A stretch of DNA of 64,000 nt from NCBI GenBank assembly GCA_015521085.1, contig WAOW01000005.1, positions 124,001-188,000 of the forward strand, in the 5' to 3' direction. Position numbers and translations under genes: made by a program. This document shows, in pieces, positions 1 through 64,000 of the stretch. How positions within the stretch are numbered: the first letter of the stretch is position 1; the number at the start of each line of letters is the position of its first letter. The DNA is from Candidatus Thermodiscus eudorianus. GTDB lineage: Archaea; Thermoproteota; Thermoprotei_A; Sulfolobales; Acidilobaceae. Under the pieces are notes generated by a model that worked only from the letters and a program-made list of their open reading frames with translations, was not told the DNA's origin and ran no database searches.

Positions 1-14
1 GATAGAGAGATCCT

Positions 15-875
15 CTAGGGAGGCGAAACCCTATAAACATTAACTATATTATCAATATTTATTCTATGAAGGTAATCGTCGCCGACACGTTTACGCAACC
101 GGTTTACCTGGTCAGCCATGACCCAGGGATACACAACGGCGCCGGGACGCATCGGATCGTCGATATGATCGCTTTCAAGCATAAACACCGGAGGCGTCTT
201 GCCTAACACGTTCTTGAGTAACTCCGGCGTGCCCGGTATGGTGGCTGGATATCCTAGCTTGGATGCATATACAGAGTGGCCTGGTTTCATATGATGGAAT
301 ACTATCCGGTGCTTGACCTTGGAAGCGCCGATCCTCTCAACGTACCTGTCAACGAGATCTATAGTCACGGACCCCATGTTTTCGAGGTGCATGTGTACGA
401 TACAATCGTCATCATTGGCTATCTCTAGGGCCCTCTCCAGTATGATCTCGCTTATGATAACTCTTTCAGCAGTCGTCTTATAGTGCTGTCTACCAACTTC
501 TCCTATGCCATCTAGGAACCCATCACGACAAGCATTGCCGTATTCCTCGACTACACGCAAGCCAAGCTCCAACACTTCTCTAGGATCCATTCTATACTTG
601 TCTATCAGCTTGTCGACGTCGGCCGGATGAAACCCGGCTAGGCATGAGACTTTAAGGCCAGCCTCTTCGGCTGCCATACATTCTCTAGTCAGAATATCTA
701 AGACCTCTCTGTAGGACTCTATCCCTGCAAAGTCTAGACCATACGCCCATGGAGGCAACGCAACGATAGCCATAAACCAGCCTCCACTCCTATGAAATCT
801 ATCCGCTATTTTAGCGGCGCCCAGACCCCTCGCCGGGTTTGTATGTGTATGTGCATCAGCCACGGGTATGCTCAT
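15..875 (-). CDS. TatD-like metal-dependent hydrolase
   Basis: A 286-residue protein of the TatD/amidohydrolase TIM-barrel type. The N-terminal metal motif DAHTHTNP (residues 7-14) supplies two histidines. Further candidate ligands are the glutamate in GIGEVGRQH, the histidines of HMHLENM and HHMKPG, and a late aspartate in LESDHIDDP. Family members are metal-dependent nucleases or phosphodiesterases, but the substrate of this archaeal subgroup is unknown. It starts 16 bases after leuS, with GGGGTG eight bases before the ATG, so it is probably cotranscribed with leuS. The metal-enzyme call is secure; nuclease activity is inference. Confidence 0.8.
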   Translation of the reverse strand: MSIPVADAHTHTNPARGLGAAKIADRFHRSGGWFMAIVALPPWAYGLDFAGIESYREVLDILTRECMAAEEAGLKVSCLAGFHPADVDKLIDKYRMDPREVLELGLRVVEEYGNACRDGFLDGIGEVGRQHYKTTAERVIISEIILERALEIANDDDCIVHMHLENMGSVTIDLVDRYVERIGASKVKHRIVFHHMKPGHSVYASKLGYPATIPGTPELLKNVLGKTPPVFMLESDHIDDPMRPGAVVYPWVMADQVNRLRKRVGDDYLHRINIDNIVNVYRVSPP

Positions 876-891
876 AGAGCGTGCACCCCTC

Positions 892-3783
892 TCACTCTAA
901 TATGATCGCTGGCTTGGATGGCAGGGCTATCTTCTTACCTGGACTATACTCCTCCTCAACCTTGATAGAGACTTCGCTCAATTCGGTCTCTCTAGCGATG
1001 AACTCTCCTGCTTCCCTCAAAGACTTCAGCTCTAAGTGTCTCTCTACGTACAAACTCAGAATATCAGGGTTCTGCATTATAACCGGAACCAGCTTTCCAG
1101 CCTCTTTCTTGTATTCGCTCGGAAGAGCCTTTATCGCCTCTTTAATAGAAGACCGGAGGTCGAATCCCTTCTTCCTAGCTTCAATTATGCTTCGTACGAA
1201 CTCGTATTTCCATGAAGCGGCTACAACCACGTTAGCCTTGTGCGGATCTCTAACGAATTTCTTGATTTCTTTGATGTCATCAATGACCCTTCTTATAATC
1301 TCCTCAGCCCTCTCCACTTCGTCGTTTATCTTTGTCTCGTCTGCTTCCGGCCATCTAGCTAGCGATACGAAGGGCTTCTTGCCAATTCTACTCCAAGTTT
1401 CCTCGGCGACGTGTGGCACGAAGGGTGCTATCATGAGTGTAACGCTTTCTATGTATTTCTTTAGTAATTCTTTATTGGGGGATCCAGCTCTCTTGAGATA
1501 CCATTTATAGTGGGCTTGCATTCCATAGTAAGCCTTCACCAGAGCTGTTTTATAATTCATATCATCCATAGCTTTAGTGACTTCGAGAATAGTCTTGTTT
1601 AACACGCTCTCAAACCAATCATCAATAACTAATCTATAGGTTCGTCCTCTACCGTAATTCGACTCGGCGAACTTAATCCACCAAACGAGTTCCTCAACAG
1701 CTTTTTCGGCCACGCTAGGCTCGAAATTGGCGTCATCGAGTCCAGCGTCCGCGCCAGCGAGTACCTCTGCCCACCGGGTAGCATCGGCTCCCCACCAATC
1801 TAGAGCTTGTCTTAGGAGTATGAAGTTACCCTTCGCCTTGCTCATCTTCTCTCCTTCTACAAGTATCCAGCCGTTGACCCCTATTCCTCTAGGCCAGTGT
1901 TTCTCGTCAAATATGGCGACATGGTGAAATATGAAAAATGTCAAATGATTTGGAATTAAATCCTTACCGCTAATTCTGGCGTCGACGGGGTACCAGTAGA
2001 GGAACTCTCTCCTCATAGCCTCCAGAAGTTCCACAGAGATACCTGTAGCCTCCGAAACGCTTTCTGCATCACCCTTACCTAGGAATATATAGTCGAACAA
2101 CTCTGGCTTTAGCTGTTCAGGCTTTATCCCATACGTCTCCGGGTTCTGCAGGTATTTCGCTATAGTGTAATACGCCATGTATATCGTTGAGTCGCTTAGA
2201 CTCTCGATCACCCACTCCCTGTCCCAGGGCAGGGGAGTGCCCAGCTCCCGTTGATGCGTAAACGCCCAATCCCTAAGCCAGTCTATAGTACTGTGGAAAA
2301 CCTCTCGTAGCCTCAAGGGGTAGAATCGCATCCTGTCAACAGCCCTATGGGCTAGTCTCTTCCACTCTGGGTTACTATAGAGCAAGAACCACTGATTGGA
2401 TACAATCTTAACATGGGTTCGCGCGCCACAACGACAGTATACACGGGAGGGCAGTGTATATATCTGGATAGCAAAGCCCTGCTTCTCCATCCACTCTACG
2501 ATCTCCTTCTTAGCGTCGATGACCCTTCTACCCGACCACTGTCCCGCCACGTCTAATAGAACGCCAGTATGGTACTCCTTAGAGTAGACCTCCTTGGTCG
2601 CGGCTTCAAGCTTCTCACGTTCTTCCTGACTCTTGATTCCCCGGGCTTCCACCGCATCCTTTGCTGGTATTGAAGAGTAACCCTCAACTTTGATTAGGGG
2701 TATCGGCTTTAGGCCTCTAACGATGTCAGGCGCTAGCCCGTATTTTTCGAGGAGTTCGGGCTTCTCCTGTAGCTCTTTTAGGGCTATATAGTCGTAGGGG
2801 GCATGGGCCGGCACGCTCATAACTATCCCGGTACCCAGTTCGGGGTCTACGAATGTGGCTGGCAGTATCGGGACCCAGTCTCCGTTAACGGGGTTTCTAG
2901 CGACCTTACCCAGTAGTTCCCGCCCTGATATAGTGTCGACCGTGTTGACTTCGAATTTTTGATCGGCCAGTTCATCTCTCATATAAGTGTTTAAAATCCA
3001 TCTTTCACCATTGACGTCGACTATAAGATATGTATAGTCGGGTCTAACCCAGATGTTAGTCACACCATAGACAGTCTCGGGCCTGAATGTCAGTGCCGGC
3101 ACGACCGTCCCATCGTCTAGTCTAAACTTAATTATAACGGCCTCGACAGGGCTAATGCCAGCATACTCGTCTAACCGGTCATGGTCTCCGACAACCTTCT
3201 TCTCCTTAGGACACCACACCACAGGATGCTCTCCCTTGCCAACGAGCCCTTTCTCGCGTAACTTCAAATACTGCCATTCAACGAACTTGCTGTAGTAAGG
3301 GTTCAAGCTGGTCGTGTAGAACTCCCTCCTCCAGTCGATACTCATGCCATACCTCTTCAAATCCCTCTTCCATCCCCTGGTAAAGTAGTAGACCCAGTAG
3401 GCCGGGTCCTTGAATTTATCCAGCTCTTCCTCCTCCACACCCATCATTTTTAGTGTTCTAATTATGCTGGGGTCGCCCTCCCTTAATCGTAGAGCAGAGG
3501 CTACGATTGGCCCTCCCGTAGCATGCCAACCCTGCGGAAATAGTACATTATAGCCTCTCAACCTCTTATAACGTGCAGTTATGTCCGCCCTAAGTATAGT
3601 GAATGCACCGCCTAGATGCGGATACGCGTTAACATAGGGGAAAGGAAACGTTACGAAGAACTTCGGTTTTGCCTCGTCAGGCTCCGGCTCGAATACGCCA
3701 GCTTTCTCCCACTCTTTCTGCCACTTCTCTTCGATCTTCTTCAAGGTCTCGACTAGGTCTGCGTGGCCGCGCTTGGCTGACAA
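892..3783 (-). CDS. leuS: leucyl-tRNA synthetase
   Basis: Class I aminoacyl-tRNA synthetase of archaeal/eukaryotic LeuRS type, charging tRNA-Leu in the cytoplasm. The HIGH-type signature PYVNAYPHLGG lies near residue 50 and the KMSKAKGN signature near residue 644, separated by the editing domain that hydrolyses mischarged tRNA. The length of about 963 residues is normal. The frame can begin at GTG 3792, but GGAGGGTG overlaps that codon and sits six bases before TTG 3783, so TTG is preferred. It leads the leuS-tatD unit and is divergent from the small gene at 3892. Confidence 0.96.
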   Translation of the reverse strand: MSAKRGHADLVETLKKIEEKWQKEWEKAGVFEPEPDEAKPKFFVTFPFPYVNAYPHLGGAFTILRADITARYKRLRGYNVLFPQGWHATGGPIVASALRLREGDPSIIRTLKMMGVEEEELDKFKDPAYWVYYFTRGWKRDLKRYGMSIDWRREFYTTSLNPYYSKFVEWQYLKLREKGLVGKGEHPVVWCPKEKKVVGDHDRLDEYAGISPVEAVIIKFRLDDGTVVPALTFRPETVYGVTNIWVRPDYTYLIVDVNGERWILNTYMRDELADQKFEVNTVDTISGRELLGKVARNPVNGDWVPILPATFVDPELGTGIVMSVPAHAPYDYIALKELQEKPELLEKYGLAPDIVRGLKPIPLIKVEGYSSIPAKDAVEARGIKSQEEREKLEAATKEVYSKEYHTGVLLDVAGQWSGRRVIDAKKEIVEWMEKQGFAIQIYTLPSRVYCRCGARTHVKIVSNQWFLLYSNPEWKRLAHRAVDRMRFYPLRLREVFHSTIDWLRDWAFTHQRELGTPLPWDREWVIESLSDSTIYMAYYTIAKYLQNPETYGIKPEQLKPELFDYIFLGKGDAESVSEATGISVELLEAMRREFLYWYPVDARISGKDLIPNHLTFFIFHHVAIFDEKHWPRGIGVNGWILVEGEKMSKAKGNFILLRQALDWWGADATRWAEVLAGADAGLDDANFEPSVAEKAVEELVWWIKFAESNYGRGRTYRLVIDDWFESVLNKTILEVTKAMDDMNYKTALVKAYYGMQAHYKWYLKRAGSPNKELLKKYIESVTLMIAPFVPHVAEETWSRIGKKPFVSLARWPEADETKINDEVERAEEIIRRVIDDIKEIKKFVRDPHKANVVVAASWKYEFVRSIIEARKKGFDLRSSIKEAIKALPSEYKKEAGKLVPVIMQNPDILSLYVERHLELKSLREAGEFIARETELSEVSIKVEEEYSPGKKIALPSKPAIILE

Positions 3784-3891
3784 GCAGCACACCCTCCTCT
3801 CTCCATAAGCCTCTGGGGAAGAAATCTCTTCCTCTGTCTATTAAAGGCAATAATACCCCGGACAATACTGACTGGCACGGTGTAATACGAG

Positions 3892-4221
3892 ATGGAAGAG
3901 TCCGAGGTAAAGAAGGAGTACTATGGTAAGGCACGGATAGGGAAAGTGATGAGTGGAATGCAGAGCATAGTCCTAAAGCCCGAAGACCTATCTAGCCCGG
4001 TGGCGTTTCAGATGGCTCTCTCCAGGATAATGGAGGCCGCCATGAAGATAGCCGAGTCAGGAGGGCCGAGGCCCAGATATGTAGCGGAGGTTAGATTTAC
4101 CGACGATCTAGGCAATAATGTGGTCTTTGCAGTGGATCTAGGCGAGAATGTCCCTCCTTTCTCCAGCGACAGGGTCCGGGCTAGGGTAGTGGTTGAACTC
4201 TACGATGTCGAGGAGGAATAA
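3892..4221 (+). CDS. small conserved-looking protein, unknown function
   Basis: A 109-residue acidic protein that I do not recognise. It has no membrane segment or cysteines. The middle is likely helical (about 45-62) and the C-terminal half alternates like beta strands and ends in an acidic tail. It is a lone plus-strand gene between leuS and the PhoH-KH gene, convergent with the latter at a 12-base gap. Internal ATG codons at 3949 and 3958 could serve as starts. Codon use resembles the neighbours, so it is probably real. Confidence 0.65.
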   Translation: MEESEVKKEYYGKARIGKVMSGMQSIVLKPEDLSSPVAFQMALSRIMEAAMKIAESGGPRPRYVAEVRFTDDLGNNVVFAVDLGENVPPFSSDRVRARVVVELYDVEEE

Positions 4222-4233
4222 AACAATTAGGGT

Positions 4234-5382
4234 TTACCGCTTTCTCCTTCCCCCTTCCCTGCTTTCAACTACGTATACACCGAACCCGAACAGGTTGCGG
4301 AATACCTCATCAACGAATTTTATATAGATTCCTTTCTGGCCGATTACAGGCCCTAGGTTACCCTTGCTAACCAGAAGCCTCAGCTCCGGGCCAGCAAAGT
4401 CAAAGTCGATGACATGCTTGTGTACCCAAGCCACTGGGTGTATTGCCCTGATATACTCTTTAAAGTCCAGTGTAAGCTGTACCGCCCTGAGGCTTAAACC
4501 TGTTTCCTCCTCTATCCTGGCTATCCTCTCTCCTCCGTGTCCGATTAACCTTCCTAGATGGCCCTCCTTGACGAGTATTAATGCGTCGGGGACATGATCG
4601 CTCTCAATGCCCCACTTCTTCTTCAGATCAACAAGATACGCTACATTTATTATATCTGCGTCCGGCGAGATGTTCCTAGCCTCCTCGGCGATCCTCTCTT
4701 CTATCTCGCTCATGCGCCTCCTCCTAACCTGTAATTCCAAAAGTAAGCGGAGTCCGAGCCTGGCGCCCGGCCGGATTATATCCTTCACTCCGAGATCAAT
4801 TATCTCGGCGTTCTCTTCACCCATAAGTATTTCTCTCGCGAGCACGATCCCCTCGCTGCGGGGACCCTTCTGGAATATAGGGTCTCCCGCTATTATGAGC
4901 CTAGAGTTATTGCCTAGTCTCGTGATTATCTCTACTATGGTCTCTGGAGCAGCGTTCTGGGCATCGTCTAGGATGATCAGTGAATCGTCAAAACTCCTAC
5001 CCCGAAGCAGGTGAGGATCTACCAAGACAAGCTTCCTTGCCTCTACTAGTTTCCCGATGACGTCTTCTCCAGCCAGGGACGAGGCAATATCAGCTATGTA
5101 CTCGCTCGCTAACTTAACATAGTGCTCTGGATCACTGGTAATGGTTACCTCTTGACCCGTTGTAACATCTATAATGGGCCTAGCTATCACTATCCTCTTA
5201 TAGCGCTTCCTAGATAGAGACTGTAGCCCGTATGCTAGGGTCACATAACTTTTACCGGTCCCAGTGGGCCCAAACACACCAACGATATTAACGTCTTCGC
5301 TACGCAATACGGAGAAGAGTCTCTCCTGTCCCTTGCTTAAGGGTTCCAGCTTGTCAAATACGTTGGCCAGGCCCTCATCCAT
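4234..5382 (-). CDS. PhoH-type ATPase with C-terminal KH-like RNA-binding repeats
   Basis: The N-terminal half is a PhoH-like P-loop ATPase, with Walker A GPTGTGKS near residue 40 and Walker B LIILDDAQNA near residue 140. The C-terminal third carries two KH-type loops, HLGRLIGHGG near residue 275 and NLGPVIGQKG near residue 350, the second resembling NusA-type KH domains. This architecture predicts an ATP-dependent RNA-remodelling or RNA-processing factor. ATG 5397 is possible, but GGGGTGGAG directly precedes ATG 5382. It is last in a minus-strand unit after a glycosyltransferase and a nitrilase. Its cellular role is unknown. Confidence 0.85.
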   Translation of the reverse strand: MDEGLANVFDKLEPLSKGQERLFSVLRSEDVNIVGVFGPTGTGKSYVTLAYGLQSLSRKRYKRIVIARPIIDVTTGQEVTITSDPEHYVKLASEYIADIASSLAGEDVIGKLVEARKLVLVDPHLLRGRSFDDSLIILDDAQNAAPETIVEIITRLGNNSRLIIAGDPIFQKGPRSEGIVLAREILMGEENAEIIDLGVKDIIRPGARLGLRLLLELQVRRRRMSEIEERIAEEARNISPDADIINVAYLVDLKKKWGIESDHVPDALILVKEGHLGRLIGHGGERIARIEEETGLSLRAVQLTLDFKEYIRAIHPVAWVHKHVIDFDFAGPELRLLVSKGNLGPVIGQKGIYIKFVDEVFRNLFGFGVYVVESREGGRRKR

Positions 5383-5426
5383 TTTCTCCACCCCCATAGA
5401 TGGGTCTCTAGGAGGCGAATTAAGAG

Positions 5427-6215
5427 TTAGCGACCCGGCCTGGAGTAGATGCTAGAGAGTCTGCTAATTAAGTCTTCTCTGAATGCCCATCGTTTTCTGA
5501 TATCATCGATAAACTCGGTCTCTATACGGTACACCCTAACGACGTCAATGCCCCTAAGAGCCTCTACTGGCTGGCCGTCTGGCTTGAATACAGCGCTACC
5601 CCCACCAGTAAACCTGCCATCGGGATATGTTACCCCAATGGTGTTAACTCCAGCAGTGAAGACTATGTTCTCAGCTGCGCGCGTAGATAGAATCCCCTGC
5701 CAGAGTCTAACTCTATCGCTAGGTATCGATGCAGGATTGTAGATTAAATCCACGCCTCTAACCACTAGATCCCGGGCCATCTCCGGGTAGAAGACGTCGA
5801 CGCACGCCAAGCAACCAATCTTAACCCCGTTCACCTCTACGATCCTAGCTAAGCTACCGGGCGAAACCCAGCCTCTCTCCCCAACAGCCTTGCTAGGGAA
5901 ATGTTTCTCACATATACCCGTAACTCCACGATCGCCAGCAAAGTATCCGCGGCTGACTATGCGTTCGCTATCCCTAATATAAGCTAGACCAGAAAATATC
6001 GGATAGCCGTATTCCGCGTATAAACCTTCAATAATTGATATATAGTCGTTCTCTTCCACTACATTTCTTGTTAGCCAATTCTCCGGAAACAATACTGTAA
6101 GATCATCGGAGAGAACTCTCTTTATAGCGTTGAGAACGAGCTTCGCGGCCTTCAGCGATTCTCTAGGAGTCTCACCACGGGTGAGTTCTGCCAGCGCTAA
6201 TCGTATCTCTGGCAT
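5427..6215 (-). CDS. carbon-nitrogen hydrolase (nitrilase family)
   Basis: A 262-residue nitrilase-superfamily protein. The expected Glu-Lys-Cys triad is visible: Glu in FPENWL, Lys in GICEKHFPS, and Cys in GCLACVDVFYPE. Members hydrolyse amides or nitriles, or transfer acyl groups. The substrate cannot be deduced, although the position after a lipid-linked glycosyltransferase is suggestive. It has one of the clearest ribosome binding sites here, GGAGGTG seven bases before the ATG, lying inside the end of the preceding gene, which it overlaps by 19 bases. Confidence 0.85.
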   Translation of the reverse strand: MPEIRLALAELTRGETPRESLKAAKLVLNAIKRVLSDDLTVLFPENWLTRNVVEENDYISIIEGLYAEYGYPIFSGLAYIRDSERIVSRGYFAGDRGVTGICEKHFPSKAVGERGWVSPGSLARIVEVNGVKIGCLACVDVFYPEMARDLVVRGVDLIYNPASIPSDRVRLWQGILSTRAAENIVFTAGVNTIGVTYPDGRFTGGGSAVFKPDGQPVEALRGIDVVRVYRIETEFIDDIRKRWAFREDLISRLSSIYSRPGR

Positions 6216-7297
6216 CTTATCACACCTCCAACTATAACCAGCGAGCCTATTGTAGCGGCCATCGGAGGGATCAACTGGACAGAATAGAAACTATAGAGGG
6301 TCCTGTTGCCGAGAACCCACACCAGGGCGTAGATAATCAGGACCGATAGATAGTTTAGGGGGCCGACAAGTAGCTGGTCAGACCTGCACTTTGTAGCAAC
6401 ATAGACCAGCGGAGCCATTACTATGAGGACAGTTAAATGTAAAATCGTGTTTAGGGTAGCTGCCTGAGCCGCTGGCTTAAACGAGTAATAAAACGGGTTG
6501 CTATTGAGTATCCAGCCTAGCGGAGTTGATGTAGGAGGACCAGGGGGCCTTGAAGTCACGTGCCACTTCAAGGCCGACAGAGTCTCCTTTACTATATCCA
6601 CCGGGCCGAAGTATGCTATTAGAGGGATCATTAGGGCGACATAGATGATAAATGGTATCAACACGTCTTCCGATAGTCTCTTAGCTTTAACCCTCACAGA
6701 GCCCTCCCGATAGAGATCGTATAGCATCACTGCTACTATCGATGCCGCGCCGCTGAGCTTGGTCGATAAAGCTAGGCTCCCCGCTATAAGAGCTGGGCGT
6801 CTCTTTCCTAGAAGGAGGAATGATACCGTGAGTGATGTGAAGAACGCTAGGTGTATGTCTAGCATGGCTATAGAACCGGAAACGGCCAATAGTTTCTCGG
6901 ATCCGAGTGCAGCTACGCCCGCTATGCTTGCCAGAGCCCCAGCTATTCTGTTCTTTCCGGCTAAGAGAAGGGTCCATCCCATAAATAGTACAATAAGCCC
7001 CGATTCGATGATTCCAGGCATGCGCCATCCAAGGGGGTTGTCTCCATAAAGTATCATAGACAGAGCAATAAGATATTTGCCAAGCGGTGGATGTTCTAGG
7101 TTAAAATAGTCTGTATTGGTCTTATTGCTATACATCGAGGCATTGACATCTACATCGAATATAAACTCAAGATACCGCCGGGCAGAATCAACATAATATA
7201 TCTCGTCGCTAACATAGAGTTGATCGCTCTTACTGTTGGCCAACGCGTATCTATACGACTCGTAACCCGTATACACGGATATAGCAATGACAAACAC
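6197..7297 (-). CDS. PMT-family (GT39-like) membrane glycosyltransferase, 5' end uncertain
   Basis: A polytopic membrane protein resembling dolichyl-phosphate-mannose-protein mannosyltransferases. An early acidic pair DE (residues 31-32) lies in the first external loop, followed by EHPPLGK (68-74) and many hydrophobic segments. It probably transfers a sugar from a polyprenyl phosphate to protein or lipid outside the membrane. GTG 7297 is the first ordinary start, but it cuts the first membrane helix in half. The frame stays open to a TGA at 7361-7363 and upstream encodes a basic patch plus the missing half of the helix, so initiation at CTG 7354 or ACG 7357 is possible. It leads the operon with the nitrilase and PhoH-KH genes. 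Confidence 0.8.
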   Translation of the reverse strand: MFVIAISVYTGYESYRYALANSKSDQLYVSDEIYYVDSARRYLEFIFDVDVNASMYSNKTNTDYFNLEHPPLGKYLIALSMILYGDNPLGWRMPGIIESGLIVLFMGWTLLLAGKNRIAGALASIAGVAALGSEKLLAVSGSIAMLDIHLAFFTSLTVSFLLLGKRRPALIAGSLALSTKLSGAASIVAVMLYDLYREGSVRVKAKRLSEDVLIPFIIYVALMIPLIAYFGPVDIVKETLSALKWHVTSRPPGPPTSTPLGWILNSNPFYYSFKPAAQAATLNTILHLTVLIVMAPLVYVATKCRSDQLLVGPLNYLSVLIIYALVWVLGNRTLYSFYSVQLIPPMAATIGSLVIVGGVIRCQRYD

Positions 7298-7430
7298 AAG
7301 GGCTAAGACCAGTACAGGCGAGTAGACGTATCTACGCGGGGATATAGCGGTCAGCGTAGCTCAGCCTCCTCATCCTGGCTTCAGGCGCCTCTGCTCTTCA
7401 TCCTATATCTAAAGAAGAGACAAGCTATCC

Positions 7431-7437
7431 TTTAAAT
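7431..7437 (+). promoter_or_regulatory. TATA box for the TRAM protein gene
   Basis: TTTAAAT in an AT-poor context, 43 bases before the GTG start at 7480, predicts transcription from about 7458-7462. The rest of the 180-base gap holds the promoter side of the divergent glycosyltransferase operon and no other gene that I can see. Confidence 0.5.
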
Positions 7438-7479
7438 CCCCTAGACGCTATCCCCCTACCAGAAGCCCGGTGGATCCGT

Positions 7480-7797
7480 GTGTCCAGGAACTCGAAGAGG
7501 AAAAAGCGAGACCCTTATTCTACAAGTTATGAGAGGTTAAGCATATACCCCACATACAAGAATCCGGAAAGCGACAACAAGAGGCGCTCGCCACCAGTGA
7601 GAGAGGGGACAACGGTCAAGATTAGGATAACAGGGGTAGACGATGAAGGCAGGCCTATCGGCCTATACTCGGGGTACGAGATAGCAGTTGATGAGTCTTC
7701 CGAGGATCTTGAACCAGGGGAAACTGTCAGGGTGAAGATAAAGAGGGTCAGAGGGAGGAAGGCTCTAGGGTCGATAAAAAAGGAAGAAAAGGATTAG
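7480..7797 (+). CDS. TRAM-domain RNA-binding protein
   Basis: A 105-residue protein with a strongly basic, probably disordered N-terminal 35 residues (SKRKKR at 5-10) followed by a TRAM-type OB-fold. VREGTTVKIRITGVDDEGRP is the typical TRAM opening, and GETVRVKIKRVRGRKALGSI the typical closing strands. Small archaeal TRAM proteins bind RNA and have been described as RNA chaperones with a cold-shock-like role. The basic tail is longer than in minimal TRAM proteins. Start is GTG 7480. It appears monocistronic. Confidence 0.85.
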   Translation: MSRNSKRKKRDPYSTSYERLSIYPTYKNPESDNKRRSPPVREGTTVKIRITGVDDEGRPIGLYSGYEIAVDESSEDLEPGETVRVKIKRVRGRKALGSIKKEEKD

Positions 7798-7872
7798 AGG
7801 AGATGCAACGCTCTAATGGAAATAAGTGGAACAACACTACCTAGCACTTGCGTCTAATAGCGGTGAAGAGAA

Positions 7873-8481
7873 TTGGCATCCGGTCAAGGTATGGAAAGGC
7901 AAGAACCCATAGAGTGCAGGCCCACAAAAGACTTCCTGAGGCACATAGTAAACCACATACTGTCCAGGTATGCCGAGAAGATACCGATAAGCGCCTTCAA
8001 CGAGATAAGGAACAGGTTTAGCAAGGCAGAGGAGAAATACAAGTTCACGGTGTTCGGCGGAGACCCCTACAGGCTACTAGACTATCTAGACTCGGAGGAT
8101 TTCGACGCCCTAGTAACCTACGTCAAATCCACGAATGTAGAAGACGTCCTACAGAGTATCCTGAAAGCCTTAGCGCAAGAATACCGTGAATCCTGCCCGC
8201 CAGTAGCCGAGAAAGCGGAGATGCGGTTAAAGGAGCTAATGAAGACGGAGGAGTCTAAGGAGAGGCAAAGGCTGGCCCCCGAGGTAGTGTATAGGTTCCT
8301 CAAAATGAAGGGATACAAGGTTTCACTCAGAGACGATGGGGCAGTAGAGGTCGAAGGAGGCAACTTCAGTGCAACTATTAGGGTGGCCGACTCTGTGCTA
8401 CACTACACTATATGCAGGCAAGGAAAGTCGTCTAGGCTAGAATCTATAGAGTCTAAGCTTGAGAGGATAAGAGAGCTCTGA
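7873..8481 (+). CDS. unknown soluble protein
   Basis: A 202-residue charged, mostly helical protein that I do not recognise. Residues 18-120 look like a helical bundle, and the last 70 residues include a short alpha/beta unit (PEVVYRFLKMKGYKVSLRDD) that might bind nucleic acid. The last 20 residues are predicted coiled coil. Three cysteines are scattered. The TTG start at 7873 lies 75 bases after the TRAM gene. Its 3' end overlaps the convergent reductase gene by 29 bases, which is compatible with both being real. Confidence 0.65.
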   Translation: MASGQGMERQEPIECRPTKDFLRHIVNHILSRYAEKIPISAFNEIRNRFSKAEEKYKFTVFGGDPYRLLDYLDSEDFDALVTYVKSTNVEDVLQSILKALAQEYRESCPPVAEKAEMRLKELMKTEESKERQRLAPEVVYRFLKMKGYKVSLRDDGAVEVEGGNFSATIRVADSVLHYTICRQGKSSRLESIESKLERIREL

Positions 8482-9523
8482 GGACTAGCAGAGCAGTCCT
8501 AGGCCTGCTAATCAGCGATCTCGCTATCAGAGTCCTAGATAGCTCGCCCCTCAGGAACCCATGCCAAAACGATACAGGTAGCCCAGTCAATATCTCTCTC
8601 CCAAGACCGGGCTTAGCTCTCTCCATAGCGTAGAGAAGCCTTCGTGATAAGATAGCCTCGGAGGCTATGTCCCGTATCGTGCTAGGATACTTACTGTTGA
8701 ATCCCTCCAGGCCCTCGGCTAGGATCTCCTTCGTCCTCAGAGCCGAGAGAAGAGCCATCCGGATACCCTCTCCCCCAGCGGAGTTTATCAGACCGCCAGC
8801 CTCGCCCAGCTTGACGACCCTCCCTCTGACTGGGTCAACCTTGGAGTAAACGGCTATTGGCGCAACCGACTCCTCTATGACTTCAGCATTACTCCCCAGC
8901 CTCTCCCTGACAATCGAGATAATATACCGTTTAACCTCGCTTATAGAAGCGCCCTTGACCCCGCCGCCCACATTAACAACTCCCCTACGGTTGCCCGGGA
9001 AAATCCACAGGATCCCCGATGAAGTAGTCTCGAATCGTAGCAGCGCAGTATCCTCGGGCCATGCATCGCTTTTCACGAGGGCTCTATAGGCCATTATCCA
9101 TGCGTTTCTGTTTGAGGAATGTGCGTAGGGGCCTCTAGCATCGACCACTACATGTCCTCCAACGCTTTCCGGCTTAACCTGCTTATAGACGACGTGTGCA
9201 CCCTCGCTCAAAGCCGCTTCTCTCAGGTAATCGACGAACCCGGCTTTATCGATAATGTACCACGCTGGACGGCTATGATCTATGTCAATAGTCTTCTCCC
9301 CGTCAATATCAATTATATGCCTCCTAACGATTCCAGTTATACTATTAGATCGGCGGAGCAGAGCTTCGTATTCTCTATTGACGACGACGGCGTCGCCACA
9401 AGGCTTTCGATAGGTTCTCTGGAAATCGTATCCTACAACGCGATAGCCCATAGAAGCCGCCATCCAGGAGAAAAGCGCGCCACTAGGCCCTAAACCGACG
9501 ACGACCACGTCAGATCCAGTCAA
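8453..9523 (-). CDS. geranylgeranyl reductase family FAD-dependent oxidoreductase
   Basis: A 356-residue flavoprotein with the N-terminal dinucleotide-binding motif GLGPSG (10-15) and the family signature KPCGDA near residues 39-44. A second FAD-contact region, GEAGGLINSAGGEGIR, lies near residue 240. In archaea this family reduces the double bonds of digeranylgeranylglycerolipids to saturated phytanyl chains or acts on other isoprenoids. It is somewhat shorter than typical lipid-acting members, so the exact substrate is open. The TTG start is supported by GGGAGTG five bases upstream. It is divergent from the gene at 9551. Confidence 0.85.
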   Translation of the reverse strand: MTGSDVVVVGLGPSGALFSWMAASMGYRVVGYDFQRTYRKPCGDAVVVNREYEALLRRSNSITGIVRRHIIDIDGEKTIDIDHSRPAWYIIDKAGFVDYLREAALSEGAHVVYKQVKPESVGGHVVVDARGPYAHSSNRNAWIMAYRALVKSDAWPEDTALLRFETTSSGILWIFPGNRRGVVNVGGGVKGASISEVKRYIISIVRERLGSNAEVIEESVAPIAVYSKVDPVRGRVVKLGEAGGLINSAGGEGIRMALLSALRTKEILAEGLEGFNSKYPSTIRDIASEAILSRRLLYAMERAKPGLGREILTGLPVSFWHGFLRGELSRTLIARSLISRPRTALLVLRALLSSQA

Positions 9524-9550
9524 TTATCCACTCCCATAACTTCCTGGTGC

Positions 9551-10024
9551 GTGGTGAAGGGAGTTAAAGCCTCCAACCAATACAAGTGCTCGGAGGGCCT
9601 GCAGGGATTGGCTAGATTAGAGCTTCCAGTAGAGGCTACGAAAAGCGTATCGGGGCTGCATGCGGCCAGGGCAGTTGTAGTCCTTATACATAGTGATGGC
9701 TCCGCGGAAATAGTTTCAAAACCAGCCATACAGGGCCGTGGTACGTATAAGAGAGGAGTAGCTGGTGTAGTAAAACTGGAGGTCCCCCGGGGGTCTCTGG
9801 TGGTTCATGCATGGCTAATCCTAAACTCTAGGGGGCATATCAAGGGGTTATTCAAGGTTTTTAATGATGAAGGAGAACTAGTTCTGGAAGCCCGTTTAGC
9901 TAAAAGAAAAATCAGGAGGCTTAGAGGAGACCCCAAGTATGCTTGGTCTATAGAGAAGGCTCTAGAGGTGCTTGGTCTATCAAAGCATGTTAGAAGATAC
10001 AACTGGAACACAGGTGTAGAGTAG
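9551..10024 (+). CDS. unknown protein coupled to the SftH-type helicase
   Basis: A 157-residue protein that I do not recognise. The N-terminal 115 residues are rich in beta strands. A basic segment, AKRKIRRLRGDPKYAW, follows near 117-132 and could bind nucleic acid. Two adjacent GTG codons (9551, 9554) can serve as start. It ends two bases before the helicase start, so the two are almost certainly cotranscribed and translationally coupled. A role as helicase partner is inference from position only. Confidence 0.7.
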   Translation: MVKGVKASNQYKCSEGLQGLARLELPVEATKSVSGLHAARAVVVLIHSDGSAEIVSKPAIQGRGTYKRGVAGVVKLEVPRGSLVVHAWLILNSRGHIKGLFKVFNDEGELVLEARLAKRKIRRLRGDPKYAWSIEKALEVLGLSKHVRRYNWNTGVE

Positions 10025-10026
10025 GA

Positions 10027-12318
10027 GTGTCAATCAACGAGGTAAGCCAAGAACTCAGAGACCTGATAGCCCGGTTAGACCTAGCCGCGAAGCGTCAAAA
10101 GGGTAGCATAATCCACGTTGAGGTAGAGACCAGCAGCGGCTCAGACAAGCTTGTCAGCCTTGAGGAAGTGGATATGACGCCTCAACTCAAAAGGGCTCTA
10201 AGAGCTTATGGTATAGAGAAGCTATACTCCTTCCAACGCGATGCACTCGAAACTTATAGATCGGGCAACGATATGGTGATCGTAGCTGGCACGGGTACTG
10301 GCAAGACAGAGGCGTTCATGATACCACTCCTAGACGATATGCTGCGTCGAGGCGAGGATATTGCTAGGCCCTACGCCATAATCTCTTATCCGACCAAAGC
10401 GCTTGCAAGGGACCAGTACATTAGGATGAAGAGGCTGGCCGAGGGGCACCTAGGCTACCATGTCGCGGTTCTGGACGGTGACACTCCAAGCGGAGAACGA
10501 GACAAGATATATTCCGAGCCACCCCATATACTAGTAACAAACCCGGATATGCTACACTATGGCTTGATACACTCGTCTAGGATAAAGAGGCTAGTCTCAA
10601 GGGCGAGCATACTAGTCCTCGACGAGATGCACGTATACCGCGGCGTGTTTGGAACCCACGTAAAATGGGTTCTCTATAGGCTCGAAAAGATAACAGGAGA
10701 GCTTAGACATATCGGCGCAGGCGCGACCATAGGAAATCCCAGGGAGCTAGGCGAGAGACTATTCGGCTCGACGCCGAAGATAGTAGAGGGTCCAAGGAGA
10801 AGGAAGGGAACAGCTATACACGTCCTAGTAAACGTAGGATCCGGGAGTAGATGGAGCCTCGCAGCGTCTATAATAGGATTGCTAGTCCGTATGGGGCTAA
10901 AGACCCTAGCCTTTGTCGACAGCCAACAAATGGCAGAGCTTGTAGCCAGGATAACCAGGAAAAGCGTCGGGGTCAAAGTAGGGGTTCATAGAGCCGGGCT
11001 ACCCAGCGACTACAGGAAAAAGATTGAGGACGAGTTCCGCAACGGCAGCCTTATGGCAATAGTTGCAACTCCCACAATGGAGCTAGGCGTAGATATAGGG
11101 GATTTAGACGCCGTCCTAATGGTTAACTTGCCGCATAGCTTCTCAAGCTATCTACAAAGGGCTGGTAGGGCTGGTAGACGCGACAGACCGGGCATAGTAA
11201 TAACATTGCTAGGAGACAACCCCATTGAGTCCTACTTCGCTAGGAGGCCGAGGGAATTCTTCTCGCAGGAGCCAGATCCAAGTTATATCGAACCCTCTAA
11301 CAGAGAGGTAGCGAAGCTCCACTTGGTAGCTCTAGCAATGCAAGAGGGATTCGTCAACCCGGAGTCGCTCCCCATGGAGCTGAGAAGCGTCGTGAAAGAG
11401 GTGGAGAAGCTGGGCCTGCTCAAGAATGCTAAGGATAAAATCTATCCTGACTGGAGCAGGGCTAGGATATTCGTCGAGAAACACGGCGGGTTACGGAGCG
11501 TTGGAATACGGGTCTCTATAGTCGAGCAGGGCAAAAAGATTGGCTATAGAGACCTGCCTCCCGCCCTATACGACCTGTATCCCGGGGCAATCTACTATCA
11601 TATGGGCCGCTCCTACCTATCGGTTAAACTCGACCTAGAGAGAATGATAGCCGAGGTGAGAAGGCTTGGAGCAGATGTTAATTTCTACACAAAGCCGCTC
11701 TACACAGTGGACGTAACGGAGATAATACCCCTGGAATCCAGGCAGATAGGGCCATTGAAACTAGTTTATGCCGACGTAAAACTAGTAGTTATAGTAAGCG
11801 GATACATCGTCAGAGAGGAATATACGGGGAGAAAGCTCTACACGATGGACTACAAGGAACCACTAACATGGTCATATTACACAAAAGCCCTTGTAACAAG
11901 ATACCCCAACCCGGGAATATCTAGCCCGGTAGCCTTGATCAGCGGATACCACGCGCTAGAACACGCACTCATATCGGCGGCTAAACCAGTGGTGGGTGCA
12001 GCTGAAACGGATCTAGGAGGGGTGAGTTATCCCTCAGGCCACATAGTAATCTACGACTCGGTGCCCGGGGGCCACGGCGCTGCCAGACTAGTCTACGAGA
12101 GGCTAGAGAGGATACACGAGGTAACCGAGAAAATCCTGGTAGAATGCGATTGCGAGGACGGGTGTCCGAAATGCGTGTTCAGTCCCTACTGCGGTAACAA
12201 CAACCAGTTTCTATCGAGGACTAATGCCTACAGAATACTAAGGCATGTATTCGAGTTAGAAAGGCGTGGAGTAACCAGAGTCAGTGAAGCAAGAATCGAA
12301 GGAAAGCCGATCGCCTAG
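10027..12318 (+). CDS. SF2 DNA helicase with C-terminal zinc-binding domain (SftH/MrfA/YprA type)
   Basis: A 763-residue superfamily 2 helicase of the COG1205 type. Visible motifs are Walker A AGTGTGKT (87-94), DEMH box (about 199-202), GAGATIGNP as motif III, and RAGRAGRRDRPG as motif VI near 378-389. The C-terminus holds the DUF1998-type cysteine cluster CDCEDGCPKC...YC (about 708-723), the probable zinc site. Relatives are 3'-5' DNA helicases: archaeal SftH, bacterial MrfA in mitomycin-damage repair, and eukaryotic Hrq1. Start GTG 10027 follows the unknown upstream gene by two bases. A DNA repair role is inferred from the family. Confidence 0.92.
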   Translation: MSINEVSQELRDLIARLDLAAKRQKGSIIHVEVETSSGSDKLVSLEEVDMTPQLKRALRAYGIEKLYSFQRDALETYRSGNDMVIVAGTGTGKTEAFMIPLLDDMLRRGEDIARPYAIISYPTKALARDQYIRMKRLAEGHLGYHVAVLDGDTPSGERDKIYSEPPHILVTNPDMLHYGLIHSSRIKRLVSRASILVLDEMHVYRGVFGTHVKWVLYRLEKITGELRHIGAGATIGNPRELGERLFGSTPKIVEGPRRRKGTAIHVLVNVGSGSRWSLAASIIGLLVRMGLKTLAFVDSQQMAELVARITRKSVGVKVGVHRAGLPSDYRKKIEDEFRNGSLMAIVATPTMELGVDIGDLDAVLMVNLPHSFSSYLQRAGRAGRRDRPGIVITLLGDNPIESYFARRPREFFSQEPDPSYIEPSNREVAKLHLVALAMQEGFVNPESLPMELRSVVKEVEKLGLLKNAKDKIYPDWSRARIFVEKHGGLRSVGIRVSIVEQGKKIGYRDLPPALYDLYPGAIYYHMGRSYLSVKLDLERMIAEVRRLGADVNFYTKPLYTVDVTEIIPLESRQIGPLKLVYADVKLVVIVSGYIVREEYTGRKLYTMDYKEPLTWSYYTKALVTRYPNPGISSPVALISGYHALEHALISAAKPVVGAAETDLGGVSYPSGHIVIYDSVPGGHGAARLVYERLERIHEVTEKILVECDCEDGCPKCVFSPYCGNNNQFLSRTNAYRILRHVFELERRGVTRVSEARIEGKPIA

Positions 12319-12353
12319 GTAAGGGGAAAAAGAGGCTAATGAGTGACGCGGGA

Positions 12354-13073
12354 CTACTCTGCTAGGAGCTTCTCGGGCTTCTTAGCGGCTCTCTCTATGA
12401 AGCCCCTAGCTAGGTTCTTCTCCTCTTCGCTGGCGTTGTCGTCCCAGCAGAACCACCAGTCCTTGCATTTGAACTGCTTCATCCTCTCCATCGCCTCGCT
12501 GTAGGTGCCTGGCGGTGGTACTATGAGCTTGTCGCCTATGATCTCGTTGTTAGGCCAGTTGGCTGGCACGGCTCTGCCGTACTTGTCGCTGATCTGTAGC
12601 GCAGTCACTATCCTTAAGATCTCGTCTATTAGCCTTCCGAGCTCCAGCGGGTAGTAGAGTATCGTCCTTATGACACCTTTATCGTCAACCACGAACACGG
12701 CCCTGACGGTGTGAGTACTGCTCTCGGCATGGAGGAGACCTAGCTTCTTGGCGACATTGCCCTGTGGGTCCGCGATTATTGGGAAGGGAACCTTCACTCC
12801 TAGCTCCTTCTCTATCCACTCCTTCCACTTGATATGGCTGAAGTTGCTGTCAACGCTGAGCCCTATGAGTTCGGTGTTCAGCTTCTTGAAGTCCTCGTAT
12901 CTTAGGGAGAAGGCTACGAACTCGGTTGTACATACTGGCGTGAAGTCTGCAGGGTGGCTGAATAGCACGAACCATTTGCCCTTGAAGGCGTCTGGCAGCT
13001 TCACGACTCCGTGGTCGGTGACGACTTCCATCTCGGGGAACTTCTCTCCTATGAGTGGGATTTCTCCGGGCAT
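12354..13073 (-). CDS. peroxiredoxin, archaeal Prx6-like thiol peroxidase
   Basis: A 239-residue peroxiredoxin reducing hydrogen peroxide and alkyl hydroperoxides. The peroxidatic cysteine is C48 in PVCTTEF. Two C-terminal cysteines in CKDWWFC (203 and 209) match the arrangement of the Aeropyrum thioredoxin peroxidase, which forms a decameric ring. The frame opens with GTG 13082, but AGGGTGAG sits six bases before ATG 13073, giving [10 protein letters not shown] as in relatives. It is monocistronic behind a promoter with a large inverted repeat, suggesting redox-controlled expression. Confidence 0.95.
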
Positions 13074-13088
13074 GTCTCTCACCCTAGC

Positions 13089-13115
13089 ACTTATCCGAAA
13101 TAGCTTCGGATAAGT
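13089..13115. promoter_or_regulatory. inverted repeat, candidate operator of the peroxiredoxin gene
   Basis: Two perfect 11-base arms, ACTTATCCGAA (13089-13099) and its complement (13105-13115), flank a 5-base spacer. The repeat begins six bases downstream of the minus-strand TATA box (13121-13129) and covers the expected transcription start near 13100, ending 16 bases before the ATG. Two turns of dyad symmetry over the start site is the geometry of a dimeric repressor. A leader hairpin is less likely because the start falls inside the repeat. Confidence 0.7.
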
Positions 13116-13120
13116 ACTTG

Positions 13121-13129
13121 TATTTAAGT
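13121..13129 (-). promoter_or_regulatory. TATA box for peroxiredoxin
   Basis: On the minus strand this reads ACTTAAATA-type sequence, about 50 bases before the ATG, placing transcription start near 13100, inside the inverted repeat. Confidence 0.55.
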
Positions 13130-13240
13130 TTCACTATGTATCCACACACCTGTATGAAATCATTAAAAAGATAAAGACTCTGACGCACACTATTATATTG
13201 TACAATTGCGCTGGCACTGTGGAACACGGCTAAGAGAATC

Positions 13241-13249
13241 CTAATAAAC
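13241..13249 (+). promoter_or_regulatory. TATA box for tRNA-Gly
   Basis: CTAATAAAC lies about 33 bases before the mature tRNA 5' end, predicting a start near 13270 with a short 5' leader to be removed by RNase P. Confidence 0.45.
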
Positions 13250-13277
13250 CCCGGAGATCGATCAAGGAACAAAGGGA

Positions 13278-13356
13278 GCGGCGGTCGTCTAGCCTGGACT
13301 AGGACGCCGGCCTGCCAAGCCGGAGGTCCCGGGTTCAAATCCCGGCCGCCGCACCA
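13278..13356 (+). tRNA. tRNA-Gly (anticodon GCC), CCA encoded
   Basis: A full cloverleaf can be folded. The acceptor stem GCGGCGG (13278-13284) pairs with CCGCCGC (13346-13352). The anticodon stem CCGGC/GCCGG frames the loop CTGCCAA with anticodon GCC, and the T arm CCGGG-TTCAAAT-CCCGG is canonical. The discriminator A (13353) is followed by a genomically encoded CCA (13354-13356). No intron is present. All stems are GC-rich, as expected in a hyperthermophile. Confidence 0.97.
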
Positions 13357-13411
13357 GGCTCCTATCCTAACTCTATAGAAACACCGATACTCCTAGAGAG
13401 TTAATATCACG

Positions 13412-13437
13412 GTTCGTTACTTCTTCCAGCAACGAAC
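13412..13437. repeat. short inverted repeat between tRNA-Gly and the kinase-like gene
   Basis: Arms GTTCGTT (13412-13418) and AACGAAC (13431-13437) with a 12-base loop. It lies just downstream of a TATA-like GTTAATATC near 13400 and before the TTG at 13458, so it is either a protein-binding site or a leader hairpin. A tRNA terminator is less likely because no T tract follows. Confidence 0.35.
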
Positions 13438-13457
13438 AATCGAGATGGGGGGTAGTA

Positions 13458-14135
13458 TTGACGGGGGCTGGCCTAGTGCCGAGTGATCTAGGTCGGGAGC
13501 TGATGGTTACTCTTCTCTTAGGCCTATACGCTTTGTTTGTGGTCTTCGCCACTAAGTACACGTACAGATACTTCATTGGAAAAGGTCTCCCCCATAACGT
13601 TGCCATATACTATAACCGGAAGATAATCCATATAATGGCGGGAGGCGTTATCGCGCTGCTCACGCCAGTACTCTACTCGACACCACTTCTACCAGCGCTG
13701 GCAGCTCTAGCACTCGGGGGCTTCCTCTACTATTTCCATAGAAGGGGCAAGTTGCTCTACTGGTTTCAGACTAGAGATAACATGTACGAGGTCAATTTTA
13801 CCATAGCCTGGGGTATAAGCTTATTCATATTGTGGATCATCCTTGGGGATCCCCGCTTAGCAGTTCTTCCAGCGCTCTTCATAGCCTTCGGCGACGCGGT
13901 AACGGGAGTTGTGAGGAACTATCTCTTCGCCAGAAGGACGAAACACTGGTTGGGTAACGTGGCCATGGCCCTGGTAGTGGTTCCACTAGGACTCATATAT
14001 GGCGGGCTCATGGGTGGCCTCGCAGGAGTTATATCGAGTTTCGTCGAAAGGTATGAGTTCGGGCCTATCGACGATAACCTATTGATTGCACTGGCCTCCT
14101 CACTAATACTATTGTCTGCGGGCCTGGCCAGCTAA
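13458..14135 (+). CDS. dolichol/phytol kinase-like membrane protein
   Basis: A 225-residue polytopic membrane protein of the CTP-dependent polyprenol kinase family (SEC59/VTE5 type). Family markers are RKIIHIMAG near residue 54, AFGDAVTGVVRN near 142, KHWLGN near 161 and a terminal FVERYEFGPIDDN. About six to seven hydrophobic segments are seen. It probably phosphorylates dolichol or another isoprenoid alcohol in the membrane, supplying carriers for surface glycosylation. Start TTG 13458 is preceded by GGGGGGTAG. The exact alcohol substrate cannot be told. Confidence 0.8.
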   Translation: MTGAGLVPSDLGRELMVTLLLGLYALFVVFATKYTYRYFIGKGLPHNVAIYYNRKIIHIMAGGVIALLTPVLYSTPLLPALAALALGGFLYYFHRRGKLLYWFQTRDNMYEVNFTIAWGISLFILWIILGDPRLAVLPALFIAFGDAVTGVVRNYLFARRTKHWLGNVAMALVVVPLGLIYGGLMGGLAGVISSFVERYEFGPIDDNLLIALASSLILLSAGLAS

Positions 14136-14137
14136 CC

Positions 14138-14146
14138 ATTTATAAC
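14138..14146 (+). promoter_or_regulatory. rps15: TATA box for the rps15 operon
   Basis: ATTTATAAC, 66 bases before the TTG start of rps15, right after the preceding gene's stop. It predicts a leader of roughly 45 bases. Confidence 0.5.
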
Positions 14147-14211
14147 CTACAGGGGCTAGCTCAACAAACCTATGGGAGAGACGGGGAGGCAAAGACTCGG
14201 GTGGTAATGGA

Positions 14212-14670
14212 TTGAATAAGAAGAGAGAGAAGGGACGTTCGCACTCTACACGGCCAGCTAGACCCACAGTGCCGTCATGGATAATCTACACGCCGGAGGA
14301 GATAGAGGGTATAATAGAGGAGCTAGCGAAGAAGGGCTATGGGCCTAGCATGATAGGAATAATCCTTAGAGACCAGTTCGGTATACCACTAGCCAAGCCA
14401 CTTCTCGGGAAAAAGGTAACACGCGTCTTGAAGGAAAAGGGGGTAGCTCCACCGCTACCAGAAGACTTAATGACGCTCATAAGGAAAGCCGTCAACTTAA
14501 GGAGGCATCTATCCGAGCATCCTAAGGACTTCAACGCTAAAAAGGGGCTTCTCGACCTGGAGTCGAAGATAAGGAGGCTCGTGAAATACTACAAGAAGAG
14601 GGGCGTGCTTCCTCCAGAATGGACCTATAGCCCCGAGAGGGCAAAGCTCCTGGTAGCAGAGTACAGCTAG
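14212..14670 (+). CDS. rps15: 30S ribosomal protein S15 (uS15)
   Basis: A 152-residue archaeal/eukaryotic-type S15 that binds 16S rRNA helices in the platform of the small subunit. The conserved archaeal N-terminal domain ([37 protein letters not shown]) precedes the bacterial-like core with [25 protein letters not shown] seven bases before TTG 14212 sets the start. It leads the S15, RecJ-like, Pcc1, S3Ae gene string known from many archaea. Confidence 0.96.
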
Positions 14671-14723
14671 CTTAAACCCATTATATCCCTAATCCGATAC
14701 TCTTCCCCTCTCGGTAGAGGGTA

Positions 14724-15998
14724 GTGTTAAAACTATCACTTGAGCCGGACAAGTCCCTAGAGAGAACGCTTCCAGCAGCTGCGCGGCAATTGGAGAGGCT
14801 GGTGGAGGAGGGAATCAGCGAAGGCATAGTGAGGGTTCGTGTGTATCCGAGGCCTGAGTCTATACTTTCCTCGATACCCATCCTAGCGGTTTTAGGCTCA
14901 TTCGGAATAAGACCGATATACAAGGTCTCTGTCAGACCACCGCCTAGAATAGACACGCCGACGGTCGTAATAGGATATAATAACCCCTCCTATAAGTCTT
15001 CGGAGATATCGTCCATGTTACTCTCCATATCCCACGTTGCGGAGACCCCTCCACCGCCAGGCGCAACATACGTGACAGGACAGGGGAGCCTGCCAGCGAT
15101 CCTGGGACTAATATTCACATCGACAGGCGGAACCTACAGCAGGAGAGAACACCTACTACTCTTGCTGGCAGGAGCGTACTGGGGGAGCTACATCAAGAAG
15201 ACGGGGAAAATGCATGGACTAGATAGAATATTTTATGAGGCATTAATTGAAGCTGGCCTGAACTTAGAGGTGGTTAACACCCTCAAGGTCTACAAGCCCG
15301 GGACGCATACGATATGCGAAGGTATAGCTAGCACCTTAGACCCCTATTATCCGGGGCTAACGGGTGCCGGCGAGCACTGTATTGAGTTGTTGCAGGGTAA
15401 CGGGGCCGGCGAGTACACGAGCAGGGTGGCCGCTACTCTAAAGAGAGACGAGTTAGAGAGGATAGCATTAATTATATTGTCATATATAAGGGAATACACT
15501 GGTAGGGATGTGGATGTAGGAGAGTATATTTCAGGGCTGGTAACATCCAAGACTCTAAACTATGATCCAAGACTCAGATCGAACAGTATACTCTATGCTA
15601 TGGACTCCAGAGGGGATTACTCGCTACCACTATCTCTGGCAACACGCCTAGAAGACCTGGTAGAATCGCTAGAAAACCACCATTTAAGCGTATCCAAGCC
15701 TTTCGCGGACTTCATAGAGGACGCCAGGCTGATAAAGACTAGGATACAACCATGGATCCGTGGATACAAGGTTAATCTAGCAGAGGGTATATCGCCGTTA
15801 TTCGCCTGGAGGGCGCTAAGGTACAAGGGTCGGGTGAACGAAGCGATACTCCTCTTCGAAGACGGAGACACGCTATGCGCCTCTACGCTACAGGTAGAAG
15901 AGGCGCTAGGATACGGCGAATCCCGTAAGCTAGTCGAGGTAAAGGCCGCGCATGAGGAGGGTCTAAGGCTATGCGTGAAAGAGAGTGTAACGCGGTGA
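14724..15998 (+). CDS. divergent RecJ/Cdc45-like protein (lacks DHH)
   Basis: A 424-residue protein whose similarity is too weak to recognise by sequence alone, but its position between rps15 and pcc1-rps3ae is that of the archaeal RecJ-like (GAN/Cdc45) gene. No DHH, GGGH or clustered metal-binding aspartates are visible, so it is probably not a nuclease. Crenarchaeal Cdc45/RecJdbh proteins are known to be catalytically inactive partners of GINS and MCM in the replicative helicase. GTG 14724 is the start. The stop overlaps the pcc1 start as GTGA. The family is inferred mainly from gene order. Confidence 0.6.
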   Translation: MLKLSLEPDKSLERTLPAAARQLERLVEEGISEGIVRVRVYPRPESILSSIPILAVLGSFGIRPIYKVSVRPPPRIDTPTVVIGYNNPSYKSSEISSMLLSISHVAETPPPPGATYVTGQGSLPAILGLIFTSTGGTYSRREHLLLLLAGAYWGSYIKKTGKMHGLDRIFYEALIEAGLNLEVVNTLKVYKPGTHTICEGIASTLDPYYPGLTGAGEHCIELLQGNGAGEYTSRVAATLKRDELERIALIILSYIREYTGRDVDVGEYISGLVTSKTLNYDPRLRSNSILYAMDSRGDYSLPLSLATRLEDLVESLENHHLSVSKPFADFIEDARLIKTRIQPWIRGYKVNLAEGISPLFAWRALRYKGRVNEAILLFEDGDTLCASTLQVEEALGYGESRKLVEVKAAHEEGLRLCVKESVTR

Positions 15999-16222
15999 TA
16001 GAGGTTAGGACTAGCGACGCCATCCATCTAGCTAGCGCGCTTCAACCGGACAATCTCGCAGCCCCACCCCATGTTGCTGTGAGCTGTACGGCCGAGGGAA
16101 TCTATCTCGTATGCAGGGTAACTGTATGGGGTTGCGAGGATCCGAAGAGGATACTGACTCTGAGAAACACTATCGACGACCTGTTTTATTCTCTAAAGGC
16201 CGCGCTTGAGGCGGTAAGCTAA
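15995..16222 (+). CDS. pcc1: KEOPS complex subunit Pcc1-like
   Basis: A 75-residue protein of the Pcc1/CTAG fold, a small dimerisation subunit of KEOPS, which makes the t6A modification of tRNA. The strand-helix pattern runs from IEVRTSDAIHLASAL to DPKRILTLRNTIDDLFYSLK, with the typical C-terminal R-x-x-x-(N/S)-x-x-x-x helix. GTG 15995 overlaps the stop of the preceding gene by three bases. An ATG at 15971 would extend it by eight residues but lacks support. A second Pcc1-like gene lies at 29385. Confidence 0.8.
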   Translation: MIEVRTSDAIHLASALQPDNLAAPPHVAVSCTAEGIYLVCRVTVWGCEDPKRILTLRNTIDDLFYSLKAALEAVS

Positions 16223-16238
16223 TATGCAGTAACAATAC

Positions 16239-16246
16239 CTTTAAAC
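16239..16246 (+). promoter_or_regulatory. TATA box for rps3ae
   Basis: CTTTAAAC, 57 bases before the ATG of rps3ae, suggests that S3Ae can be transcribed separately from the rps15 operon. Confidence 0.5.
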
Positions 16247-16295
16247 TCGGGCTAGAGCAACACCCACCGGAAGTCGCTGAGGCTGGTGGATACGA

Positions 16296-16952
16296 ATGGC
16301 AAGGAGGAGGCGTGGAAGGCCTACCGGGGATACGTGGAGGCTTAAGAAATGGTACACGGTTGTGGCTCCCCCGCTCTTCGGGGAGGCGCCACTGGGGATT
16401 ACTCCGGCGGACGATCCCGACAAGCTGATAGGTAGGGTCATGGAAGTTACTCTTTTCGATATCACGGGAGACTACGCCCACGTCCACATAAAGCTATACT
16501 TCCAGATAGTAAAGGTCGAAGGAGAAACAGCGTATACGAGATTCAAGGGGCACGAGCTGCTCCGAGATTATATAAGGAGCCTCACTAGGAGGAAAAGCAG
16601 TAAGATAACCGGCATCTTCGATGTATGGACCAAGGACGGCTATGGGCTAAGGGTGACTGCGATGGTCTTCACTAGATACCGGTGCAAGAGTAGCCAGAAG
16701 AAGCTTATCCGGAAGAGGATGAAGGAGATTATAGAGAAAAGGGCTTCTGAGTCGTCGCTAGACGAGTTCATACAAGCAATGGTATTCAGCGACCAAGAAG
16801 GAAGCCTCGCCCAAGAGATAGACGAGGCTGCTAGGAAAATCTATGCAATAAGAAAGGTGGAGATAGCCAAGTCGAAGCTACTCTGGGTTCCGGGAGCAGA
16901 GGGCCCCGAGAAGGCTGTTGTCATCTCCCCAATACAGTTAAGAGCCAGGTAG
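16296..16952 (+). CDS. rps3ae: 30S ribosomal protein S3Ae (eS1)
   Basis: A 218-residue eS1 protein of the small-subunit platform. It is recognisable by DTWRLKKWYTVVAPPLFGE at the N-terminus, followed by the central DVWTKDGYGLRVTAMVFT segment and the helical C-terminal half. Length fits archaeal members. The start ATG 16296 is preceded by GCTGGTGGA. It closes the S15-RecJ-Pcc1-S3Ae string. Confidence 0.96.
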   Translation: MARRRRGRPTGDTWRLKKWYTVVAPPLFGEAPLGITPADDPDKLIGRVMEVTLFDITGDYAHVHIKLYFQIVKVEGETAYTRFKGHELLRDYIRSLTRRKSSKITGIFDVWTKDGYGLRVTAMVFTRYRCKSSQKKLIRKRMKEIIEKRASESSLDEFIQAMVFSDQEGSLAQEIDEAARKIYAIRKVEIAKSKLLWVPGAEGPEKAVVISPIQLRAR

Positions 16953-16998
16953 CACCACCTCCACAAGCCCAGGCGGTTCCAGAGGGAGCATCTCCAGA

Positions 16999-18138
16999 TT
17001 GACCAGCGCTCGCACAGACCCATGTATACTCGTCAAGACATCCCTTGGGATGGAGAGGATAGCTGCCGCTAGAATCGAGGAGGCCTTACCCTGGGTGAGG
17101 GCAAAGCCCTCGCCAAAGGGGTTCAAAGGCCTAGTCCTCGTGTATAACTGTAAAGACGGCGACGAGAAGGAGATAGCGGACAAGGTTGTGGAGGCGGATC
17201 GCATAATACCGGTCATGGCGGTCGCCAAGGCTGATCCCTCCGAGATAGCCGAGAAAGCAGCGGAATTATCCCGCCACCATATATCTAGTAGCGAGTGCTT
17301 TGCCGTTAGGACGGTCAGGAGGGGGAGACATTCCTTTACAAGCATAGACGTTAACGTTATCGTGGGAGAGAAAGTAAGGAAGGCCTCCGGGGCCTGCGTC
17401 AACCTGACGCGACCGGACAAGCTAGTCATAGTGGAGATACTCCAAGACACTGCACTAATCTCTATACAGCCGGGCAGCATAGAATGGAAGAAGATGAAGC
17501 CCGGCAAAAACCCTGTCACTAGACTCTTCAAGCGGCTGAGCGTAGTCCAGATGCCATATCTGGGCCCCCTAGACGCGTGCCGTAACATGGGTGTAAGGAT
17601 AGGTAGGGAGGTCCAGAACTTTGAGGTGAAGGAGCTTGTAGTGGCGCCGGCTGGTAGTGTGGATGCGAGGCAGCTATCGGAGTTCCTAAACGGTCTCTTC
17701 GAGGGGATAGAATCCAGGTACAGGATACAATCTAGGAGCTACCATAGGGAGACTAGGAGGGTCCCCGTCTACCTCCAGGACATACACCAGCTAGTCAGAG
17801 ACCGGAGAGGCGAAGTCATAATAGTACTAGAACCCGAGGGTGAGCCCGTCTCAAAGGTAGCTGATACCCTGTGGGAGCTCCTCGTAAAAGGCAAGAGGGT
17901 CAACATTCTAGCAGGCTCCCGCGAGGGCGTCCCCCTAGGCATATACAGGTACGCTGACCTAGTAATCGACGTGGCTCCAGGAGTCACTCTATCGACGGAA
18001 TACGCTATAGCCTCAGCGCTTATAGCGTTCGCCACCCTACTCCACGATAGACTAGGAGGATTAGAGGATGAAAAGCCTAATACTACTGGCGGCGGGAAAG
18101 GGGGAGAGGCTAAGGCCCCTGACCGAGACAAGGCCTAA
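16999..18138 (+). CDS. THUMP-domain RNA-binding protein, possible SPOUT-type C-terminal half
   Basis: A 379-residue protein with an N-terminal THUMP-type region (about 8-160): ILVKTSLGMERIAAARIEEA at the start, then CFAVRTVRRGRHSFTS and the closing VEILQDTALISIQPG. It resembles COG1818 predicted RNA-binding proteins. The C-terminal half has an alpha/beta pattern (EVIIVLEPEGEPVS, RVNILAGSREGVPLGIYR, ADLVIDVAPGVTLSTEYAI) like a SPOUT methyltransferase, but this is not proven. It probably acts on tRNA. TTG 16999 is the start. The last 23 residues are low-complexity and overlap the next gene by 71 bases. Confidence 0.75.
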   Translation: MTSARTDPCILVKTSLGMERIAAARIEEALPWVRAKPSPKGFKGLVLVYNCKDGDEKEIADKVVEADRIIPVMAVAKADPSEIAEKAAELSRHHISSSECFAVRTVRRGRHSFTSIDVNVIVGEKVRKASGACVNLTRPDKLVIVEILQDTALISIQPGSIEWKKMKPGKNPVTRLFKRLSVVQMPYLGPLDACRNMGVRIGREVQNFEVKELVVAPAGSVDARQLSEFLNGLFEGIESRYRIQSRSYHRETRRVPVYLQDIHQLVRDRRGEVIIVLEPEGEPVSKVADTLWELLVKGKRVNILAGSREGVPLGIYRYADLVIDVAPGVTLSTEYAIASALIAFATLLHDRLGGLEDEKPNTTGGGKGGEAKAPDRDKA

Positions 18139-19309
18139 ACCCCTAATGCCGGTAGTAGACGAGACAATCCTATGCCGCCACCTCCGACTAGCCACGGAAT
18201 CCTATTCCCCCGACGAGATTATAGTCGTGGCATCGTACATGATCGACGACATAAGAAGGCACGTCAGAGACTGTGGATTCGAAGCCACGATCGTCAACCA
18301 AGAAGGAGAGAAGGGGACCGGGGACGCGATAAATAAAGCCCTAGCCAGTTCAAACGGCGACGAATTCCTGATAATCTACTCGGACATATACATCGACGCT
18401 AGAGTCTACGAGTCAATGGCTTCGTCAGAGACGCCCTCCATACTAGCAGCACCCGTGGACAAGCCTTGGGAGTACGGTGTGCTTGAGACACTAGAAGACA
18501 CATACATGAAAAGAATAGTCGAGAAGCCCCCCAGGGGGAGGGAGCCGAGTAACCTGGTCTTCGCGGGCATGATAAAACTGGGCCGAGAGCACGCCAGCTA
18601 CTTCAAGAAAATCCCCTTATCGCCGAGGAATGAGTATGAAGCCACCGACGGGTTAACTATGCTAGCTCAAGACTACCCGGTGAGAATAGTCAAGGTTGCA
18701 GACAAGGGACAGTGGCTGGACATAGGAAGGCCCTGGGATCTCCTGGAGGCAAACAGGCTAGCTCTAGCCTCGAAGACGGGCCAGACTAGGGTACAAGGCG
18801 AGGTACACTCCACTGCTGTCCTGGAGGGACCCGTTATTGTCGAGGAGGGCGCAGTCATCAAGCCATTCACAGTCCTGGAGGGACCCGCGTATATAGGACG
18901 TGGCGCGGTCGTCGGCCCTCACGCCTACATACGTGGCTGGGGGGTCCTGGGAGACGGATCCAAGGTAGGCCACTCGACAGAGTTTAAAGCCTCCATTCTG
19001 TTCGAGGGCGCCAAGGCGCCCCACCTCAACTATATCGGCGATAGCATAGTGGGCGAGCACGTTAACCTGGGGGCTGGAACAGTAACGGCTAACCTAAGGT
19101 TCGACAAGAAGACAATTAAGATGAGTATAAAAAATGTCAGGGTCGACACGGGCAGGAGCAAACTCGGCGCGGTAATAGGCGGGTACGCCCAGACAGGTAT
19201 AAACGTCTCGATATACCCCGGAGTAAAGATAGGATCACACGCTCTAGTGTACCCCGGCTGCGTCGTGAAGAGGGACGTCGAGAAGAACGGTGTAGTTAAG
19301 TGCAGCTAG
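18068..19309 (+). CDS. bifunctional sugar-1-phosphate nucleotidylyltransferase/acetyltransferase (GlmU-like)
   Basis: A 413-residue protein with an N-terminal nucleotidyltransferase domain (LLAAGKGERLRPLTETRPKP at 6-25) and a C-terminal left-handed beta helix of hexapeptide repeats (about 255-405). The segment LNYIGDSIVGEHVNLGAGTV matches the GlmU acetyltransferase active-site region. It resembles the archaeal ST0452-type enzyme that makes UDP-GlcNAc or dTDP-sugars. It provides activated sugars for N-glycans and surface polymers. It overlaps the THUMP gene by 71 bases and the radical SAM gene by ten. Confidence 0.9.
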   Translation: MKSLILLAAGKGERLRPLTETRPKPLMPVVDETILCRHLRLATESYSPDEIIVVASYMIDDIRRHVRDCGFEATIVNQEGEKGTGDAINKALASSNGDEFLIIYSDIYIDARVYESMASSETPSILAAPVDKPWEYGVLETLEDTYMKRIVEKPPRGREPSNLVFAGMIKLGREHASYFKKIPLSPRNEYEATDGLTMLAQDYPVRIVKVADKGQWLDIGRPWDLLEANRLALASKTGQTRVQGEVHSTAVLEGPVIVEEGAVIKPFTVLEGPAYIGRGAVVGPHAYIRGWGVLGDGSKVGHSTEFKASILFEGAKAPHLNYIGDSIVGEHVNLGAGTVTANLRFDKKTIKMSIKNVRVDTGRSKLGAVIGGYAQTGINVSIYPGVKIGSHALVYPGCVVKRDVEKNGVVKCS

Positions 19310-20826
19310 AGATAGCACTAGTGTATCTCTCCGACAGGCGAGTGGCGTACTCCAGCATAGCATTCCACATGCTGAAAGCCTACTTAGAGGAGAACAGGGT
19401 TCGAACAGCTACATATTTTCTAGAGGATGGGGAGCTAGTCGCTGAGCGTCCCTCTCCCCATCCCCGGAAGGCAAGAATCGTTGTGACGAGCCTCCCATAC
19501 GAGCTCCTCTACACGGAGCTGATCAAGGCCCTAGACAATGCAGGGATACCCGTCTGGAGGAATGAAAGAACCGGAGAACACCCCGTAATACTGGCTGGGG
19601 GTCCCTCTGTAACCGCAAATCCAGCGCCTCTAACACCCATCCTAGACGCTGTACTAGTCGGAGAGGCAGAGCCGGTGCTCGACGACATAATAGACGCGTC
19701 GCAAGCCGAAACCAGGAGAAGGGCTCTAGAGAGGCTAGCCAGCACGCCAGGCCTGCTAATCCCAGGCTTGAAGGAGAGGGTTAAGAGGATCTATGTAAAG
19801 GACCTCGATAAAGCATGGTACCCGGTGAACCAGCGAGTCCCTCCCGGAGTGGAGCCTGTATGGGGCAGATCCTTTATGCTGGAGACAACGCGGGGCTGTA
19901 GCAGGATGTGTAGGTTCTGCATGGAGGGAGCGATCTTCCGGCCAAAACGCGATAGAGGCTATGCCACCCTAAGGAACCTACTAGAGGCAGGGTTAGAAGA
20001 GACTAGGGCTGGGAAGGTGAGCTTCTATAGCCTAGCCTTCTTCGATAACCCAGACGCTGAGGGGATACTCGCACATGCAGTGGCCCTCGGCTTAGAGGTA
20101 TCAGTCCCCAGTATAAGGGCTGAGACGCTCACTGTCGATAGGGCCAGGCTCATAGCTGAAGGCGGTCAAAGAACGATAACGATAGCCCCGGAGACGGGGA
20201 GCTGCCGGATAGGCGAGGCTATAAACAAGTGCATAGGTTTAGAGGGGACAATGAATGCTATAGACACTGTCCTAGAGGCAGGGTTAAACAATGTAAAACT
20301 CTACCTAATAACCGGCTTCCCTGGAGAGCTAGATAACGAGTTCATAGAGACGATCCGCCTGGCGGAGGAAGCGGCGATTAGAGTTGCTAGAGGCGGAGGG
20401 ACCCTCAAGGTCTCCATAAACCCCTTCATCCCGAAGCCTGTAACCCCACTACAATGGGCTCCCGCCCCAGACCCCAAGATAGCCGCCAGGAGAATCCAGT
20501 TATTGAGGAAGAGTGTATCTAGGAAAGGCGGCCGAGTTACTTGGTATGATCCCAAATGGATCATACCACAGACCGTCTTTTCGAGGGGTGACTCCAGAAT
20601 CTCCCAGTTGATAATAGAATGGGCAAGGAGGGGGGCCAGGCTCGGACAGTTCAAGGGGGTAGCCAGAGAGAGCCGGTTGAACCTCGAATACTACTTAGCC
20701 GAGAAGCCTGTGGAGTGGGACCCGCCATGGCACGAGCTAGTTGAACATCCCTATGCTAGCCTTAGAAGCCTAAGGTTCGAGTACAAGTCCTTCCTCTCGG
20801 TTATCGCCTCTGGAAGGCATCGATGA
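19300..20826 (+). CDS. radical SAM protein with N-terminal B12-binding-like domain
   Basis: A 508-residue protein. Residues 1-150 look like a cobalamin-binding Rossmann domain (DRRVAYSSIAFHMLKAYL, VILAGGPSVTANPAPL). A radical SAM barrel follows, with the [4Fe-4S] motif C200-x3-C204-x2-C207 in TTRGCSRMCRFC. Later segments such as TIAPETGS and VKLYLITGFPGE are typical SAM-barrel strands. B12-radical SAM enzymes of this class catalyse methylations or sulfur insertions; the substrate is unknown. GTG 19300 lies inside the end of the upstream gene. The 3' end overlaps the convergent p30 gene by 26 bases. Confidence 0.88.
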   Translation: MQLEIALVYLSDRRVAYSSIAFHMLKAYLEENRVRTATYFLEDGELVAERPSPHPRKARIVVTSLPYELLYTELIKALDNAGIPVWRNERTGEHPVILAGGPSVTANPAPLTPILDAVLVGEAEPVLDDIIDASQAETRRRALERLASTPGLLIPGLKERVKRIYVKDLDKAWYPVNQRVPPGVEPVWGRSFMLETTRGCSRMCRFCMEGAIFRPKRDRGYATLRNLLEAGLEETRAGKVSFYSLAFFDNPDAEGILAHAVALGLEVSVPSIRAETLTVDRARLIAEGGQRTITIAPETGSCRIGEAINKCIGLEGTMNAIDTVLEAGLNNVKLYLITGFPGELDNEFIETIRLAEEAAIRVARGGGTLKVSINPFIPKPVTPLQWAPAPDPKIAARRIQLLRKSVSRKGGRVTWYDPKWIIPQTVFSRGDSRISQLIIEWARRGARLGQFKGVARESRLNLEYYLAEKPVEWDPPWHELVEHPYASLRSLRFEYKSFLSVIASGRHR

Positions 20827-21445
20827 GCCTGGCTGGGGCACTGGTGAGCCATAGACGAGCATACTCTCCTGGGACGCCAACGATGCTGGCCACGCCAGCC
20901 GCCGACATGGGATGCCACAGCTCGCTACTATCCCTAGCACCGCTGGCCAGGGCTATATCCACGTTGTAGGCAAACCCCCTCCTGAGCGAGAGATAATAGT
21001 ATCTCCATGTGGCCTTGTCTCGTTTCCCTAAGAGGTACCGGAGTAGTACTATGACGACCCCCCATCCCCTTTCACGGAAGAGGTTCCTCGTGCTCCTATC
21101 TACGATCCTCTCCATGCCAGGCACAACAATGTAGCCAGCAAACCTCTTATTTACGCTGGCGTATCTCGCTATCTCCTGGCTCTTGGCTTCTGCGACCAGT
21201 ATCACGCCTCTAGGCGCTTTCGCCGCCCTACCAGCCACATCACCTCGATTACTGCCTTTGACCCGGTAAACCTTGACCATCTTCACTCCCACTTTTAGAC
21301 CCTCGTCCACTATTCTACTCCAATCGCTAGGGTCAAAGGGTCTCATTCCTACAATGCAATAGCCAAGCCTCCCGGCATACCTGACAATATCTACGGCGTC
21401 ATCCACGTTTACAGGCTCTGTGTAGAGGTCGATAAAGCAGGACAC
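20801..21445 (-). CDS. rnp3: RNase P protein subunit p30 (Rnp3)
   Basis: A 214-residue PHP/TIM-barrel-like protein of the RNase P p30 family, which matures the 5' ends of tRNAs. Typical features are FIDLYTE at the N-terminus, ILVAEAKSQEIARYAS in the middle, and ALASGARDSSELWHPMSAAG near the end. It partners with Pop5, encoded nearby at 23980. The GTG start overlaps the stop of the COG1325 gene as TAGTG, showing coupling. The gene order eL15, COG1325, p30 is classical for the archaeal exosome superoperon. Confidence 0.93.
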   Translation of the reverse strand: MSCFIDLYTEPVNVDDAVDIVRYAGRLGYCIVGMRPFDPSDWSRIVDEGLKVGVKMVKVYRVKGSNRGDVAGRAAKAPRGVILVAEAKSQEIARYASVNKRFAGYIVVPGMERIVDRSTRNLFRERGWGVVIVLLRYLLGKRDKATWRYYYLSLRRGFAYNVDIALASGARDSSELWHPMSAAGVASIVGVPGEYARLWLTSAPARLIDAFQRR

Positions 21446-21882
21446 TACTCCACTCCACCTAGCCTCCTCCTATACTCTTCTATGGCGTTCCGGCGCCTGC
21501 CTCGGAACGATACAGCGACTCTAATAACGTCGTCGGACTCATACACAAGTAGCCTGCCAAGGTACGCCTCCTGCTTGCTCAACCTAAAATAGAGGGTCCC
21601 CTCCCTATCGACCCGATCCTCCAAGCTCTGCAGTAACACGCCCCTATCGCCTTCACCAAGACGCGAGAGGATGTAGTCCAGAGCACTGCTAGCGTCTTCT
21701 ACACCATCTATACGGGCCGTGATAACCCTTACCGGGTTGCCGTAATGCCCCTCATAGACTTCCTCTGCCACTCTAGCACGACTCCACCAGTCCCCTAGGA
21801 CGTGCTTTAGCGACTCGACCACTCTCTCCCTGTCCTCCGTTGCATGAACGTAGACTCTCAGTTCTAGGGATTTCACTGGCAT
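21445..21882 (-). CDS. COG1325 RNA-binding protein (exosome-cluster)
   Basis: A 145-residue RNA-binding-domain protein of the COG1325 family, long associated by gene order with the archaeal exosome and RNase P. The conserved pattern is LELRVYVHATEDRERVVESL at the N-terminus, GHYGNPVRVITARI in the middle, and LYFRLSKQEAYLGRL near the end. Relatives adopt a ribosomal L5-like fold. Its precise target is unknown. It lies between rpl15e and rnp3, overlapping the latter by one base. Confidence 0.88.
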   Translation of the reverse strand: MPVKSLELRVYVHATEDRERVVESLKHVLGDWWSRARVAEEVYEGHYGNPVRVITARIDGVEDASSALDYILSRLGEGDRGVLLQSLEDRVDREGTLYFRLSKQEAYLGRLLVYESDDVIRVAVSFRGRRRNAIEEYRRRLGGVE

Positions 21883-21954
21883 GGAGGGTCCCTCTCTACA
21901 AGACTGTACTAGACTAGCGGTTAGAGGATAATAGGATTATTGCATACTAGCCGG

Positions 21955-22629
21955 TCATATGTCCCCTTTGTGGTAGCGCTCTCTTAGCTCGTCGGGTTCT
22001 ATGAGCCTAGCTCTACCGCTTGCCTCGTGTCTCTTCTTCAAAGCCCTCTCTTTACTCTTCTTCTTCCACTTGTACTTGTGGGTGCCCTTTAATCCCCTAC
22101 TCTTCCTTAGTCCTCTCATCTTTCTGCCTGCACTAGTTAGCCCTCTGAAGGGTCTTCCCTTATGTTTCCCGCTAGACACCCATGAAAGCTCCGGGTCCGA
22201 TCTTATAGCGGGATGGTTTGGGTCGACTAGGATAACCTCGTACCACTTGTAGAGGCCGTCTTCGCCAACGTAGTAACTGTTAAGGACGACCATGTTGGGA
22301 TACTTCCTCTGAGCCCTCTCCTCCGCTATCAAACGTATACTCTTGGCTGGAGCGAAGCCGTAAACGCCCATCCTCTTAGGCCGTCTCCCTTTGTTGGGCC
22401 TAGGCTTTCTCATGCCGCCTTTTCTAACCCTTACCCTTACAACTATGACTCCTTGCTTCGCCTTGTAGCCGAGCGACCTAGCCCTGTCTATCCGAGTAGG
22501 CTTCTCTATCCTCAGTATAGCCGGCTGCCTCCTCCACTCGATGAGCCTGGCCTTCATCAGTAGCCCGTGTTCACCGTCGTAGGGCCTCTTCCACGCCTCG
22601 GCGACGTAGTGATACACTGACTTAGCCAT
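21955..22629 (-). CDS. rpl15e: 50S ribosomal protein L15e (eL15)
   Basis: A 224-residue eL15 starting [13 protein letters not shown], with the basic conserved segments [39 protein letters not shown] and the C-terminal [19 protein letters not shown]. The protein binds 23S rRNA. It has about 30 residues more than the usual roughly 194, mostly a charged tail ending ERYHKGDI. It is first in the minus-strand unit with the COG1325 gene and rnp3 and is divergent from ychF by 46 bases. Confidence 0.96.
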
Positions 22630-22675
22630 CGCGACGCACCCCGCACTGGAGTATCAGCACATCCGCTCCAGGCGA

Positions 22676-23974
22676 ATGGAGTTAGGTGTTTCCGAGGATT
22701 TTAAACTGTCCCCTCCCCCAGTTCCACCCCTAGAGCGGGGGAAGCGGCTTTTGGAGGCCTCAAAGATACTGCTTGGCGTTGTGGGGAAGACTAACGTCGG
22801 GAAATCAACGTTCTTCGCTGCAGCGACGGAGACGGTCGTTGAAATCGCCAATAGGCCCTTCGTTACAATCGAGCCTAACGTAGGCGTAGCGTATGTCAGA
22901 AAGACGTGTGTACACCGGGAACTCGGATTAGATAGATGCGACGCCTCCAATAGCCTATGCGTTAGGGGGGAAAGGTTTATACCGGTCAAAATAATGGATG
23001 TTGCAGGCCTAGTACCCGGAGCCCATAAAGGCAGAGGACTAGGCAATAGATTCCTAGACAACCTGAGGCAAGCCGATGCACTGTTACTGGTCGTCGATGC
23101 TAGTGGAGCCACAGACCCCGAGGGAGTCCCAGCCAGACCTGGAACCTACGATCCGGTGGAGGAGGTCCGCGAGATACTTTATGAAATAGACGAGTGGATG
23201 TACTCTGTAGCAGCTAGGGACTGGGCTAAGTTCTCGAAGTCAGTAGACACTGGAGGGGTCCTAGACGTGTCCGGTGCAATAGCGCAGAGGCTTTCCGGCT
23301 TGAGTATACGTAAATCCCATGTAGTCGCTGCACTAGACAAGACCGGGCTAAGAGATAAGAAGCTATCCTCCTGGAGTAGCGACGATCTAAGGAACTTCAT
23401 GAAAACTCTGAGAGAGGTATCGAAACCAGTAATAATAGTAGCTAACAAGGTGGACGTTCCTACCGCTTGGAGAAACATAGAGAGGCTACGCCAGGCGTAT
23501 CCCAGCTACCCGGTCATTCCTGTAAGCTCAGCAGCAGAACTACTCTTAAAACGACTGGCAAAAGAGGGGGTAATCAGATACCTGCCAGGCGACCCCAGCT
23601 ATGAGATACTAGACGAATCTAGGATTGACGAGAAAACCAGGAAACTGTTAGAGATCGTAGATAGAGTCCTGGAGAAATGGGGGTCGACAGGCGTCCAGGC
23701 AGCCATAAATACAGCTGTCCTTGACGTTTTAAATCACATAGCGGTTTATCCCGTCGACGATCCGAATAGATTCACCGATAAGAATGGCAGGATTCTGCCC
23801 GACGTCATCCTAGTCCCGAGGGGTACTACTGCGAGGGACTTAGCATATATCATACACACTGACTTAGGTAAAACATTCCTTTACGCGATTAATGCGAAGA
23901 CGAAGCAGAGGGTAGGCGAGTCCTATGTACTACAGGATAACGATGTGATAAAGATAGTAGCCGCCGCCAGATGA
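22676..23974 (+). CDS. OBG-family GTPase, archaeal YchF type
   Basis: A 432-residue TRAFAC GTPase. G1 is GVVGKTNVGKST near 34-45, G3 is DVAGLVPGAHKGRGLGN near 103-119, and G4 NKVD near 252. A C-terminal TGS domain (about 350-432) contains VPRGTTARDLAYIIHTDLGK. The YchF/OLA1 family binds ribosomes and can hydrolyse ATP as well as GTP. The asparagine-based G4 here suggests guanine specificity. It is divergent from rpl15e and convergent with the Pop5 gene. Confidence 0.92.
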   Translation: MELGVSEDFKLSPPPVPPLERGKRLLEASKILLGVVGKTNVGKSTFFAAATETVVEIANRPFVTIEPNVGVAYVRKTCVHRELGLDRCDASNSLCVRGERFIPVKIMDVAGLVPGAHKGRGLGNRFLDNLRQADALLLVVDASGATDPEGVPARPGTYDPVEEVREILYEIDEWMYSVAARDWAKFSKSVDTGGVLDVSGAIAQRLSGLSIRKSHVVAALDKTGLRDKKLSSWSSDDLRNFMKTLREVSKPVIIVANKVDVPTAWRNIERLRQAYPSYPVIPVSSAAELLLKRLAKEGVIRYLPGDPSYEILDESRIDEKTRKLLEIVDRVLEKWGSTGVQAAINTAVLDVLNHIAVYPVDDPNRFTDKNGRILPDVILVPRGTTARDLAYIIHTDLGKTFLYAINAKTKQRVGESYVLQDNDVIKIVAAAR

Positions 23975-23979
23975 GAACC

Positions 23980-24564
23980 CTACAGCTTCTTCCTAGCACC
24001 TACTCTTTTAAGCGCCTTTTTGAGGGTCCCACTTGTCCCCAATGGCAAGATCCGGATCTTCACCCCGTTTACATCACGTACCAGGCCTAGGATGGCGAGT
24101 GCATGGTATTTGTATAGGTGCTTGACCCTTATGACGCCAAGACGCTTCACGGGGTCATAGTAGACTAGGTGTATTCCTGAATCGACAAGACCAACCTCTC
24201 CTAGTATCTCTTCGGCGGTTTTGATTATAGCCCTGGCTAGGCTCCGTTCATCTATATTTTCTGTCGTCTCGATAGTGAAGACTATGTATCTGCGTCTAGG
24301 CTTCTGGCTGGTTTCCTCTACGGCTTTCCTTATTCTGTGATTTATCGAGGCAGCCGTTAGGAGTCCCTTAAGGGTCTTCCTCACCCTGGACACTATACTA
24401 TAAATATATATCATAAATATAATTAGTATTATGTCGACCACTAGTAACGGTACCAGCCAGTCCACGTTAGCATCACCTGACTCCTCAGTGGAGAGAAGCT
24501 CCGGCCATCTAGAGAGTCTCTGGTCGGTCTCTTCATCATCGGACCCAAATAACCAGGTGACCAT
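23980..24564 (-). CDS. rnp2: RNase P subunit Pop5 (Rnp2) with N-terminal membrane-anchor extension
   Basis: The C-terminal 105 residues are a Pop5-type RNase P protein. It starts RRRYIVF at 90-96 and continues through GLVDSGIHLVYYDPVKRLGV and IRVKHLYKYHALAILGLV to ILPLGTSGTLKKAL. Ahead of it is an extension with an acidic N-terminus, a 22-residue hydrophobic segment (36-57) and a basic patch SRVRKTLKG, which fits a single membrane anchor with the RNase P domain inside. ATG 24564 gives 194 residues. GTG 24465, preceded by GGTGA at seven bases, gives 161 and still keeps the anchor. Typical archaeal Pop5 has about 100-150 residues. Confidence 0.85.
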   Translation of the reverse strand: MVTWLFGSDDEETDQRLSRWPELLSTEESGDANVDWLVPLLVVDIILIIFMIYIYSIVSRVRKTLKGLLTAASINHRIRKAVEETSQKPRRRYIVFTIETTENIDERSLARAIIKTAEEILGEVGLVDSGIHLVYYDPVKRLGVIRVKHLYKYHALAILGLVRDVNGVKIRILPLGTSGTLKKALKRVGARKKL

Positions 24565-24572
24565 TAACTGTA

Positions 24573-24581
24573 TTATTTAAA
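24573..24581 (+). promoter_or_regulatory. TATA box between rnp2 and psmA
   Basis: TTATTTAAA lies 46 bases before the psmA ATG. Its complement CTTTAAATAA could also serve the minus-strand Pop5 gene, placing that start near 24551, which would favour the internal GTG 24465 for Pop5. Confidence 0.5.
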
Positions 24582-24626
24582 GCTCCCGCACCATCCTACT
24601 CCCTGGAGACGAGGGTGTATGACTGA

Positions 24627-25403
24627 ATGGCGATGATGCCTCAAACAGCGTATGATAGGGCTACCATAATATTCTCGCCAGAGGGCGACCTATACCAGGT
24701 AAGATACGCCTTCGAGGCCGTCAGAAAGGGATGGACGAGTATCGGTATAAAGGGAGTCGACGCCGTGGTACTGGCCGCCGAGAAGAGGAAACTCACGAAA
24801 CTACTAGACTTAGAGAGCATAGAGAAGATATACAAAGTAGACGATCACATCGGAGTGGCATTCGCTGGCATGGGTAGCGATGGGAGGATACTGATAGACC
24901 AGGCGAGGTTGATAGCGGTCAGACACCGACTGCTCTATGGCGAACCACCCACAGTCGACTACGTGGCGAAGGCTATCTCAGACATAAAACAACTATACAC
25001 CCAACACGGCGGGGTCAGGCCCTTTGGAGTATCCCTAATATTCGGAGGCATAAACCCCGATGGGAAGATAAGACTTATAAAAACAGACCCTGGAGGGCAA
25101 TTCTTCAACTACTACGCAGTAGCTATCGGCTCCGGTGAGTCCTTCGTCAACGGATTCCTAGAGCAAAACTATAGAAAAGACATGGGTTTCGACGAGATAA
25201 TTGATCTAGTCTTGGAGGCAATATTCAAGAGCAAAATTGAAGGAGGCGGCGAGAAAATGGAGAAAGAAGAACTAATAGAAGAGCTACCTCGTCTGGTCGA
25301 GATAGGATACGTTAAATCCGACGATCGAATTTTCAAGAAGATGACCCCAGAAGAGATACGAGAACACGTCGACAAGCTAAGGGATAAACTTTTAAATAAA
25401 TAA
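24627..25403 (+). CDS. psmA: 20S proteasome alpha subunit
   Basis: A 258-residue alpha subunit forming the outer rings of the archaeal 20S proteasome. The N-terminal gating and signature region is IFSPEGDLYQVRYAFEAVRKG (residues 12-32). The alpha fold continues with HIGVAFAGMGSDGRILIDQAR and PFGVSLIFGGINPDG. The C-terminus ends LRDKLLNK, without an obvious HbYX feature, as expected of a core subunit. GAGGGTG precedes the ATG. It heads the plus-strand exosome-proteasome string. Confidence 0.97.
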   Translation: MAMMPQTAYDRATIIFSPEGDLYQVRYAFEAVRKGWTSIGIKGVDAVVLAAEKRKLTKLLDLESIEKIYKVDDHIGVAFAGMGSDGRILIDQARLIAVRHRLLYGEPPTVDYVAKAISDIKQLYTQHGGVRPFGVSLIFGGINPDGKIRLIKTDPGGQFFNYYAVAIGSGESFVNGFLEQNYRKDMGFDEIIDLVLEAIFKSKIEGGGEKMEKEELIEELPRLVEIGYVKSDDRIFKKMTPEEIREHVDKLRDKLLNK

Positions 25404-25473
25404 CTCCCGGCACAAGCAATTTTCACCGAATAAAAGGGGACCTCCAATAAAATATTACTCTGGGTGTAGGTGA

Positions 25474-26178
25474 ATGCCAGGCAAGAAACAGGATTATGTA
25501 ATAGCGTGGATAGAAGTTAAAGGAAAGCGCTTCGAAATACTAGTAAGACCTGATCTGGCGTTCAAATTCAAGGAAGGCGAGAACGTCGATTTAGAGGATG
25601 TATTATGGACGGATACCGTCTACAGGGACTCAAGGAAGGGCCTCAAAGCCAGTCCCAGCGAGATTAGAAGCGCCTTCAACACGGAGGATATAGTTAAGAT
25701 AGCCGAGAAAATACTCCGCGAGGGCAACATACAGTTAACCGAAGAACAGAGGAGAAAGCTTATCGAGGCTAAGAGGAGGCAAATCATAATGTACATAGCT
25801 AGGAACGCCATCGACCCGAAGACAGGCAGGCCGATCCCAGAGACAAGGATTGAAACCGCCTTCGACCAGCTAAGGATAGGAGTAGACCCATTCAAAGACG
25901 CTGAGAGCCAGGCAATAGAGGCCGTCAAGAAGATCGCCCGGATAATGCCTATCAAGCTAGCCCGGGCGATAGTCAAAGTAGAGGTACCACCTAGCTTCTC
26001 CGGGAGGATATATAGGGAACTGGCTAGGCTGGGCACCCTGCTTAAAACCGAGTGGCGCCACGACGGAAGCCTAGTAGCGGAGATAGAAATCCCAGCGGGG
26101 TCCCAGGTGGAAACGGTATCCCGCATACAGGGCTTGACCAAGGGTCAAGCACGGATAGACGTAAAGGTGATTAAATAG
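25474..26178 (+). CDS. SBDS/Sdo1 ribosome maturation protein
   Basis: A 234-residue archaeal SBDS protein. Domain I contains RFEILVRPDLAFKFKEGE and the segment NTEDIVKIAEKILREGNIQ. The central helical domain has IMYIARNAIDPKTGRPIPE, and the C-terminal domain covers AIVKVEVPPSFSGRIYREL. In eukaryotes SBDS works with an EF-2-like GTPase to release eIF6 from the large subunit. It is preceded by GGGTGTAGGTGA and followed directly by rrp4, whose GTG overlaps its stop. Confidence 0.96.
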   Translation: MPGKKQDYVIAWIEVKGKRFEILVRPDLAFKFKEGENVDLEDVLWTDTVYRDSRKGLKASPSEIRSAFNTEDIVKIAEKILREGNIQLTEEQRRKLIEAKRRQIIMYIARNAIDPKTGRPIPETRIETAFDQLRIGVDPFKDAESQAIEAVKKIARIMPIKLARAIVKVEVPPSFSGRIYRELARLGTLLKTEWRHDGSLVAEIEIPAGSQVETVSRIQGLTKGQARIDVKVIK

Positions 26179-26879
26179 TGAGCGGAGAGGGTAGCGGCAG
26201 GGTTATAGTAGTCCCAGGGGACAAGCTACCGGACGAGGTCGAGGCTAAGGAGCCCTATGTTGTTGAAGTAGGCGGCAGTAAGTATGCTACAGTCATGGGG
26301 ATCCTTGATCTACACGATGACAAGGCGAACTTCATACCACTACAGAGCGTCTACATACCCAAGCCAGGTGACATAGTGATAGGAATGGTGCAATCGATAG
26401 GAGTAATGAACTGGCAAGTCGATATAAACTCGCCCTATGTAGCCGTGTTGAACGCGCAGGACTTCCTGGGGAGGCCCTTTAACCCCCTCTCAGACGATTT
26501 AACCCAGTATCTCAACGTGGGGGATTATTTGAAAGCCAAGGTAGTAGCCTTTGATAGGTCTCGAAGCCCCCTATTAACTGTCCAGGACAAAGGCCTGGGC
26601 AAGATAGTCGATGGCAAGATAGTTGAAATACAGGCGGCCAAGATACCCAGGGTGATCGGTAAGAAGAGGAGTATGCTCAACATGCTCCAAGAGGAGACGG
26701 GATGTGACGTGTTCGTGGCTGTGAACGGTAGGATTCATGTTAAATGCAGTGATCCCGACAGGGAGGCCATCCTGGTGCTGGCGATAAAAATGATTGAGAG
26801 GGAGGCTCATACAACCGGGCTAACAGCCCGTGTACAGGAGTATATTCAGGAGTTGAAGAAGGTAAGGGGTGTGGAGTAA
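26178..26879 (+). CDS. rrp4: exosome RNA-binding subunit Rrp4
   Basis: A 233-residue cap subunit of the archaeal exosome. It has an N-terminal domain ([19 protein letters not shown]), an S1 domain (about 65-140, [20 protein letters not shown]), and a KH domain ([19 protein letters not shown] near 155-173). It binds RNA over the Rrp41/Rrp42 hexamer ring. GTG start and stop overlap with the neighbours by one base each, indicating strict coupling with SBDS and rrp41. Confidence 0.96.
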
Positions 26880-27613
26880 TGGGTAAGATTCAGGGCATCA
26901 AACTCATAGACGAGCTCGGCAGACGGCACGATGGCCGTCTACCCGAGGAGATGAGGCCCGTGAGGATGCGTGTAAACGTCTTGGACAACGCTGACGGATC
27001 CGCCCTAGTAGAATATGGGAGGACACGGATCCTAGCCGCAGTATATGGGCCCAGGGAGCCCCTACAGAGGTTTATGATACTCCCCGATAGAGCTCTCTTG
27101 AGGGTTAGATATCACATGGCCCCCTTCTCCACCGCAGAGAGGAAGAGCCCAGCGCCTTCCAGGAGGGAAATCGAGTTGTCTAAGGTATTGAGAGAGGCCT
27201 TCGAAGACATAATACTAGTCAAGCACTTCCCGAGAACAGCGATAGACGTGTTCGTAGAGGTCCTACAGGCGGATGGAGGGACAAGAACCGCCGCTGTCAC
27301 AGCCGCTTCACTAGCTCTAGCAAACGCTGGCATACCCATGAAAGCTCTCGTCGCTGGAGTCGCCGTCGGTAAGATAGAGGGAGTACTGGTTTTGGACGTC
27401 GATGAGCTGGAGGACGGTAATGGTGAGGCCGATCTCCCGATTGCCGCAGCTCCAAGCATAGGCAAGGTGACGTTATTCCAGCTCAACGGAGTTCTAACTA
27501 GAGAGGAGGTCGAGAGGGGATTGAACATGGCCCTCGATGCCATCAAAAGACTAGTAGAGCTTGAGAAGAAGGCGTTAATAGAGGAATACGCTTCCAGCGA
27601 GGAGGTGGAGTGA
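26879..27613 (+). CDS. rrp41: exosome catalytic subunit Rrp41
   Basis: A 244-residue RNase PH-fold subunit with phosphorolytic 3'-5' exoribonuclease activity. It starts with the family's [20 protein letters not shown]. Phosphate and substrate contacts are expected around [20 protein letters not shown]. The catalytic acidic stretch [15 protein letters not shown] is intact, so it should be the active partner of the Rrp41/Rrp42 pair. ATG overlaps the rrp4 stop by one base. Confidence 0.97.
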
Positions 27614-27614
27614 G

Positions 27615-28457
27615 GTGAGCCTAACACCGTTTAAAGTCCCTATAGTCCCGGAGCTAAGGAAGAACACCATACTATCACTCATATCCAAGGGGCTTAGGGT
27701 AGAGGAGAGAGATCTCTATACGCCCAGGCTGGTGAAGATCGAGACCGGGGTCATTGAAAGGGCCGAGGGCTCCGCCCAGGTGTACCTAGGCAAGACACAA
27801 GTGCTCGTGGGCGTAAAGGTCGATGTCGGCGCTCCCTTCAAAGATACCCCCGATGAGGGAGTTATAGCGGTAAACGCGGAGTTTGTACCGGTTGCATCAC
27901 CACTCTTCGAGCCTGGACCCCCGGACGAGAACGCCATAGAGCTAGCCAGAGTAATAGACAGGAGTCTAAGAGAGAGCAACGCCGTTGATAGAAGCAGCCT
28001 CGTACTCATACCTGGACAGAAGGTATGGGTAATACATGTTGATATCTACGTGTTAAACTACGATGGCAACCTGTTTGACGCGAGCATGCTGGCTACAATG
28101 GCGGCGCTAGCAGACACCCGCTTGCCAGACTACGAGGAGCTTGAAACCGGCGAGATACTGGTTAAAGAAGAACGTACCACCCCACTCAAGCTAAACAAGA
28201 TAGTGCTTACGACAAACATAGCTAAGATCGGCGACTATCTAATCGTGGATCCAAACCTAGACGAAGAGGTAGTCTCTGATACCAGGATTATCATAGCTTA
28301 TGACGCTGAGGGGAGGATAGCGGGCATCCAGAAATCCGGCCCCGGAGCTATGACGCCGGAGGAGATCTTGAAGGCCATCGATATAGGCGCTAATGCTGTC
28401 CGAGTATACTTTAAATCCCTTGAGGAGGCAATTGGTGGCCGGGTGCCAGGACAGTAG
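27615..28457 (+). CDS. rrp42: exosome subunit Rrp42
   Basis: A 280-residue RNase PH-fold subunit that pairs with Rrp41 in the hexameric ring. Recognisable segments are IVPELRKNTILSLISKGLR, YTPRLVKIETGVIERAEGSA, and VWVIHVDIYVLNYDGNLFDA. As in relatives, the acidic catalytic motif of Rrp41 is replaced, so it is structurally needed but catalytically inactive. GTG start lies one base after the rrp41 stop. Confidence 0.96.
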   Translation: MSLTPFKVPIVPELRKNTILSLISKGLRVEERDLYTPRLVKIETGVIERAEGSAQVYLGKTQVLVGVKVDVGAPFKDTPDEGVIAVNAEFVPVASPLFEPGPPDENAIELARVIDRSLRESNAVDRSSLVLIPGQKVWVIHVDIYVLNYDGNLFDASMLATMAALADTRLPDYEELETGEILVKEERTTPLKLNKIVLTTNIAKIGDYLIVDPNLDEEVVSDTRIIIAYDAEGRIAGIQKSGPGAMTPEEILKAIDIGANAVRVYFKSLEEAIGGRVPGQ

Positions 28458-28473
28458 ACTCGGGGTGCGATAA

Positions 28474-28737
28474 ATGGCTAGGAGAACGAAAAACGTAGGG
28501 CCAGCAGGCTCGTATGGGCCTAGGTATGGAGTCAGCGTACGGAAGAGGGTAAGGGATATCATAGTCAAGAAGCGGGGGCCCCACGTGTGCCCCTTCTGCG
28601 GTAGAGTCGGCACAGTGTACAGAATAGCGGTCGGAGTATGGGCTTGTAGAAAGTGCGGTAATGTATGGGCGGGAGCCGCGTATCTTCCCAGGTCAGGACT
28701 AGCGCCCTACTTCAAGAAGTATATAGTAAAGGAATAA
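28474..28737 (+). CDS. rpl37ae: 50S ribosomal protein L37Ae (eL43)
   Basis: An 87-residue zinc-ribbon ribosomal protein. The pairs HVCPFCG (residues 33-39) and WACRKCG (about 56-62) form the Cys4 zinc site, and the basic N-terminus MARRTKNVGPAGSYGPRYG contacts rRNA. It follows rrp42 by 16 bases. The small RNA polymerase gene rpoP, which follows it in some archaea, is not found in the 108-base gap that comes next. Confidence 0.96.
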   Translation: MARRTKNVGPAGSYGPRYGVSVRKRVRDIIVKKRGPHVCPFCGRVGTVYRIAVGVWACRKCGNVWAGAAYLPRSGLAPYFKKYIVKE

Positions 28738-28845
28738 CTCCTTGCGGTATTCAATTCTAATCCCAAACCCGATTCATCTACTACCACCAGGACCAGTCCC
28801 CGCGTAGCCTAGATCCACATCCGATTTGGGGTAGGTAGGTGTATA

Positions 28846-29388
28846 ATGGCTATGATTATAGTAACCTCAAGTAGAAGACCCTCCCCGCGGGTGAGATCCC
28901 TAGTCAAGGATCTATCGAGTGTATTGCCCGGTGCCGAGAGGCTTACAAGGGGGCACTATTCTATGCAGGAGCTAGCCTCTGAAGCCCTCCTCAGAGGGGC
29001 GGACCGTGTGGTAGTCATCGGTGGGCTGAGAGGCAATCCTAGTATAATGAGGGTTTATGAGGTTAAGGAGAGGCATCTAGTTAATATAGTCACGTTCATT
29101 ATAAAGGGCCTCGCGCTCTCCAGGGAACTCCGAAGACCTCTACCGGACGAGCATCCCAGAGGGATTATCGTCGAGGTAGACGATGATCCTCTCTCCGAGG
29201 AGTTCGCGGATGCATTTGTCAAAGCGTTCCGTGCACGGGTATGGGAACGTCCATCAGACAGCGATATACTAGCCATTTTCTCGGCGGAGGGGGAAGGCGT
29301 GGTTAGGTTGGAGTTTAAGTTCAGGGGTCAAATGGTTGGCCCCAGATTAAGGCTGGCAAAACCGAGGAGGATGGTGAAAACGCCTTGA
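28846..29388 (+). CDS. Brix-domain ribosome biogenesis protein (Imp4-like)
   Basis: A 180-residue single Brix domain, related to Imp4/Rpf factors of eukaryotic ribosome assembly. The opening IIVTSSRRPSPRVRSLVKDL matches the family, followed by LRGADRVVVIGGLRGNPSIM and the closing FKFRGQMVGPRLRLAKPR. It probably acts in rRNA processing or folding. GGTAGGTAGGTG precedes the ATG. The stop overlaps the TTG start of the following Pcc1-like gene. Confidence 0.92.
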   Translation: MAMIIVTSSRRPSPRVRSLVKDLSSVLPGAERLTRGHYSMQELASEALLRGADRVVVIGGLRGNPSIMRVYEVKERHLVNIVTFIIKGLALSRELRRPLPDEHPRGIIVEVDDDPLSEEFADAFVKAFRARVWERPSDSDILAIFSAEGEGVVRLEFKFRGQMVGPRLRLAKPRRMVKTP

Positions 29389-29630
29389 CTATGAGGGCCT
29401 CATACAAGATATGCATCGGCCCCGACTCTACCCACCTCTATAATGCATTAATGGCGGAGGCCGAGGCCAAAGCACCAGACAAGGGAAGAGTCACCGTGGA
29501 TTTAGAAGGCGAGTGCATTATTGTCAGAGTAACCTCAAGGAGCCTATCGGGGCTGCGGGCACTCTCAAATTCGTTCCTGCTACTGGCATACTCAGCATAC
29601 AGCTCTCTTAAACAGGCTTCAGAGCAGTGA
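29385..29630 (+). CDS. second Pcc1-like KEOPS subunit (Pcc1/Pcc2 paralogue)
   Basis: An 81-residue protein with the Pcc1 pattern. An N-terminal strand (RASYKICIGPDSTHLYNALM) leads into the first helix. A central strand VTVDLEGECIIVRVTS follows, and the C-terminal helix carries SLSGLRALSNSFLLLAYS with the family's L-R-A-x-x-N/S core. TTG 29385 overlaps the Brix stop; ATG 29391 is also possible. Archaeal KEOPS is known to contain Pcc1 and a paralogue, Pcc2. Which of the two genes here is which cannot be decided by eye. Confidence 0.82.
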   Translation: MTMRASYKICIGPDSTHLYNALMAEAEAKAPDKGRVTVDLEGECIIVRVTSRSLSGLRALSNSFLLLAYSAYSSLKQASEQ

Positions 29631-29662
29631 AAACTAGAAGGAATCCAGTTACTTACAGTCGT

Positions 29663-29671
29663 CTTTAATAA
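29663..29671 (+). promoter_or_regulatory. TATA box for the prefoldin beta gene
   Basis: CTTTAATAA, 42 bases before the prefoldin ATG in the 74-base gap. It suggests an internal promoter within the superoperon. Confidence 0.5.
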
Positions 29672-29704
29672 GCCGGGCTTACGAGTGGATCCTGGTGCTA
29701 GATT

Positions 29705-30088
29705 ATGGGCGCGATCGAGAAGGTGCCCCCACAGGTCGAGGCTAAGTATAGGAAATTCGTTCAGGCACGAGAGCTGTTGGCTCGCGTGGCTCAGGAGAAG
29801 GCGTTGCTAGAGGCCTCGCTGGCTGATATCGAAAAACTGTTGGAGGAACTGAAGGGGGTAGGTGATGACGCCGAGCTCTACCGGATGAAAGGTATAGTTT
29901 TGATAAAGACGAGCAAGGAGGCGCTTGTAAAGGAGCTCCAGGAGAAGAAGGAGAGCTTCGAGTTGAAGCTTGTTGCCTTGAGAAAACAAGAGGAGAGCCT
30001 GCAGAAAGAAGTCGAGAGGCTAAGCAAGGAGCTAGCGCAGATGCTAGGAGGCGGATCTGGTGGAGCGCCCGTTGGCGGGGCCGGATAG
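29705..30088 (+). CDS. pfdB: prefoldin beta subunit
   Basis: A 127-residue beta prefoldin of the hexameric chaperone that delivers unfolded proteins to the thermosome. Two long coiled-coil arms (about 8-45 and 75-112) flank the beta hairpin LYRMKGIVLIKTSKEAL. The tail is Gly-rich (GGGSGGAPVGG). It overlaps the next gene by 29 bases at GTG 30060, or by 17 if that gene starts at TTG 30072. Confidence 0.95.
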   Translation: MGAIEKVPPQVEAKYRKFVQARELLARVAQEKALLEASLADIEKLLEELKGVGDDAELYRMKGIVLIKTSKEALVKELQEKKESFELKLVALRKQEESLQKEVERLSKELAQMLGGGSGGAPVGGAG

Positions 30089-30362
30089 CGAGGCGGTCGA
30101 GAAAGCTCTCTCAAAGGCTGAGGAAGCTGCCAGGCACGTAATAGAGAACGCGCTAGGACAAAGGATATCTTACTATAATATTTCCCTAAAAGCAACATAC
30201 TCGGTAGAGGGACCAGAGAGGCTCGTGATCGATATACATCTAGCAAGACCTCGCGTAGAGAGGAAGATGCTTCACGAGGTGATAGAGGCTGCAATCGAAG
30301 CGGCCAGACAGGCCTTCGAAACAGAACTATCTAAAAAGGTGGATAGTAGAGCTAACAGATGA
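30060..30362 (+). CDS. DUF3194-like small protein
   Basis: A 100-residue protein resembling the archaeal DUF3194 family, which commonly follows prefoldin beta. Helix 1 (EAVEKALSKAEEAARHVIEN) is followed by a two-strand hairpin (YNISLKATYSVE, RLVIDIHLAR) and a C-terminal helix. Function is unknown. GTG 30060 is the open-frame start, but TTG 30072 is equally plausible. Its TGA at 30360-30362 falls exactly where the DHH phosphoesterase frame becomes recognisable, which matters for how that protein is initiated. Confidence 0.75.
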   Translation: MERPLAGPDSEAVEKALSKAEEAARHVIENALGQRISYYNISLKATYSVEGPERLVIDIHLARPRVERKMLHEVIEAAIEAARQAFETELSKKVDSRANR

Positions 30363-31344
30363 GCTAAGAAGGGCCAGGAGCGCCATTATAGCTACGCATT
30401 CAAACGCGGACCCCGACGCAATAGGCTCTCTGATACTCGTATCGCGTTTACTCGACTCCTATGGTGTATCTTATTGCCATTATATCCCAGAGGGACCCTC
30501 AAGACTCTCCAAGGATCTATTAACTAGACTTGGCGTCTCTCTAAAGGAATGCAGTGAACCAGTTAGTATAGGGGCCATCGATGTATTGATAGTAGTTGAC
30601 TCGTCTAATCCATCTCAGCTAGGAGGACTAGCCACTCTAGCTAGCAGAGAGGGTCCCCCTGTCATACTAATAGACCACCACCAGCCCGGCCTCATCGCGA
30701 GTATAGCAAAGCTCCGGCTGGTCGATAGTAGTGCAGCTTCTACAACCGAGATCGTCTCATCCATACTGGCTGAGCTGTCTCTGTGTATTAGGCCTAGGGA
30801 GGCTAGCCTGGCGCTGGCCGGGATAATCTACGACAGCCGGAGGTTCAGGATTATAGGCTCTCATACCTTCAGGGCGTCCCTCTATCTCCAATCCTGTGGG
30901 GCTAGTCTTGTGGATGTGGATTCTAAGGGGGACTCGGACTTCTCGGAGCGGTTTGCCCGTATAAAGGCGGCTTCAAGACTTAGACCAGCCAGGATATGCG
31001 GCGACATAATACTGGCCGTAACGAGAGTCGGAAGCTTTGAATCGAGCGTCGCCCGGGCGCTCTTAGAGCTGGGGGCAGATATAGCTGTGGTTGTCGGGGG
31101 AAGCGAAGGGATTCGCGTCTCCATCAGGACTTCAAAGAGGGCTCTAGAAAACGGCATTAGGGCCGACGAGATAGCGGTGTATATAGCTGGCAGGTATGGC
31201 GGCGAGGGCGGAGGCCATAAGCAAGCGGCAATGGTCCATTTGAACCCTGACCCCGATCCAGCTATCCTCGTAGAAGAGCTGTCAAAGAGTTTACCGGGTA
31301 AACTGGCTAGGCTATGCGTGGAGTGGAGGGGATCCCATGGTTAA
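30343..31344 (+). CDS. DHH/DHHA1 phosphoesterase, no ordinary start codon
   Basis: Homology is clear from about 30370: IIATHSNADPDAIGSLIL is DHH motif I, VVDSSN and ILIDHHQPG are motifs II-III, and the C-terminal DHHA1 domain ends in GRYGGEGGGHKQAAM. It is probably an oligonucleotide or cyclic-nucleotide phosphodiesterase of NrnA/RecJ-like type needing Mn. The frame opens after TAG 30283-30285, yet the first ATG/GTG/TTG is TTG 30586, which would delete motif I. The start given (ATA 30343, next to GGTGG) is a guess. A +1 shift at the upstream AGA-TGA-G, or a sequence error, is the alternative. The stop overlaps the XPF gene. Confidence 0.8.
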   Translation: MVELTDELRRARSAIIATHSNADPDAIGSLILVSRLLDSYGVSYCHYIPEGPSRLSKDLLTRLGVSLKECSEPVSIGAIDVLIVVDSSNPSQLGGLATLASREGPPVILIDHHQPGLIASIAKLRLVDSSAASTTEIVSSILAELSLCIRPREASLALAGIIYDSRRFRIIGSHTFRASLYLQSCGASLVDVDSKGDSDFSERFARIKAASRLRPARICGDIILAVTRVGSFESSVARALLELGADIAVVVGGSEGIRVSIRTSKRALENGIRADEIAVYIAGRYGGEGGGHKQAAMVHLNPDPDPAILVEELSKSLPGKLARLCVEWRGSHG

Positions 31345-32068
31345 TAGAGAGGATGCGGAACGAGCTAGCAATATAATCATATACGCCGATACCAGGGAAG
31401 AGAAGAGCGGTATACCCGACTTATTGAGGTCAGCCAACCTGTTAGTCGTCGTGAAACAGCTAAGCATGGGTGATTACCTGGTCTCAGACGAGATAGTCAT
31501 CGAGAGGAAAACGGCATTCGACTTCGCGCGATCCCTATTCGATGGAAGACTATTCGACCAGGCTAGGAGGCTTTCCGAGCATTATCCATACGTGGTATTC
31601 ATCGTGGAGGGGAATCCATTCCGTCTGAGGCGTTACCGGGACAGGGTTAAACAGCTGACAGCCGCGTTATCGGCTCTCGCGATTGATTTCAACGCGAAAA
31701 TCTTGTATAGTGAGGGTCCCTGGCACTCAGCGATCATCATAGAGTCCCTGGCACGTAGGGTCGGCCAGGGGAGGAGGGCTGTGGTTCTACATAAGAAGCC
31801 AAAGATAGAGTCTATACGTGAATGGCAACTCTACATCCTGGAGTCGTTTCCCGGCATTGGCCCGAAGACGGCCGAGAGGATACTAGAAACCTTCGGGACC
31901 GTAGAAGGGTTTATGAATGCTAACATCAGTGAGCTCTCTCAGGTGCCCGGTATAGGTGAGAAGAAAGCCGAGTTGATAAAGAGAATACTGAAGGCCCGGT
32001 ACAAGCCAGGCTCTAAGCAGAGGAGGGGGACCCTAGAGGACTTCGTGGGAGGGGTGGGGGAGGAATAG
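31337..32068 (+). CDS. xpf: XPF/Mus81-type structure-specific endonuclease
   Basis: A 243-residue crenarchaeal short XPF, without helicase. The ERCC4 nuclease domain shows IYADTREEKSGIPDLL and the catalytic IERKTAFDFARSLFDGRLFDQ-type ERK-x3-D motif near residues 56-63. Two helix-hairpin-helix motifs follow (FPGIGPKTAERIL, VPGIGEKKAELIK). The C-terminus KQRRGTLEDFVGG resembles a degenerate PCNA-interacting peptide, as crenarchaeal XPF needs PCNA for activity. It cuts branched DNA in repair. ATG overlaps the DHH gene by eight bases. Confidence 0.94.
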   Translation: MVNREDAERASNIIIYADTREEKSGIPDLLRSANLLVVVKQLSMGDYLVSDEIVIERKTAFDFARSLFDGRLFDQARRLSEHYPYVVFIVEGNPFRLRRYRDRVKQLTAALSALAIDFNAKILYSEGPWHSAIIIESLARRVGQGRRAVVLHKKPKIESIREWQLYILESFPGIGPKTAERILETFGTVEGFMNANISELSQVPGIGEKKAELIKRILKARYKPGSKQRRGTLEDFVGGVGEE

Positions 32069-32080
32069 ACATCCTTCTGA

Positions 32081-32090
32081 TTTTATAAAC
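32081..32090 (+). promoter_or_regulatory. TATA box for aEF-2
   Basis: TTTTATAAAC is a strong archaeal TATA box predicting a start near 32110, which leaves about 30 bases of leader before ATG 32143. ATG 32113 would then be nearly leaderless. Confidence 0.6.
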
Positions 32091-32142
32091 CCTAGATCGA
32101 GCCCCTTCACCAATGGAGTCAATAGCGCTGGGGTGCAGTGTA

Positions 32143-34356
32143 ATGGGAGCTAGAGTAAAGGTCGTATCCGACATCGAGAAAATCATGAATAACATCGAGC
32201 AGATAAGGAACATAGGTATCATAGCCCACGTGGACCACGGTAAAACAACGCTGAGCGACTCTCTCCTAGCAGCTGCTGGTATAATTAGTGAGAGGATAGC
32301 TGGTGAAGCGTTGGTCCTCGACTTCCTGAGCGTGGAGAAGCAGAGGGGAATCACGGTAAAATCGGCGAACATAAGCCTCTACCACGAGTATCAGGGAAAG
32401 CCCTACGTGGTCAACCTAATCGACACGCCAGGCCACGTTGACTTCTCGGGGAAGGTTACCCGTAGCCTTAGGGTGCTTGATGGCGCGATAGTTGTGGTCG
32501 ACGCCGTCGAGGGTGTTATGACTCAGACCGAGACCGTGATTAGACAAGCGCTTGAAGAGAGAGTGCGCCCGCTACTCTTCATCAACAAAGTGGATAGGCT
32601 AATCAAGGAGCTCAAGCTCCCCCCGGAGAAGATAATGGAGCGTTTCATCGAGATAATAAAGGAGGTCAACAATCTAATAGACTTGTATGGGGAGCCCGAG
32701 TTCCGGAAGAAATGGAAGCTAAACCCCCAGGAGGGCACTGTGGCTTTCGGAAGCGCAAAGGACAGGTGGGGTATAAGCATACCTATGGTGGCCAAGAAGG
32801 GCATCACCTTTAAGGAGATAATCAAAGCCTATGAAACCGGAGATAAGAAAGAGATAGCACAGCTAGCTAAGCTAATGCCCGTTCACGAGTCAGTCCTGGA
32901 TATGGTAGTTAGATTCGTACCGAACCCCAGAGAAGCCCAGAGGTACAGGATCCCCAAGATATGGAAGGGGAACCTCGACACGGAACTCGGGAAGGCTATG
33001 GTCAACGCCGATCCAAACGGTCCACTAGTGTTCTTTGTCAATGACGTGAGGGTCGAGAAGACGGGCCTCGTAGCCACAGGCAGGGTATTCTCCGGAGTAC
33101 TAGAGCCCGGCAGGGAAGTCTACCTGCTAACCGCTAACAAGAAGGCGAGAATACTCCAGGTAAGCCTCTACATGGGGCCCTTCAGGGAGGTTACAAAGAG
33201 GATACCGGCGGGCAACATAGGCGCTGTTATGGGCTTGGAAGACGTGAGGGCCGGCGAAACAGTAGTAGACACGAGTAAGCTCGACGAGGCCGCGCCGTTC
33301 GAGCAACTACACTATGTAAGCGAGCCAGTAGTCACTATAGCGGTGGAGCCGACGAAGGTCCAGGACCTGCCGAAGCTTATAGAGGCGCTTAGGAAGCTAA
33401 CCATAGAGGACCCCAATCTCGTCGTTAAGATAAACGAGGAGACTGGAGAGTACCTGATATCCGGTATGGGGCCGCTACACCTAGAGATCGCCCTAACCTT
33501 CCTGAAGGAGAGATACGGATTGGAGGTGAAAGCCAGCCCGCCCATAGTGGTGTACCGTGAAACCGCCAGAAAAGAGTCACAGGTGTTCGAGGGCAAGAGC
33601 CCCAACAAACACAACAAGTTCTACATAAGCGTGGTCCCATTGAACGAGGAGACGCTAGAGCTCATACAAAAAGGCGTGATCTCCGAGAACATGGATCCGC
33701 GTGAAAGGGCTAGGATTCTAAGAGACAAGGCCGGGTGGGACTACGACGAGGCCAGAAAGATCTGGGCTATCGATGAGGGATTAAACATATTTGTAGACAA
33801 GACCACGGGAGTACAGCATCTGAGGGAAGTAATGGACACCATACTCGCGGCGTTCCGACTAGCCGTAAAGGAGGGCCCGCTGGCGGCGGAGCCCGTCAGG
33901 GGGATAAAAGTCGTACTACACGACGCGGTCATACACGAGGACCCGGTACACAGGGGACCTGGACAGATCTACCCCGCTGTGAGGAATGCGATCTGGGCGG
34001 GCATACTAGATGGAAGCCCGACCCTACTGGAGCCTCTGCAGAAACTCGACATAAGGACTCCTATGGAGTACGTCAGTGCTATAGCCGCGGTAGTGTCGAG
34101 GAAGAGGGGCCGTATCCTGGAGGTACAGAGTATGGGTTTGGCAGCTAGGGTGATAGCAGAGGTCCCAGTGGCTGAGAGCTTCGATCTAGCTGCAGAGCTT
34201 AGGAGCGCTACTGCAGGACGGGCCTTCTGGGGCACAGAGTTTAGCAGATGGGCACCGGTCCCCGATAGCCTGCTCCCCGAGCTGATCAAGAAAATAAGAC
34301 AGAGGAAGGGTCTACCGCCGAGCCCGCCTAAGATCTCGGATCTAATAGGGTTCTAG
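32143..34356 (+). CDS. fusA: translation elongation factor 2 (aEF-2)
   Basis: A 737-residue translocase GTPase. G1 [10 protein letters not shown]2/G3 around [11 protein letters not shown] and [11 protein letters not shown], and G4 NKVD are intact. The histidine in [15 protein letters not shown] is the expected diphthamide site in domain IV. ATG 32143 is chosen because GGGGTG lies seven bases upstream and because this gives the usual aEF-2 N-terminus and length. ATG 32113 would add ten residues. It also relates functionally to SBDS, encoded upstream. Confidence 0.97.
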
Positions 34357-34442
34357 GCGCCGGACTCCACGGTACTCCCACCGCCAACTACATCCTATTT
34401 TAAATGCCATGTATAGGTTATACTACTACCCCACATAAGTTA

Positions 34443-34452
34443 CTATATATAA
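34443..34452 (+). promoter_or_regulatory. TATA box of the nuo operon
   Basis: CTATATATAA predicts transcription from about 34473, just before the palindrome at 34492 and the nuoA start at 34509. A second TATA-like TATTTTAAAT lies near 34390. Confidence 0.5.
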
Positions 34453-34491
34453 TTATGCAGACCCTTCCCGACTATCTATGGGGGCATAAAC

Positions 34492-34503
34492 CCCACCGGT
34501 GGG
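34492..34503. promoter_or_regulatory. perfect palindrome in the nuo operon leader
   Basis: CCCACCGGTGGG is a perfect 12-base palindrome. Its right half GGTGGG is the ribosome binding site for ATG 34509 at five bases. It could be an operator, or a small hairpin (CCCA/TGGG with CCGG loop) that masks the binding site. Confidence 0.45.
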
Positions 34504-34508
34504 TAACT

Positions 34509-34922
34509 ATGTTAGAATACCTCACGGATACACTGGTAAAGGCCTCAACCGGGCTAGTGATACTACCGATAATTCTCATAGCGCTTCTCGCAGCCGTTGT
34601 ACTCTTGATAGACCTAATAACTAGAGCGAGGCCAGACATAATACAGAGAGAGAAGTATAGGCTGGAACGATTCGAAGCCGGCAATCCACCTCCAAAATCA
34701 GAGGCCCGCGGCAAAGTTTCAATGCAATACCTGGGCTATCTAATCATATTCCTCGCTATAGAACCCGCCGTAGTAATCTTCAGTATACTCCTAGCAGCTC
34801 CGAAGGGGATACTGGGGAATCTGCTATGGCTGTATATTGTGCTTCTAGCTGTATACACTCCACTCCTCGCCTACGCTATAAGAGAGTCCAGGAGGGTAGA
34901 ATCCTGGATGCTTGAGGGGTGA
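34509..34922 (+). CDS. nuoA: complex I subunit A
   Basis: A 137-residue membrane subunit with three predicted helices. The family signature is RFEAGNPPPKSEARGKVSMQ followed by YLGYLIIFLAIEPAVVIF. The frame extends back to ATG 34404, but GGTGGG supports ATG 34509, which gives the normal length and places the start after the predicted transcription start. First gene of an eleven-gene operon. The stop overlaps the alternative GTG of nuoB. Confidence 0.93.
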   Translation: MLEYLTDTLVKASTGLVILPIILIALLAAVVLLIDLITRARPDIIQREKYRLERFEAGNPPPKSEARGKVSMQYLGYLIIFLAIEPAVVIFSILLAAPKGILGNLLWLYIVLLAVYTPLLAYAIRESRRVESWMLEG

Positions 34923-34930
34923 CCATGGTC

Positions 34931-35521
34931 ATGGCTAGGGAGGAGGGCAAGGTCTACGTAGGAAACCTGGATGTAGCCGCTAAGAGCGCTAGGAAACTCT
35001 TGTTGGGCAAGTTAAGACTAGGAAAACTAGTCGATTGGGGAACCGCCTTCTCGTTATGGCCAGTGCACCTCACGACGAGCTGCTGTGGCTGTGAGTTCGC
35101 CGCCGCCTGGAGCCCCAAATACGATAACGAGCAGCATGGAGCTCTACCATGGGTTGGTGCTAGGCAGACGAACATGATCCTGGTAGAGGGTACTGTCTCT
35201 AAGAAGATGGCTTGTGCTGTTAGAGTCGTCTGGGAGCAAATGCCCCAGCCCAAGTTTGCTATAGCAATGGGTGCATGTGCGATCGATGGCGGTATATTCT
35301 ATAACAGCTATAACATAGTAAGGCCATGGGAGATCATACCAGTCGACGTATACATCCCGGGCTGTCCCCCTAGGCCGGAGGCTGTTGCGCGTGCAATAGT
35401 AGAGCTCCAGAGGAAGATTAGAAGCAAGGGCGTTGCCAGCAAGTTCGTAGAAGAGGGATGGAGGCCCGACAAGGAGTACGTTAAACCGAAGGAGGACCCC
35501 TGTTTCTGGTGGAGGGGTTAG
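34931..35521 (+). CDS. nuoB: complex I subunit B (N2 cluster)
   Basis: A 196-residue peripheral subunit carrying the terminal [4Fe-4S] cluster N2 that passes electrons to quinone. Ligands are visible in TTSCCGCEF, MGACAIDGG and IPGCPPRPEA. A further cysteine in the CCGC string is additional. GTG 34919 and ATG 34925 are also in frame, but GGGGTG nine bases before ATG 34931 is the best fit. It overlaps the longer possible form of nuoC. Confidence 0.95.
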   Translation: MAREEGKVYVGNLDVAAKSARKLLLGKLRLGKLVDWGTAFSLWPVHLTTSCCGCEFAAAWSPKYDNEQHGALPWVGARQTNMILVEGTVSKKMACAVRVVWEQMPQPKFAIAMGACAIDGGIFYNSYNIVRPWEIIPVDVYIPGCPPRPEAVARAIVELQRKIRSKGVASKFVEEGWRPDKEYVKPKEDPCFWWRG

Positions 35522-35523
35522 CC

Positions 35524-36012
35524 ATGGATAAGGATGCACTGGTGGCTATGATAAAGGAGAAGCTCGGCGATATGATAGTTTCCATCGAGGAAGGGAAGGA
35601 CTTGATTCATGTAGAGGTATCGGTTGATAGCATTGTCGAGGCAGCTAGAAGAATGAAGGAGATGGGTTTTGACCATGTGAAGGATGTAACCGCCATCGAC
35701 TACCCTAAGGAGAACGTGATTAAGATATTCTACCACGCCTCTAGCTATGGAAACACGGACTTGTCGAGATACATCGTCGGCATCGGATACAGTATCCCGA
35801 GGGACAGGACTAGCGTTCCCTCACTCTACTATGTATGGACCACTGCGGACTTCCAGGAGAGGGAAGTGTACGAGGGCTTCGGGATAGTATTCGAGGGCCA
35901 TCCCGATATGAGGCCACTCCTCCTCGCTCCGCCCATCGCCGAGAAGAGACCTTTGAGGAAGGACTTCGTAGTGAAGGAGGAACCCATCTTCAAAGCGCCT
36001 AAGAAGAAGTAG
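35524..36012 (+). CDS. nuoC: complex I subunit C
   Basis: A 162-residue peripheral-arm subunit (30 kDa type). The signature WTTADFQEREVYEGFGIVFE followed by GHPDMRPLLLAP matches the family, though the usual W-x-x-x-(N)WxEREVxDLFG core is slightly altered (YEGFG for DLFG). ATG 35524 is supported by GGAGGGG upstream; GTG 35509 is in frame inside the end of nuoB. NuoC and NuoD form the quinone-site module. Confidence 0.93.
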   Translation: MDKDALVAMIKEKLGDMIVSIEEGKDLIHVEVSVDSIVEAARRMKEMGFDHVKDVTAIDYPKENVIKIFYHASSYGNTDLSRYIVGIGYSIPRDRTSVPSLYYVWTTADFQEREVYEGFGIVFEGHPDMRPLLLAPPIAEKRPLRKDFVVKEEPIFKAPKKK

Positions 36013-36024
36013 GGGGTGGATGAC

Positions 36025-37272
36025 GTGTCTGGTATGGTTTCTGCAAGGGGCTCTGTAGGGTTCAACGACCTCAAGCTTCCTGGAGCGTGGAGCAGAAAGC
36101 TCTCAAAGAATCTCTACGAGGTGTTTATAGGCCCACAGCACCCAGGCTCGGGTCACATGAGAATAATAATCAGGATCGACGGCGACGTCATAGTCGAAGC
36201 CGACCCGGATATGGGATACGTGCATAGAACCATGGAGAAGCTTGGAGAGGGGAGAGAGTGGATAAAGGGCATACCCCTATATGAGAGGATGGCAATACAC
36301 GATGCGTGCAACGTGACGGAACCCTACGTGAGGGCGGTAGAGAAGTTACTAGGCGTTGACCCGCCCCTCCGGGCGAAATACCTGAGGGTACTCCTCTGCG
36401 AGATAAACAGGATAGCTGCATACCTCTACGGCTTCGGCATATTCGGCGTCTTCACAGGCCACTCGACCATGTACATGTGGCCATTCGGCGACAGAGAGGT
36501 ATGGATCGAGCTCGCAGACTGGCTAACGGGGGCAAGACTCACACACTCATACCCCGTATTCGGAGGAGTCAGGAGAGACATACCAGCGGGGTTCACAGAC
36601 CAACTCAGGAAGGCAATCCGGTATATGAGGAAGAGACTAGAGGAGTATAGGAAGATCTTCGTGGACAACCCCGTAATTAGAGCAAGGCTCGAGGATGTAG
36701 GCGTCATTCCAAGGAATCTCGCCATAGAGATCGGAGTAACAGGGCCAAACCTGAGGGCTAGTGGGGTCCTCTACGATGTCCGCTATAATGCTCCATACGA
36801 GGTCTATGACGAGCTGGACTTCGAGATCCCAGTATTCCAGGAGGGGGATGCACTGGCAAGGGTATGGCAGAGGGTCGAGGAGATAAAGCAGAGCCTAAGG
36901 ATACTGGAGCAGGTCGCTGACTGGCTCGACAAGCATCCTAGAGAACCGATCCTCCACGAGAGGTTCTGGAAAACAGCTCCCCCACTCTACAAGAAGGTGT
37001 TTGAAGCCGAGGGTAGGGCTAAGCTAGTCCCCCTCTATGCATTGTTGAAGGTTCCAAAGGGCAAGGCTTATGCAAGGGCCGAGACCGCCAGGGGCGAGAT
37101 ATCATATTATGTGGAGAGCGACGGCGGGAGTAAACCCTACAGGATCCGGATACACTCAGCTTCTGCTAGGAACGCGCTCGTATTCAAGTATATCGCGCCA
37201 GGCCACAGAGTCATGGATCTCCCCATAATCTATGGTAGCATCGACTACTTCCCGCCCGAGGCGGATAGATAG
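36025..37272 (+). CDS. nuoD: complex I subunit D
   Basis: A 415-residue 49 kDa-type subunit that forms the quinone pocket with NuoB. Signatures are IGPQHPGSGHMR near residue 36, DPDMGYVHRTMEKLGEGREW, and the C-terminal ALVFKYIAPGHRVMDLPIIY. The C-terminal ending ends GSIDYFPPEADR rather than the usual D-x-x-x-x-x-DR, but the final DR is retained. GGGGTG six bases before GTG 36025 sets the start. Confidence 0.95.
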   Translation: MSGMVSARGSVGFNDLKLPGAWSRKLSKNLYEVFIGPQHPGSGHMRIIIRIDGDVIVEADPDMGYVHRTMEKLGEGREWIKGIPLYERMAIHDACNVTEPYVRAVEKLLGVDPPLRAKYLRVLLCEINRIAAYLYGFGIFGVFTGHSTMYMWPFGDREVWIELADWLTGARLTHSYPVFGGVRRDIPAGFTDQLRKAIRYMRKRLEEYRKIFVDNPVIRARLEDVGVIPRNLAIEIGVTGPNLRASGVLYDVRYNAPYEVYDELDFEIPVFQEGDALARVWQRVEEIKQSLRILEQVADWLDKHPREPILHERFWKTAPPLYKKVFEAEGRAKLVPLYALLKVPKGKAYARAETARGEISYYVESDGGSKPYRIRIHSASARNALVFKYIAPGHRVMDLPIIYGSIDYFPPEADR

Positions 37273-37285
37273 GGGGTGGGTATAG

Positions 37286-38314
37286 ATGGGTATAGTGGAT
37301 ATAATAATTGAAATAATAACATGGCCCCCGCTCTGGCAACTCATTGTATTGGGGCTCATAGCTCCTCTGGCAGTGGTAATCGGAATACTCTGGTTCGAGA
37401 GGAAGACGGCTGGAAGAGTGCAGAGGCGTTTCGGCCCCCTGCATGTTTCGCCGAGGATAGGCGGCGCGTTCCAGTTGATCGCTGACTTGATGAGGTATGC
37501 CTTCCAGGAGATTATAATACCTAAGACCGTGGACAGAGCCGCGTTCCTCCTGGCGCCGCTCACGGCGCTCGTTGTAAGCATAGTGCCCCTGGTAGCCGTG
37601 CCCTTCACGAGTATACCCAAATGGTGGCCCATACCAATGGAGTATAGCGTGTTGATCTCGCTAGCTTTATCGACGGTGTCAGCGATATTCATAGTGATAG
37701 CTGGTTGGGCTAGTAACAATAAGTTCTCGATAATTGGCGGTTTAAGAGAGGCGTATATGATAACAGCCTACGAACTCATAGTCATATTATCGATACTCTC
37801 GACATCAGCAATGGTTTTGTCGTACAATTTCGTGGATATCGTGAATGCCCAGGTAGGCGGAAAGTGGTTCATAATAATGAACCCACTAGCATTCCTAGCA
37901 GCCTTCATAGGAGTCCTAATGTCGACTAGTGGCTTCCCCTTCGAAATCCCTGAAAGTGAGCATGAAGTGGTAGCGGGACCCTTCACCGAGTACTCAGGGC
38001 TACTCTATGGCATCAACATGGGTGCAGCCTACATCAAAAGGTTCGTATACTCTGTCTTCGTGACACTGGCATTCCTAGGTGGGTGGCTGCCATATCATCC
38101 AGGGCCGGGCTTTATCTCAGGCTACCTGCTACCCTCGATAGTTATAATCGTGAAGGCGACCATCCTAATGGCGATATTTAGCTTCTTCAGATCAGTTTAC
38201 GGTAGGTATAGGCTGGATCAAGCGCTCGATCTAGCCTGGAAGATGCTTTTCCCACTAGCCATACTAGGCTTCGGCCTGGGTATCTGGGAGGCTTATATCG
38301 GGTTGATCGGATGA
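37286..38314 (+). CDS. nuoH: complex I subunit H
   Basis: A 342-residue membrane subunit with about eight helices that links the quinone site to the proton channels. Signatures are ERKTAGRVQRRFGP near residue 47, the amphipathic LIADLMRYAFQEIIIP, and EIPESEHEVVAGPFTEYSGL near 225. Spacing of 13 bases from nuoD with GGGGGTG supports the ATG. Confidence 0.95.
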   Translation: MGIVDIIIEIITWPPLWQLIVLGLIAPLAVVIGILWFERKTAGRVQRRFGPLHVSPRIGGAFQLIADLMRYAFQEIIIPKTVDRAAFLLAPLTALVVSIVPLVAVPFTSIPKWWPIPMEYSVLISLALSTVSAIFIVIAGWASNNKFSIIGGLREAYMITAYELIVILSILSTSAMVLSYNFVDIVNAQVGGKWFIIMNPLAFLAAFIGVLMSTSGFPFEIPESEHEVVAGPFTEYSGLLYGINMGAAYIKRFVYSVFVTLAFLGGWLPYHPGPGFISGYLLPSIVIIVKATILMAIFSFFRSVYGRYRLDQALDLAWKMLFPLAILGFGLGIWEAYIGLIG

Positions 38315-38329
38315 GGGGGTGTAGTGGAG

Positions 38330-38881
38330 ATGCCGCCTAAGCCTGTGCAGAAGACGAAACCCGTTAGAGGGGTATTCCATGCCTTCAAGGGGAACCTAGA
38401 GGCAATCATGATCGGCGTGAAGTATTTCCTCGACCCGAAACGCTATACGCTGGTGTACCCGAAGGAATACACTAAGTTGAGGCAAGGGTACAGGGGGTTC
38501 ATAGTACTAGTCAAGGAGAAGTGTATAAACTGTGCTAGCTGCGCCAGGATCTGCCCTGCCGCCGCTATGAAAATGGTCCGGATACCAGAGCCGGACCCTA
38601 AGGATCCAAACAAGAAGAAGGTTAAGAACTGGCCCGTAATCAACTACCAGAGGTGTATATTCTGCGGCTACTGTGTCGATGTATGTCCGACAGAGGCATT
38701 GTACCATGTGCCCTACCACGACGTTGTATACGAGAATATGGCCGAGATGGATCTAGACCTGGAATCATTCCTCAAGCCGCCGGAGTATAAGACTGCGGAA
38801 GAGGGAGTACCGGTCCGATTCATAGTCGACGAGGAGAAGGGCCTCATAAAGGTCCCATACAAGGAGGGTGGTGAAGGGTGA
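38330..38881 (+). CDS. nuoI: complex I subunit I, 2[4Fe-4S] ferredoxin-like
   Basis: A 183-residue iron-sulfur subunit. Two intact ferredoxin motifs are visible: CINCASCARICPAAA and CIFCGYCVDVCPTEA, joined by a basic loop (DPKDPNKKKVKNWP). As no NuoE, NuoF or NuoG is encoded nearby, NuoI is the likely electron entry point of the complex. GTG 38324 is in frame, but GGGGTG eight bases upstream favours ATG 38330. Confidence 0.95.
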   Translation: MPPKPVQKTKPVRGVFHAFKGNLEAIMIGVKYFLDPKRYTLVYPKEYTKLRQGYRGFIVLVKEKCINCASCARICPAAAMKMVRIPEPDPKDPNKKKVKNWPVINYQRCIFCGYCVDVCPTEALYHVPYHDVVYENMAEMDLDLESFLKPPEYKTAEEGVPVRFIVDEEKGLIKVPYKEGGEG

Positions 38882-39360
38882 TGGAGGAGTACATACCATT
38901 CTTCGCAGCTATAGTCGGTACCTCCATGATACTCGCTGCTTACTACACTGTTAGGGGCAAGGATCTAGTCTACGCAAGCGGTTCACTTGCTATACTAGGC
39001 ATATTGAACGCTATATTGGTAGCCCTGCTCGGCTACACGCTAGTAGCCGTGTTCCTAGTACTCGTGTATGTTGGAGCGGCTGTTATGTTCATAATCATGA
39101 GCGTGTCAATGCTAGGCGGCGGAGGAGACGAGAAAAGGGACGAAGTATACGGTGCCTTCGCTGGGGCTAGCGTCGCGATATCATTATTCCTCTTACTGGC
39201 TGGAACAGGGCTCTACAAAGCGTTCGCTAGGCCCACGCACTTATCGATTGCAAGGGTTTCAGAGATCCTAGCCTCGGATTACGGTATAGTACTCGTGTTG
39301 TTGTTCGTTGCACTAGCAGCCACGCTTGTAGAGGCTATCTCAATAGCCCGGAGGGGGTGA
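38881..39360 (+). CDS. nuoJ: complex I subunit J
   Basis: A 159-residue membrane subunit with five predicted helices. The central VAVFLVLVYVGAAVMFIIMS segment is the conserved third helix whose pi-bulge region takes part in coupling. ATG 38881 overlaps the nuoI stop by one base; GTG 38878 is also possible. A glycine-rich, charged loop (GGGGDEKRDE) follows helix three. Confidence 0.92.
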   Translation: MEEYIPFFAAIVGTSMILAAYYTVRGKDLVYASGSLAILGILNAILVALLGYTLVAVFLVLVYVGAAVMFIIMSVSMLGGGGDEKRDEVYGAFAGASVAISLFLLLAGTGLYKAFARPTHLSIARVSEILASDYGIVLVLLFVALAATLVEAISIARRG

Positions 39361-39366
39361 TCGGGT

Positions 39367-39681
39367 ATGGGTTTCGTTGACGCGGCGACAGCGGGTGTTA
39401 CAGTGGTTACGGCATCAGTAATTGCCGGGCTAGCCGTCTATGGTATGTCCTCGTCGAGGAACTTCCTACGACAGATGTTATCCATAGAAGTGCTATTCAA
39501 TGCTATACTACTGGTTATTTTAGTGATCGCTGGAGTAAACCCAGCCTACACGACTGCGTTCGCAATTCTACTAGTATCCGTCGTCTCCGGAGAGGTTATC
39601 GTGCTCGTGTCGATCATCGTGGCATTCTACCGTGTAGCAAGGGAGCTAGACTCCACGGCGGTGGAAGAAGAGGGGGTGTAA
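39367..39681 (+). CDS. nuoK: complex I subunit K
   Basis: A 104-residue membrane subunit with three helices. The conserved glutamates expected in proton transfer are present in LSIEVLFNAILLVI and SVVSGEVIVLVSIIVAFYR. It is homologous to MrpC. It ends three bases before the nuoM ATG. Confidence 0.93.
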   Translation: MGFVDAATAGVTVVTASVIAGLAVYGMSSSRNFLRQMLSIEVLFNAILLVILVIAGVNPAYTTAFAILLVSVVSGEVIVLVSIIVAFYRVARELDSTAVEEEGV

Positions 39682-39684
39682 GTG

Positions 39685-41250
39685 ATGGAAGCTGGATTCC
39701 CTATATGGTGGCTTTCAGTCATCCTCCCCGTGCTCGTCGGCTTCATCGCACTGACCCAGAGGGAGAACGCAAAGCTAAACGCATGGCTTAGCGCAATCAC
39801 ACTACTGCTATCCGGTGTAGCAACATTTGCATACCTGTTAGCGGGCTCGATCAAAGAAGGAGTAGTGGATCCCTACAAGATAGACCTTTCGAGTCATGGC
39901 ATAGGAGAGTTCCGGATGATGGTTGACGGATTATCGGCTCCGGTCGTTATAGGAATAAGCATTGTAACGGGCCTGGTAGCCCTATACAGTATCAAGTACA
40001 TGACAACCCGGATAGCCGAAATGAGGCATGAGGGCGAGTCCCCACCCGGCATAGGATCGTACTTCTTCCTCTACGACCTATTCGCTGCTTCAATGCTGGG
40101 AATGGCCCTAGCAACAAACCTAATCGAGTTCTTCATATTCCTCGAACTTTCGCTAGTCTCTTCATTCCTTCTAATCGCATACTACGGTTACGGGGACCGG
40201 AGAAAAATCTCGCTACTCTACTTCATCTGGACCCACGTCGCAGGCGCGCTATTCCTAGTAGGTGTACTGTATTATGGAATCAATGCGGGTTCATTCGACG
40301 TCGTAAAAATAAGCCAAGCTGGGATAGCCTATGCGGCCCCCGCGTATACAGTGCTAGCAACTGGTGCAAAAATAGCAGCGGCGCTGGTAATAATAGGGCT
40401 CTTCATCAAGATGGCGGTTTTCGGAGTCCACATGTGGCTTCCCTACGCGCACGCAGAGGCTCCGACTCCGATATCGGCTCTCTTGTCGCCTAACCTGATC
40501 GGTATCGCGGGTTATGCGCTAGCCCGCTTCGCGATACCGTTGTTCCCAGACGTATTCGTTGAGGCTAGAGACTTTCTAGTCATACTGGGCCTGGTGACGA
40601 TAATCTACGGTGGTCTAGTAGCTCTGAGGCAGACCGACTTCAAGAGGCTCCTAGCATACTCAAGCGTCAGCCAGATGGGGTATCTCCTGCTTGGAATAGC
40701 TACTCTGACATCATATGGTATTGGAGGCGCAATGCTACACTACTTGAGTCACGCCTTCGGCAAGGCAGTCCTCTTCATGACAGCTGGCGTCTTCATCACA
40801 GAACTTCACGGGCTAAGAGATATTACGAAGATGGGAGGACTTGCAAGGGCCTATCCGCTAACTGCAGCCGCGGCCCTACTGGGATTCATGCACCTGGTAG
40901 GAATGCCGCCGGCCCTGGGTATGTGGAGCGAAGTCCTAATAACAATAGGAGTCGTTAAGACGTATGCTACATCATCGTATGGCCTCTTTATACTACTAGT
41001 TGCAGCCTTAATCGTGGCATTCGGAATTAGCGCGGCCTATGCCTTCATAACGATGAGGAGGATATTCTACGGACAATTCAAGGAGTACGTTAAGAACATG
41101 GGGGTCAAGCCTGGAATCGAGGTCTTAGACGGTTTCAAAGCGATAGTACTCTTGATAGCCATAATCGGGGTCTTCTACTTCGTAGCGATATCACCTGTGA
41201 TGGACTCGCTTAAACCAGCCTCTGAGATGATTGCGGCTTTATTGAGGTGA
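39685..41250 (+). CDS. nuoM: complex I antiporter-like subunit M
   Basis: A 521-residue proton-pumping subunit with about 14 helices. The core FGVHMWLPYAHAEAPTPISA and the lysine-bearing DFKRLLAYSSVSQMGYLLLG helices are those of NuoM/MrpD. The glutamate in FFIFLELSLVSSFLLI also fits. It precedes nuoL here, the reverse of the usual bacterial L-M order. GGGGGTG six bases upstream supports ATG 39685; GTG 39682 adds one residue. Confidence 0.93.
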   Translation: MEAGFPIWWLSVILPVLVGFIALTQRENAKLNAWLSAITLLLSGVATFAYLLAGSIKEGVVDPYKIDLSSHGIGEFRMMVDGLSAPVVIGISIVTGLVALYSIKYMTTRIAEMRHEGESPPGIGSYFFLYDLFAASMLGMALATNLIEFFIFLELSLVSSFLLIAYYGYGDRRKISLLYFIWTHVAGALFLVGVLYYGINAGSFDVVKISQAGIAYAAPAYTVLATGAKIAAALVIIGLFIKMAVFGVHMWLPYAHAEAPTPISALLSPNLIGIAGYALARFAIPLFPDVFVEARDFLVILGLVTIIYGGLVALRQTDFKRLLAYSSVSQMGYLLLGIATLTSYGIGGAMLHYLSHAFGKAVLFMTAGVFITELHGLRDITKMGGLARAYPLTAAAALLGFMHLVGMPPALGMWSEVLITIGVVKTYATSSYGLFILLVAALIVAFGISAAYAFITMRRIFYGQFKEYVKNMGVKPGIEVLDGFKAIVLLIAIIGVFYFVAISPVMDSLKPASEMIAALLR

Positions 41251-41256
41251 TACGGG

Positions 41257-43314
41257 ATGGAGGCTTCGGTAGCGGTTACCGGATTAATCCCCTGGTCTCT
41301 GATCTGGATGTTCCCATACCTGGGAGCCCTCATACTAGCACTACTATACCTAGCCGGGGTGAAGAACGAGAAGATATACGGCTGGGGCAGCGTACTTAGC
41401 ATAGCAGTGTCAGCGATCATCGCCACCATGGCCGCACAGAAGTTCTATGCCGAGGGACCCATCTACAGCTTATCGACAACAACATGGGTTCCATGGCTCA
41501 ACATAACGCTCGGAACCTACCTAGACGGTTTAGGCGTGATCATGTCCCTAGTCGTGTCATGGCTGAGCCTGCTCATAGCAATCTATAGTGTGAAGTACAT
41601 GGAAGGAGACTGGGGCGTCCAGAGATACTTCTTCTTCTTCACCTTCTTCGTAGCCAGCATGCTACTACTAGTAACCGCAGACAACCTAGTCCTAATGTTC
41701 ATCGGATGGGAAGGCACAGGACTAGCCAGCTACGCGCTAATAGGCCACTGGTACACAGACGAAGAGGAGTACTGGGTTGGAGTGCCCGGCAGGAAGGCCC
41801 TAGGCCAGCCAATGTACTTCGAGCCCAGCCACAGCGGCGTAAGAGCAATCCTCTTCACGAGGATAGGAGACATAGGACTCCTAATCGGAATGGCCGTCCT
41901 CTTCCTGCTCACAGGAACATTCAATATACCGGAACTAGCCGCCTCTGCGAGTTCCTGGATGGGATATCTTGCCACGAAGGGTATACTCGTCCCAGTCCTA
42001 GTCACCTTCAGCCTCGGAGCACTGGCTAAAAGCGCCCAGTTCCCGTTCCACGAATGGCTTGTAACCGCCATGACAGGCCCCACGCCAGTCTCAGCACTGA
42101 TCCACGCTGCCACGATGGTAAAGGCCGGCGTCTACTTCATGCTCCGCTTCGTCCCAATATTCTTCGCAGGAGCCTATGCTTTGCTTGGGGCTAATCCGGC
42201 GGCTGTAGAGGCCGCCAAGGAATACTTCCTGCTAATGGCGGGCCTGGGAGCAGTAACTGCATTCATGATGGCTACAATGGCGCTAGTTTCCAACGAGCTA
42301 AAACTAATCCTAGCCTACTCTACAGCAAGCCAGCTAGGATACATGTTTCTAGGGGCAGCCGCAGCAGGACTACTACTAGACAAGGGCTATGAGGGCCTAG
42401 CACTAGGTATCTCGGCTGGCTTATCCCACCTAGTAAGTCACGCCGTCTTCAAGGCAGCTCTGTTCCTCATCGCTGGCTGGCTTATCCACGTTGCCCACAG
42501 CAGGTTTATCGACCCGATGGGCAAGTATGCCAAGTACATGAAGATCACGGCCATAGCAATATGGCTAGCAGGTCTAAGCTTAATGGGCATACCACCGCTC
42601 AGTGGCTTCTTCTCAAAGGAACTAGTGCTGAAAACAGCGGAGGAGGCAGGATTTGGATGGGGCTACACGCTTGGAGTCGTGACAGCGGCCCTGACGGCGG
42701 CATATACTTTCAGGATGGTGCTGAGGGTATTCCACCTGGAACCGTATGAGAAGCATGAGGGCCATGAACCACACGAGGCCCCCGGACTCATGTTATGGCC
42801 GTACACGATACTCGCCGTAACGAGCTTGATACTAGGCCTATACTGGACCGGGACTGGAGGAGCTATAGCCAAGGCTATAGGCGAGACGTTGAGTGTAGAA
42901 GAGAGCATTCAGCTCTCGCTCCACATAACCACGGGAGTACTCACAGTGCTGAGCCTAGTATTCGCATCAATCATCATTGTATGGGCGCTCTATGTACCGC
43001 TGAAGGTCGACTTCCGCAGGCTGATAGCCGAGGCCGGATGGGCTAGGATCCTACACGACTTCCTATACGACAGATGGTATATCAACTCGATATACTATAT
43101 AGTGATCGTTGGAGGGTTCTCTGCGCTAGCATATCTACTCGGAGTAGTGGACTTCGGCATAGACATGCTCTACCATTACGCGATACCAGTCCTATTCATA
43201 CTAGGCGCCTCAGCGTTAAGAGCCCTCCACCGGGGAAAGACGAACTATTACATGATGCTCTACGTTTACTTCGCCGCGCTAATCCTACTCTTCGTATACC
43301 TCGCATGGGGGTGA
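41257..43314 (+). CDS. nuoL: complex I antiporter-like subunit L
   Basis: A 685-residue proton-pumping subunit, the largest of the three. Signatures are MFIGWEGTGLASYALIGHWY near residue 148, KSAQFPFHEWLVTAMTGPTP and VSALIHAATMVKAGVYF. A C-terminal amphipathic stretch and final helices (about 540-680) extend past the core, consistent with the lateral helix of NuoL. Confidence 0.95.
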   Translation: MEASVAVTGLIPWSLIWMFPYLGALILALLYLAGVKNEKIYGWGSVLSIAVSAIIATMAAQKFYAEGPIYSLSTTTWVPWLNITLGTYLDGLGVIMSLVVSWLSLLIAIYSVKYMEGDWGVQRYFFFFTFFVASMLLLVTADNLVLMFIGWEGTGLASYALIGHWYTDEEEYWVGVPGRKALGQPMYFEPSHSGVRAILFTRIGDIGLLIGMAVLFLLTGTFNIPELAASASSWMGYLATKGILVPVLVTFSLGALAKSAQFPFHEWLVTAMTGPTPVSALIHAATMVKAGVYFMLRFVPIFFAGAYALLGANPAAVEAAKEYFLLMAGLGAVTAFMMATMALVSNELKLILAYSTASQLGYMFLGAAAAGLLLDKGYEGLALGISAGLSHLVSHAVFKAALFLIAGWLIHVAHSRFIDPMGKYAKYMKITAIAIWLAGLSLMGIPPLSGFFSKELVLKTAEEAGFGWGYTLGVVTAALTAAYTFRMVLRVFHLEPYEKHEGHEPHEAPGLMLWPYTILAVTSLILGLYWTGTGGAIAKAIGETLSVEESIQLSLHITTGVLTVLSLVFASIIIVWALYVPLKVDFRRLIAEAGWARILHDFLYDRWYINSIYYIVIVGGFSALAYLLGVVDFGIDMLYHYAIPVLFILGASALRALHRGKTNYYMMLYVYFAALILLFVYLAWG

Positions 43315-43320
43315 TAGTGT

Positions 43321-44724
43321 ATGGTCTCAACAGTTACGTATATTGAAGCTGGGCTCTACAGCATCCTCGCAATAGCTCTAATCATACCACTCGCATCCAT
43401 GGCAACTTCACGAACGAGCAAACTAGTACACGCTCTAACCTGGCTAGCGGTATTCATATTCGCATTAGTGGCCATAGCGACATACACTAGCACACCGCTA
43501 AACCTCTATGGCGGCGTAATCCAGCACGATAAATTCACCGCATTATTGCTGAATTCGATAGCGCTAACCGCCGCCATATCCCTTCTATCAGCGAACAAGG
43601 AACCAGCCTACTGGGAGAGCAGCCCCGCCTACTATAGCTTACTACCACTGGCACTATTCGGAACATTCTTCCTGCTCGGCGCCGCCGACGCACTCATGGT
43701 CCTGGCAACCTGGCTACTCGTATCCATTATAAGCTACGTCATGCTGGCTCTACCAGCGGACAAGGCCAGTAGAGGTGCAGCAGTCCAATACATATTCATC
43801 GGGGCCATAGCCACCTTATTCCTAGCAATATGGGTAGGAGGAGAATACGTACTCTCTTCGCAAGCCGGCAAGATGGGGTTCACCATAACAAGCCTGACGC
43901 TAGATAAGTTCAGTGCTCTAGTTCTAATCACGGCGATTGTAGCTCTAGGCTTCAAGATAGGGATAGTACCATTCCACTGGTGGCTACCAAGCGTATACTC
44001 CAACGGCAACGGCTATATGGTTAGCATCGTTACCGGAATGATCAAGATAGCATTCATAGGACTAGTGGCTAGGGTTATACTCAACTCATCCCTAAACCCG
44101 CTAGTTTCAGGGAATATAGCCCTCATACTAGCAGCTCTAGCCGTGCTGACAATGACTTACGGAAACATAGCGGCTTTAACTACAAGGAATCTCCAGAAAT
44201 TACTAGCTTACAGTAGCATCGCTCAGGTCGGCTACATACTGGTGGGCCTCACCGCACTGGCCTACCTTGCAGGTACCGGGAGCACGAACGTAAGCCTAGC
44301 CCTAGCGGCTATAGTGATCCACGCAACCGCCTACGGAGTGGCTAAAGCAGCTCTATTCCCGCTGAATGTCGACGAGAAGAGCCTAGACAAGCTGAGAGGC
44401 CTCTTATCAAAAGACAAGCTAGCCGCTGCTTCGACCGCGATATTATTGCTAAGCCTGCTCGGCCTGCCACCCCTACTAGGCTTCTGGGGCAAGTTCTACC
44501 TGTTCTACGCTGCTTCGTCTTACTCAATAATACTAGTGGCTATAGCATTAATTAACAGTGCTATAAGCTCGGCCTACTACGTAAGGGCTATAAGAGAACT
44601 TGTCGCGTCGGAGCCGACGGAAGTGACTCCCAGATGGCATGTAGTCGCAGCTATTCTAATCGCTGCTCTCGCAACCCTGGCGTTGGGATTCATAGCTCCC
44701 TATTACGTAACAAGTCTAAGCTAA
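43321..44724 (+). CDS. nuoN: complex I antiporter-like subunit N
   Basis: A 467-residue membrane subunit with about 13-14 helices. The middle part FKIGIVPFHWWLPSVYSNGN, followed by VSIVTGMIKIAFIGLVARV, is NuoN-like. The lysine-bearing LQKLLAYSSIAQVGYILVGL helix is retained. It closes the nuo operon, in which all genes are spaced 0-15 bases apart. A T-rich stretch follows at 44738. Confidence 0.92.
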   Translation: MVSTVTYIEAGLYSILAIALIIPLASMATSRTSKLVHALTWLAVFIFALVAIATYTSTPLNLYGGVIQHDKFTALLLNSIALTAAISLLSANKEPAYWESSPAYYSLLPLALFGTFFLLGAADALMVLATWLLVSIISYVMLALPADKASRGAAVQYIFIGAIATLFLAIWVGGEYVLSSQAGKMGFTITSLTLDKFSALVLITAIVALGFKIGIVPFHWWLPSVYSNGNGYMVSIVTGMIKIAFIGLVARVILNSSLNPLVSGNIALILAALAVLTMTYGNIAALTTRNLQKLLAYSSIAQVGYILVGLTALAYLAGTGSTNVSLALAAIVIHATAYGVAKAALFPLNVDEKSLDKLRGLLSKDKLAAASTAILLLSLLGLPPLLGFWGKFYLFYAASSYSIILVAIALINSAISSAYYVRAIRELVASEPTEVTPRWHVVAAILIAALATLALGFIAPYYVTSLS

Positions 44725-44735
44725 TCAATTCTAAA

Positions 44736-44746
44736 CTCTTTTTATC
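44736..44746 (+). terminator. T-rich stretch after nuoN (possible terminator and/or TATA element)
   Basis: CTCTTTTTATC sits 12 bases after the nuoN stop. T tracts terminate archaeal transcription, but the same bases, about 75 upstream of the next start, could be a TATA element for the decarboxylase. I cannot separate the two uses. Confidence 0.35.
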
Positions 44747-44817
44747 TATTGCCTTACATCCTTACAGGTGTAATTGTAGTTCACAGTAGAGCAGAAGGTA
44801 GGGGTGGAATATAACCC

Positions 44818-45843
44818 GTGGGGTCTCGAAAGGTAATAGGCGGTATGATACCGGACCCGCCGTGGCCCGCTAGAGAGGCGTGTTCTAGATGGAGCCATAC
44901 TAACCTAGGTGATACCGAGTCCTACCCTTTACTTGAGCGCGAACTAGGCGATGTCCTAGAGCGTTTCTCCAGGATAGTTTTCTCTAGAGTCTATCCAGGC
45001 TTCCTGACAAGCGGGGCGACGGAGTCCAATCTCTTAGCGCTAATGTATTGGAGGAGGAGGGGTAAAAGAAGGGTAATAGCTACCAAGGGCTCTCACTACT
45101 CTGTTTCCAAGGCAGCCTACATACTTGGAATGGATTACAGGGAATACAGTATAGAGGAGATAATCGATAATGTTGATCCCAGCGACGTGGTTGTCGCTAC
45201 TATGGGAAAAACTGAGACAGGTTTTGTTGACGACGTCGATATAATTTACGATAGAGTGAGAGAGAAGGGATCAGCAATCCACATAGACGCGGCATACTTT
45301 GGCTCCATAGCAAGATTCGTCTTAAGAAAAGATCTCCATCTTGACGAGTTCATGGCCACGTTCGCGGTAGATCTACATAAGATCCCAGAGTCTCCTCCCC
45401 CTGCTGGCGTGCTCTTTGCGTTCAGCGAGGAAGTCATTGAGGATCTATGGTTCGAATCACCCTATCTCCCGGGGAAAAGACAGTTTGGGATACTTGGGAC
45501 TAGGCCCGGGTGTAGTGTTTTTGCGTCTAGTGTGGCTCTCAGGATAGTTATGGAGGAGTGGCCAGAGGGTCCCTCAGGGTTAGCTCGTGACCTCAACTCT
45601 GTTATCAATGATATTGTCAGAGATCTTAGCCGGGTCGGGTTCGACTCGGTAGGAGGCCCTGCACCAATCAAGTGCATCAAACATAAATATATAGATAAAA
45701 TAAGAAAATATCTGGAAGACAAGGGATATAGGGTTTATTCCTGTCTCGGGAATGGAATAAGGATAGTCGCAATGCCCCACAATATATGGCAGGGATATAA
45801 ATGGATTAAAGACGCTTTGATAACAGCCGCGGAAGAGGGCTAG
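44818..45843 (+). CDS. PLP-dependent decarboxylase, MfnA-like (tyrosine/aspartate)
   Basis: A 341-residue group II decarboxylase. FLTSGATESNLLALM near residue 61 binds the phosphate, HIDAAYFG near 159 holds the ring-pairing aspartate, and DLHKIPESPPPAGVL near 188 contains the Schiff-base lysine. Archaeal MfnA enzymes act on tyrosine in methanogens and on aspartate elsewhere, giving beta-alanine for coenzyme A. The latter is more likely in a non-methanogen. GTG 44818 begins the frame. It is followed after seven bases by the FdhE-like gene. Confidence 0.87.
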   Translation: MGSRKVIGGMIPDPPWPAREACSRWSHTNLGDTESYPLLERELGDVLERFSRIVFSRVYPGFLTSGATESNLLALMYWRRRGKRRVIATKGSHYSVSKAAYILGMDYREYSIEEIIDNVDPSDVVVATMGKTETGFVDDVDIIYDRVREKGSAIHIDAAYFGSIARFVLRKDLHLDEFMATFAVDLHKIPESPPPAGVLFAFSEEVIEDLWFESPYLPGKRQFGILGTRPGCSVFASSVALRIVMEEWPEGPSGLARDLNSVINDIVRDLSRVGFDSVGGPAPIKCIKHKYIDKIRKYLEDKGYRVYSCLGNGIRIVAMPHNIWQGYKWIKDALITAAEEG

Positions 45844-45850
45844 AATAGCT

Positions 45851-46630
45851 ATGGACTCTGGAGATAGAGCTATCGAAGAAAAACTAAGAGAGTTCGAGAC
45901 GGCGTTGGACAAGTACCTCCACTTACTTCACGGAGGAAGAGTGGATCAGGAAAGGGCCGTTGCTATCGAGAGAATAGAGCTTAAGCTTCAGAGTGCATTG
46001 GCTAATGAGGGTCTCTGCGATCCAAGAGCCGGTTTAAATGACGGTGTGAGGCGTTTACTAGAAAAAGATCAAATACATGATAAATTAGTGGAAATAGTCA
46101 ACGAGTTAATTAGAGACGAGAACATAGATTTCCCGACCAGTATAGACTTAGAAAAGGCCACCAAGATGTTCCTAAATGGAGAAGTAGAATCCGGAGAGGC
46201 CATGGTAGCGGCGATAATAATCCAGTCCCTGGCTAGATGCATAGCCGAGCAAAGACTAGCAATGGAAATCGAGGAGAAGTTGACACCCTACTGTCCAGTG
46301 TGCGGAGCGGAAAGTCATACGATGGTGGTCAGGGAAAAGGGTTATCACATGGTCTGCCCGTTCTGCGGCTATGAATGGAGAATCTCCAAAGACAGGCCCC
46401 GTTGCCCCTGGTGTGGAAACGATAATCCGATATCGATAGGCGTCTTCACAAACAGGCAGAGGCGGATAGGCTTAATGGTTTGTCAAGAATGCGGTAGTAC
46501 ATGGAGGGCTATCTTGGATAGAAGGATTAGAGCACCGAATATTCTACTCCCGCTGATTAGCCTCGGGGCTGAAGCCTTTAGGACCTTCATGAGCAGCGAT
46601 ATGATCTCTAATGAAAGAGTCGAGGAGTAA
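45851..46630 (+). CDS. FdhE-like zinc-ribbon protein
   Basis: A 259-residue protein. The N-terminal 140 residues are helical. The C-terminal part has four CxxC knuckles: CPVCG, CPFCG, CPWCG and CQECG (about 151-225). This tandem rubredoxin-like arrangement with R-x-x-C-P-x-C-G resembles FdhE, the accessory protein of formate dehydrogenase assembly. No formate dehydrogenase is encoded in this window. Its last 87 bases overlap the convergent membrane gene. The call rests on cysteine pattern and topology, so it is moderate. Confidence 0.6.
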   Translation: MDSGDRAIEEKLREFETALDKYLHLLHGGRVDQERAVAIERIELKLQSALANEGLCDPRAGLNDGVRRLLEKDQIHDKLVEIVNELIRDENIDFPTSIDLEKATKMFLNGEVESGEAMVAAIIIQSLARCIAEQRLAMEIEEKLTPYCPVCGAESHTMVVREKGYHMVCPFCGYEWRISKDRPRCPWCGNDNPISIGVFTNRQRRIGLMVCQECGSTWRAILDRRIRAPNILLPLISLGAEAFRTFMSSDMISNERVEE

Positions 46631-47128
46631 CGCCAGCTTGTTGGCCACGCACCGAGCGAAGAACCCGACTATAGCGCCTAGGGTTGCTAGAATCACAAGC
46701 GGTCCTGGAGCCTTGCACCGGTGATTACCTATCTGCCCTCTAGCCGCGTCTTTCCACGCATCTACCACGAGTCTTTTAGTTAAGAAAGACCCGACAAGTA
46801 GATAATAGGTGGCGGTATAAAGGACTGCGACGCCGATGTATCTAATAGTGTTTGGCCTACGCCCCAGGATCAAGTCGTGTGTTCTAAAGAGTACTAGGAT
46901 CGAGTGAAGATTAAGGTAACCTCCGATTAATCCCAGGGATACCGTAAGAGGAACCAGAATGAGGTTCACGGTCCCTTCTCCTATCTCCGATACCAACGCT
47001 AGGACCATCGAGAGGGTCATCAATAGTGGACCTAATGCCATTAACGGCGAGTTTAAATGGCTGATTAGCGCTCTGGTAAGCCGGACATCGTATCCTTCAG
47101 AGTCGATTCCAGGAGTATATGCATTCAA
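46544..47128 (-). CDS. unknown membrane protein
   Basis: A 194-residue protein with about four hydrophobic segments (28-48, 55-77, 95-118, 140-165) and a hydrophilic C-terminal tail. I do not recognise it. The TTG start overlaps the stop of the metallo-beta-lactamase gene (TTGA), strong evidence of a real coupled gene. The C-terminal tail (IRDHIAAHEGPKGFSPEANQ) is encoded within the 87-base overlap with the FdhE-like gene and may be a recent extension. Confidence 0.65.
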   Translation of the reverse strand: MNAYTPGIDSEGYDVRLTRALISHLNSPLMALGPLLMTLSMVLALVSEIGEGTVNLILVPLTVSLGLIGGYLNLHSILVLFRTHDLILGRRPNTIRYIGVAVLYTATYYLLVGSFLTKRLVVDAWKDAARGQIGNHRCKAPGPLVILATLGAIVGFFARCVANKLALLLDSFIRDHIAAHEGPKGFSPEANQRE

Positions 47129-48132
47129 CGCGGCCTCACCGGCATGTAAGTTGCCCGTATCCCTAGCCTTCTCTCGATGTATCTAGCCGTATACCATGAA
47201 TCCCTTCCCCTATATGCATCAACAATAACTATTTTTGGGCTAGCCTCGACTACATACTCAATAATCTCTCTGAAGGTTGCATGATCGCTGAAGGATACAT
47301 TGTAGTGGTTAGGTGAGATCTGTCTTATCATCGATCTAACCTCCCATCCAGTCAGCCTCACGTGTACTCCAGGTAGCCTCATCTTACCGTTTCTCTTAGA
47401 TTCGTGGACAAAGACCAAGGCACTCTCATCTACAATCCCTCCTGTATAGGGCCGTATATCGCCTAAAGGCACTCTATATTCTGCTGAGGATATCTTGGCC
47501 ATTTCTAAGGCGAGGGGTTCGGCTAGGAATGGATACTCGATTCCTCTACGCCGTAGCTCTAACATTATCTCTTGGAGTTTCCCGTTGAATCCATATATCC
47601 ATACTGGCCCATGGCGTATTTTATCGTCGATCAGCGATATCAACGCGTCTAGCGCTTCCCAATCGCTCCAGCGTCTCTGGTATCGGGGGCTTCCATAGGT
47701 CGCGTCGATGACCAGGGCGTCAAGGTCCTTGAGAGGTTTTGTCCCCGGCATCTTGAAATCTCCGGTATAACCTACTCTATAACTCCTTGATTCCACAACT
47801 ACTTGTGCGCTTCCAGCTATATGCCTGGCCCGCTCAAGCCTAATTGTCTCCTCCTCGATCGTGACTGGTTTTCCGTACTTGAGGGGTAGCTTCTTATCAT
47901 CGTTTATATTGTATCCTAATATTTTGAGGAATTCAAATGTAATGGGAGTCGCTATTATGTAGATGCTCGTCCTATTGCTTGAGGCTAGGGCTTTCGTATG
48001 GTCTCTATGCGCGTGTGTTACAACCCTAACTAGCCTTGTATCGAATCCGTCGGCTACAACGTTTCTGCCAAGCAGTATTGCCCCGTTCCTTCTTACCCTA
48101 GCATACTTGAAGTTAAGTTCCTCTTCGCTCAT
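47125..48132 (-). CDS. metallo-beta-lactamase-fold nuclease (COG1236-like)
   Basis: A 335-residue protein with the zinc signature THAHRDH (39-45), then HIAGSAQVVV, GYTGDFKMPGTKPL, the aspartate in VIDATYGSP, and a last histidine in SFSDHATF. This resembles the CPSF/SNM1-related exonuclease family acting on RNA or DNA ends, but the KH domain and full beta-CASP length of aCPSF1 are absent. Substrate unknown. It is cotranscribed with the downstream membrane gene. Confidence 0.8.
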   Translation of the reverse strand: MSEEELNFKYARVRRNGAILLGRNVVADGFDTRLVRVVTHAHRDHTKALASSNRTSIYIIATPITFEFLKILGYNINDDKKLPLKYGKPVTIEEETIRLERARHIAGSAQVVVESRSYRVGYTGDFKMPGTKPLKDLDALVIDATYGSPRYQRRWSDWEALDALISLIDDKIRHGPVWIYGFNGKLQEIMLELRRRGIEYPFLAEPLALEMAKISSAEYRVPLGDIRPYTGGIVDESALVFVHESKRNGKMRLPGVHVRLTGWEVRSMIRQISPNHYNVSFSDHATFREIIEYVVEASPKIVIVDAYRGRDSWYTARYIERRLGIRATYMPVRPR

Positions 48133-48184
48133 CTCACAGCGACCCCGCTTGTTCGCATTATCTGGGGAGCTCGTGTTTGATACA

Positions 48185-48874
48185 TCATCTAAAGCGCTTG
48201 AAACCGGCTATTGAGGCTATTCCTATAATAATCGCGCCGGCGAGCGGAATGTAAGCTTTTGCGCCGGCGAGCGTGTTGTACCCGCATATGGAAGCGTTAG
48301 AGTACAGGATATCGAAGATTACTGCTATATCAGCTAGTCCGTCATTGTCGGTATCGAGTTCAACAATGGACTTGAGCGGTATCGAGTATTCATTGAATGC
48401 AACCTCGAAATTTCCCCCTTTGGCGACTAGTGGCGACTTACAAACATACAATTTGTTATCATCTGCTTTATTAAGATAATAGATATTGAGGCCCCGAGAT
48501 TTCTCGGCATACTCTAAATCTATTTTAGTTGTTAGTTCCTTGAAGATACTTTTTACCATTATCTTAATGGAACTGGACGCATAAGAGTTACCTGGAAAGA
48601 ACTCGGGGAACCTTATGTTGCCTTCCCCTGTAAGTTGCATTAACAACGTGTATCCGTGTCCAAGGGCGATAGCGTATACGCGCCCTTCATCGTTTAGTGA
48701 TAGGCTTGTACCAGGTGGTATGGGTGTTATGTGAACCGAATAGTATATTTCGAGGGTTTGTGGATTAGTCATAGAATGGGAGATTAAGGGTAAATATAAA
48801 AATAATATAAATATTAATGATGTTAATATGGTTGCAACTGCTCTCGCCCTATATCTCTGGAGTGCGGATTTCAT
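48185..48874 (-). CDS. secreted or surface-anchored protein with a calcium-binding-type loop
   Basis: A 229-residue protein. A basic N-terminus (MKSALQRYRARA) leads into a 20-residue hydrophobic signal or anchor, and the C-terminus has a second hydrophobic segment (AYIPLAGAIIIGIASIAGF) ending KRFR, typical of archaeal surface proteins. Between them, ELDTDNDGLADI is a DxDxDG calcium-binding loop of thrombospondin-3/dockerin type. I do not recognise the family. The frame is open from 48967, but ATG 48874 lies six bases after the pyrophosphatase stop and gives the correct signal. Confidence 0.7.
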   Translation of the reverse strand: MKSALQRYRARAVATILTSLIFILFLYLPLISHSMTNPQTLEIYYSVHITPIPPGTSLSLNDEGRVYAIALGHGYTLLMQLTGEGNIRFPEFFPGNSYASSSIKIMVKSIFKELTTKIDLEYAEKSRGLNIYYLNKADDNKLYVCKSPLVAKGGNFEVAFNEYSIPLKSIVELDTDNDGLADIAVIFDILYSNASICGYNTLAGAKAYIPLAGAIIIGIASIAGFKRFR

Positions 48875-48879
48875 CACTG

Positions 48880-49413
48880 CTATCCCTTCTTCTTGTACCG
48901 CTCTATAGCCTCGTTTATCCTCTCGCGAGCTGTCTGGGCACTCTTCCAATCCCTTACCTTGACCCACTTCCCGGGTTCAAGCTCTTTATAATGCTCGAAG
49001 AAATGCTTTATTTTATCTTTTAGATGTTGAGGTATGTCATCTACGTCCTTATACGATGCGTAGAGGGGGTCTAGCTTAGCTTTAGGTACAGCAACTACCT
49101 TATTATCGATTCCCTCTTCATCCTCCATAACCAGTAGAGCTATTGGGACCACCTCGATTAAGCTACCGGGCACGACCGGTTCTCTGCTGATCACAAGTAT
49201 ATCAACCGGGTCCCCGTCTTCCTCTAGGGTTCCGGGCACGAATCCATAGTTGAAGGGATATACCATGCTCGTATAGAGGAATCTATCAACTTTGACGAGG
49301 CAATTATCCTTGTCGAACTCGTATTTTACGCTGCTACCCATAGGTATTTCGATTACCGCATTCACTATATCAGGAGCCTTGTCGCCAGGACCTAGGTTGT
49401 CCAAGCATCCCAT
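48880..49413 (-). CDS. ppa: inorganic pyrophosphatase, family I
   Basis: A 177-residue soluble pyrophosphatase that pulls biosynthetic reactions forward by hydrolysing PPi. The active-site signature [11 protein letters not shown] holds the clustered aspartates. [21 protein letters not shown] and [12 protein letters not shown] are also conserved, as is the late [17 protein letters not shown]. It is divergent from rpl7ae and leads a two-gene unit with the surface protein. Confidence 0.96.
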
Positions 49414-49453
49414 AGTTATTCCCCTCGTGTCCCACTGATATAATGCCTAGGAT

Positions 49454-49463
49454 AATTTAAATA
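49454..49463 (+). promoter_or_regulatory. TATA box for rpl7ae
   Basis: AATTTAAATA, about 68 bases before the rpl7ae ATG, predicts a start near 49485. GGGGAGGAGGATGAAGGATG gives the ribosome binding site. Confidence 0.5.
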
Positions 49464-49521
49464 CCCTTAGATCCAGCATCTTGGACCCGAGACGACCCAC
49501 GAAAGGGGAGGAGGATGAAGG

Positions 49522-49905
49522 ATGAGTAAGCCGTTTTACGTGAAGTTCGAGGTCCCAGAGGATCTAGCTCTAAAGGTGTATGAGGCTGTCGAAAAGGCCA
49601 GGACGACTGGCAAGATAAAGAAGGGTACCAACGAAACAACTAAAGCCTGCGAGAGAGGCATTGCGAAGCTAGTAATAATAGCCGAAGACGTAGACCCCCC
49701 AGAGATAGTCGCTCACCTGCCAATACTATGTGACGAGAAGAAGATTCCATACGTATACGTGCCAAGCAAGAAGAAACTCGGAGAAGCAGCCGGGATAGAG
49801 GTCCAGGCAGCCTCAGCAGCTATAATAGACCCGGGAGAAGCGGAGGCTCTCGTAAAGGAGATCGTCGAGAGTGTAAAGGAGCTAAGGGCTAAGGCCGGGG
49901 TCTAG
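49522..49905 (+). CDS. rpl7ae: 50S ribosomal protein L7Ae (eL8)
   Basis: A 127-residue kink-turn-binding protein that is a ribosomal protein and also a core part of C/D and H/ACA RNPs and of archaeal RNase [21 protein letters not shown] and the [13 protein letters not shown] segment form the RNA-binding surface. It stands alone between ppa and the rps13 cluster. Its RNase P role links it to rnp2 and rnp3 in this window. Confidence 0.97.
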
Positions 49906-49917
49906 GGCCCCAACACA

Positions 49918-49925
49918 TTTTATAC
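49918..49925 (+). promoter_or_regulatory. TATA box for the rps13 operon
   Basis: TTTTATAC, 59 bases before the rps13 GTG. It would drive the rps13-rps4-rps11 run. Confidence 0.5.
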
Positions 49926-49983
49926 CTCCACTAACGCTCCCCATTCAAGGTAGCTATAGGTATGGAGAAAGGTGAAGTAAGGA

Positions 49984-50439
49984 GTGGCTCTAGAGGGTAG
50001 GCAGTTCAGATACATAGTCAGGATAGCGGGCACCGATATCGACGGGAAACTCAAGCTTCCTTACGGTCTCTCCGAGATTAAAGGTATCGGTTATACGACG
50101 GCCTTAGCGATAATCCGCTTCCTGGGTCTAGACCCCCATATGAGGACAGGGTTCTTGACGGATGAGGAGGTGAAAAAGATAGAAGACGTGGTTAAAGACC
50201 TGGCGAAACTTGGCCTACCTAGTTGGCTGTATAATAGAAGGAAGGATTACGAGACAGGTATGGATACCCATCTAATAGGTCCAGACCTCATTTTCCATGC
50301 ACGTAGGGATATCGAAAGAGAGATAAGGATCGGCAGCTGGAGGGGCGTGAGGCACAGGCTAGGATTAAAGGTCAGGGGCCAGAGAACAGGGACAACTGGC
50401 AGGTTGGGTATGACTGTTGGCGTCAGAAAGAAGAGGTAA
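49984..50439 (+). CDS. rps13: 30S ribosomal protein S13 (uS13)
   Basis: A 151-residue head protein of the small subunit. The helix-two-turn-helix region [20 protein letters not shown] and the C-terminal [20 protein letters not shown] are typical. The GTG start is preceded by AAGGTGAAGTAAGGA. It leads the S13-S4-S11-RpoD cluster conserved in archaea. Confidence 0.96.
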
Positions 50440-50458
50440 AAGGGGGATGGTGTAGGCT

Positions 50459-50965
50459 ATGGGCGACCCTAGAAAGCCTAGGAAGAAATGGATAGGCCCG
50501 AAGCACCCTTGGATTAAGGATAGGCTGTTGGCTGAAATCGAGCTCGTAGGAAAATACGGGTTGAAGAACAAGAAGGAGCTGTGGATCGCTGGCACTCTGG
50601 CCCGTAAACTAAGGCATAGAGCCCGTCAACTACTAGCCCTGCCAGAGGACATTAGAAGAGACCAGATGAGAGCGTTGCTGGATAGGCTCTATGCTATGGG
50701 CTTAGTTGAGAAAGATGCCGCGCTCGACGATATTCTTGGCCTCACCGCTGCGGACGTGTTGGAGAGGAGGCTCCAGACTATAGTGTACAAGAAGGGTCTA
50801 GCTAGGACAATATACCAGGCTCGTCAACTAATAGTCCACGGCCACATATCCATAGGCGGTAGGAGAGTGACGTCTCCAGGCTACCTGGTTGGAAGAGATG
50901 AGGAGGCTCTAGTCGACTACACGCCGGGGAGCCCCTTTAAAGAGAAGGTAGAAGAGGAAAAGTAG
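50459..50965 (+). CDS. rps4: 30S ribosomal protein S4 (uS4)
   Basis: A 168-residue primary 16S rRNA-binding protein. It starts [18 protein letters not shown]. An S4 domain near 105-150 contains [20 protein letters not shown]. There is no zinc-binding N-terminal module. It lies between rps13 and rps11 with 15-20 base gaps. Confidence 0.96.
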
Positions 50966-50980
50966 GGGGTGTGACTAGGC

Positions 50981-51382
50981 ATGGCGTTCCCTATGAGGGA
51001 GTTGAAATGGGGCGTCGCCCACATCTATAGTAGCTTCAACAATACAATAGTTCATATCACAGACTTAACTGGAGCTGAAACGGTAGCCAGAGTATCCGGT
51101 GGGATGGTTGTTAGGGCCGACAGGGAGAAGCCATCGCCTTATGCAGCCATGATAGCAGCTAGCAGGGCCGCACAACAGGCTATGGCCAGAGGTATTGTAG
51201 CTGTCCACATTAAGGTTAGGGCCCCGGGAGGCCATGGACCAAAGACTCCGGGTCCGGGCGCTCAAGCTGCGATTAGAGCGCTCGCACGAGCAGGGTTCAT
51301 TATCGGCAGGATCGAAGACGTAACACCCATTCCACACGACACCACTAGGAGGCCAGGCGGTAGGAGAGGCAGGAGGGTCTAG
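50981..51382 (+). CDS. rps11: 30S ribosomal protein S11 (uS11)
   Basis: A 133-residue platform protein. [20 protein letters not shown] opens the fold, and the C-terminal [20 protein letters not shown] is nearly invariant in archaea. The stop sits inside a small inverted repeat (AGGAGG 51371-51376, CCTCCT 51383-51388). Confidence 0.97.
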
Positions 51383-51400
51383 CCTCCTAGTCTCTATGTT

Positions 51401-51410
51401 CTATTTTAAC
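51401..51410 (+). promoter_or_regulatory. TATA-like element before rpoD
   Basis: CTATTTTAAC, 16-25 bases before the rpoD start, just after a short inverted repeat at the rps11 stop. It would give a leaderless or near-leaderless rpoD message if used. Read-through from rps11 is equally possible. Confidence 0.35.
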
Positions 51411-51425
51411 GGGGTGTAGCAGGTA

Positions 51426-52286
51426 GTGAATCGAGACTCGAAGAGGAGCGTGAACGTCGTTAAATATAGCGACAAAGAGATACAACTACTCTTCACGGAG
51501 TACCCCGTCGTCTTAGTTAATGCACTACGCAGGTTATCTCTATCCGACGTGCCATCCCTGGCTGTAGACTTCGTGTACGTGTACGATAATAGTTCCAGTG
51601 TCTTCGACGAGATACTGGCACACAGGCTAGGCATGCTTGTGTTTGAGAGTGACGAAGCCTTGGACAAACTAGGATCGCCCGAGGCGTGCAAGGATTCTAA
51701 CGAGGAAGACGAGAAGTGTTATGTAAAGCTCGTGCTCAATACAGGTGTGGACGAGGGAGAGAAGCAGGGCCGTTTCGTAACAGCCAGTGAGATCTCTGTA
51801 AATTCTAATTTTACAAGGATACTTTATCCCGAGACGCCACTTCTATATCTGATACCGGGGCAAAGGGTGCATGTCGTAGCATATGCTCGACTGGGACGAG
51901 GCAAGGAGCATGCCAAGTGGAGCCCTGCATCGGCGGCCACGCTCCAATACATGCCTAGGATCAGTTTCAATGGGAAGAAAGCTTCAGAGAAGTGCCTAAA
52001 GTGCCTCGAAGCATATCCAGAGGTAGTCGAGAAGTTAAAGGAGGGCGGTGAAGGGACTATCGAAATAATGGAGAACATAAACACAAGCGGGCTCGTGTAT
52101 TGCGCTGACACGGATTGTTCTGGAGCAATAGAGGTGGAGTACGACGAGTCGAGGCTTATTCTAACAATAGAGAGTACCGGGGCCCTTAAACCGGAGCGAA
52201 TAGTTTTAGAGTCCGTTAAAGCCCTAGAGGCAAGGGCGAGAAGACTGATAGAAAGACTAGAGGAGGTGGAAGGTGAGGCATCGTGA
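51426..52286 (+). CDS. rpoD: RNA polymerase subunit D (Rpo3)
   Basis: A 286-residue alpha-like assembly subunit. [20 protein letters not shown] at 21-40 is the alpha-motif, and the C-terminal helix carries [16 protein letters not shown]. The domain that holds Fe-S clusters in many archaea has here only C200, C203, C236 and C241, without the ferredoxin C-x2-C-x2-C-x3-C string, so it may bind one metal or form disulfides. C88 and C98 lie elsewhere. It overlaps rpl18e by four bases. Confidence 0.95.
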
Positions 52287-52645
52287 AGAGGACCGGGCCG
52301 ACCAATATAGTTATAAGAAAGCTAATAGATGATCTAAAGAAAGCGGCGAAATCCGATAACGCCCCGGTATGGGCTTCTATAGCCGAGCTCCTAGCCAGGC
52401 CTACACGTAGAAGAGCCGAGGTGAACCTGTCTAAGATAAACCGTTATGCGAATGAAGGGGAAGTAATCATCGTCCCCGGGAAGGTTCTAGGGGGCGGGTT
52501 CTTGGAGAAGAAGGTTACGATCGCGGCGATTGCCTTCTCAGAGACCGCCTTGGAGAAGATAAAGGCGTCTGGCTCCAGAGCCTTAACTATAAAAGACCTG
52601 TTAAAAGAGAACAGGAAGGCTTCAAATATTAGGATTATAACGTAG
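52283..52645 (+). CDS. rpl18e: 50S ribosomal protein L18e (eL18)
   Basis: A 120-residue large-subunit protein: [40 protein letters not shown] and [20 protein letters not shown]. The fold is L15-like. GTG overlaps the rpoD stop (GTGA). It begins the L18e-L13-S9-RpoN-S2 run. Confidence 0.96.
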
Positions 52646-52649
52646 GGGT

Positions 52650-53120
52650 GTGGTTATCGTGGAGAAGGCAGTTGAGAAAAAGGAGATAGTGATCGACGGA
52701 TCGGGTCACATACTGGGTAGACTAGCCAGTATAGTTGCCAAGAAACTCCTAGAGGGGAACAAGGTCATAGTTGTGAACGTAGAGAAGGTTGTAGTCAGTG
52801 GAAGGCCCAGCGAGGTAATCAAGGCGTATAAGAGGACAATACTCTCTGTACGAAGCCACCACGCACACCGGCTAAGGCCCAAGAGGCCCAGATCTCCTGT
52901 AAACCTCTTTAAAGACACAGTCTGGGGGATGCTACCAAAGCATAACAAGCGCGGTAGAGAAGCCTTAAAACGGTTGAGAGCATACGTCGGGGTTCCAGAG
53001 GATTTAAAGTCCAGGGAGCTAGTCAGGTTTAAGGAAGCCAGCTCCGCCAGACTATCCAGATGGTATGTGGAGCTGGGTAGAATAGCAAAGGAGCTGGGCT
53101 GGAAGGGTGAAGCGGATTGA
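52650..53120 (+). CDS. rpl13: 50S ribosomal protein L13 (uL13)
   Basis: A 156-residue large-subunit protein. IDGSGHILGRLASIVAKKLL and VWGMLPKHNKRGREALKRLR are family signatures. The frame begins GTG 52650; another GTG at 52659 is possible. Its stop overlaps the TTG of rps9. Confidence 0.96.
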   Translation: MVIVEKAVEKKEIVIDGSGHILGRLASIVAKKLLEGNKVIVVNVEKVVVSGRPSEVIKAYKRTILSVRSHHAHRLRPKRPRSPVNLFKDTVWGMLPKHNKRGREALKRLRAYVGVPEDLKSRELVRFKEASSARLSRWYVELGRIAKELGWKGEAD

Positions 53121-53569
53121 AGGGCAAGATAGTCGTATCAACGGGGAAGAGGAAGAGGGCTATCGCCAGGGCTATAATCAGGCCCGGCAAAGGGAGAGTT
53201 TGGATAAACAACGTCCCGATCGAGTTTGTAACCCCGGAACTGGCTAGGGCCAAGATGCTGGAGCCCTTGCTCCTAGCGGGTAGAGGGATAAGATCCCTGG
53301 TTGACATAAGGGTCAGTGTTGAGGGAGGCGGTTTCATGGGGCAAGCCGATGCCGTCAGAACAGCTATAGCTAGGGGCCTTCTAGAGTATTTCAAATGCGA
53401 GGGAGAGATAGGAGAGGAATGCGAGAGATTGAATAAGCTCAACGAGAAATTGAGGCAGATCTTCGAGGAGCATGATAGAGCAATGCTGGCTGGCGATCCA
53501 AGGCGGACTGAACCAGAGAAATACATGAGATATAGTGCTAGAAGGAGATGGCAGAAATCCTACAGGTGA
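53117..53569 (+). CDS. rps9: 30S ribosomal protein S9 (uS9)
   Basis: A 150-residue small-subunit head protein whose tail reaches the P-site tRNA. VSTGKRKRAIARAIIRPGKG and GGFMGQADAVRTAIARGLLE are diagnostic. The C-terminus RYSARRRWQKSYR is the tRNA-contacting tail. TTG start overlaps the rpl13 stop. Confidence 0.97.
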   Translation: MKGKIVVSTGKRKRAIARAIIRPGKGRVWINNVPIEFVTPELARAKMLEPLLLAGRGIRSLVDIRVSVEGGGFMGQADAVRTAIARGLLEYFKCEGEIGEECERLNKLNEKLRQIFEEHDRAMLAGDPRRTEPEKYMRYSARRRWQKSYR

Positions 53570-53575
53570 TCAGCC

Positions 53576-53836
53576 ATGTTACAGCCATTAAGATGTTTCA
53601 CATGCGGGGCACCGCTAGGTCATCTCTGGCAGCCCTTTGTAGAGAGGGTTGCCTCGGGCGAGGATCCCGAGAAGGTTTTAGACGAGTTAGGCGTGAAGAG
53701 ATACTGTTGCAGGAGGATGTTATTTACGGCGGTATCCTTCATAGACAAGGTTGCTTTGTTTGACTCGCCTCGTACGAGGGAGCTCAGAGTTAAACTCTAC
53801 TCGGTCCCGGTAAGAGGAGTTGGTGGTGGGGTATGA
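53576..53836 (+). CDS. rpoN: RNA polymerase subunit N (Rpo10)
   Basis: An 86-residue zinc-binding polymerase subunit at the Rpo3/Rpo11 platform. Ligands are CFTCG at 7-11 and the CC pair of YCCRRMLF near residue 44. The last 20 residues ([14 protein letters not shown]) extend past the usual end at about 65-70 residues. Stop and rps2 start overlap (ATGA type). Confidence 0.96.
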
Positions 53837-54453
53837 GCGCCTCGACAGCGAAGGAGTTACTGGTCCCGGCGGACCTGTACCGTAAAGCCGGGGTCGTGTT
53901 CGGCACACAGATCTGTACGAAATACATGAAGAGATTCACGTACAAGATACTGCCCGACGGCTTCTACCTACTGGACGTCGCCAAAATAGATGAGAGGCTT
54001 AGGATTGCAGCTAACTTCCTAGCTAAGTTCCCTCCAGAGAAGATAGCCGTTGTATCAGTACGTCTATACGGGCAGAAACCAGCTAGGATGATGTGTGAAA
54101 GAGTAGGATGTAAGGCGATAACGGGAAGAGTGGTGCCAGGGATATTCACCAACCCTTACCTCGAATACTACATGGAGCCGGACGTGGTCTTAGTAACTGA
54201 TCCTAGAACCGATAAGCAAGCGGTAGTTGAAGCGTCAAAGATAGGAGTACCGGTTGTTGCGTTTGCAGACACGGACAACAGGATTGAGAACCTCGACCTG
54301 ATCATACCAGCCAACAACAAAGGAAGAAGGAGCCTGGCACTATTATACTGGATTCTAACTAGGGAGATCCTTAGAAACAGGGGCGAGCTAGGCCCCACAG
54401 ATTCCTTAGATGTAGACTATGAGGCCTTCATGGCCAGTAGGATACGCAGGTAG
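53833..54453 (+). CDS. rps2: 30S ribosomal protein S2 (uS2)
   Basis: A 206-residue archaeal S2. [40 protein letters not shown], and the conserved [20 protein letters not shown] with [20 protein letters not shown] are present. It does not carry the bacterial coiled-coil insert. It ends the ribosomal cluster before the lipid-biosynthesis genes. Confidence 0.97.
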
Positions 54454-54516
54454 CCCCCCGAGTCTCCCTTATTTTCCTCTAGCCAGCTTCCTATTATATA
54501 CCCGGTGGAGCGCGAG

Positions 54517-55386
54517 ATGGGGAGTTTGACGATTAGGAAGCCTATGCACGCGGGAACGTTCTATCCAGCAAGCAAGGAGTCATTGATTAAGTCGATCAAA
54601 GACTCGTTTCTACACCCTATAGGCCCCGGTAGGCTGCCAGAAAAGCCTAGTGGAGACGTTGTACACTCGATCGGCTATGTGGTACCCCATGCGGGCTACA
54701 TGTATAGCGGTCCTGTCGCGGCTCACGCCTATCTAGACTTATCGACGAGGAGGAAGCCCGAGGCTATTGTGATAGCAGGTCCGAATCATAACGGTATAGG
54801 TTTGGGAGCTGCGGTCTATAGAGGCGATGCATGGGAGACTCCGCTAGGCACCATACCTGTCGACAATGATATCGGGAAGTTGATTGTGGAATACACGCAA
54901 TATTATTCGTTTGATAACGAAGCCCATGTGTACGAGCACAGCGTAGAAGTCCAGGTTCCATTTATACAGTATGTTTACGGCGGTGAAGTTCCAATAGTCC
55001 CGATAACAATCTACATACAAACACTTGATGTCGCCCGGGATTTAGGGAAGGCACTAGCAAGAATCCGGGCTGAGAACGGCGTCGATATAGTCTTTATAGC
55101 GAGCACAGACTTCAACCACTACGAGCCGCATGACGTCACCCTAAGGAAAGATGAACTAGCGATAAACGCTATCCTGAACCTAGACGACGCGGGGTTATAT
55201 AGGGTCATAGAGGAGTATAACATAACAATGTGCGGGCCGGCTCCGACAGCGGCACTCATAAATTACGCGCTCCATTCAAACGCTGCAAAGCCGGTATTGC
55301 TGAAGCATGCTACCTCTGGCGATGTCACTGGCGAGAAGGACTGGGTTGTCGGCTACGCTTCGATCAAAGTCCCGCTCTCTAGTTAA
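54517..55386 (+). CDS. MEMO1-family protein
   Basis: A 289-residue dioxygenase-like protein of the MEMO family (COG1355). MHAGTFYPASKESLIKS, VPHAGYMYSGPVAAHAY and ASTDFNHYEPHD hold the histidines and aspartates of the metal-like pocket. Its biochemical role in archaea is unknown, though it travels with the mevalonate genes. ATG 54517 is chosen because GGTGGAG lies six bases upstream. GTG 54505 and TTG 54526 are alternatives, and a TATA-like TATTATATA at 54492-54500 could make a shorter leaderless form. Confidence 0.93.
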   Translation: MGSLTIRKPMHAGTFYPASKESLIKSIKDSFLHPIGPGRLPEKPSGDVVHSIGYVVPHAGYMYSGPVAAHAYLDLSTRRKPEAIVIAGPNHNGIGLGAAVYRGDAWETPLGTIPVDNDIGKLIVEYTQYYSFDNEAHVYEHSVEVQVPFIQYVYGGEVPIVPITIYIQTLDVARDLGKALARIRAENGVDIVFIASTDFNHYEPHDVTLRKDELAINAILNLDDAGLYRVIEEYNITMCGPAPTAALINYALHSNAAKPVLLKHATSGDVTGEKDWVVGYASIKVPLSS

Positions 55387-55394
55387 GCAACTAG

Positions 55395-56183
55395 GTGAAG
55401 CTGTTGAAGACATATAGTCTAGAAGCTAGTGCTTCTATTGCGTTGATCGGCGTCCCCCTAGCTAATTCGGAGAACCCCTTTCTATCGATACCAATAGGTA
55501 GAACTAGGGTAGACATTGCAGTGGGTGAGTGTAGTAGTCCGAGGCATAAGATAGGCGTCGCCGACGATAATGTAGCGTACCTGTTATCCGGGTTTATAGC
55601 TAACCTGGAAGAAATTACATCAAATAAATGTTTACAAATTAATATTAATAGTAGAAACGCGTTATCTAGGCTATCAGCATATTCTCTAGCCACCACTCTG
55701 ATAGTACACGCACTAGCAAAGTACCACAGTGAGACGCTAGACACCTGGGAGATACTAGAAATAGCGCGTTATGCAGATCCCATAGAGAAGCCATCAGGAT
55801 GGACCTACGTGATAGATTCCACACGGTACTCCACACTAACAGGGACACCCGTAGTCTTTAGAAACGACGAGGAGTTTGCTAAGATAGAGACTACCTTCGA
55901 GGGAGATCTCTCCTATAAATCTACAATCGAGGCAACAACCCAGAAACTCACCAGAGAAGCCCTAGGGGGAGATGTGTACAACTCCCTAGTGCGTATGGTA
56001 GGAGTAATGACGCTAGAGGCGGCGGTGAAGTTAAGGGAAGAGGGAAACGTAGTTGCGATAGCTGAGACTCTCGGCAAACTCCAGAATGGTTTAATAGCAT
56101 CAATATGGGACATTGATTACCCCCCTCCAAACTGCATAAATGTACCGGGCCTACCAGGCGAGTTTGATACATACTGTTGGTGA
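55395..56183 (+). CDS. divergent protein in mevalonate-kinase position, possibly degenerate GHMP fold
   Basis: A 262-residue protein that I cannot firmly assign. It sits between memo and the isopentenyl phosphate kinase gene, where archaeal mevalonate kinase is usually found. The stretch INSRNALSRLSAYSLATTLI (about 75-94) lines up in spacing with the GHMP motif P-x3-GLGSSAA, but the glycines are lost, so ATP binding in the usual way is doubtful. Segments such as TYVIDSTRYSTLTGTPVVF and the late acidic region are unplaced. It is either a very divergent kinase, an inactive relative, or something else. Confidence 0.45.
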   Translation: MKLLKTYSLEASASIALIGVPLANSENPFLSIPIGRTRVDIAVGECSSPRHKIGVADDNVAYLLSGFIANLEEITSNKCLQININSRNALSRLSAYSLATTLIVHALAKYHSETLDTWEILEIARYADPIEKPSGWTYVIDSTRYSTLTGTPVVFRNDEEFAKIETTFEGDLSYKSTIEATTQKLTREALGGDVYNSLVRMVGVMTLEAAVKLREEGNVVAIAETLGKLQNGLIASIWDIDYPPPNCINVPGLPGEFDTYCW

Positions 56184-56190
56184 AACCGTA

Positions 56191-56961
56191 TTGCTATCGA
56201 GAAAGAAGCTGGTGGAGCCTATCGTCATAAAACTTGGAGGAAGTGCTATAACTTTTAAGGATAAGCCTTACAGTGTAAACGAGGAAGCACTAGTTAGGAT
56301 TTCCAAGATACTCAGATCATACTACGAAGCAGGCGGTCGTATGGTGCTAGTTCACGGTGGAGGAAGCTTTGGACACCAGGCGGTTTTTGAGCGAAGGAGT
56401 CGAAAAGGCGTACTGGATCAAAGAGATGTCTCAATGGTCCAATACATCATGCTAAAGCTCGCAGTTAAGGTTATGGATATACTGCTGGAGCACGGGCTAC
56501 CAGTCACCCTCTACCCAGGCCATGTTCTGTGTAGGAAGAAGTGCCAGTCGATCTCCAAGTTGGATTATATTATTGAGGATCTAGAAAATGGATTGGTGCC
56601 CATGACTCACGGTGATATAATCTATAGTGATAGGGGGGAATATATCATAAGCGGCGATGATTTAACTTTGTGGGTTGCATCCGCTGTAGGCGCTACAAGG
56701 GTATACTTTGTGACGTCTGAACCAGGAGTATTAGGGCCTAAGGGCGAGGTAATCGAAGCCCTAAACAGTATAGATCAAGTCCGTGTCTTTAACGGTAAAG
56801 AAATAGACGTGACGGGAGGTGTCATCGGGAAAATAGAGAAGGCGTTAAGCTATTCTCTAGACCACGACGTCGAGATAAGGGTCATTGATATAGAGGGTCT
56901 GGCCAAAGTCCTCCAAGGCAAACCTGCGGGCACATTGATAAGACATGCTAGGAGAGGATAA
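56191..56961 (+). CDS. ipk: isopentenyl phosphate kinase
   Basis: A 256-residue amino-acid-kinase-fold enzyme that phosphorylates isopentenyl phosphate to IPP in the archaeal mevalonate pathway. IVIKLGGSAITFKDKPYSVN opens the fold, followed by VLVHGGGSFGHQAV with the catalytic histidine, and HGDIIYSDRGEYIISGDDLT. The frame extends to ATG 56140 inside the upstream gene, but GGTGA before TTG 56191 supports the shorter form. GTG 56212 is a further option. Confidence 0.93.
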   Translation: MLSRKKLVEPIVIKLGGSAITFKDKPYSVNEEALVRISKILRSYYEAGGRMVLVHGGGSFGHQAVFERRSRKGVLDQRDVSMVQYIMLKLAVKVMDILLEHGLPVTLYPGHVLCRKKCQSISKLDYIIEDLENGLVPMTHGDIIYSDRGEYIISGDDLTLWVASAVGATRVYFVTSEPGVLGPKGEVIEALNSIDQVRVFNGKEIDVTGGVIGKIEKALSYSLDHDVEIRVIDIEGLAKVLQGKPAGTLIRHARRG

Positions 56962-56965
56962 AGGC

Positions 56966-58093
56966 ATGGTTGACGATATACTCAAGGATAGAAAACTAGA
57001 TCACATCAACGTCGTATTGGAGAGAAATCCTGAGTCAATCCATCCTACACTGCTAGATGACGTCAGGATAGTCCATAACCCATTACCAGAAGTAGACCTA
57101 GACGATGTATCCCTGAAAACAAACTTCTGCGGACGAGAGATCCCCACGCCTCTAATGATAACTGGGATGACCGGTGGGCACCCCGAAGTAGAGCCTATTA
57201 ACGAGAAGTTAGCTAGGGTGGCCCAGGAATATGGCTTGGCAATGGGTGTCGGTAGTCAAAGACCGGCACTCAAGTATCCGGAACTAGCTAGAACGTACAG
57301 GGTTGCACGTAAAGTAGCCCCTGACATATTCCTTGTAGCTAATATAGGCGCGCCACAACTGGCCAGGGAGTATGGAATAGAGGATGTAAAAAGAGCTGTT
57401 GAGATGATAGACGCCGATGCAATCGCTATACACTTAAACCCAGGCCAGGAAGCTTTTCAAAAAGAGGGTGATCCGTTCTATGCTGGAGTTACTGATAAGA
57501 TAGTGGAAATACTTGACCACGTCAATGTACCGCTAATAATAAAGGAGACGGGCACAGGGATATCGTATGAAGTAGCTAGGGAACTGTACAATATAGGTGT
57601 CAAGTGTTTTGATACTGCGGGACTCGGTGGGACAAACTGGATAAAAGTTGAGGTACTGCGATCACTCAGAAGAGGTGAAGCTCCTCTTCCGGCTGGTCCT
57701 TTGGCAGACTATTGGGGTAATCCAACGGCTCTGGCTGTAATCGAAACGAGGACTGCGGCTCCCGGTGCCTATATAGTCGGTAGTGGAGGCATCAGGGACG
57801 GTCTCGATGCAGCTAAGGTAATAGCGCTTGGGGCTGACATAGCTGGTCTGGCGTTGCCCGCGCTCCGAGTTTTAATTAGATCTGGAGTCGAGGGGTTAAG
57901 AAAGTATATAAATTCAATATTATATCAGATTAAATCAATAATTTTCCTGACAGGTGGAAAGAGACCTGTTGATCTATGGAGAACTCCCATTACTATAACT
58001 GGCCGTCTCTACGAAGAGGCAAAGGGCAGAGGCATTAATTTAACGAATTACATCAACATCACTAGGATAAACACGGTGGGAGCCAGGAGATGA
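56966..58093 (+). CDS. fni: isopentenyl-diphosphate isomerase type 2 (FMN-dependent)
   Basis: A 375-residue FMN and NADPH-dependent isomerase converting IPP to DMAPP. The N-terminal RKLDHINVVLE, the FMN-site TPLMITGMTGGH, AMGVGSQRPAL, the catalytic HLNPGQE and GLGGTNW, and the phosphate-binding GSGGIRDG are intact. ATG 56966 is preceded by AGGAGAGG; ATG 56945 would extend it into the ipk gene. Stop and next start overlap as ATGA. Confidence 0.96.
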   Translation: MVDDILKDRKLDHINVVLERNPESIHPTLLDDVRIVHNPLPEVDLDDVSLKTNFCGREIPTPLMITGMTGGHPEVEPINEKLARVAQEYGLAMGVGSQRPALKYPELARTYRVARKVAPDIFLVANIGAPQLAREYGIEDVKRAVEMIDADAIAIHLNPGQEAFQKEGDPFYAGVTDKIVEILDHVNVPLIIKETGTGISYEVARELYNIGVKCFDTAGLGGTNWIKVEVLRSLRRGEAPLPAGPLADYWGNPTALAVIETRTAAPGAYIVGSGGIRDGLDAAKVIALGADIAGLALPALRVLIRSGVEGLRKYINSILYQIKSIIFLTGGKRPVDLWRTPITITGRLYEEAKGRGINLTNYINITRINTVGARR

Positions 58094-59115
58094 CGGAGTT
58101 CTCGTACCTTAAAGATGCACTAAACAAGTACCCGCCCATGATAGACATGTATATATTCAATGAGTTGTTGAAAGGTGATCCAGAGTACGTTTACAAGGCA
58201 TCGCAACATCTATTGAAAGCTGGCGGGAAAAGGCTTAGACCAATCATAGTACTCGTGACTGCTAGGATGCTTGGAGGACAAGATGCAGAATCCAAGGCGT
58301 TACCTTTAGCTGCAGCTGTAGAAGTGTTTCACAACTTCACCCTAGTACACGACGATATAATGGACCAAGATGAGTTCAGGCGTGGAGTACCGACGGTCCA
58401 CAAGGTTTGGGGCGAGGCTACGGCCATACTAGCTGGCGACCTATTATTTAGCTTATCCTTTAAGGCAATATCCAGGTCAAGCGAGAGAGGGCTATCCCAG
58501 GAGGGTTTGGTTAGAGCGTTTAAGGTATTAACTGAAGCCAGTGTCCGAGTCTCTAGGGGCCAAGGCTATGATATGTTGTTTGAGAAGCTAGACGATGTCG
58601 ATTACCACGACTACCTACAGATGGTTTATTTAAAAACGGGGGCACTCATAGAAGCTAGCGCCAAGTTAGGGGCAATCGCAGCAGGCGTCGACGAGTCTAT
58701 TGTCGAGAAACTGGGTGATTATGGGGCTTTCGTAGGAGTTGCTTTCCAGATAAGGGACGATATACTAGGGGTCTTCGGTGATCCAGAGAAAACAGGTAAG
58801 CCTATATATAACGATCTCAGACGGGGTAAGAAGACTCTCCTTGTCCTCTATGCTATGAAGCATGCTAGAGGCGAAGACAGGAACCTGGTTAAAAGAGTTT
58901 TATCCGGTTACTATTCCGATGAGGATCTGAAGAGGGTTGTTGATATAATCGTCGGGACAGGGGCTCTTAAGTATGCGGAGTCGCTTGCTGAGAAGTATGT
59001 TGAGAATGCGAAGAGAATAATGGACGATTTAAAGGCGGCTGGATTGATAGCTGATATCAAATCGTTAGAAATATTAAAAGAATTAGCTGAATTCTCTATA
59101 AAGAGGGACAGGTGA
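58090..59115 (+). CDS. geranylgeranyl/farnesyl diphosphate synthase
   Basis: A 341-residue trans-prenyltransferase making the C20 or C25 precursor of archaeal membrane lipids. The first aspartate-rich motif lies in VHDDIMDQDEFRRG near residue 92 and the second in FQIRDDILGVFGD near 223. GGKRLRPIIVL near 47 is the IPP site. Chain length is set by residues before the first motif (AVEVFHNFTLV); the bulky FHNF may limit it, but I cannot fix the product. Confidence 0.95.
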   Translation: MTEFSYLKDALNKYPPMIDMYIFNELLKGDPEYVYKASQHLLKAGGKRLRPIIVLVTARMLGGQDAESKALPLAAAVEVFHNFTLVHDDIMDQDEFRRGVPTVHKVWGEATAILAGDLLFSLSFKAISRSSERGLSQEGLVRAFKVLTEASVRVSRGQGYDMLFEKLDDVDYHDYLQMVYLKTGALIEASAKLGAIAAGVDESIVEKLGDYGAFVGVAFQIRDDILGVFGDPEKTGKPIYNDLRRGKKTLLVLYAMKHARGEDRNLVKRVLSGYYSDEDLKRVVDIIVGTGALKYAESLAEKYVENAKRIMDDLKAAGLIADIKSLEILKELAEFSIKRDR

Positions 59116-59622
59116 GTGGCCAAAGACTATTCACGAGAAGACTACCGGTTCCCAATCGTCTATGCAGAAGGAGTCTCCTCCACCGAGTACCTGCATCCCG
59201 ATCTAAAGTCGAGAAAATACATAATCACGCCAAGTAACAAGGGCAATGGTCTAGGCAAGATAGTCTACGAGGAAGGAATACAACTAGCTTTTGACTTACT
59301 CAAGGCTAGAACTACACGGGAAATCGCCGTTAGGGTGCCTTGGAAAGACGACAAGGCGATGCTGCTAAAACGGGACACACCGGTTATCATATACCAAGTA
59401 GAGGGTGTGCAGACTGTGTTTTACGCTTTTGAGGGGGATGATTTGAGGAGTGGTGATGTATTGGCGTATGTATTGACGGGTAAGGGGGAGACGCGGACTG
59501 TGAGGGTCGATGAGGATGCGACTGTTTTTTATATTGCATGGCAGCCTGGGACGCACCCGCCTAGGTATATAGTTGTTCTGGCTAGGGAAGAGGATCTTAT
59601 AGTGCTTGAAAGGGCTAGATAG
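59116..59622 (+). CDS. DUF2118-like protein
   Basis: A 168-residue beta-rich protein resembling the archaeal DUF2118 family (a biotinyl/lipoyl-like fold without an obvious modified lysine). Segments are FPIVYAEGVSSTEYLHPDLK, IITPSNKGNGLGKIVYEEGI and FEGDDLRSGDVLAYVLTGKG. The third part (from about 59400) uses noticeably more GTG, TTT and GAT codons than the first. It starts with GTG directly after the prenyltransferase stop. Function unknown. Confidence 0.7.
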   Translation: MAKDYSREDYRFPIVYAEGVSSTEYLHPDLKSRKYIITPSNKGNGLGKIVYEEGIQLAFDLLKARTTREIAVRVPWKDDKAMLLKRDTPVIIYQVEGVQTVFYAFEGDDLRSGDVLAYVLTGKGETRTVRVDEDATVFYIAWQPGTHPPRYIVVLAREEDLIVLERAR

Positions 59623-59645
59623 CTTCCTGGGACTGGTGGCGTCTG

Positions 59646-61364
59646 GTGAGGAAATTGGATGAAAATCTAGAGAAAATTGTAAAAGGTTATGCTCTTAAGA
59701 ATGCAGTAAAGCATGGTGGGCAAGCGAAGATAGGTAGTGTAATGTCGATGCTCCTGGGCGATTATCCCGAGCTTAAATCGCGGGCAAAAGAGATAGTAGT
59801 GCTTGTAAAGGAGATAGTTGATGAGATCAACTCGCTCTCGCTCGATGAACAGAAGAAGCTGCTAGAAGAGGAATACCCCTGGCTTCAGCAAGGCGAAGAA
59901 GAGAGGAGAGATGAGGTGAAGGGTTTACCGCCACTGCCAGACGCTATAGAGGGTGGTGTGGTGACGCGGTTCGCGCCAAATCCAGACTTCGTTATTCATC
60001 TCGGGAACGCCAGGCCAGCCATATTGAGCGACGAATACGCTAAGATGTACAAGGGTAAGATGATTCTTCGCTTTGAGGACACGGATCCTAGAACCAAGAC
60101 CCCGTTACCCGAAGCCTATGGTCTTATCAAGGAGGATCTAAAGTGGCTTAACGTCGAGTGGCATGATGAATACATTCAGAGTCTAAGGATGGAGATCTTC
60201 TACAATGTAGCTAGGGAAGTGATCAAAAGAGGATGCGCCTATGTAGATTTGTGCAGAGAGAAGTCAAAGGAACTCCTCTCAAGAGGCCAATACTGCGAGA
60301 CGCGGGATAAACCAGTAGAATGGCAGCTCGAAGAATTCCAGAAGATGGTATCGGGCTATTACGATGAGGGCGAGGCAGTGCTCCGTATAAAGACAGACCC
60401 GAAGCACCCCAATCCGAGCGTCAGGGACTGGGTTGCTTTCAGGATAATAGATACAGAGAAGTACCCCCACCCGCTAGTCGGTTCTAAGTATTCCGCGTGG
60501 CCAACGTACAACTTCGCAGTGAGTGTCGACGACCACCTCATGGGGGTTACACATGTTCTCAGGGGCAAAGAGCACCAGGTAAACACCGAGAAGCAATCGT
60601 ATGTCTACAAGTGTATGGAATGGAAACCCCCGGTATTCATCCACTTTGGCAGACTGAAGCTGGAGGGATTCATTATGAGCAAGAGCTACATTAGGAAGCT
60701 CCTTGAAGAGAACCCAGGCAAGTTCCTGGGATACGACGACCCACGTTTCGGTACCATAGCCGGGCTTAGGAGGCGAGGGATTCTCCCCGAAGCCATACGC
60801 CAACTCATACTAGAAGTTGGAGTGAAACGCGGGGACGCCAGGATAAGCTGGGACAACCTAGCCGCAATGAATAGAAAGCTTCTCGACCCTCTGGCGGATA
60901 GGCTAATGTTCGTATGGGACCCACTTGAACTAGCACTAGATATACCCGGTTGCCTTAAGGCAAAGATACCTTATCACCCCGACAGGCCCGAACGATCGAG
61001 GGTTATAGAAGTCTGTCCAGGCGATAAGGTAGTCATAAACAGGGAAGACGCACGAGGTGAGGTAAGGCTCATTGGCTTAGGAAACTTTAGATTAGAGGAC
61101 GGTAGGGCGGTCCTAGTCACCCCAGACTTGGAGTATGCGCGCAATAGGAAGCTACCCATAATACAATGGGTCCCCTTATCCGGTTCTAGACAGTTAATAG
61201 TGCTCGAACCAAGAGGTTTAGAGTTCGACGAGTACAGGGGTCTCGTAGAATCTGCTATTAGTGAATACAAGGTTGACAGCAGGCTCCAGTTGATGCGCTT
61301 CGGATTCATAAGGATAGACGAAGAGGAGGGTGGAGTATACAAAGCATTCTTAACCCATAGATAG
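59646..61364 (+). CDS. gltX: glutamyl-tRNA synthetase (archaeal type)
   Basis: A 572-residue class I synthetase related to GlnRS. FAPNPDFVIHLGNARPA is the HIGH region near residue 115, and LEGFIMSKSYIRK near 343 is the KMSKS signature. The beta-barrel anticodon-binding domain follows, as in archaeal and eukaryotic enzymes. It probably makes Glu-tRNA-Glu and Glu-tRNA-Gln, the latter needing an amidotransferase encoded elsewhere. Start GTG 59646. Confidence 0.96.
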   Translation: MRKLDENLEKIVKGYALKNAVKHGGQAKIGSVMSMLLGDYPELKSRAKEIVVLVKEIVDEINSLSLDEQKKLLEEEYPWLQQGEEERRDEVKGLPPLPDAIEGGVVTRFAPNPDFVIHLGNARPAILSDEYAKMYKGKMILRFEDTDPRTKTPLPEAYGLIKEDLKWLNVEWHDEYIQSLRMEIFYNVAREVIKRGCAYVDLCREKSKELLSRGQYCETRDKPVEWQLEEFQKMVSGYYDEGEAVLRIKTDPKHPNPSVRDWVAFRIIDTEKYPHPLVGSKYSAWPTYNFAVSVDDHLMGVTHVLRGKEHQVNTEKQSYVYKCMEWKPPVFIHFGRLKLEGFIMSKSYIRKLLEENPGKFLGYDDPRFGTIAGLRRRGILPEAIRQLILEVGVKRGDARISWDNLAAMNRKLLDPLADRLMFVWDPLELALDIPGCLKAKIPYHPDRPERSRVIEVCPGDKVVINREDARGEVRLIGLGNFRLEDGRAVLVTPDLEYARNRKLPIIQWVPLSGSRQLIVLEPRGLEFDEYRGLVESAISEYKVDSRLQLMRFGFIRIDEEEGGVYKAFLTHR

Positions 61365-61375
61365 CCGCCTAATCC

Positions 61376-61389
61376 TTTAACTTAATTTT
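61376..61389 (+). promoter_or_regulatory. TATA region before pheS
   Basis: The A/T-rich run TTTAACTTAATTTT, about 45-57 bases before the pheS TTG, predicts a start near 61408. It marks a promoter for pheST in the 68-base gap after gltX. Confidence 0.45.
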
Positions 61390-61432
61390 ACGCCGCTATG
61401 CCCCTTAAGTCTCAACTCGGGGAAACACTGTA

Positions 61433-62896
61433 TTGACAGGCGGTAGGATTAGCGTAAGTAAGAGCGAGTACGATTTACTGAAGAGGATCATCGAGTCCGG
61501 GATAAGAGAGGATTACCTTGACGCGGCAGCCAGAAAGCTGGGAATCAGCAAGTCAACGCTAGCCAGCCTCCTAATGCTCTTGGCAGACAAGGGCCTAGTT
61601 GAGGTCGAGGAGGAAACCCGTGAGTATAACTATTTGACCGACAAGGGCCGTGATGCGTTGAGAAATGGTCTTCCAGAGAGGAGACTCGTTGAGACCGTTC
61701 TTAGAACGGGAGGGGAGGCTGATATTGGAGAGATCCGTAGAGTTCTGGGTGGAGAGTCGGGCATTGCCATAGGTCAGGCTAGGAAGAAGGGGTACATTAC
61801 CATTGAGTCGGGTAGGGTTAGGCTAGTTAGGGATCCAAGGGTGGTGCTAGAGGAGCTCGGGAAGCTGGAGGAGGTTCTCAAAGCTGTTGATAGGGGTGAG
61901 GATGTTAGTGTTCCTAAAGAGTTAGTAGAGAGAGGCCTGGTTAGGTCGAAGAGGGAAATCAAGAGGAAATTCAAGCTTGTTCACGATCCAAAAACGATCC
62001 TGGATAAAGTCGTCGTGGAATACGCCAAGCTAACCAGTTCGTTAGTGTCGACAGGTGAGTGGCGGCGCATACGTTTGAGGCGCTATGATATAACGGCAGA
62101 ACCGCCCCGGATATACCCGGCTAGGAAGCATTTCCTAGTAGAGTTCATTGAGATGCTGCGCGATATAATGAAGGAGCTAGGCTTTATAGAGGTTAGGGGG
62201 CCCTTGGTTGAAATAGAGCTATTTAACTTCGACGTTCTATTCCAGGCCCAAGACCATCCTGCACGGGAGATACATGACACGCTATGGATAAAAGAGCCCC
62301 GGAAAGCAGACCTCTCAGCTTATAGCGATCTCGTGGAGAGAGTCGCACGCATCCACGAGAGGGGATGGGGTTACAAGTGGAACCCGGATATAGCTGCTCG
62401 GCTACTCTTAAGGAGTCAAACTACAAGTGTCTCAGCGAGAATCCTTGTGGAAAGGCCGAAGCCGCCTATACGCTTCTTCACTCTCGGACGAGTTTACAGG
62501 AGCGATGTCGTCGATGCAACGCATCTACCGGAGTTTCATCAGCTAGACGGTATTATGGGCTGGAAGGGTTACACTTTCAGGGATTTAATCGGACTTTTAC
62601 AGGAGGTTGCTAAAAGACTTGGCTTGAATCTTAAGCTCAAACCGGGTTACTTCCCCTTCACAGAGCCAAGTGTAGAGGGATATGTTCAGTTGCCTAATGG
62701 AAGATGGCTTGAGTTGTTTGGCGCTGGCCTCTTCAGGCCAGAGGTTCTTGAGGCGGCTGGCGTGGATTATCCAGTGGGCGCGTGGGGCTTTGGAGTCGAG
62801 AGGTTGGCTGCCGCGGTATTAGGTATTAGTGATATCAGGGAATTATATACTAAAGATGTAAAGAAAATTATGGAGTTTAAGGTTAGGAGTGTATAG
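61433..62896 (+). CDS. pheS: phenylalanyl-tRNA synthetase alpha subunit
   Basis: A 487-residue class II catalytic subunit of the archaeal type, with an N-terminal winged-helix region (SKSTLASLLMLLADKGLVEV). Motif 2 is ILVERPKPPIRFFTLGRVYR with FHQLDGIM, and motif 3 GAWGFGVERLAAAVLGISD. RPARE-like PAREIHDTLW holds substrate residues. Starts with TTG 61433. It is followed after 11 bases by pheT. Confidence 0.96.
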   Translation: MTGGRISVSKSEYDLLKRIIESGIREDYLDAAARKLGISKSTLASLLMLLADKGLVEVEEETREYNYLTDKGRDALRNGLPERRLVETVLRTGGEADIGEIRRVLGGESGIAIGQARKKGYITIESGRVRLVRDPRVVLEELGKLEEVLKAVDRGEDVSVPKELVERGLVRSKREIKRKFKLVHDPKTILDKVVVEYAKLTSSLVSTGEWRRIRLRRYDITAEPPRIYPARKHFLVEFIEMLRDIMKELGFIEVRGPLVEIELFNFDVLFQAQDHPAREIHDTLWIKEPRKADLSAYSDLVERVARIHERGWGYKWNPDIAARLLLRSQTTSVSARILVERPKPPIRFFTLGRVYRSDVVDATHLPEFHQLDGIMGWKGYTFRDLIGLLQEVAKRLGLNLKLKPGYFPFTEPSVEGYVQLPNGRWLELFGAGLFRPEVLEAAGVDYPVGAWGFGVERLAAAVLGISDIRELYTKDVKKIMEFKVRSV

Positions 62897-62907
62897 GTGT
62901 ATGGAAC

Positions 62908-64000
62908 TTGCCGGTACTGAGGTTTAAGACCGAGAGGCTGGTCAGGCTAACCGGGCTCACTATAGGCGAGCTGCAAGAGGCGTTATTTAGACTCAAGTGC
63001 GAGACTGAACTAATAGAGGACGAGTTCGAAGTCGAGATAAACCCCGACAGGCCCGACATGTATCTGGGAGAAGGGATAGGTAGGGCAGTCCTGGGGTTAC
63101 AAGGTGCTAGGCTGGGCTGGCGAAAGCCAAGGACTACGACCACAGAGTATTCGCTGAGAGTAGAGCCCCCGGCCAAGAGACCCTATATTGCTGCGGCGGT
63201 AATCTACAACGTCAACGTCGATGAAGACTTTCTCCCCGAGCTAATACAGTTCCAAGAGAAGCTCCACGATACGATAGGGAGGAGGAGGAAAAAAGTCGCC
63301 ATAGGCTTCCATGACCTAGAGAAGCTACCTTCAACCAGTCTCAAATACACAAGCGTAAAAACTAGTGAGGAAATGAAGCCATTAGAGCACGGGGAAAAGA
63401 TGACAATCGGCGAGATTCTGAGGACTACACCTCAGGGTGAAAAGTATGGCACCCTGTCCCTGGACAGCAGGGATAACTCGCACCCCGCTCTATACTCGGG
63501 TGACGAGATAATCGCGATTCCACCCGTCATTAACTCTGACATCACCCGGATGGAACCTGGGACACGAGATCTGTTCGTAGACGTGACGGGGACAGATCTA
63601 CAAACCGTTTTAAAGGTACTCGATATAATCGCGTCTAACCTAGCCGAGCGGCCCGGCGTCTACATAGGCATGGTAAAGGTGGTCAACGCCGATGACAATA
63701 GCATACTCCACACGCCCGTTCTTAAATTCGAGAAGTTAACATTGAAGAGCGACTATGTGAATTCGACTCTAGGACTCTCACTGAGGCCCCCTGATATAAA
63801 GAACGCCCTGGAACGGATGCTGTATAACGTAGAGATGTCCGGGGCGGATCTACACGTTGAAGTACCACCCTTCAGAGCCGACGTACTAGGCGGGATAGAC
63901 CTGGTCGAAGACATAGCAATGGCCATCGGTTACGAGGAACTCGGCTTTAATAGACCCGTTGTAACCGATCCAGGCAAGCTAATGGCCGAAACCAGAGTAT
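62908..64000 (+). CDS. pheT: phenylalanyl-tRNA synthetase beta subunit (3' end beyond window)
   Basis: Begins with TTG 62908, AGGTG lying eight bases upstream, and runs open for 364 codons to the window edge. VRLTGLTIGELQEALFRLKC and EINPDRPDMYLGEGIGRAV are the typical N-terminal region of archaeal PheT. VNADDNSILHTPVLKFEKL, near the B3/B4-like region, and DLVEDIAMAIGYEEL also fit. It forms the heterotetramer with PheS. No stop is reached. Confidence 0.95.
   Translation, partial: MPVLRFKTERLVRLTGLTIGELQEALFRLKCETELIEDEFEVEINPDRPDMYLGEGIGRAVLGLQGARLGWRKPRTTTTEYSLRVEPPAKRPYIAAAVIYNVNVDEDFLPELIQFQEKLHDTIGRRRKKVAIGFHDLEKLPSTSLKYTSVKTSEEMKPLEHGEKMTIGEILRTTPQGEKYGTLSLDSRDNSHPALYSGDEIIAIPPVINSDITRMEPGTRDLFVDVTGTDLQTVLKVLDIIASNLAERPGVYIGMVKVVNADDNSILHTPVLKFEKLTLKSDYVNSTLGLSLRPPDIKNALERMLYNVEMSGADLHVEVPPFRADVLGGIDLVEDIAMAIGYEELGFNRPVVTDPGKLMAETRV

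Follow-up and report, generated by a model that had tools for sequence, protein, structure and literature searches.

A predicted membrane anchor on the RNase P protein Pop5, conserved in the order of Sulfolobus and its sister lineages

RNase P, which trims every tRNA at its front end, is regarded as a soluble enzyme and ranks among the most studied ribonucleoproteins. The archaeal Pop5 structures that we found, from Pyrococcus (PDB codes: 2av5 and 2czv), Thermococcus (3wz0) and Methanocaldococcus jannaschii (6k0a), are all euryarchaeal and all of short, soluble proteins (120–134 amino acids), in which only some 12–15 residues precede the RY motif of the RRM-like domain. The M. jannaschii enzyme dimerises through a central heterotetramer of Pop5 and Rpp30, and the N-terminal tail of Pop5 helps to hold the catalytic RNA (PMC6565675). 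The main text of a comparative study from 2016, covering the archaeal RNase P proteins of more than 600 genomes, contains neither 'membrane' nor 'extension' (PMC4919917), and 'membrane' is likewise absent from the reviews that we checked. We found no mention of a membrane-anchored Pop5 in the open-licence literature, although an unnoticed report or a topology prediction in a database may exist.

The 64,000-nucleotide stretch of DNA analysed here (hereafter, the window) encodes a Pop5 that shares the RRM-like domain and the RY and SGT motifs with the proteins of known structure, whereas in this protein and its relatives 40–60 residues, including a hydrophobic helix, precede the RY motif. Computation establishes the identity of Pop5, the translation of the helix, its conservation, the asymmetry of charge about it and the presence of one such gene per genome. 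We propose, with a probability of roughly 0.8, that RNase P is tethered to the membrane across an entire clade through an anchored Pop5, the only Pop5 detected. The gene and its domain are located as follows:

23980..24564, minus strand: pop5 open reading frame, 194 amino acids from the ATG
23980..24465, minus strand: pop5 as most likely translated (GTG start, 161 amino acids; chosen on the upstream AGGTGAT and the starts of orthologues), a Pop5 (RNase P protein component 2) with a predicted membrane anchor
24004..24291, minus strand: Pop5/Rpp14 domain, RRM-like (PF01900; PDB 2czv, 2av5 and 6k0a by sequence and by fold)

The Pfam model RNase_P_Rpp14 (PF01900) matches residues 92–187, numbered from the ATG, with 65.2 bits against a cut-off of 23 (E 6.3e-18), close to residue 90, where the original prediction had the domain start. 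The best PDB sequence matches are all archaeal RNase P component 2 chains (2av5, 2czv, 6k0a and 3wz0). The AlphaFold model (six sequences; mean pLDDT 85.7) comprises a single helix over residues 4–52, of lower confidence (60–87), followed by the Pop5 fold (about 95). Foldseek matches this model to Pop5 of P. horikoshii with an E value of 9e-12 and a TM-score of 0.81 by target; its matches run in the order 2czv, 2av5, 3wz0 and 6k0a (rmsd 1.2–2.2), followed by yeast and human RNase P subunits. The conserved residues of Pop5 (R17-Y18, R71 and S103-G104-T105 in P. horikoshii numbering; PMC4919917) are retained within RRRYIVF, GVIRV and TSGT, respectively, the equivalence of R71 being judged by eye. 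In the aligned Pop5 sequences of Sulfolobaceae (e.g. L192:3968-4396 and L132:1470-1892), the arginine of 'GIxR' is a serine ('GIIS'). The NCBIfam equivalog NF002986, a 120-position model with a naming threshold, also matches the domain, albeit with 49.9 bits, below its cut-off of 195; the Pop5 of Metallosphaera yellowstonensis misses this cut-off too (36.6 bits), and the shortfall of both therefore points to divergence of a domain that is present.

Only one PF01900 match was found per genome, and the genome of the window also has an archaeal RNase P RNA (175 bits), Rpp29 and Rpp21. The partner of Pop5 is probably encoded nearby:

20801..21445, minus strand: probable Rpp30, soluble and very divergent (weak PF01876 match, E 0.054), adjoining a PF01877 gene

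A PDB sequence search with this protein gave no match, and it is recognised as Rpp30-like mainly by its neighbourhood: it adjoins the PF01877 gene, as does the gene in the Rpp30 position at two related loci, L132 and L192. The L192 gene in that position likewise has no NCBIfam match. The gene order at both loci is L15e, the PF01877 gene, the Rpp30-position gene, Pop5 and psmA; in the window (20801-25403), Pop5 lies apart, divergent from psmA and beyond a GTPase gene, and thus would need a promoter of its own. Exosome genes lie near pop5 both in the window and in L192. One could argue from the GIIS of the Sulfolobaceae, which lacks the GIxR arginine taken as the highly conserved R71 (PMC4919917), that the anchored Pop5 is no longer an RNase P subunit, but a derived membrane RNA-binding protein. 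We regard this as very improbable: no genome has a second Pop5 match, an RNase P RNA persists in the window's genome together with Rpp29 and Rpp21, the gene stays within a cluster of ribosome, RNase P, proteasome and exosome genes in L192 and L132, and the window Pop5 retains RY, GxxR and SGT. An anchored Pop5 that still serves RNase P is the reading that we pursue below.

Upstream of the domain, three features bear on where translation begins:

24472..24478, minus strand: Shine-Dalgarno sequence AGGTGAT of the GTG start, 6 nt from GTG 24465
24574..24581, minus strand: TATA-like element TTTAAATA, recognised by its sequence
24466..24564, minus strand: in-frame acidic leader from ATG 24564, probably untranslated (no Shine-Dalgarno sequence and no counterpart in orthologues)

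The translated protein almost certainly starts at GTG 24465, to judge from the sequence, and would be the 161-residue chain that begins MDWLVPLLVVDII. None of the remaining start codons upstream of the domain, namely ATG 24564, GTG 24441, ATG 24414, GTG 24393 and GTG 24384, has a Shine-Dalgarno match. The TATA-like TTTAAATA starts only some 17 nt from ATG 24564. The usual spacing between an archaeal TATA box and the transcription start would place the latter near 24550, and transcription would then begin inside the proposed leader and downstream of that ATG; a start upstream of the codon is unlikely with the box so close. Moreover, the start of most orthologues lies no more than about 10 residues from the helix: the nearest sequences, of the same genus, open with MDTVSIAALM and MDTAGIAALI, others with MADWLTILL and MDWLCLTL, and the window protein with MDWLVPLLVV. 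Given the missing Shine-Dalgarno sequence, the proximity of the TATA-like box and these orthologue starts, the acidic leader (residues 1–33 from ATG 24564) is probably untranslated. We rejected a start at ATG 24564 on the first two grounds and because the acidic leader is not common to orthologues; a start after the helix was rejected since it has no Shine-Dalgarno sequence in the window and is impossible in 24 species. The original prediction likewise called GTG 24465 better supported than ATG 24564, and noted that the GTG codons after the helix lack a ribosome-binding site. Its N-terminal layout of acidic segment, helix and basic patch stands for the last two elements only; without the acidic segment, it most likely becomes Met-Asp, helix and basic linker.

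The remainder of the N-terminal region is made up of two elements:

24391..24459, minus strand: predicted transmembrane helix WLVPLLVVDIILIIFMIYIYSIV, approximately residues 3–25 of the 161-residue protein (Kyte-Doolittle, AlphaFold and presence across the class)
24292..24390, minus strand: basic helical linker on the predicted cytoplasmic side of the anchor (part of the model helix 4–52; class-wide charge)

The anticipated hydrophobic helix before the Pop5 domain is present: the 19-residue Kyte-Doolittle mean reaches a maximum of 2.81 at residues 7–25 from GTG 24465 (approximately 40–58 from the ATG), whereas the maxima of nine neighbouring soluble proteins, among them Rrp4, Rrp41, Rrp42, SBDS, PsmA and the Rpp30-like protein, are only 0.27–1.81.

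A related-locus search with the window Pop5 alone gave no match, and one with an alignment of Sulfolobaceae Pop5 sequences gave five named loci. PF01900 was searched for in 60 relatives, in 200 genomes across the phylum and in 98 of the class. For 158 species (112 in the class and 46 elsewhere in the phylum), we read the DNA and examined the frame upstream of the RY motif; the class sample comprises 11 families of the window's order and three families outside it. The former include the window's own family (f1, with G018, an 'Acidilobaceae archaeon') and the Sulfolobaceae (f11, with Metallosphaera javensis G236, M. yellowstonensis G205 and Candidatus Aramenus sulfurataquae G160); we take G126, G016 and G050 to be Sulfolobus acidocaldarius DSM 639, Aeropyrum pernix K1 and Ignicoccus hospitalis, respectively. 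With a 19-residue Kyte-Doolittle mean of at least 1.4 as the criterion, a hydrophobic segment precedes the Pop5 domain in 111 of the 112 class species, some helices being moderately hydrophobic (e.g. G250, 1.44). A stricter test, in which a score of at least 1.6 is combined with a standard start codon in front, retains 106 class species and none of the 46 outside, where the domain usually begins within a few residues of a start codon; one of the latter (G129) has a hydrophobic upstream stretch, yet no start codon before it. That the segment is chance in-frame upstream sequence was rejected, as none with a start codon occurs in those 46. The brevity and solubility ascribed to archaeal Pop5 proteins at the outset apply to the euryarchaeal proteins of known structure and to the Thermoproteota that we sampled beyond the class. 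In four class genomes, which have no ATG, GTG or TTG before the helix, its translation would have to begin at CTG or ATA.

The sole exception in the class, a member of the window's order (G039; locus L069, near position 2944), has a Pop5 of 117 amino acids that starts at the domain and overlaps the end of the upstream gene. Other members of its family (G049 and G059) have the helix, so that G039 has probably lost it secondarily; its Pop5 also implies that the anchor is not strictly required. In each of the three class families outside the order (f47, f48 and f49), two successive hydrophobic segments are found. The two-helix loci are L128/L196, L129/L197 and L127/L198 (G245, G246 and G248). A tree of the Pop5 domain requires at least three changes of the helix trait, with long branches joined; the domain is too short to resolve deep order, and we therefore read the distribution by taxonomy. 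Within the phylum, several near-complete genomes of families f13, f14, f16 and f19 yielded no match to Pop5, not even when the class profile was used, so in these Pop5 is either lost or unrecognisable. To judge by its sequence distribution, the predicted anchor is no local novelty: it is conserved throughout the order and in its sister lineages.

Is the helix, nevertheless, an illusion of annotation, with translation starting downstream of it and yielding a short, soluble Pop5? In the window, three in-frame start codons located at the helix or beyond it (ATG 24414, GTG 24393 and GTG 24384) would permit this, but all three lack a ribosome-binding site. Across the class, 24 species have no ATG, GTG or TTG anywhere from the helix centre to the RY motif, and 69 have no ATG there. 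Candidate start codons are similar in number before (187) and after (180) the helix, while a Shine-Dalgarno sequence of at least 4 nt is found before it in 84 of 111 genomes versus 27 of 111 after it. In 81 of the 82 testable genomes, the stop codon of the upstream open reading frame on the same strand comes ahead of the helix centre, in many cases no more than about 20 nt from where the helix begins, and in 20 genomes it overlaps the start codon of pop5. At L132, for example, in a genome that is presumably that of S. acidocaldarius, the TTG start of pop5 overlaps the stop of the upstream gene (1889..2440), which is located where Rpp30 would be expected. Purifying selection acts on the helix region, which the original prediction had put forward for a check of constraint: the N-terminal dN/dS is below 1 in 20 of 20 close pairs, mostly 0.1–0.5, the value of 0.89 coming from a pair with few changes. 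Constraint is weaker than in the Pop5 domain (dN/dS about 0.1), as expected if hydrophobicity is kept rather than the exact sequence. Nor do all orthologues begin downstream of the helix, the outcome that would have told against an anchor; they start just before it in 14 class families. We also rejected the idea that the helix arises where pop5 overlaps an upstream gene out of frame: in the window pop5 is divergent from psmA, and elsewhere the upstream gene stops at the helix start. Translation and conservation of the helix are thus well supported, and a start downstream of it, the least probable of the alternatives, is already largely refuted.

The charges flanking the helix are strikingly one-sided: summed over the order, the stretch from the nearest start to the helix holds 2 Lys/Arg and 47 Asp/Glu, and the 15 residues after it hold 432 and 95, respectively, net charge being higher on the C-terminal side in 99 of 106 cases. 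The positive-inside pattern proposed for a cytoplasmic RNase P domain thus extends to the scale of the clade (Lys/Arg 2 before and 432 after), and predicts an N-out/C-in topology with the Pop5 domain in the cytoplasm. With two helices in f47, f48 and f49 and both ends inside, the domain would again be cytoplasmic. Membrane localisation is predicted from these sequence features, and a translated helix could instead remain outside the membrane, as an amphipathic or hydrophobic helix that packs against another subunit of RNase P or a partner specific to the clade, or serves dimerisation. Hydrophobic surfaces do join RNase P subunits (PMC4919917), and the N-terminal tail of M. jannaschii Pop5 lines a basic cleft that holds the RNA (PMC6565675). 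However, the segment is uniformly hydrophobic over at least 19 residues, conserves no residues across the class, whereas packing surfaces usually conserve specific ones, has an extreme positive-inside charge pattern and is doubled into two successive helices in the outside families. A packing helix is consequently unlikely, albeit the most credible of the alternatives that we considered.

If the helix is inserted, as we infer, Pop5 would be a single-pass reverse signal anchor: the N-terminus outside, one transmembrane helix, the basic helical linker and the cytoplasmic Pop5 domain. By pairing with Rpp30 and binding the catalytic RNA, it would hold the whole RNase P ribonucleoprotein at the inner face of the membrane. 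Since the Pop5 tail is central in the M. jannaschii particle, an anchor there would hold the particle by its centre, and a (Pop5-Rpp30)2 dimer, as in Methanocaldococcus, would provide two anchors per particle. The same arrangement would apply across the order (Sulfolobaceae, Acidilobaceae and relatives), with the two-helix version in the three outside families, and would be absent elsewhere in the phylum. The benefit may be that tRNAs are processed beside membrane-associated RNA machinery.

If this is true, an entire archaeal lineage would position an essential and near-universal enzyme at the membrane. As the original prediction supposed, a tethered tRNA-processing enzyme would be new, in that we found no description of one in the open-licence literature; the tethering itself is predicted. 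The clade whose sole Pop5 is predicted to be anchored includes the genetically tractable Sulfolobaceae, and recombinant Pop5 from these organisms would probably need removal of its first 25–30 residues, or detergent.

The most concrete lead to the purpose of the anchor may be the exosome of Saccharolobus solfataricus, which is reported at the membrane (Roppelt 2010, as cited in PMC7613921). As far as that citation describes it, it is, like the proposed RNase P, an RNA-processing complex of the same order at the membrane; unlike Pop5, the exosome subunits encoded in the window have no transmembrane helix by Kyte-Doolittle analysis. Conceivably, though we hold this only tentatively, tRNA 5′ processing in the order of Sulfolobus and its sister lineages takes place on a membrane-tethered RNase P, within a membrane hub that includes the exosome, the anchor having been acquired once at the base of the class and kept in nearly all descendants.

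Bacterial RNase Y is a core RNA-processing enzyme attached to the membrane by an N-terminal helix. Similarly, bacterial RNase E, with its membrane-targeting sequence, resembles the anchored Pop5 in being a core RNA-processing enzyme at the inner membrane face, with about 93% reportedly at the membrane (PMC12594526). Both, however, are unrelated mRNA endonucleases, whereas here the predicted anchor is on a protein subunit of the ribozyme for tRNA 5′ ends.
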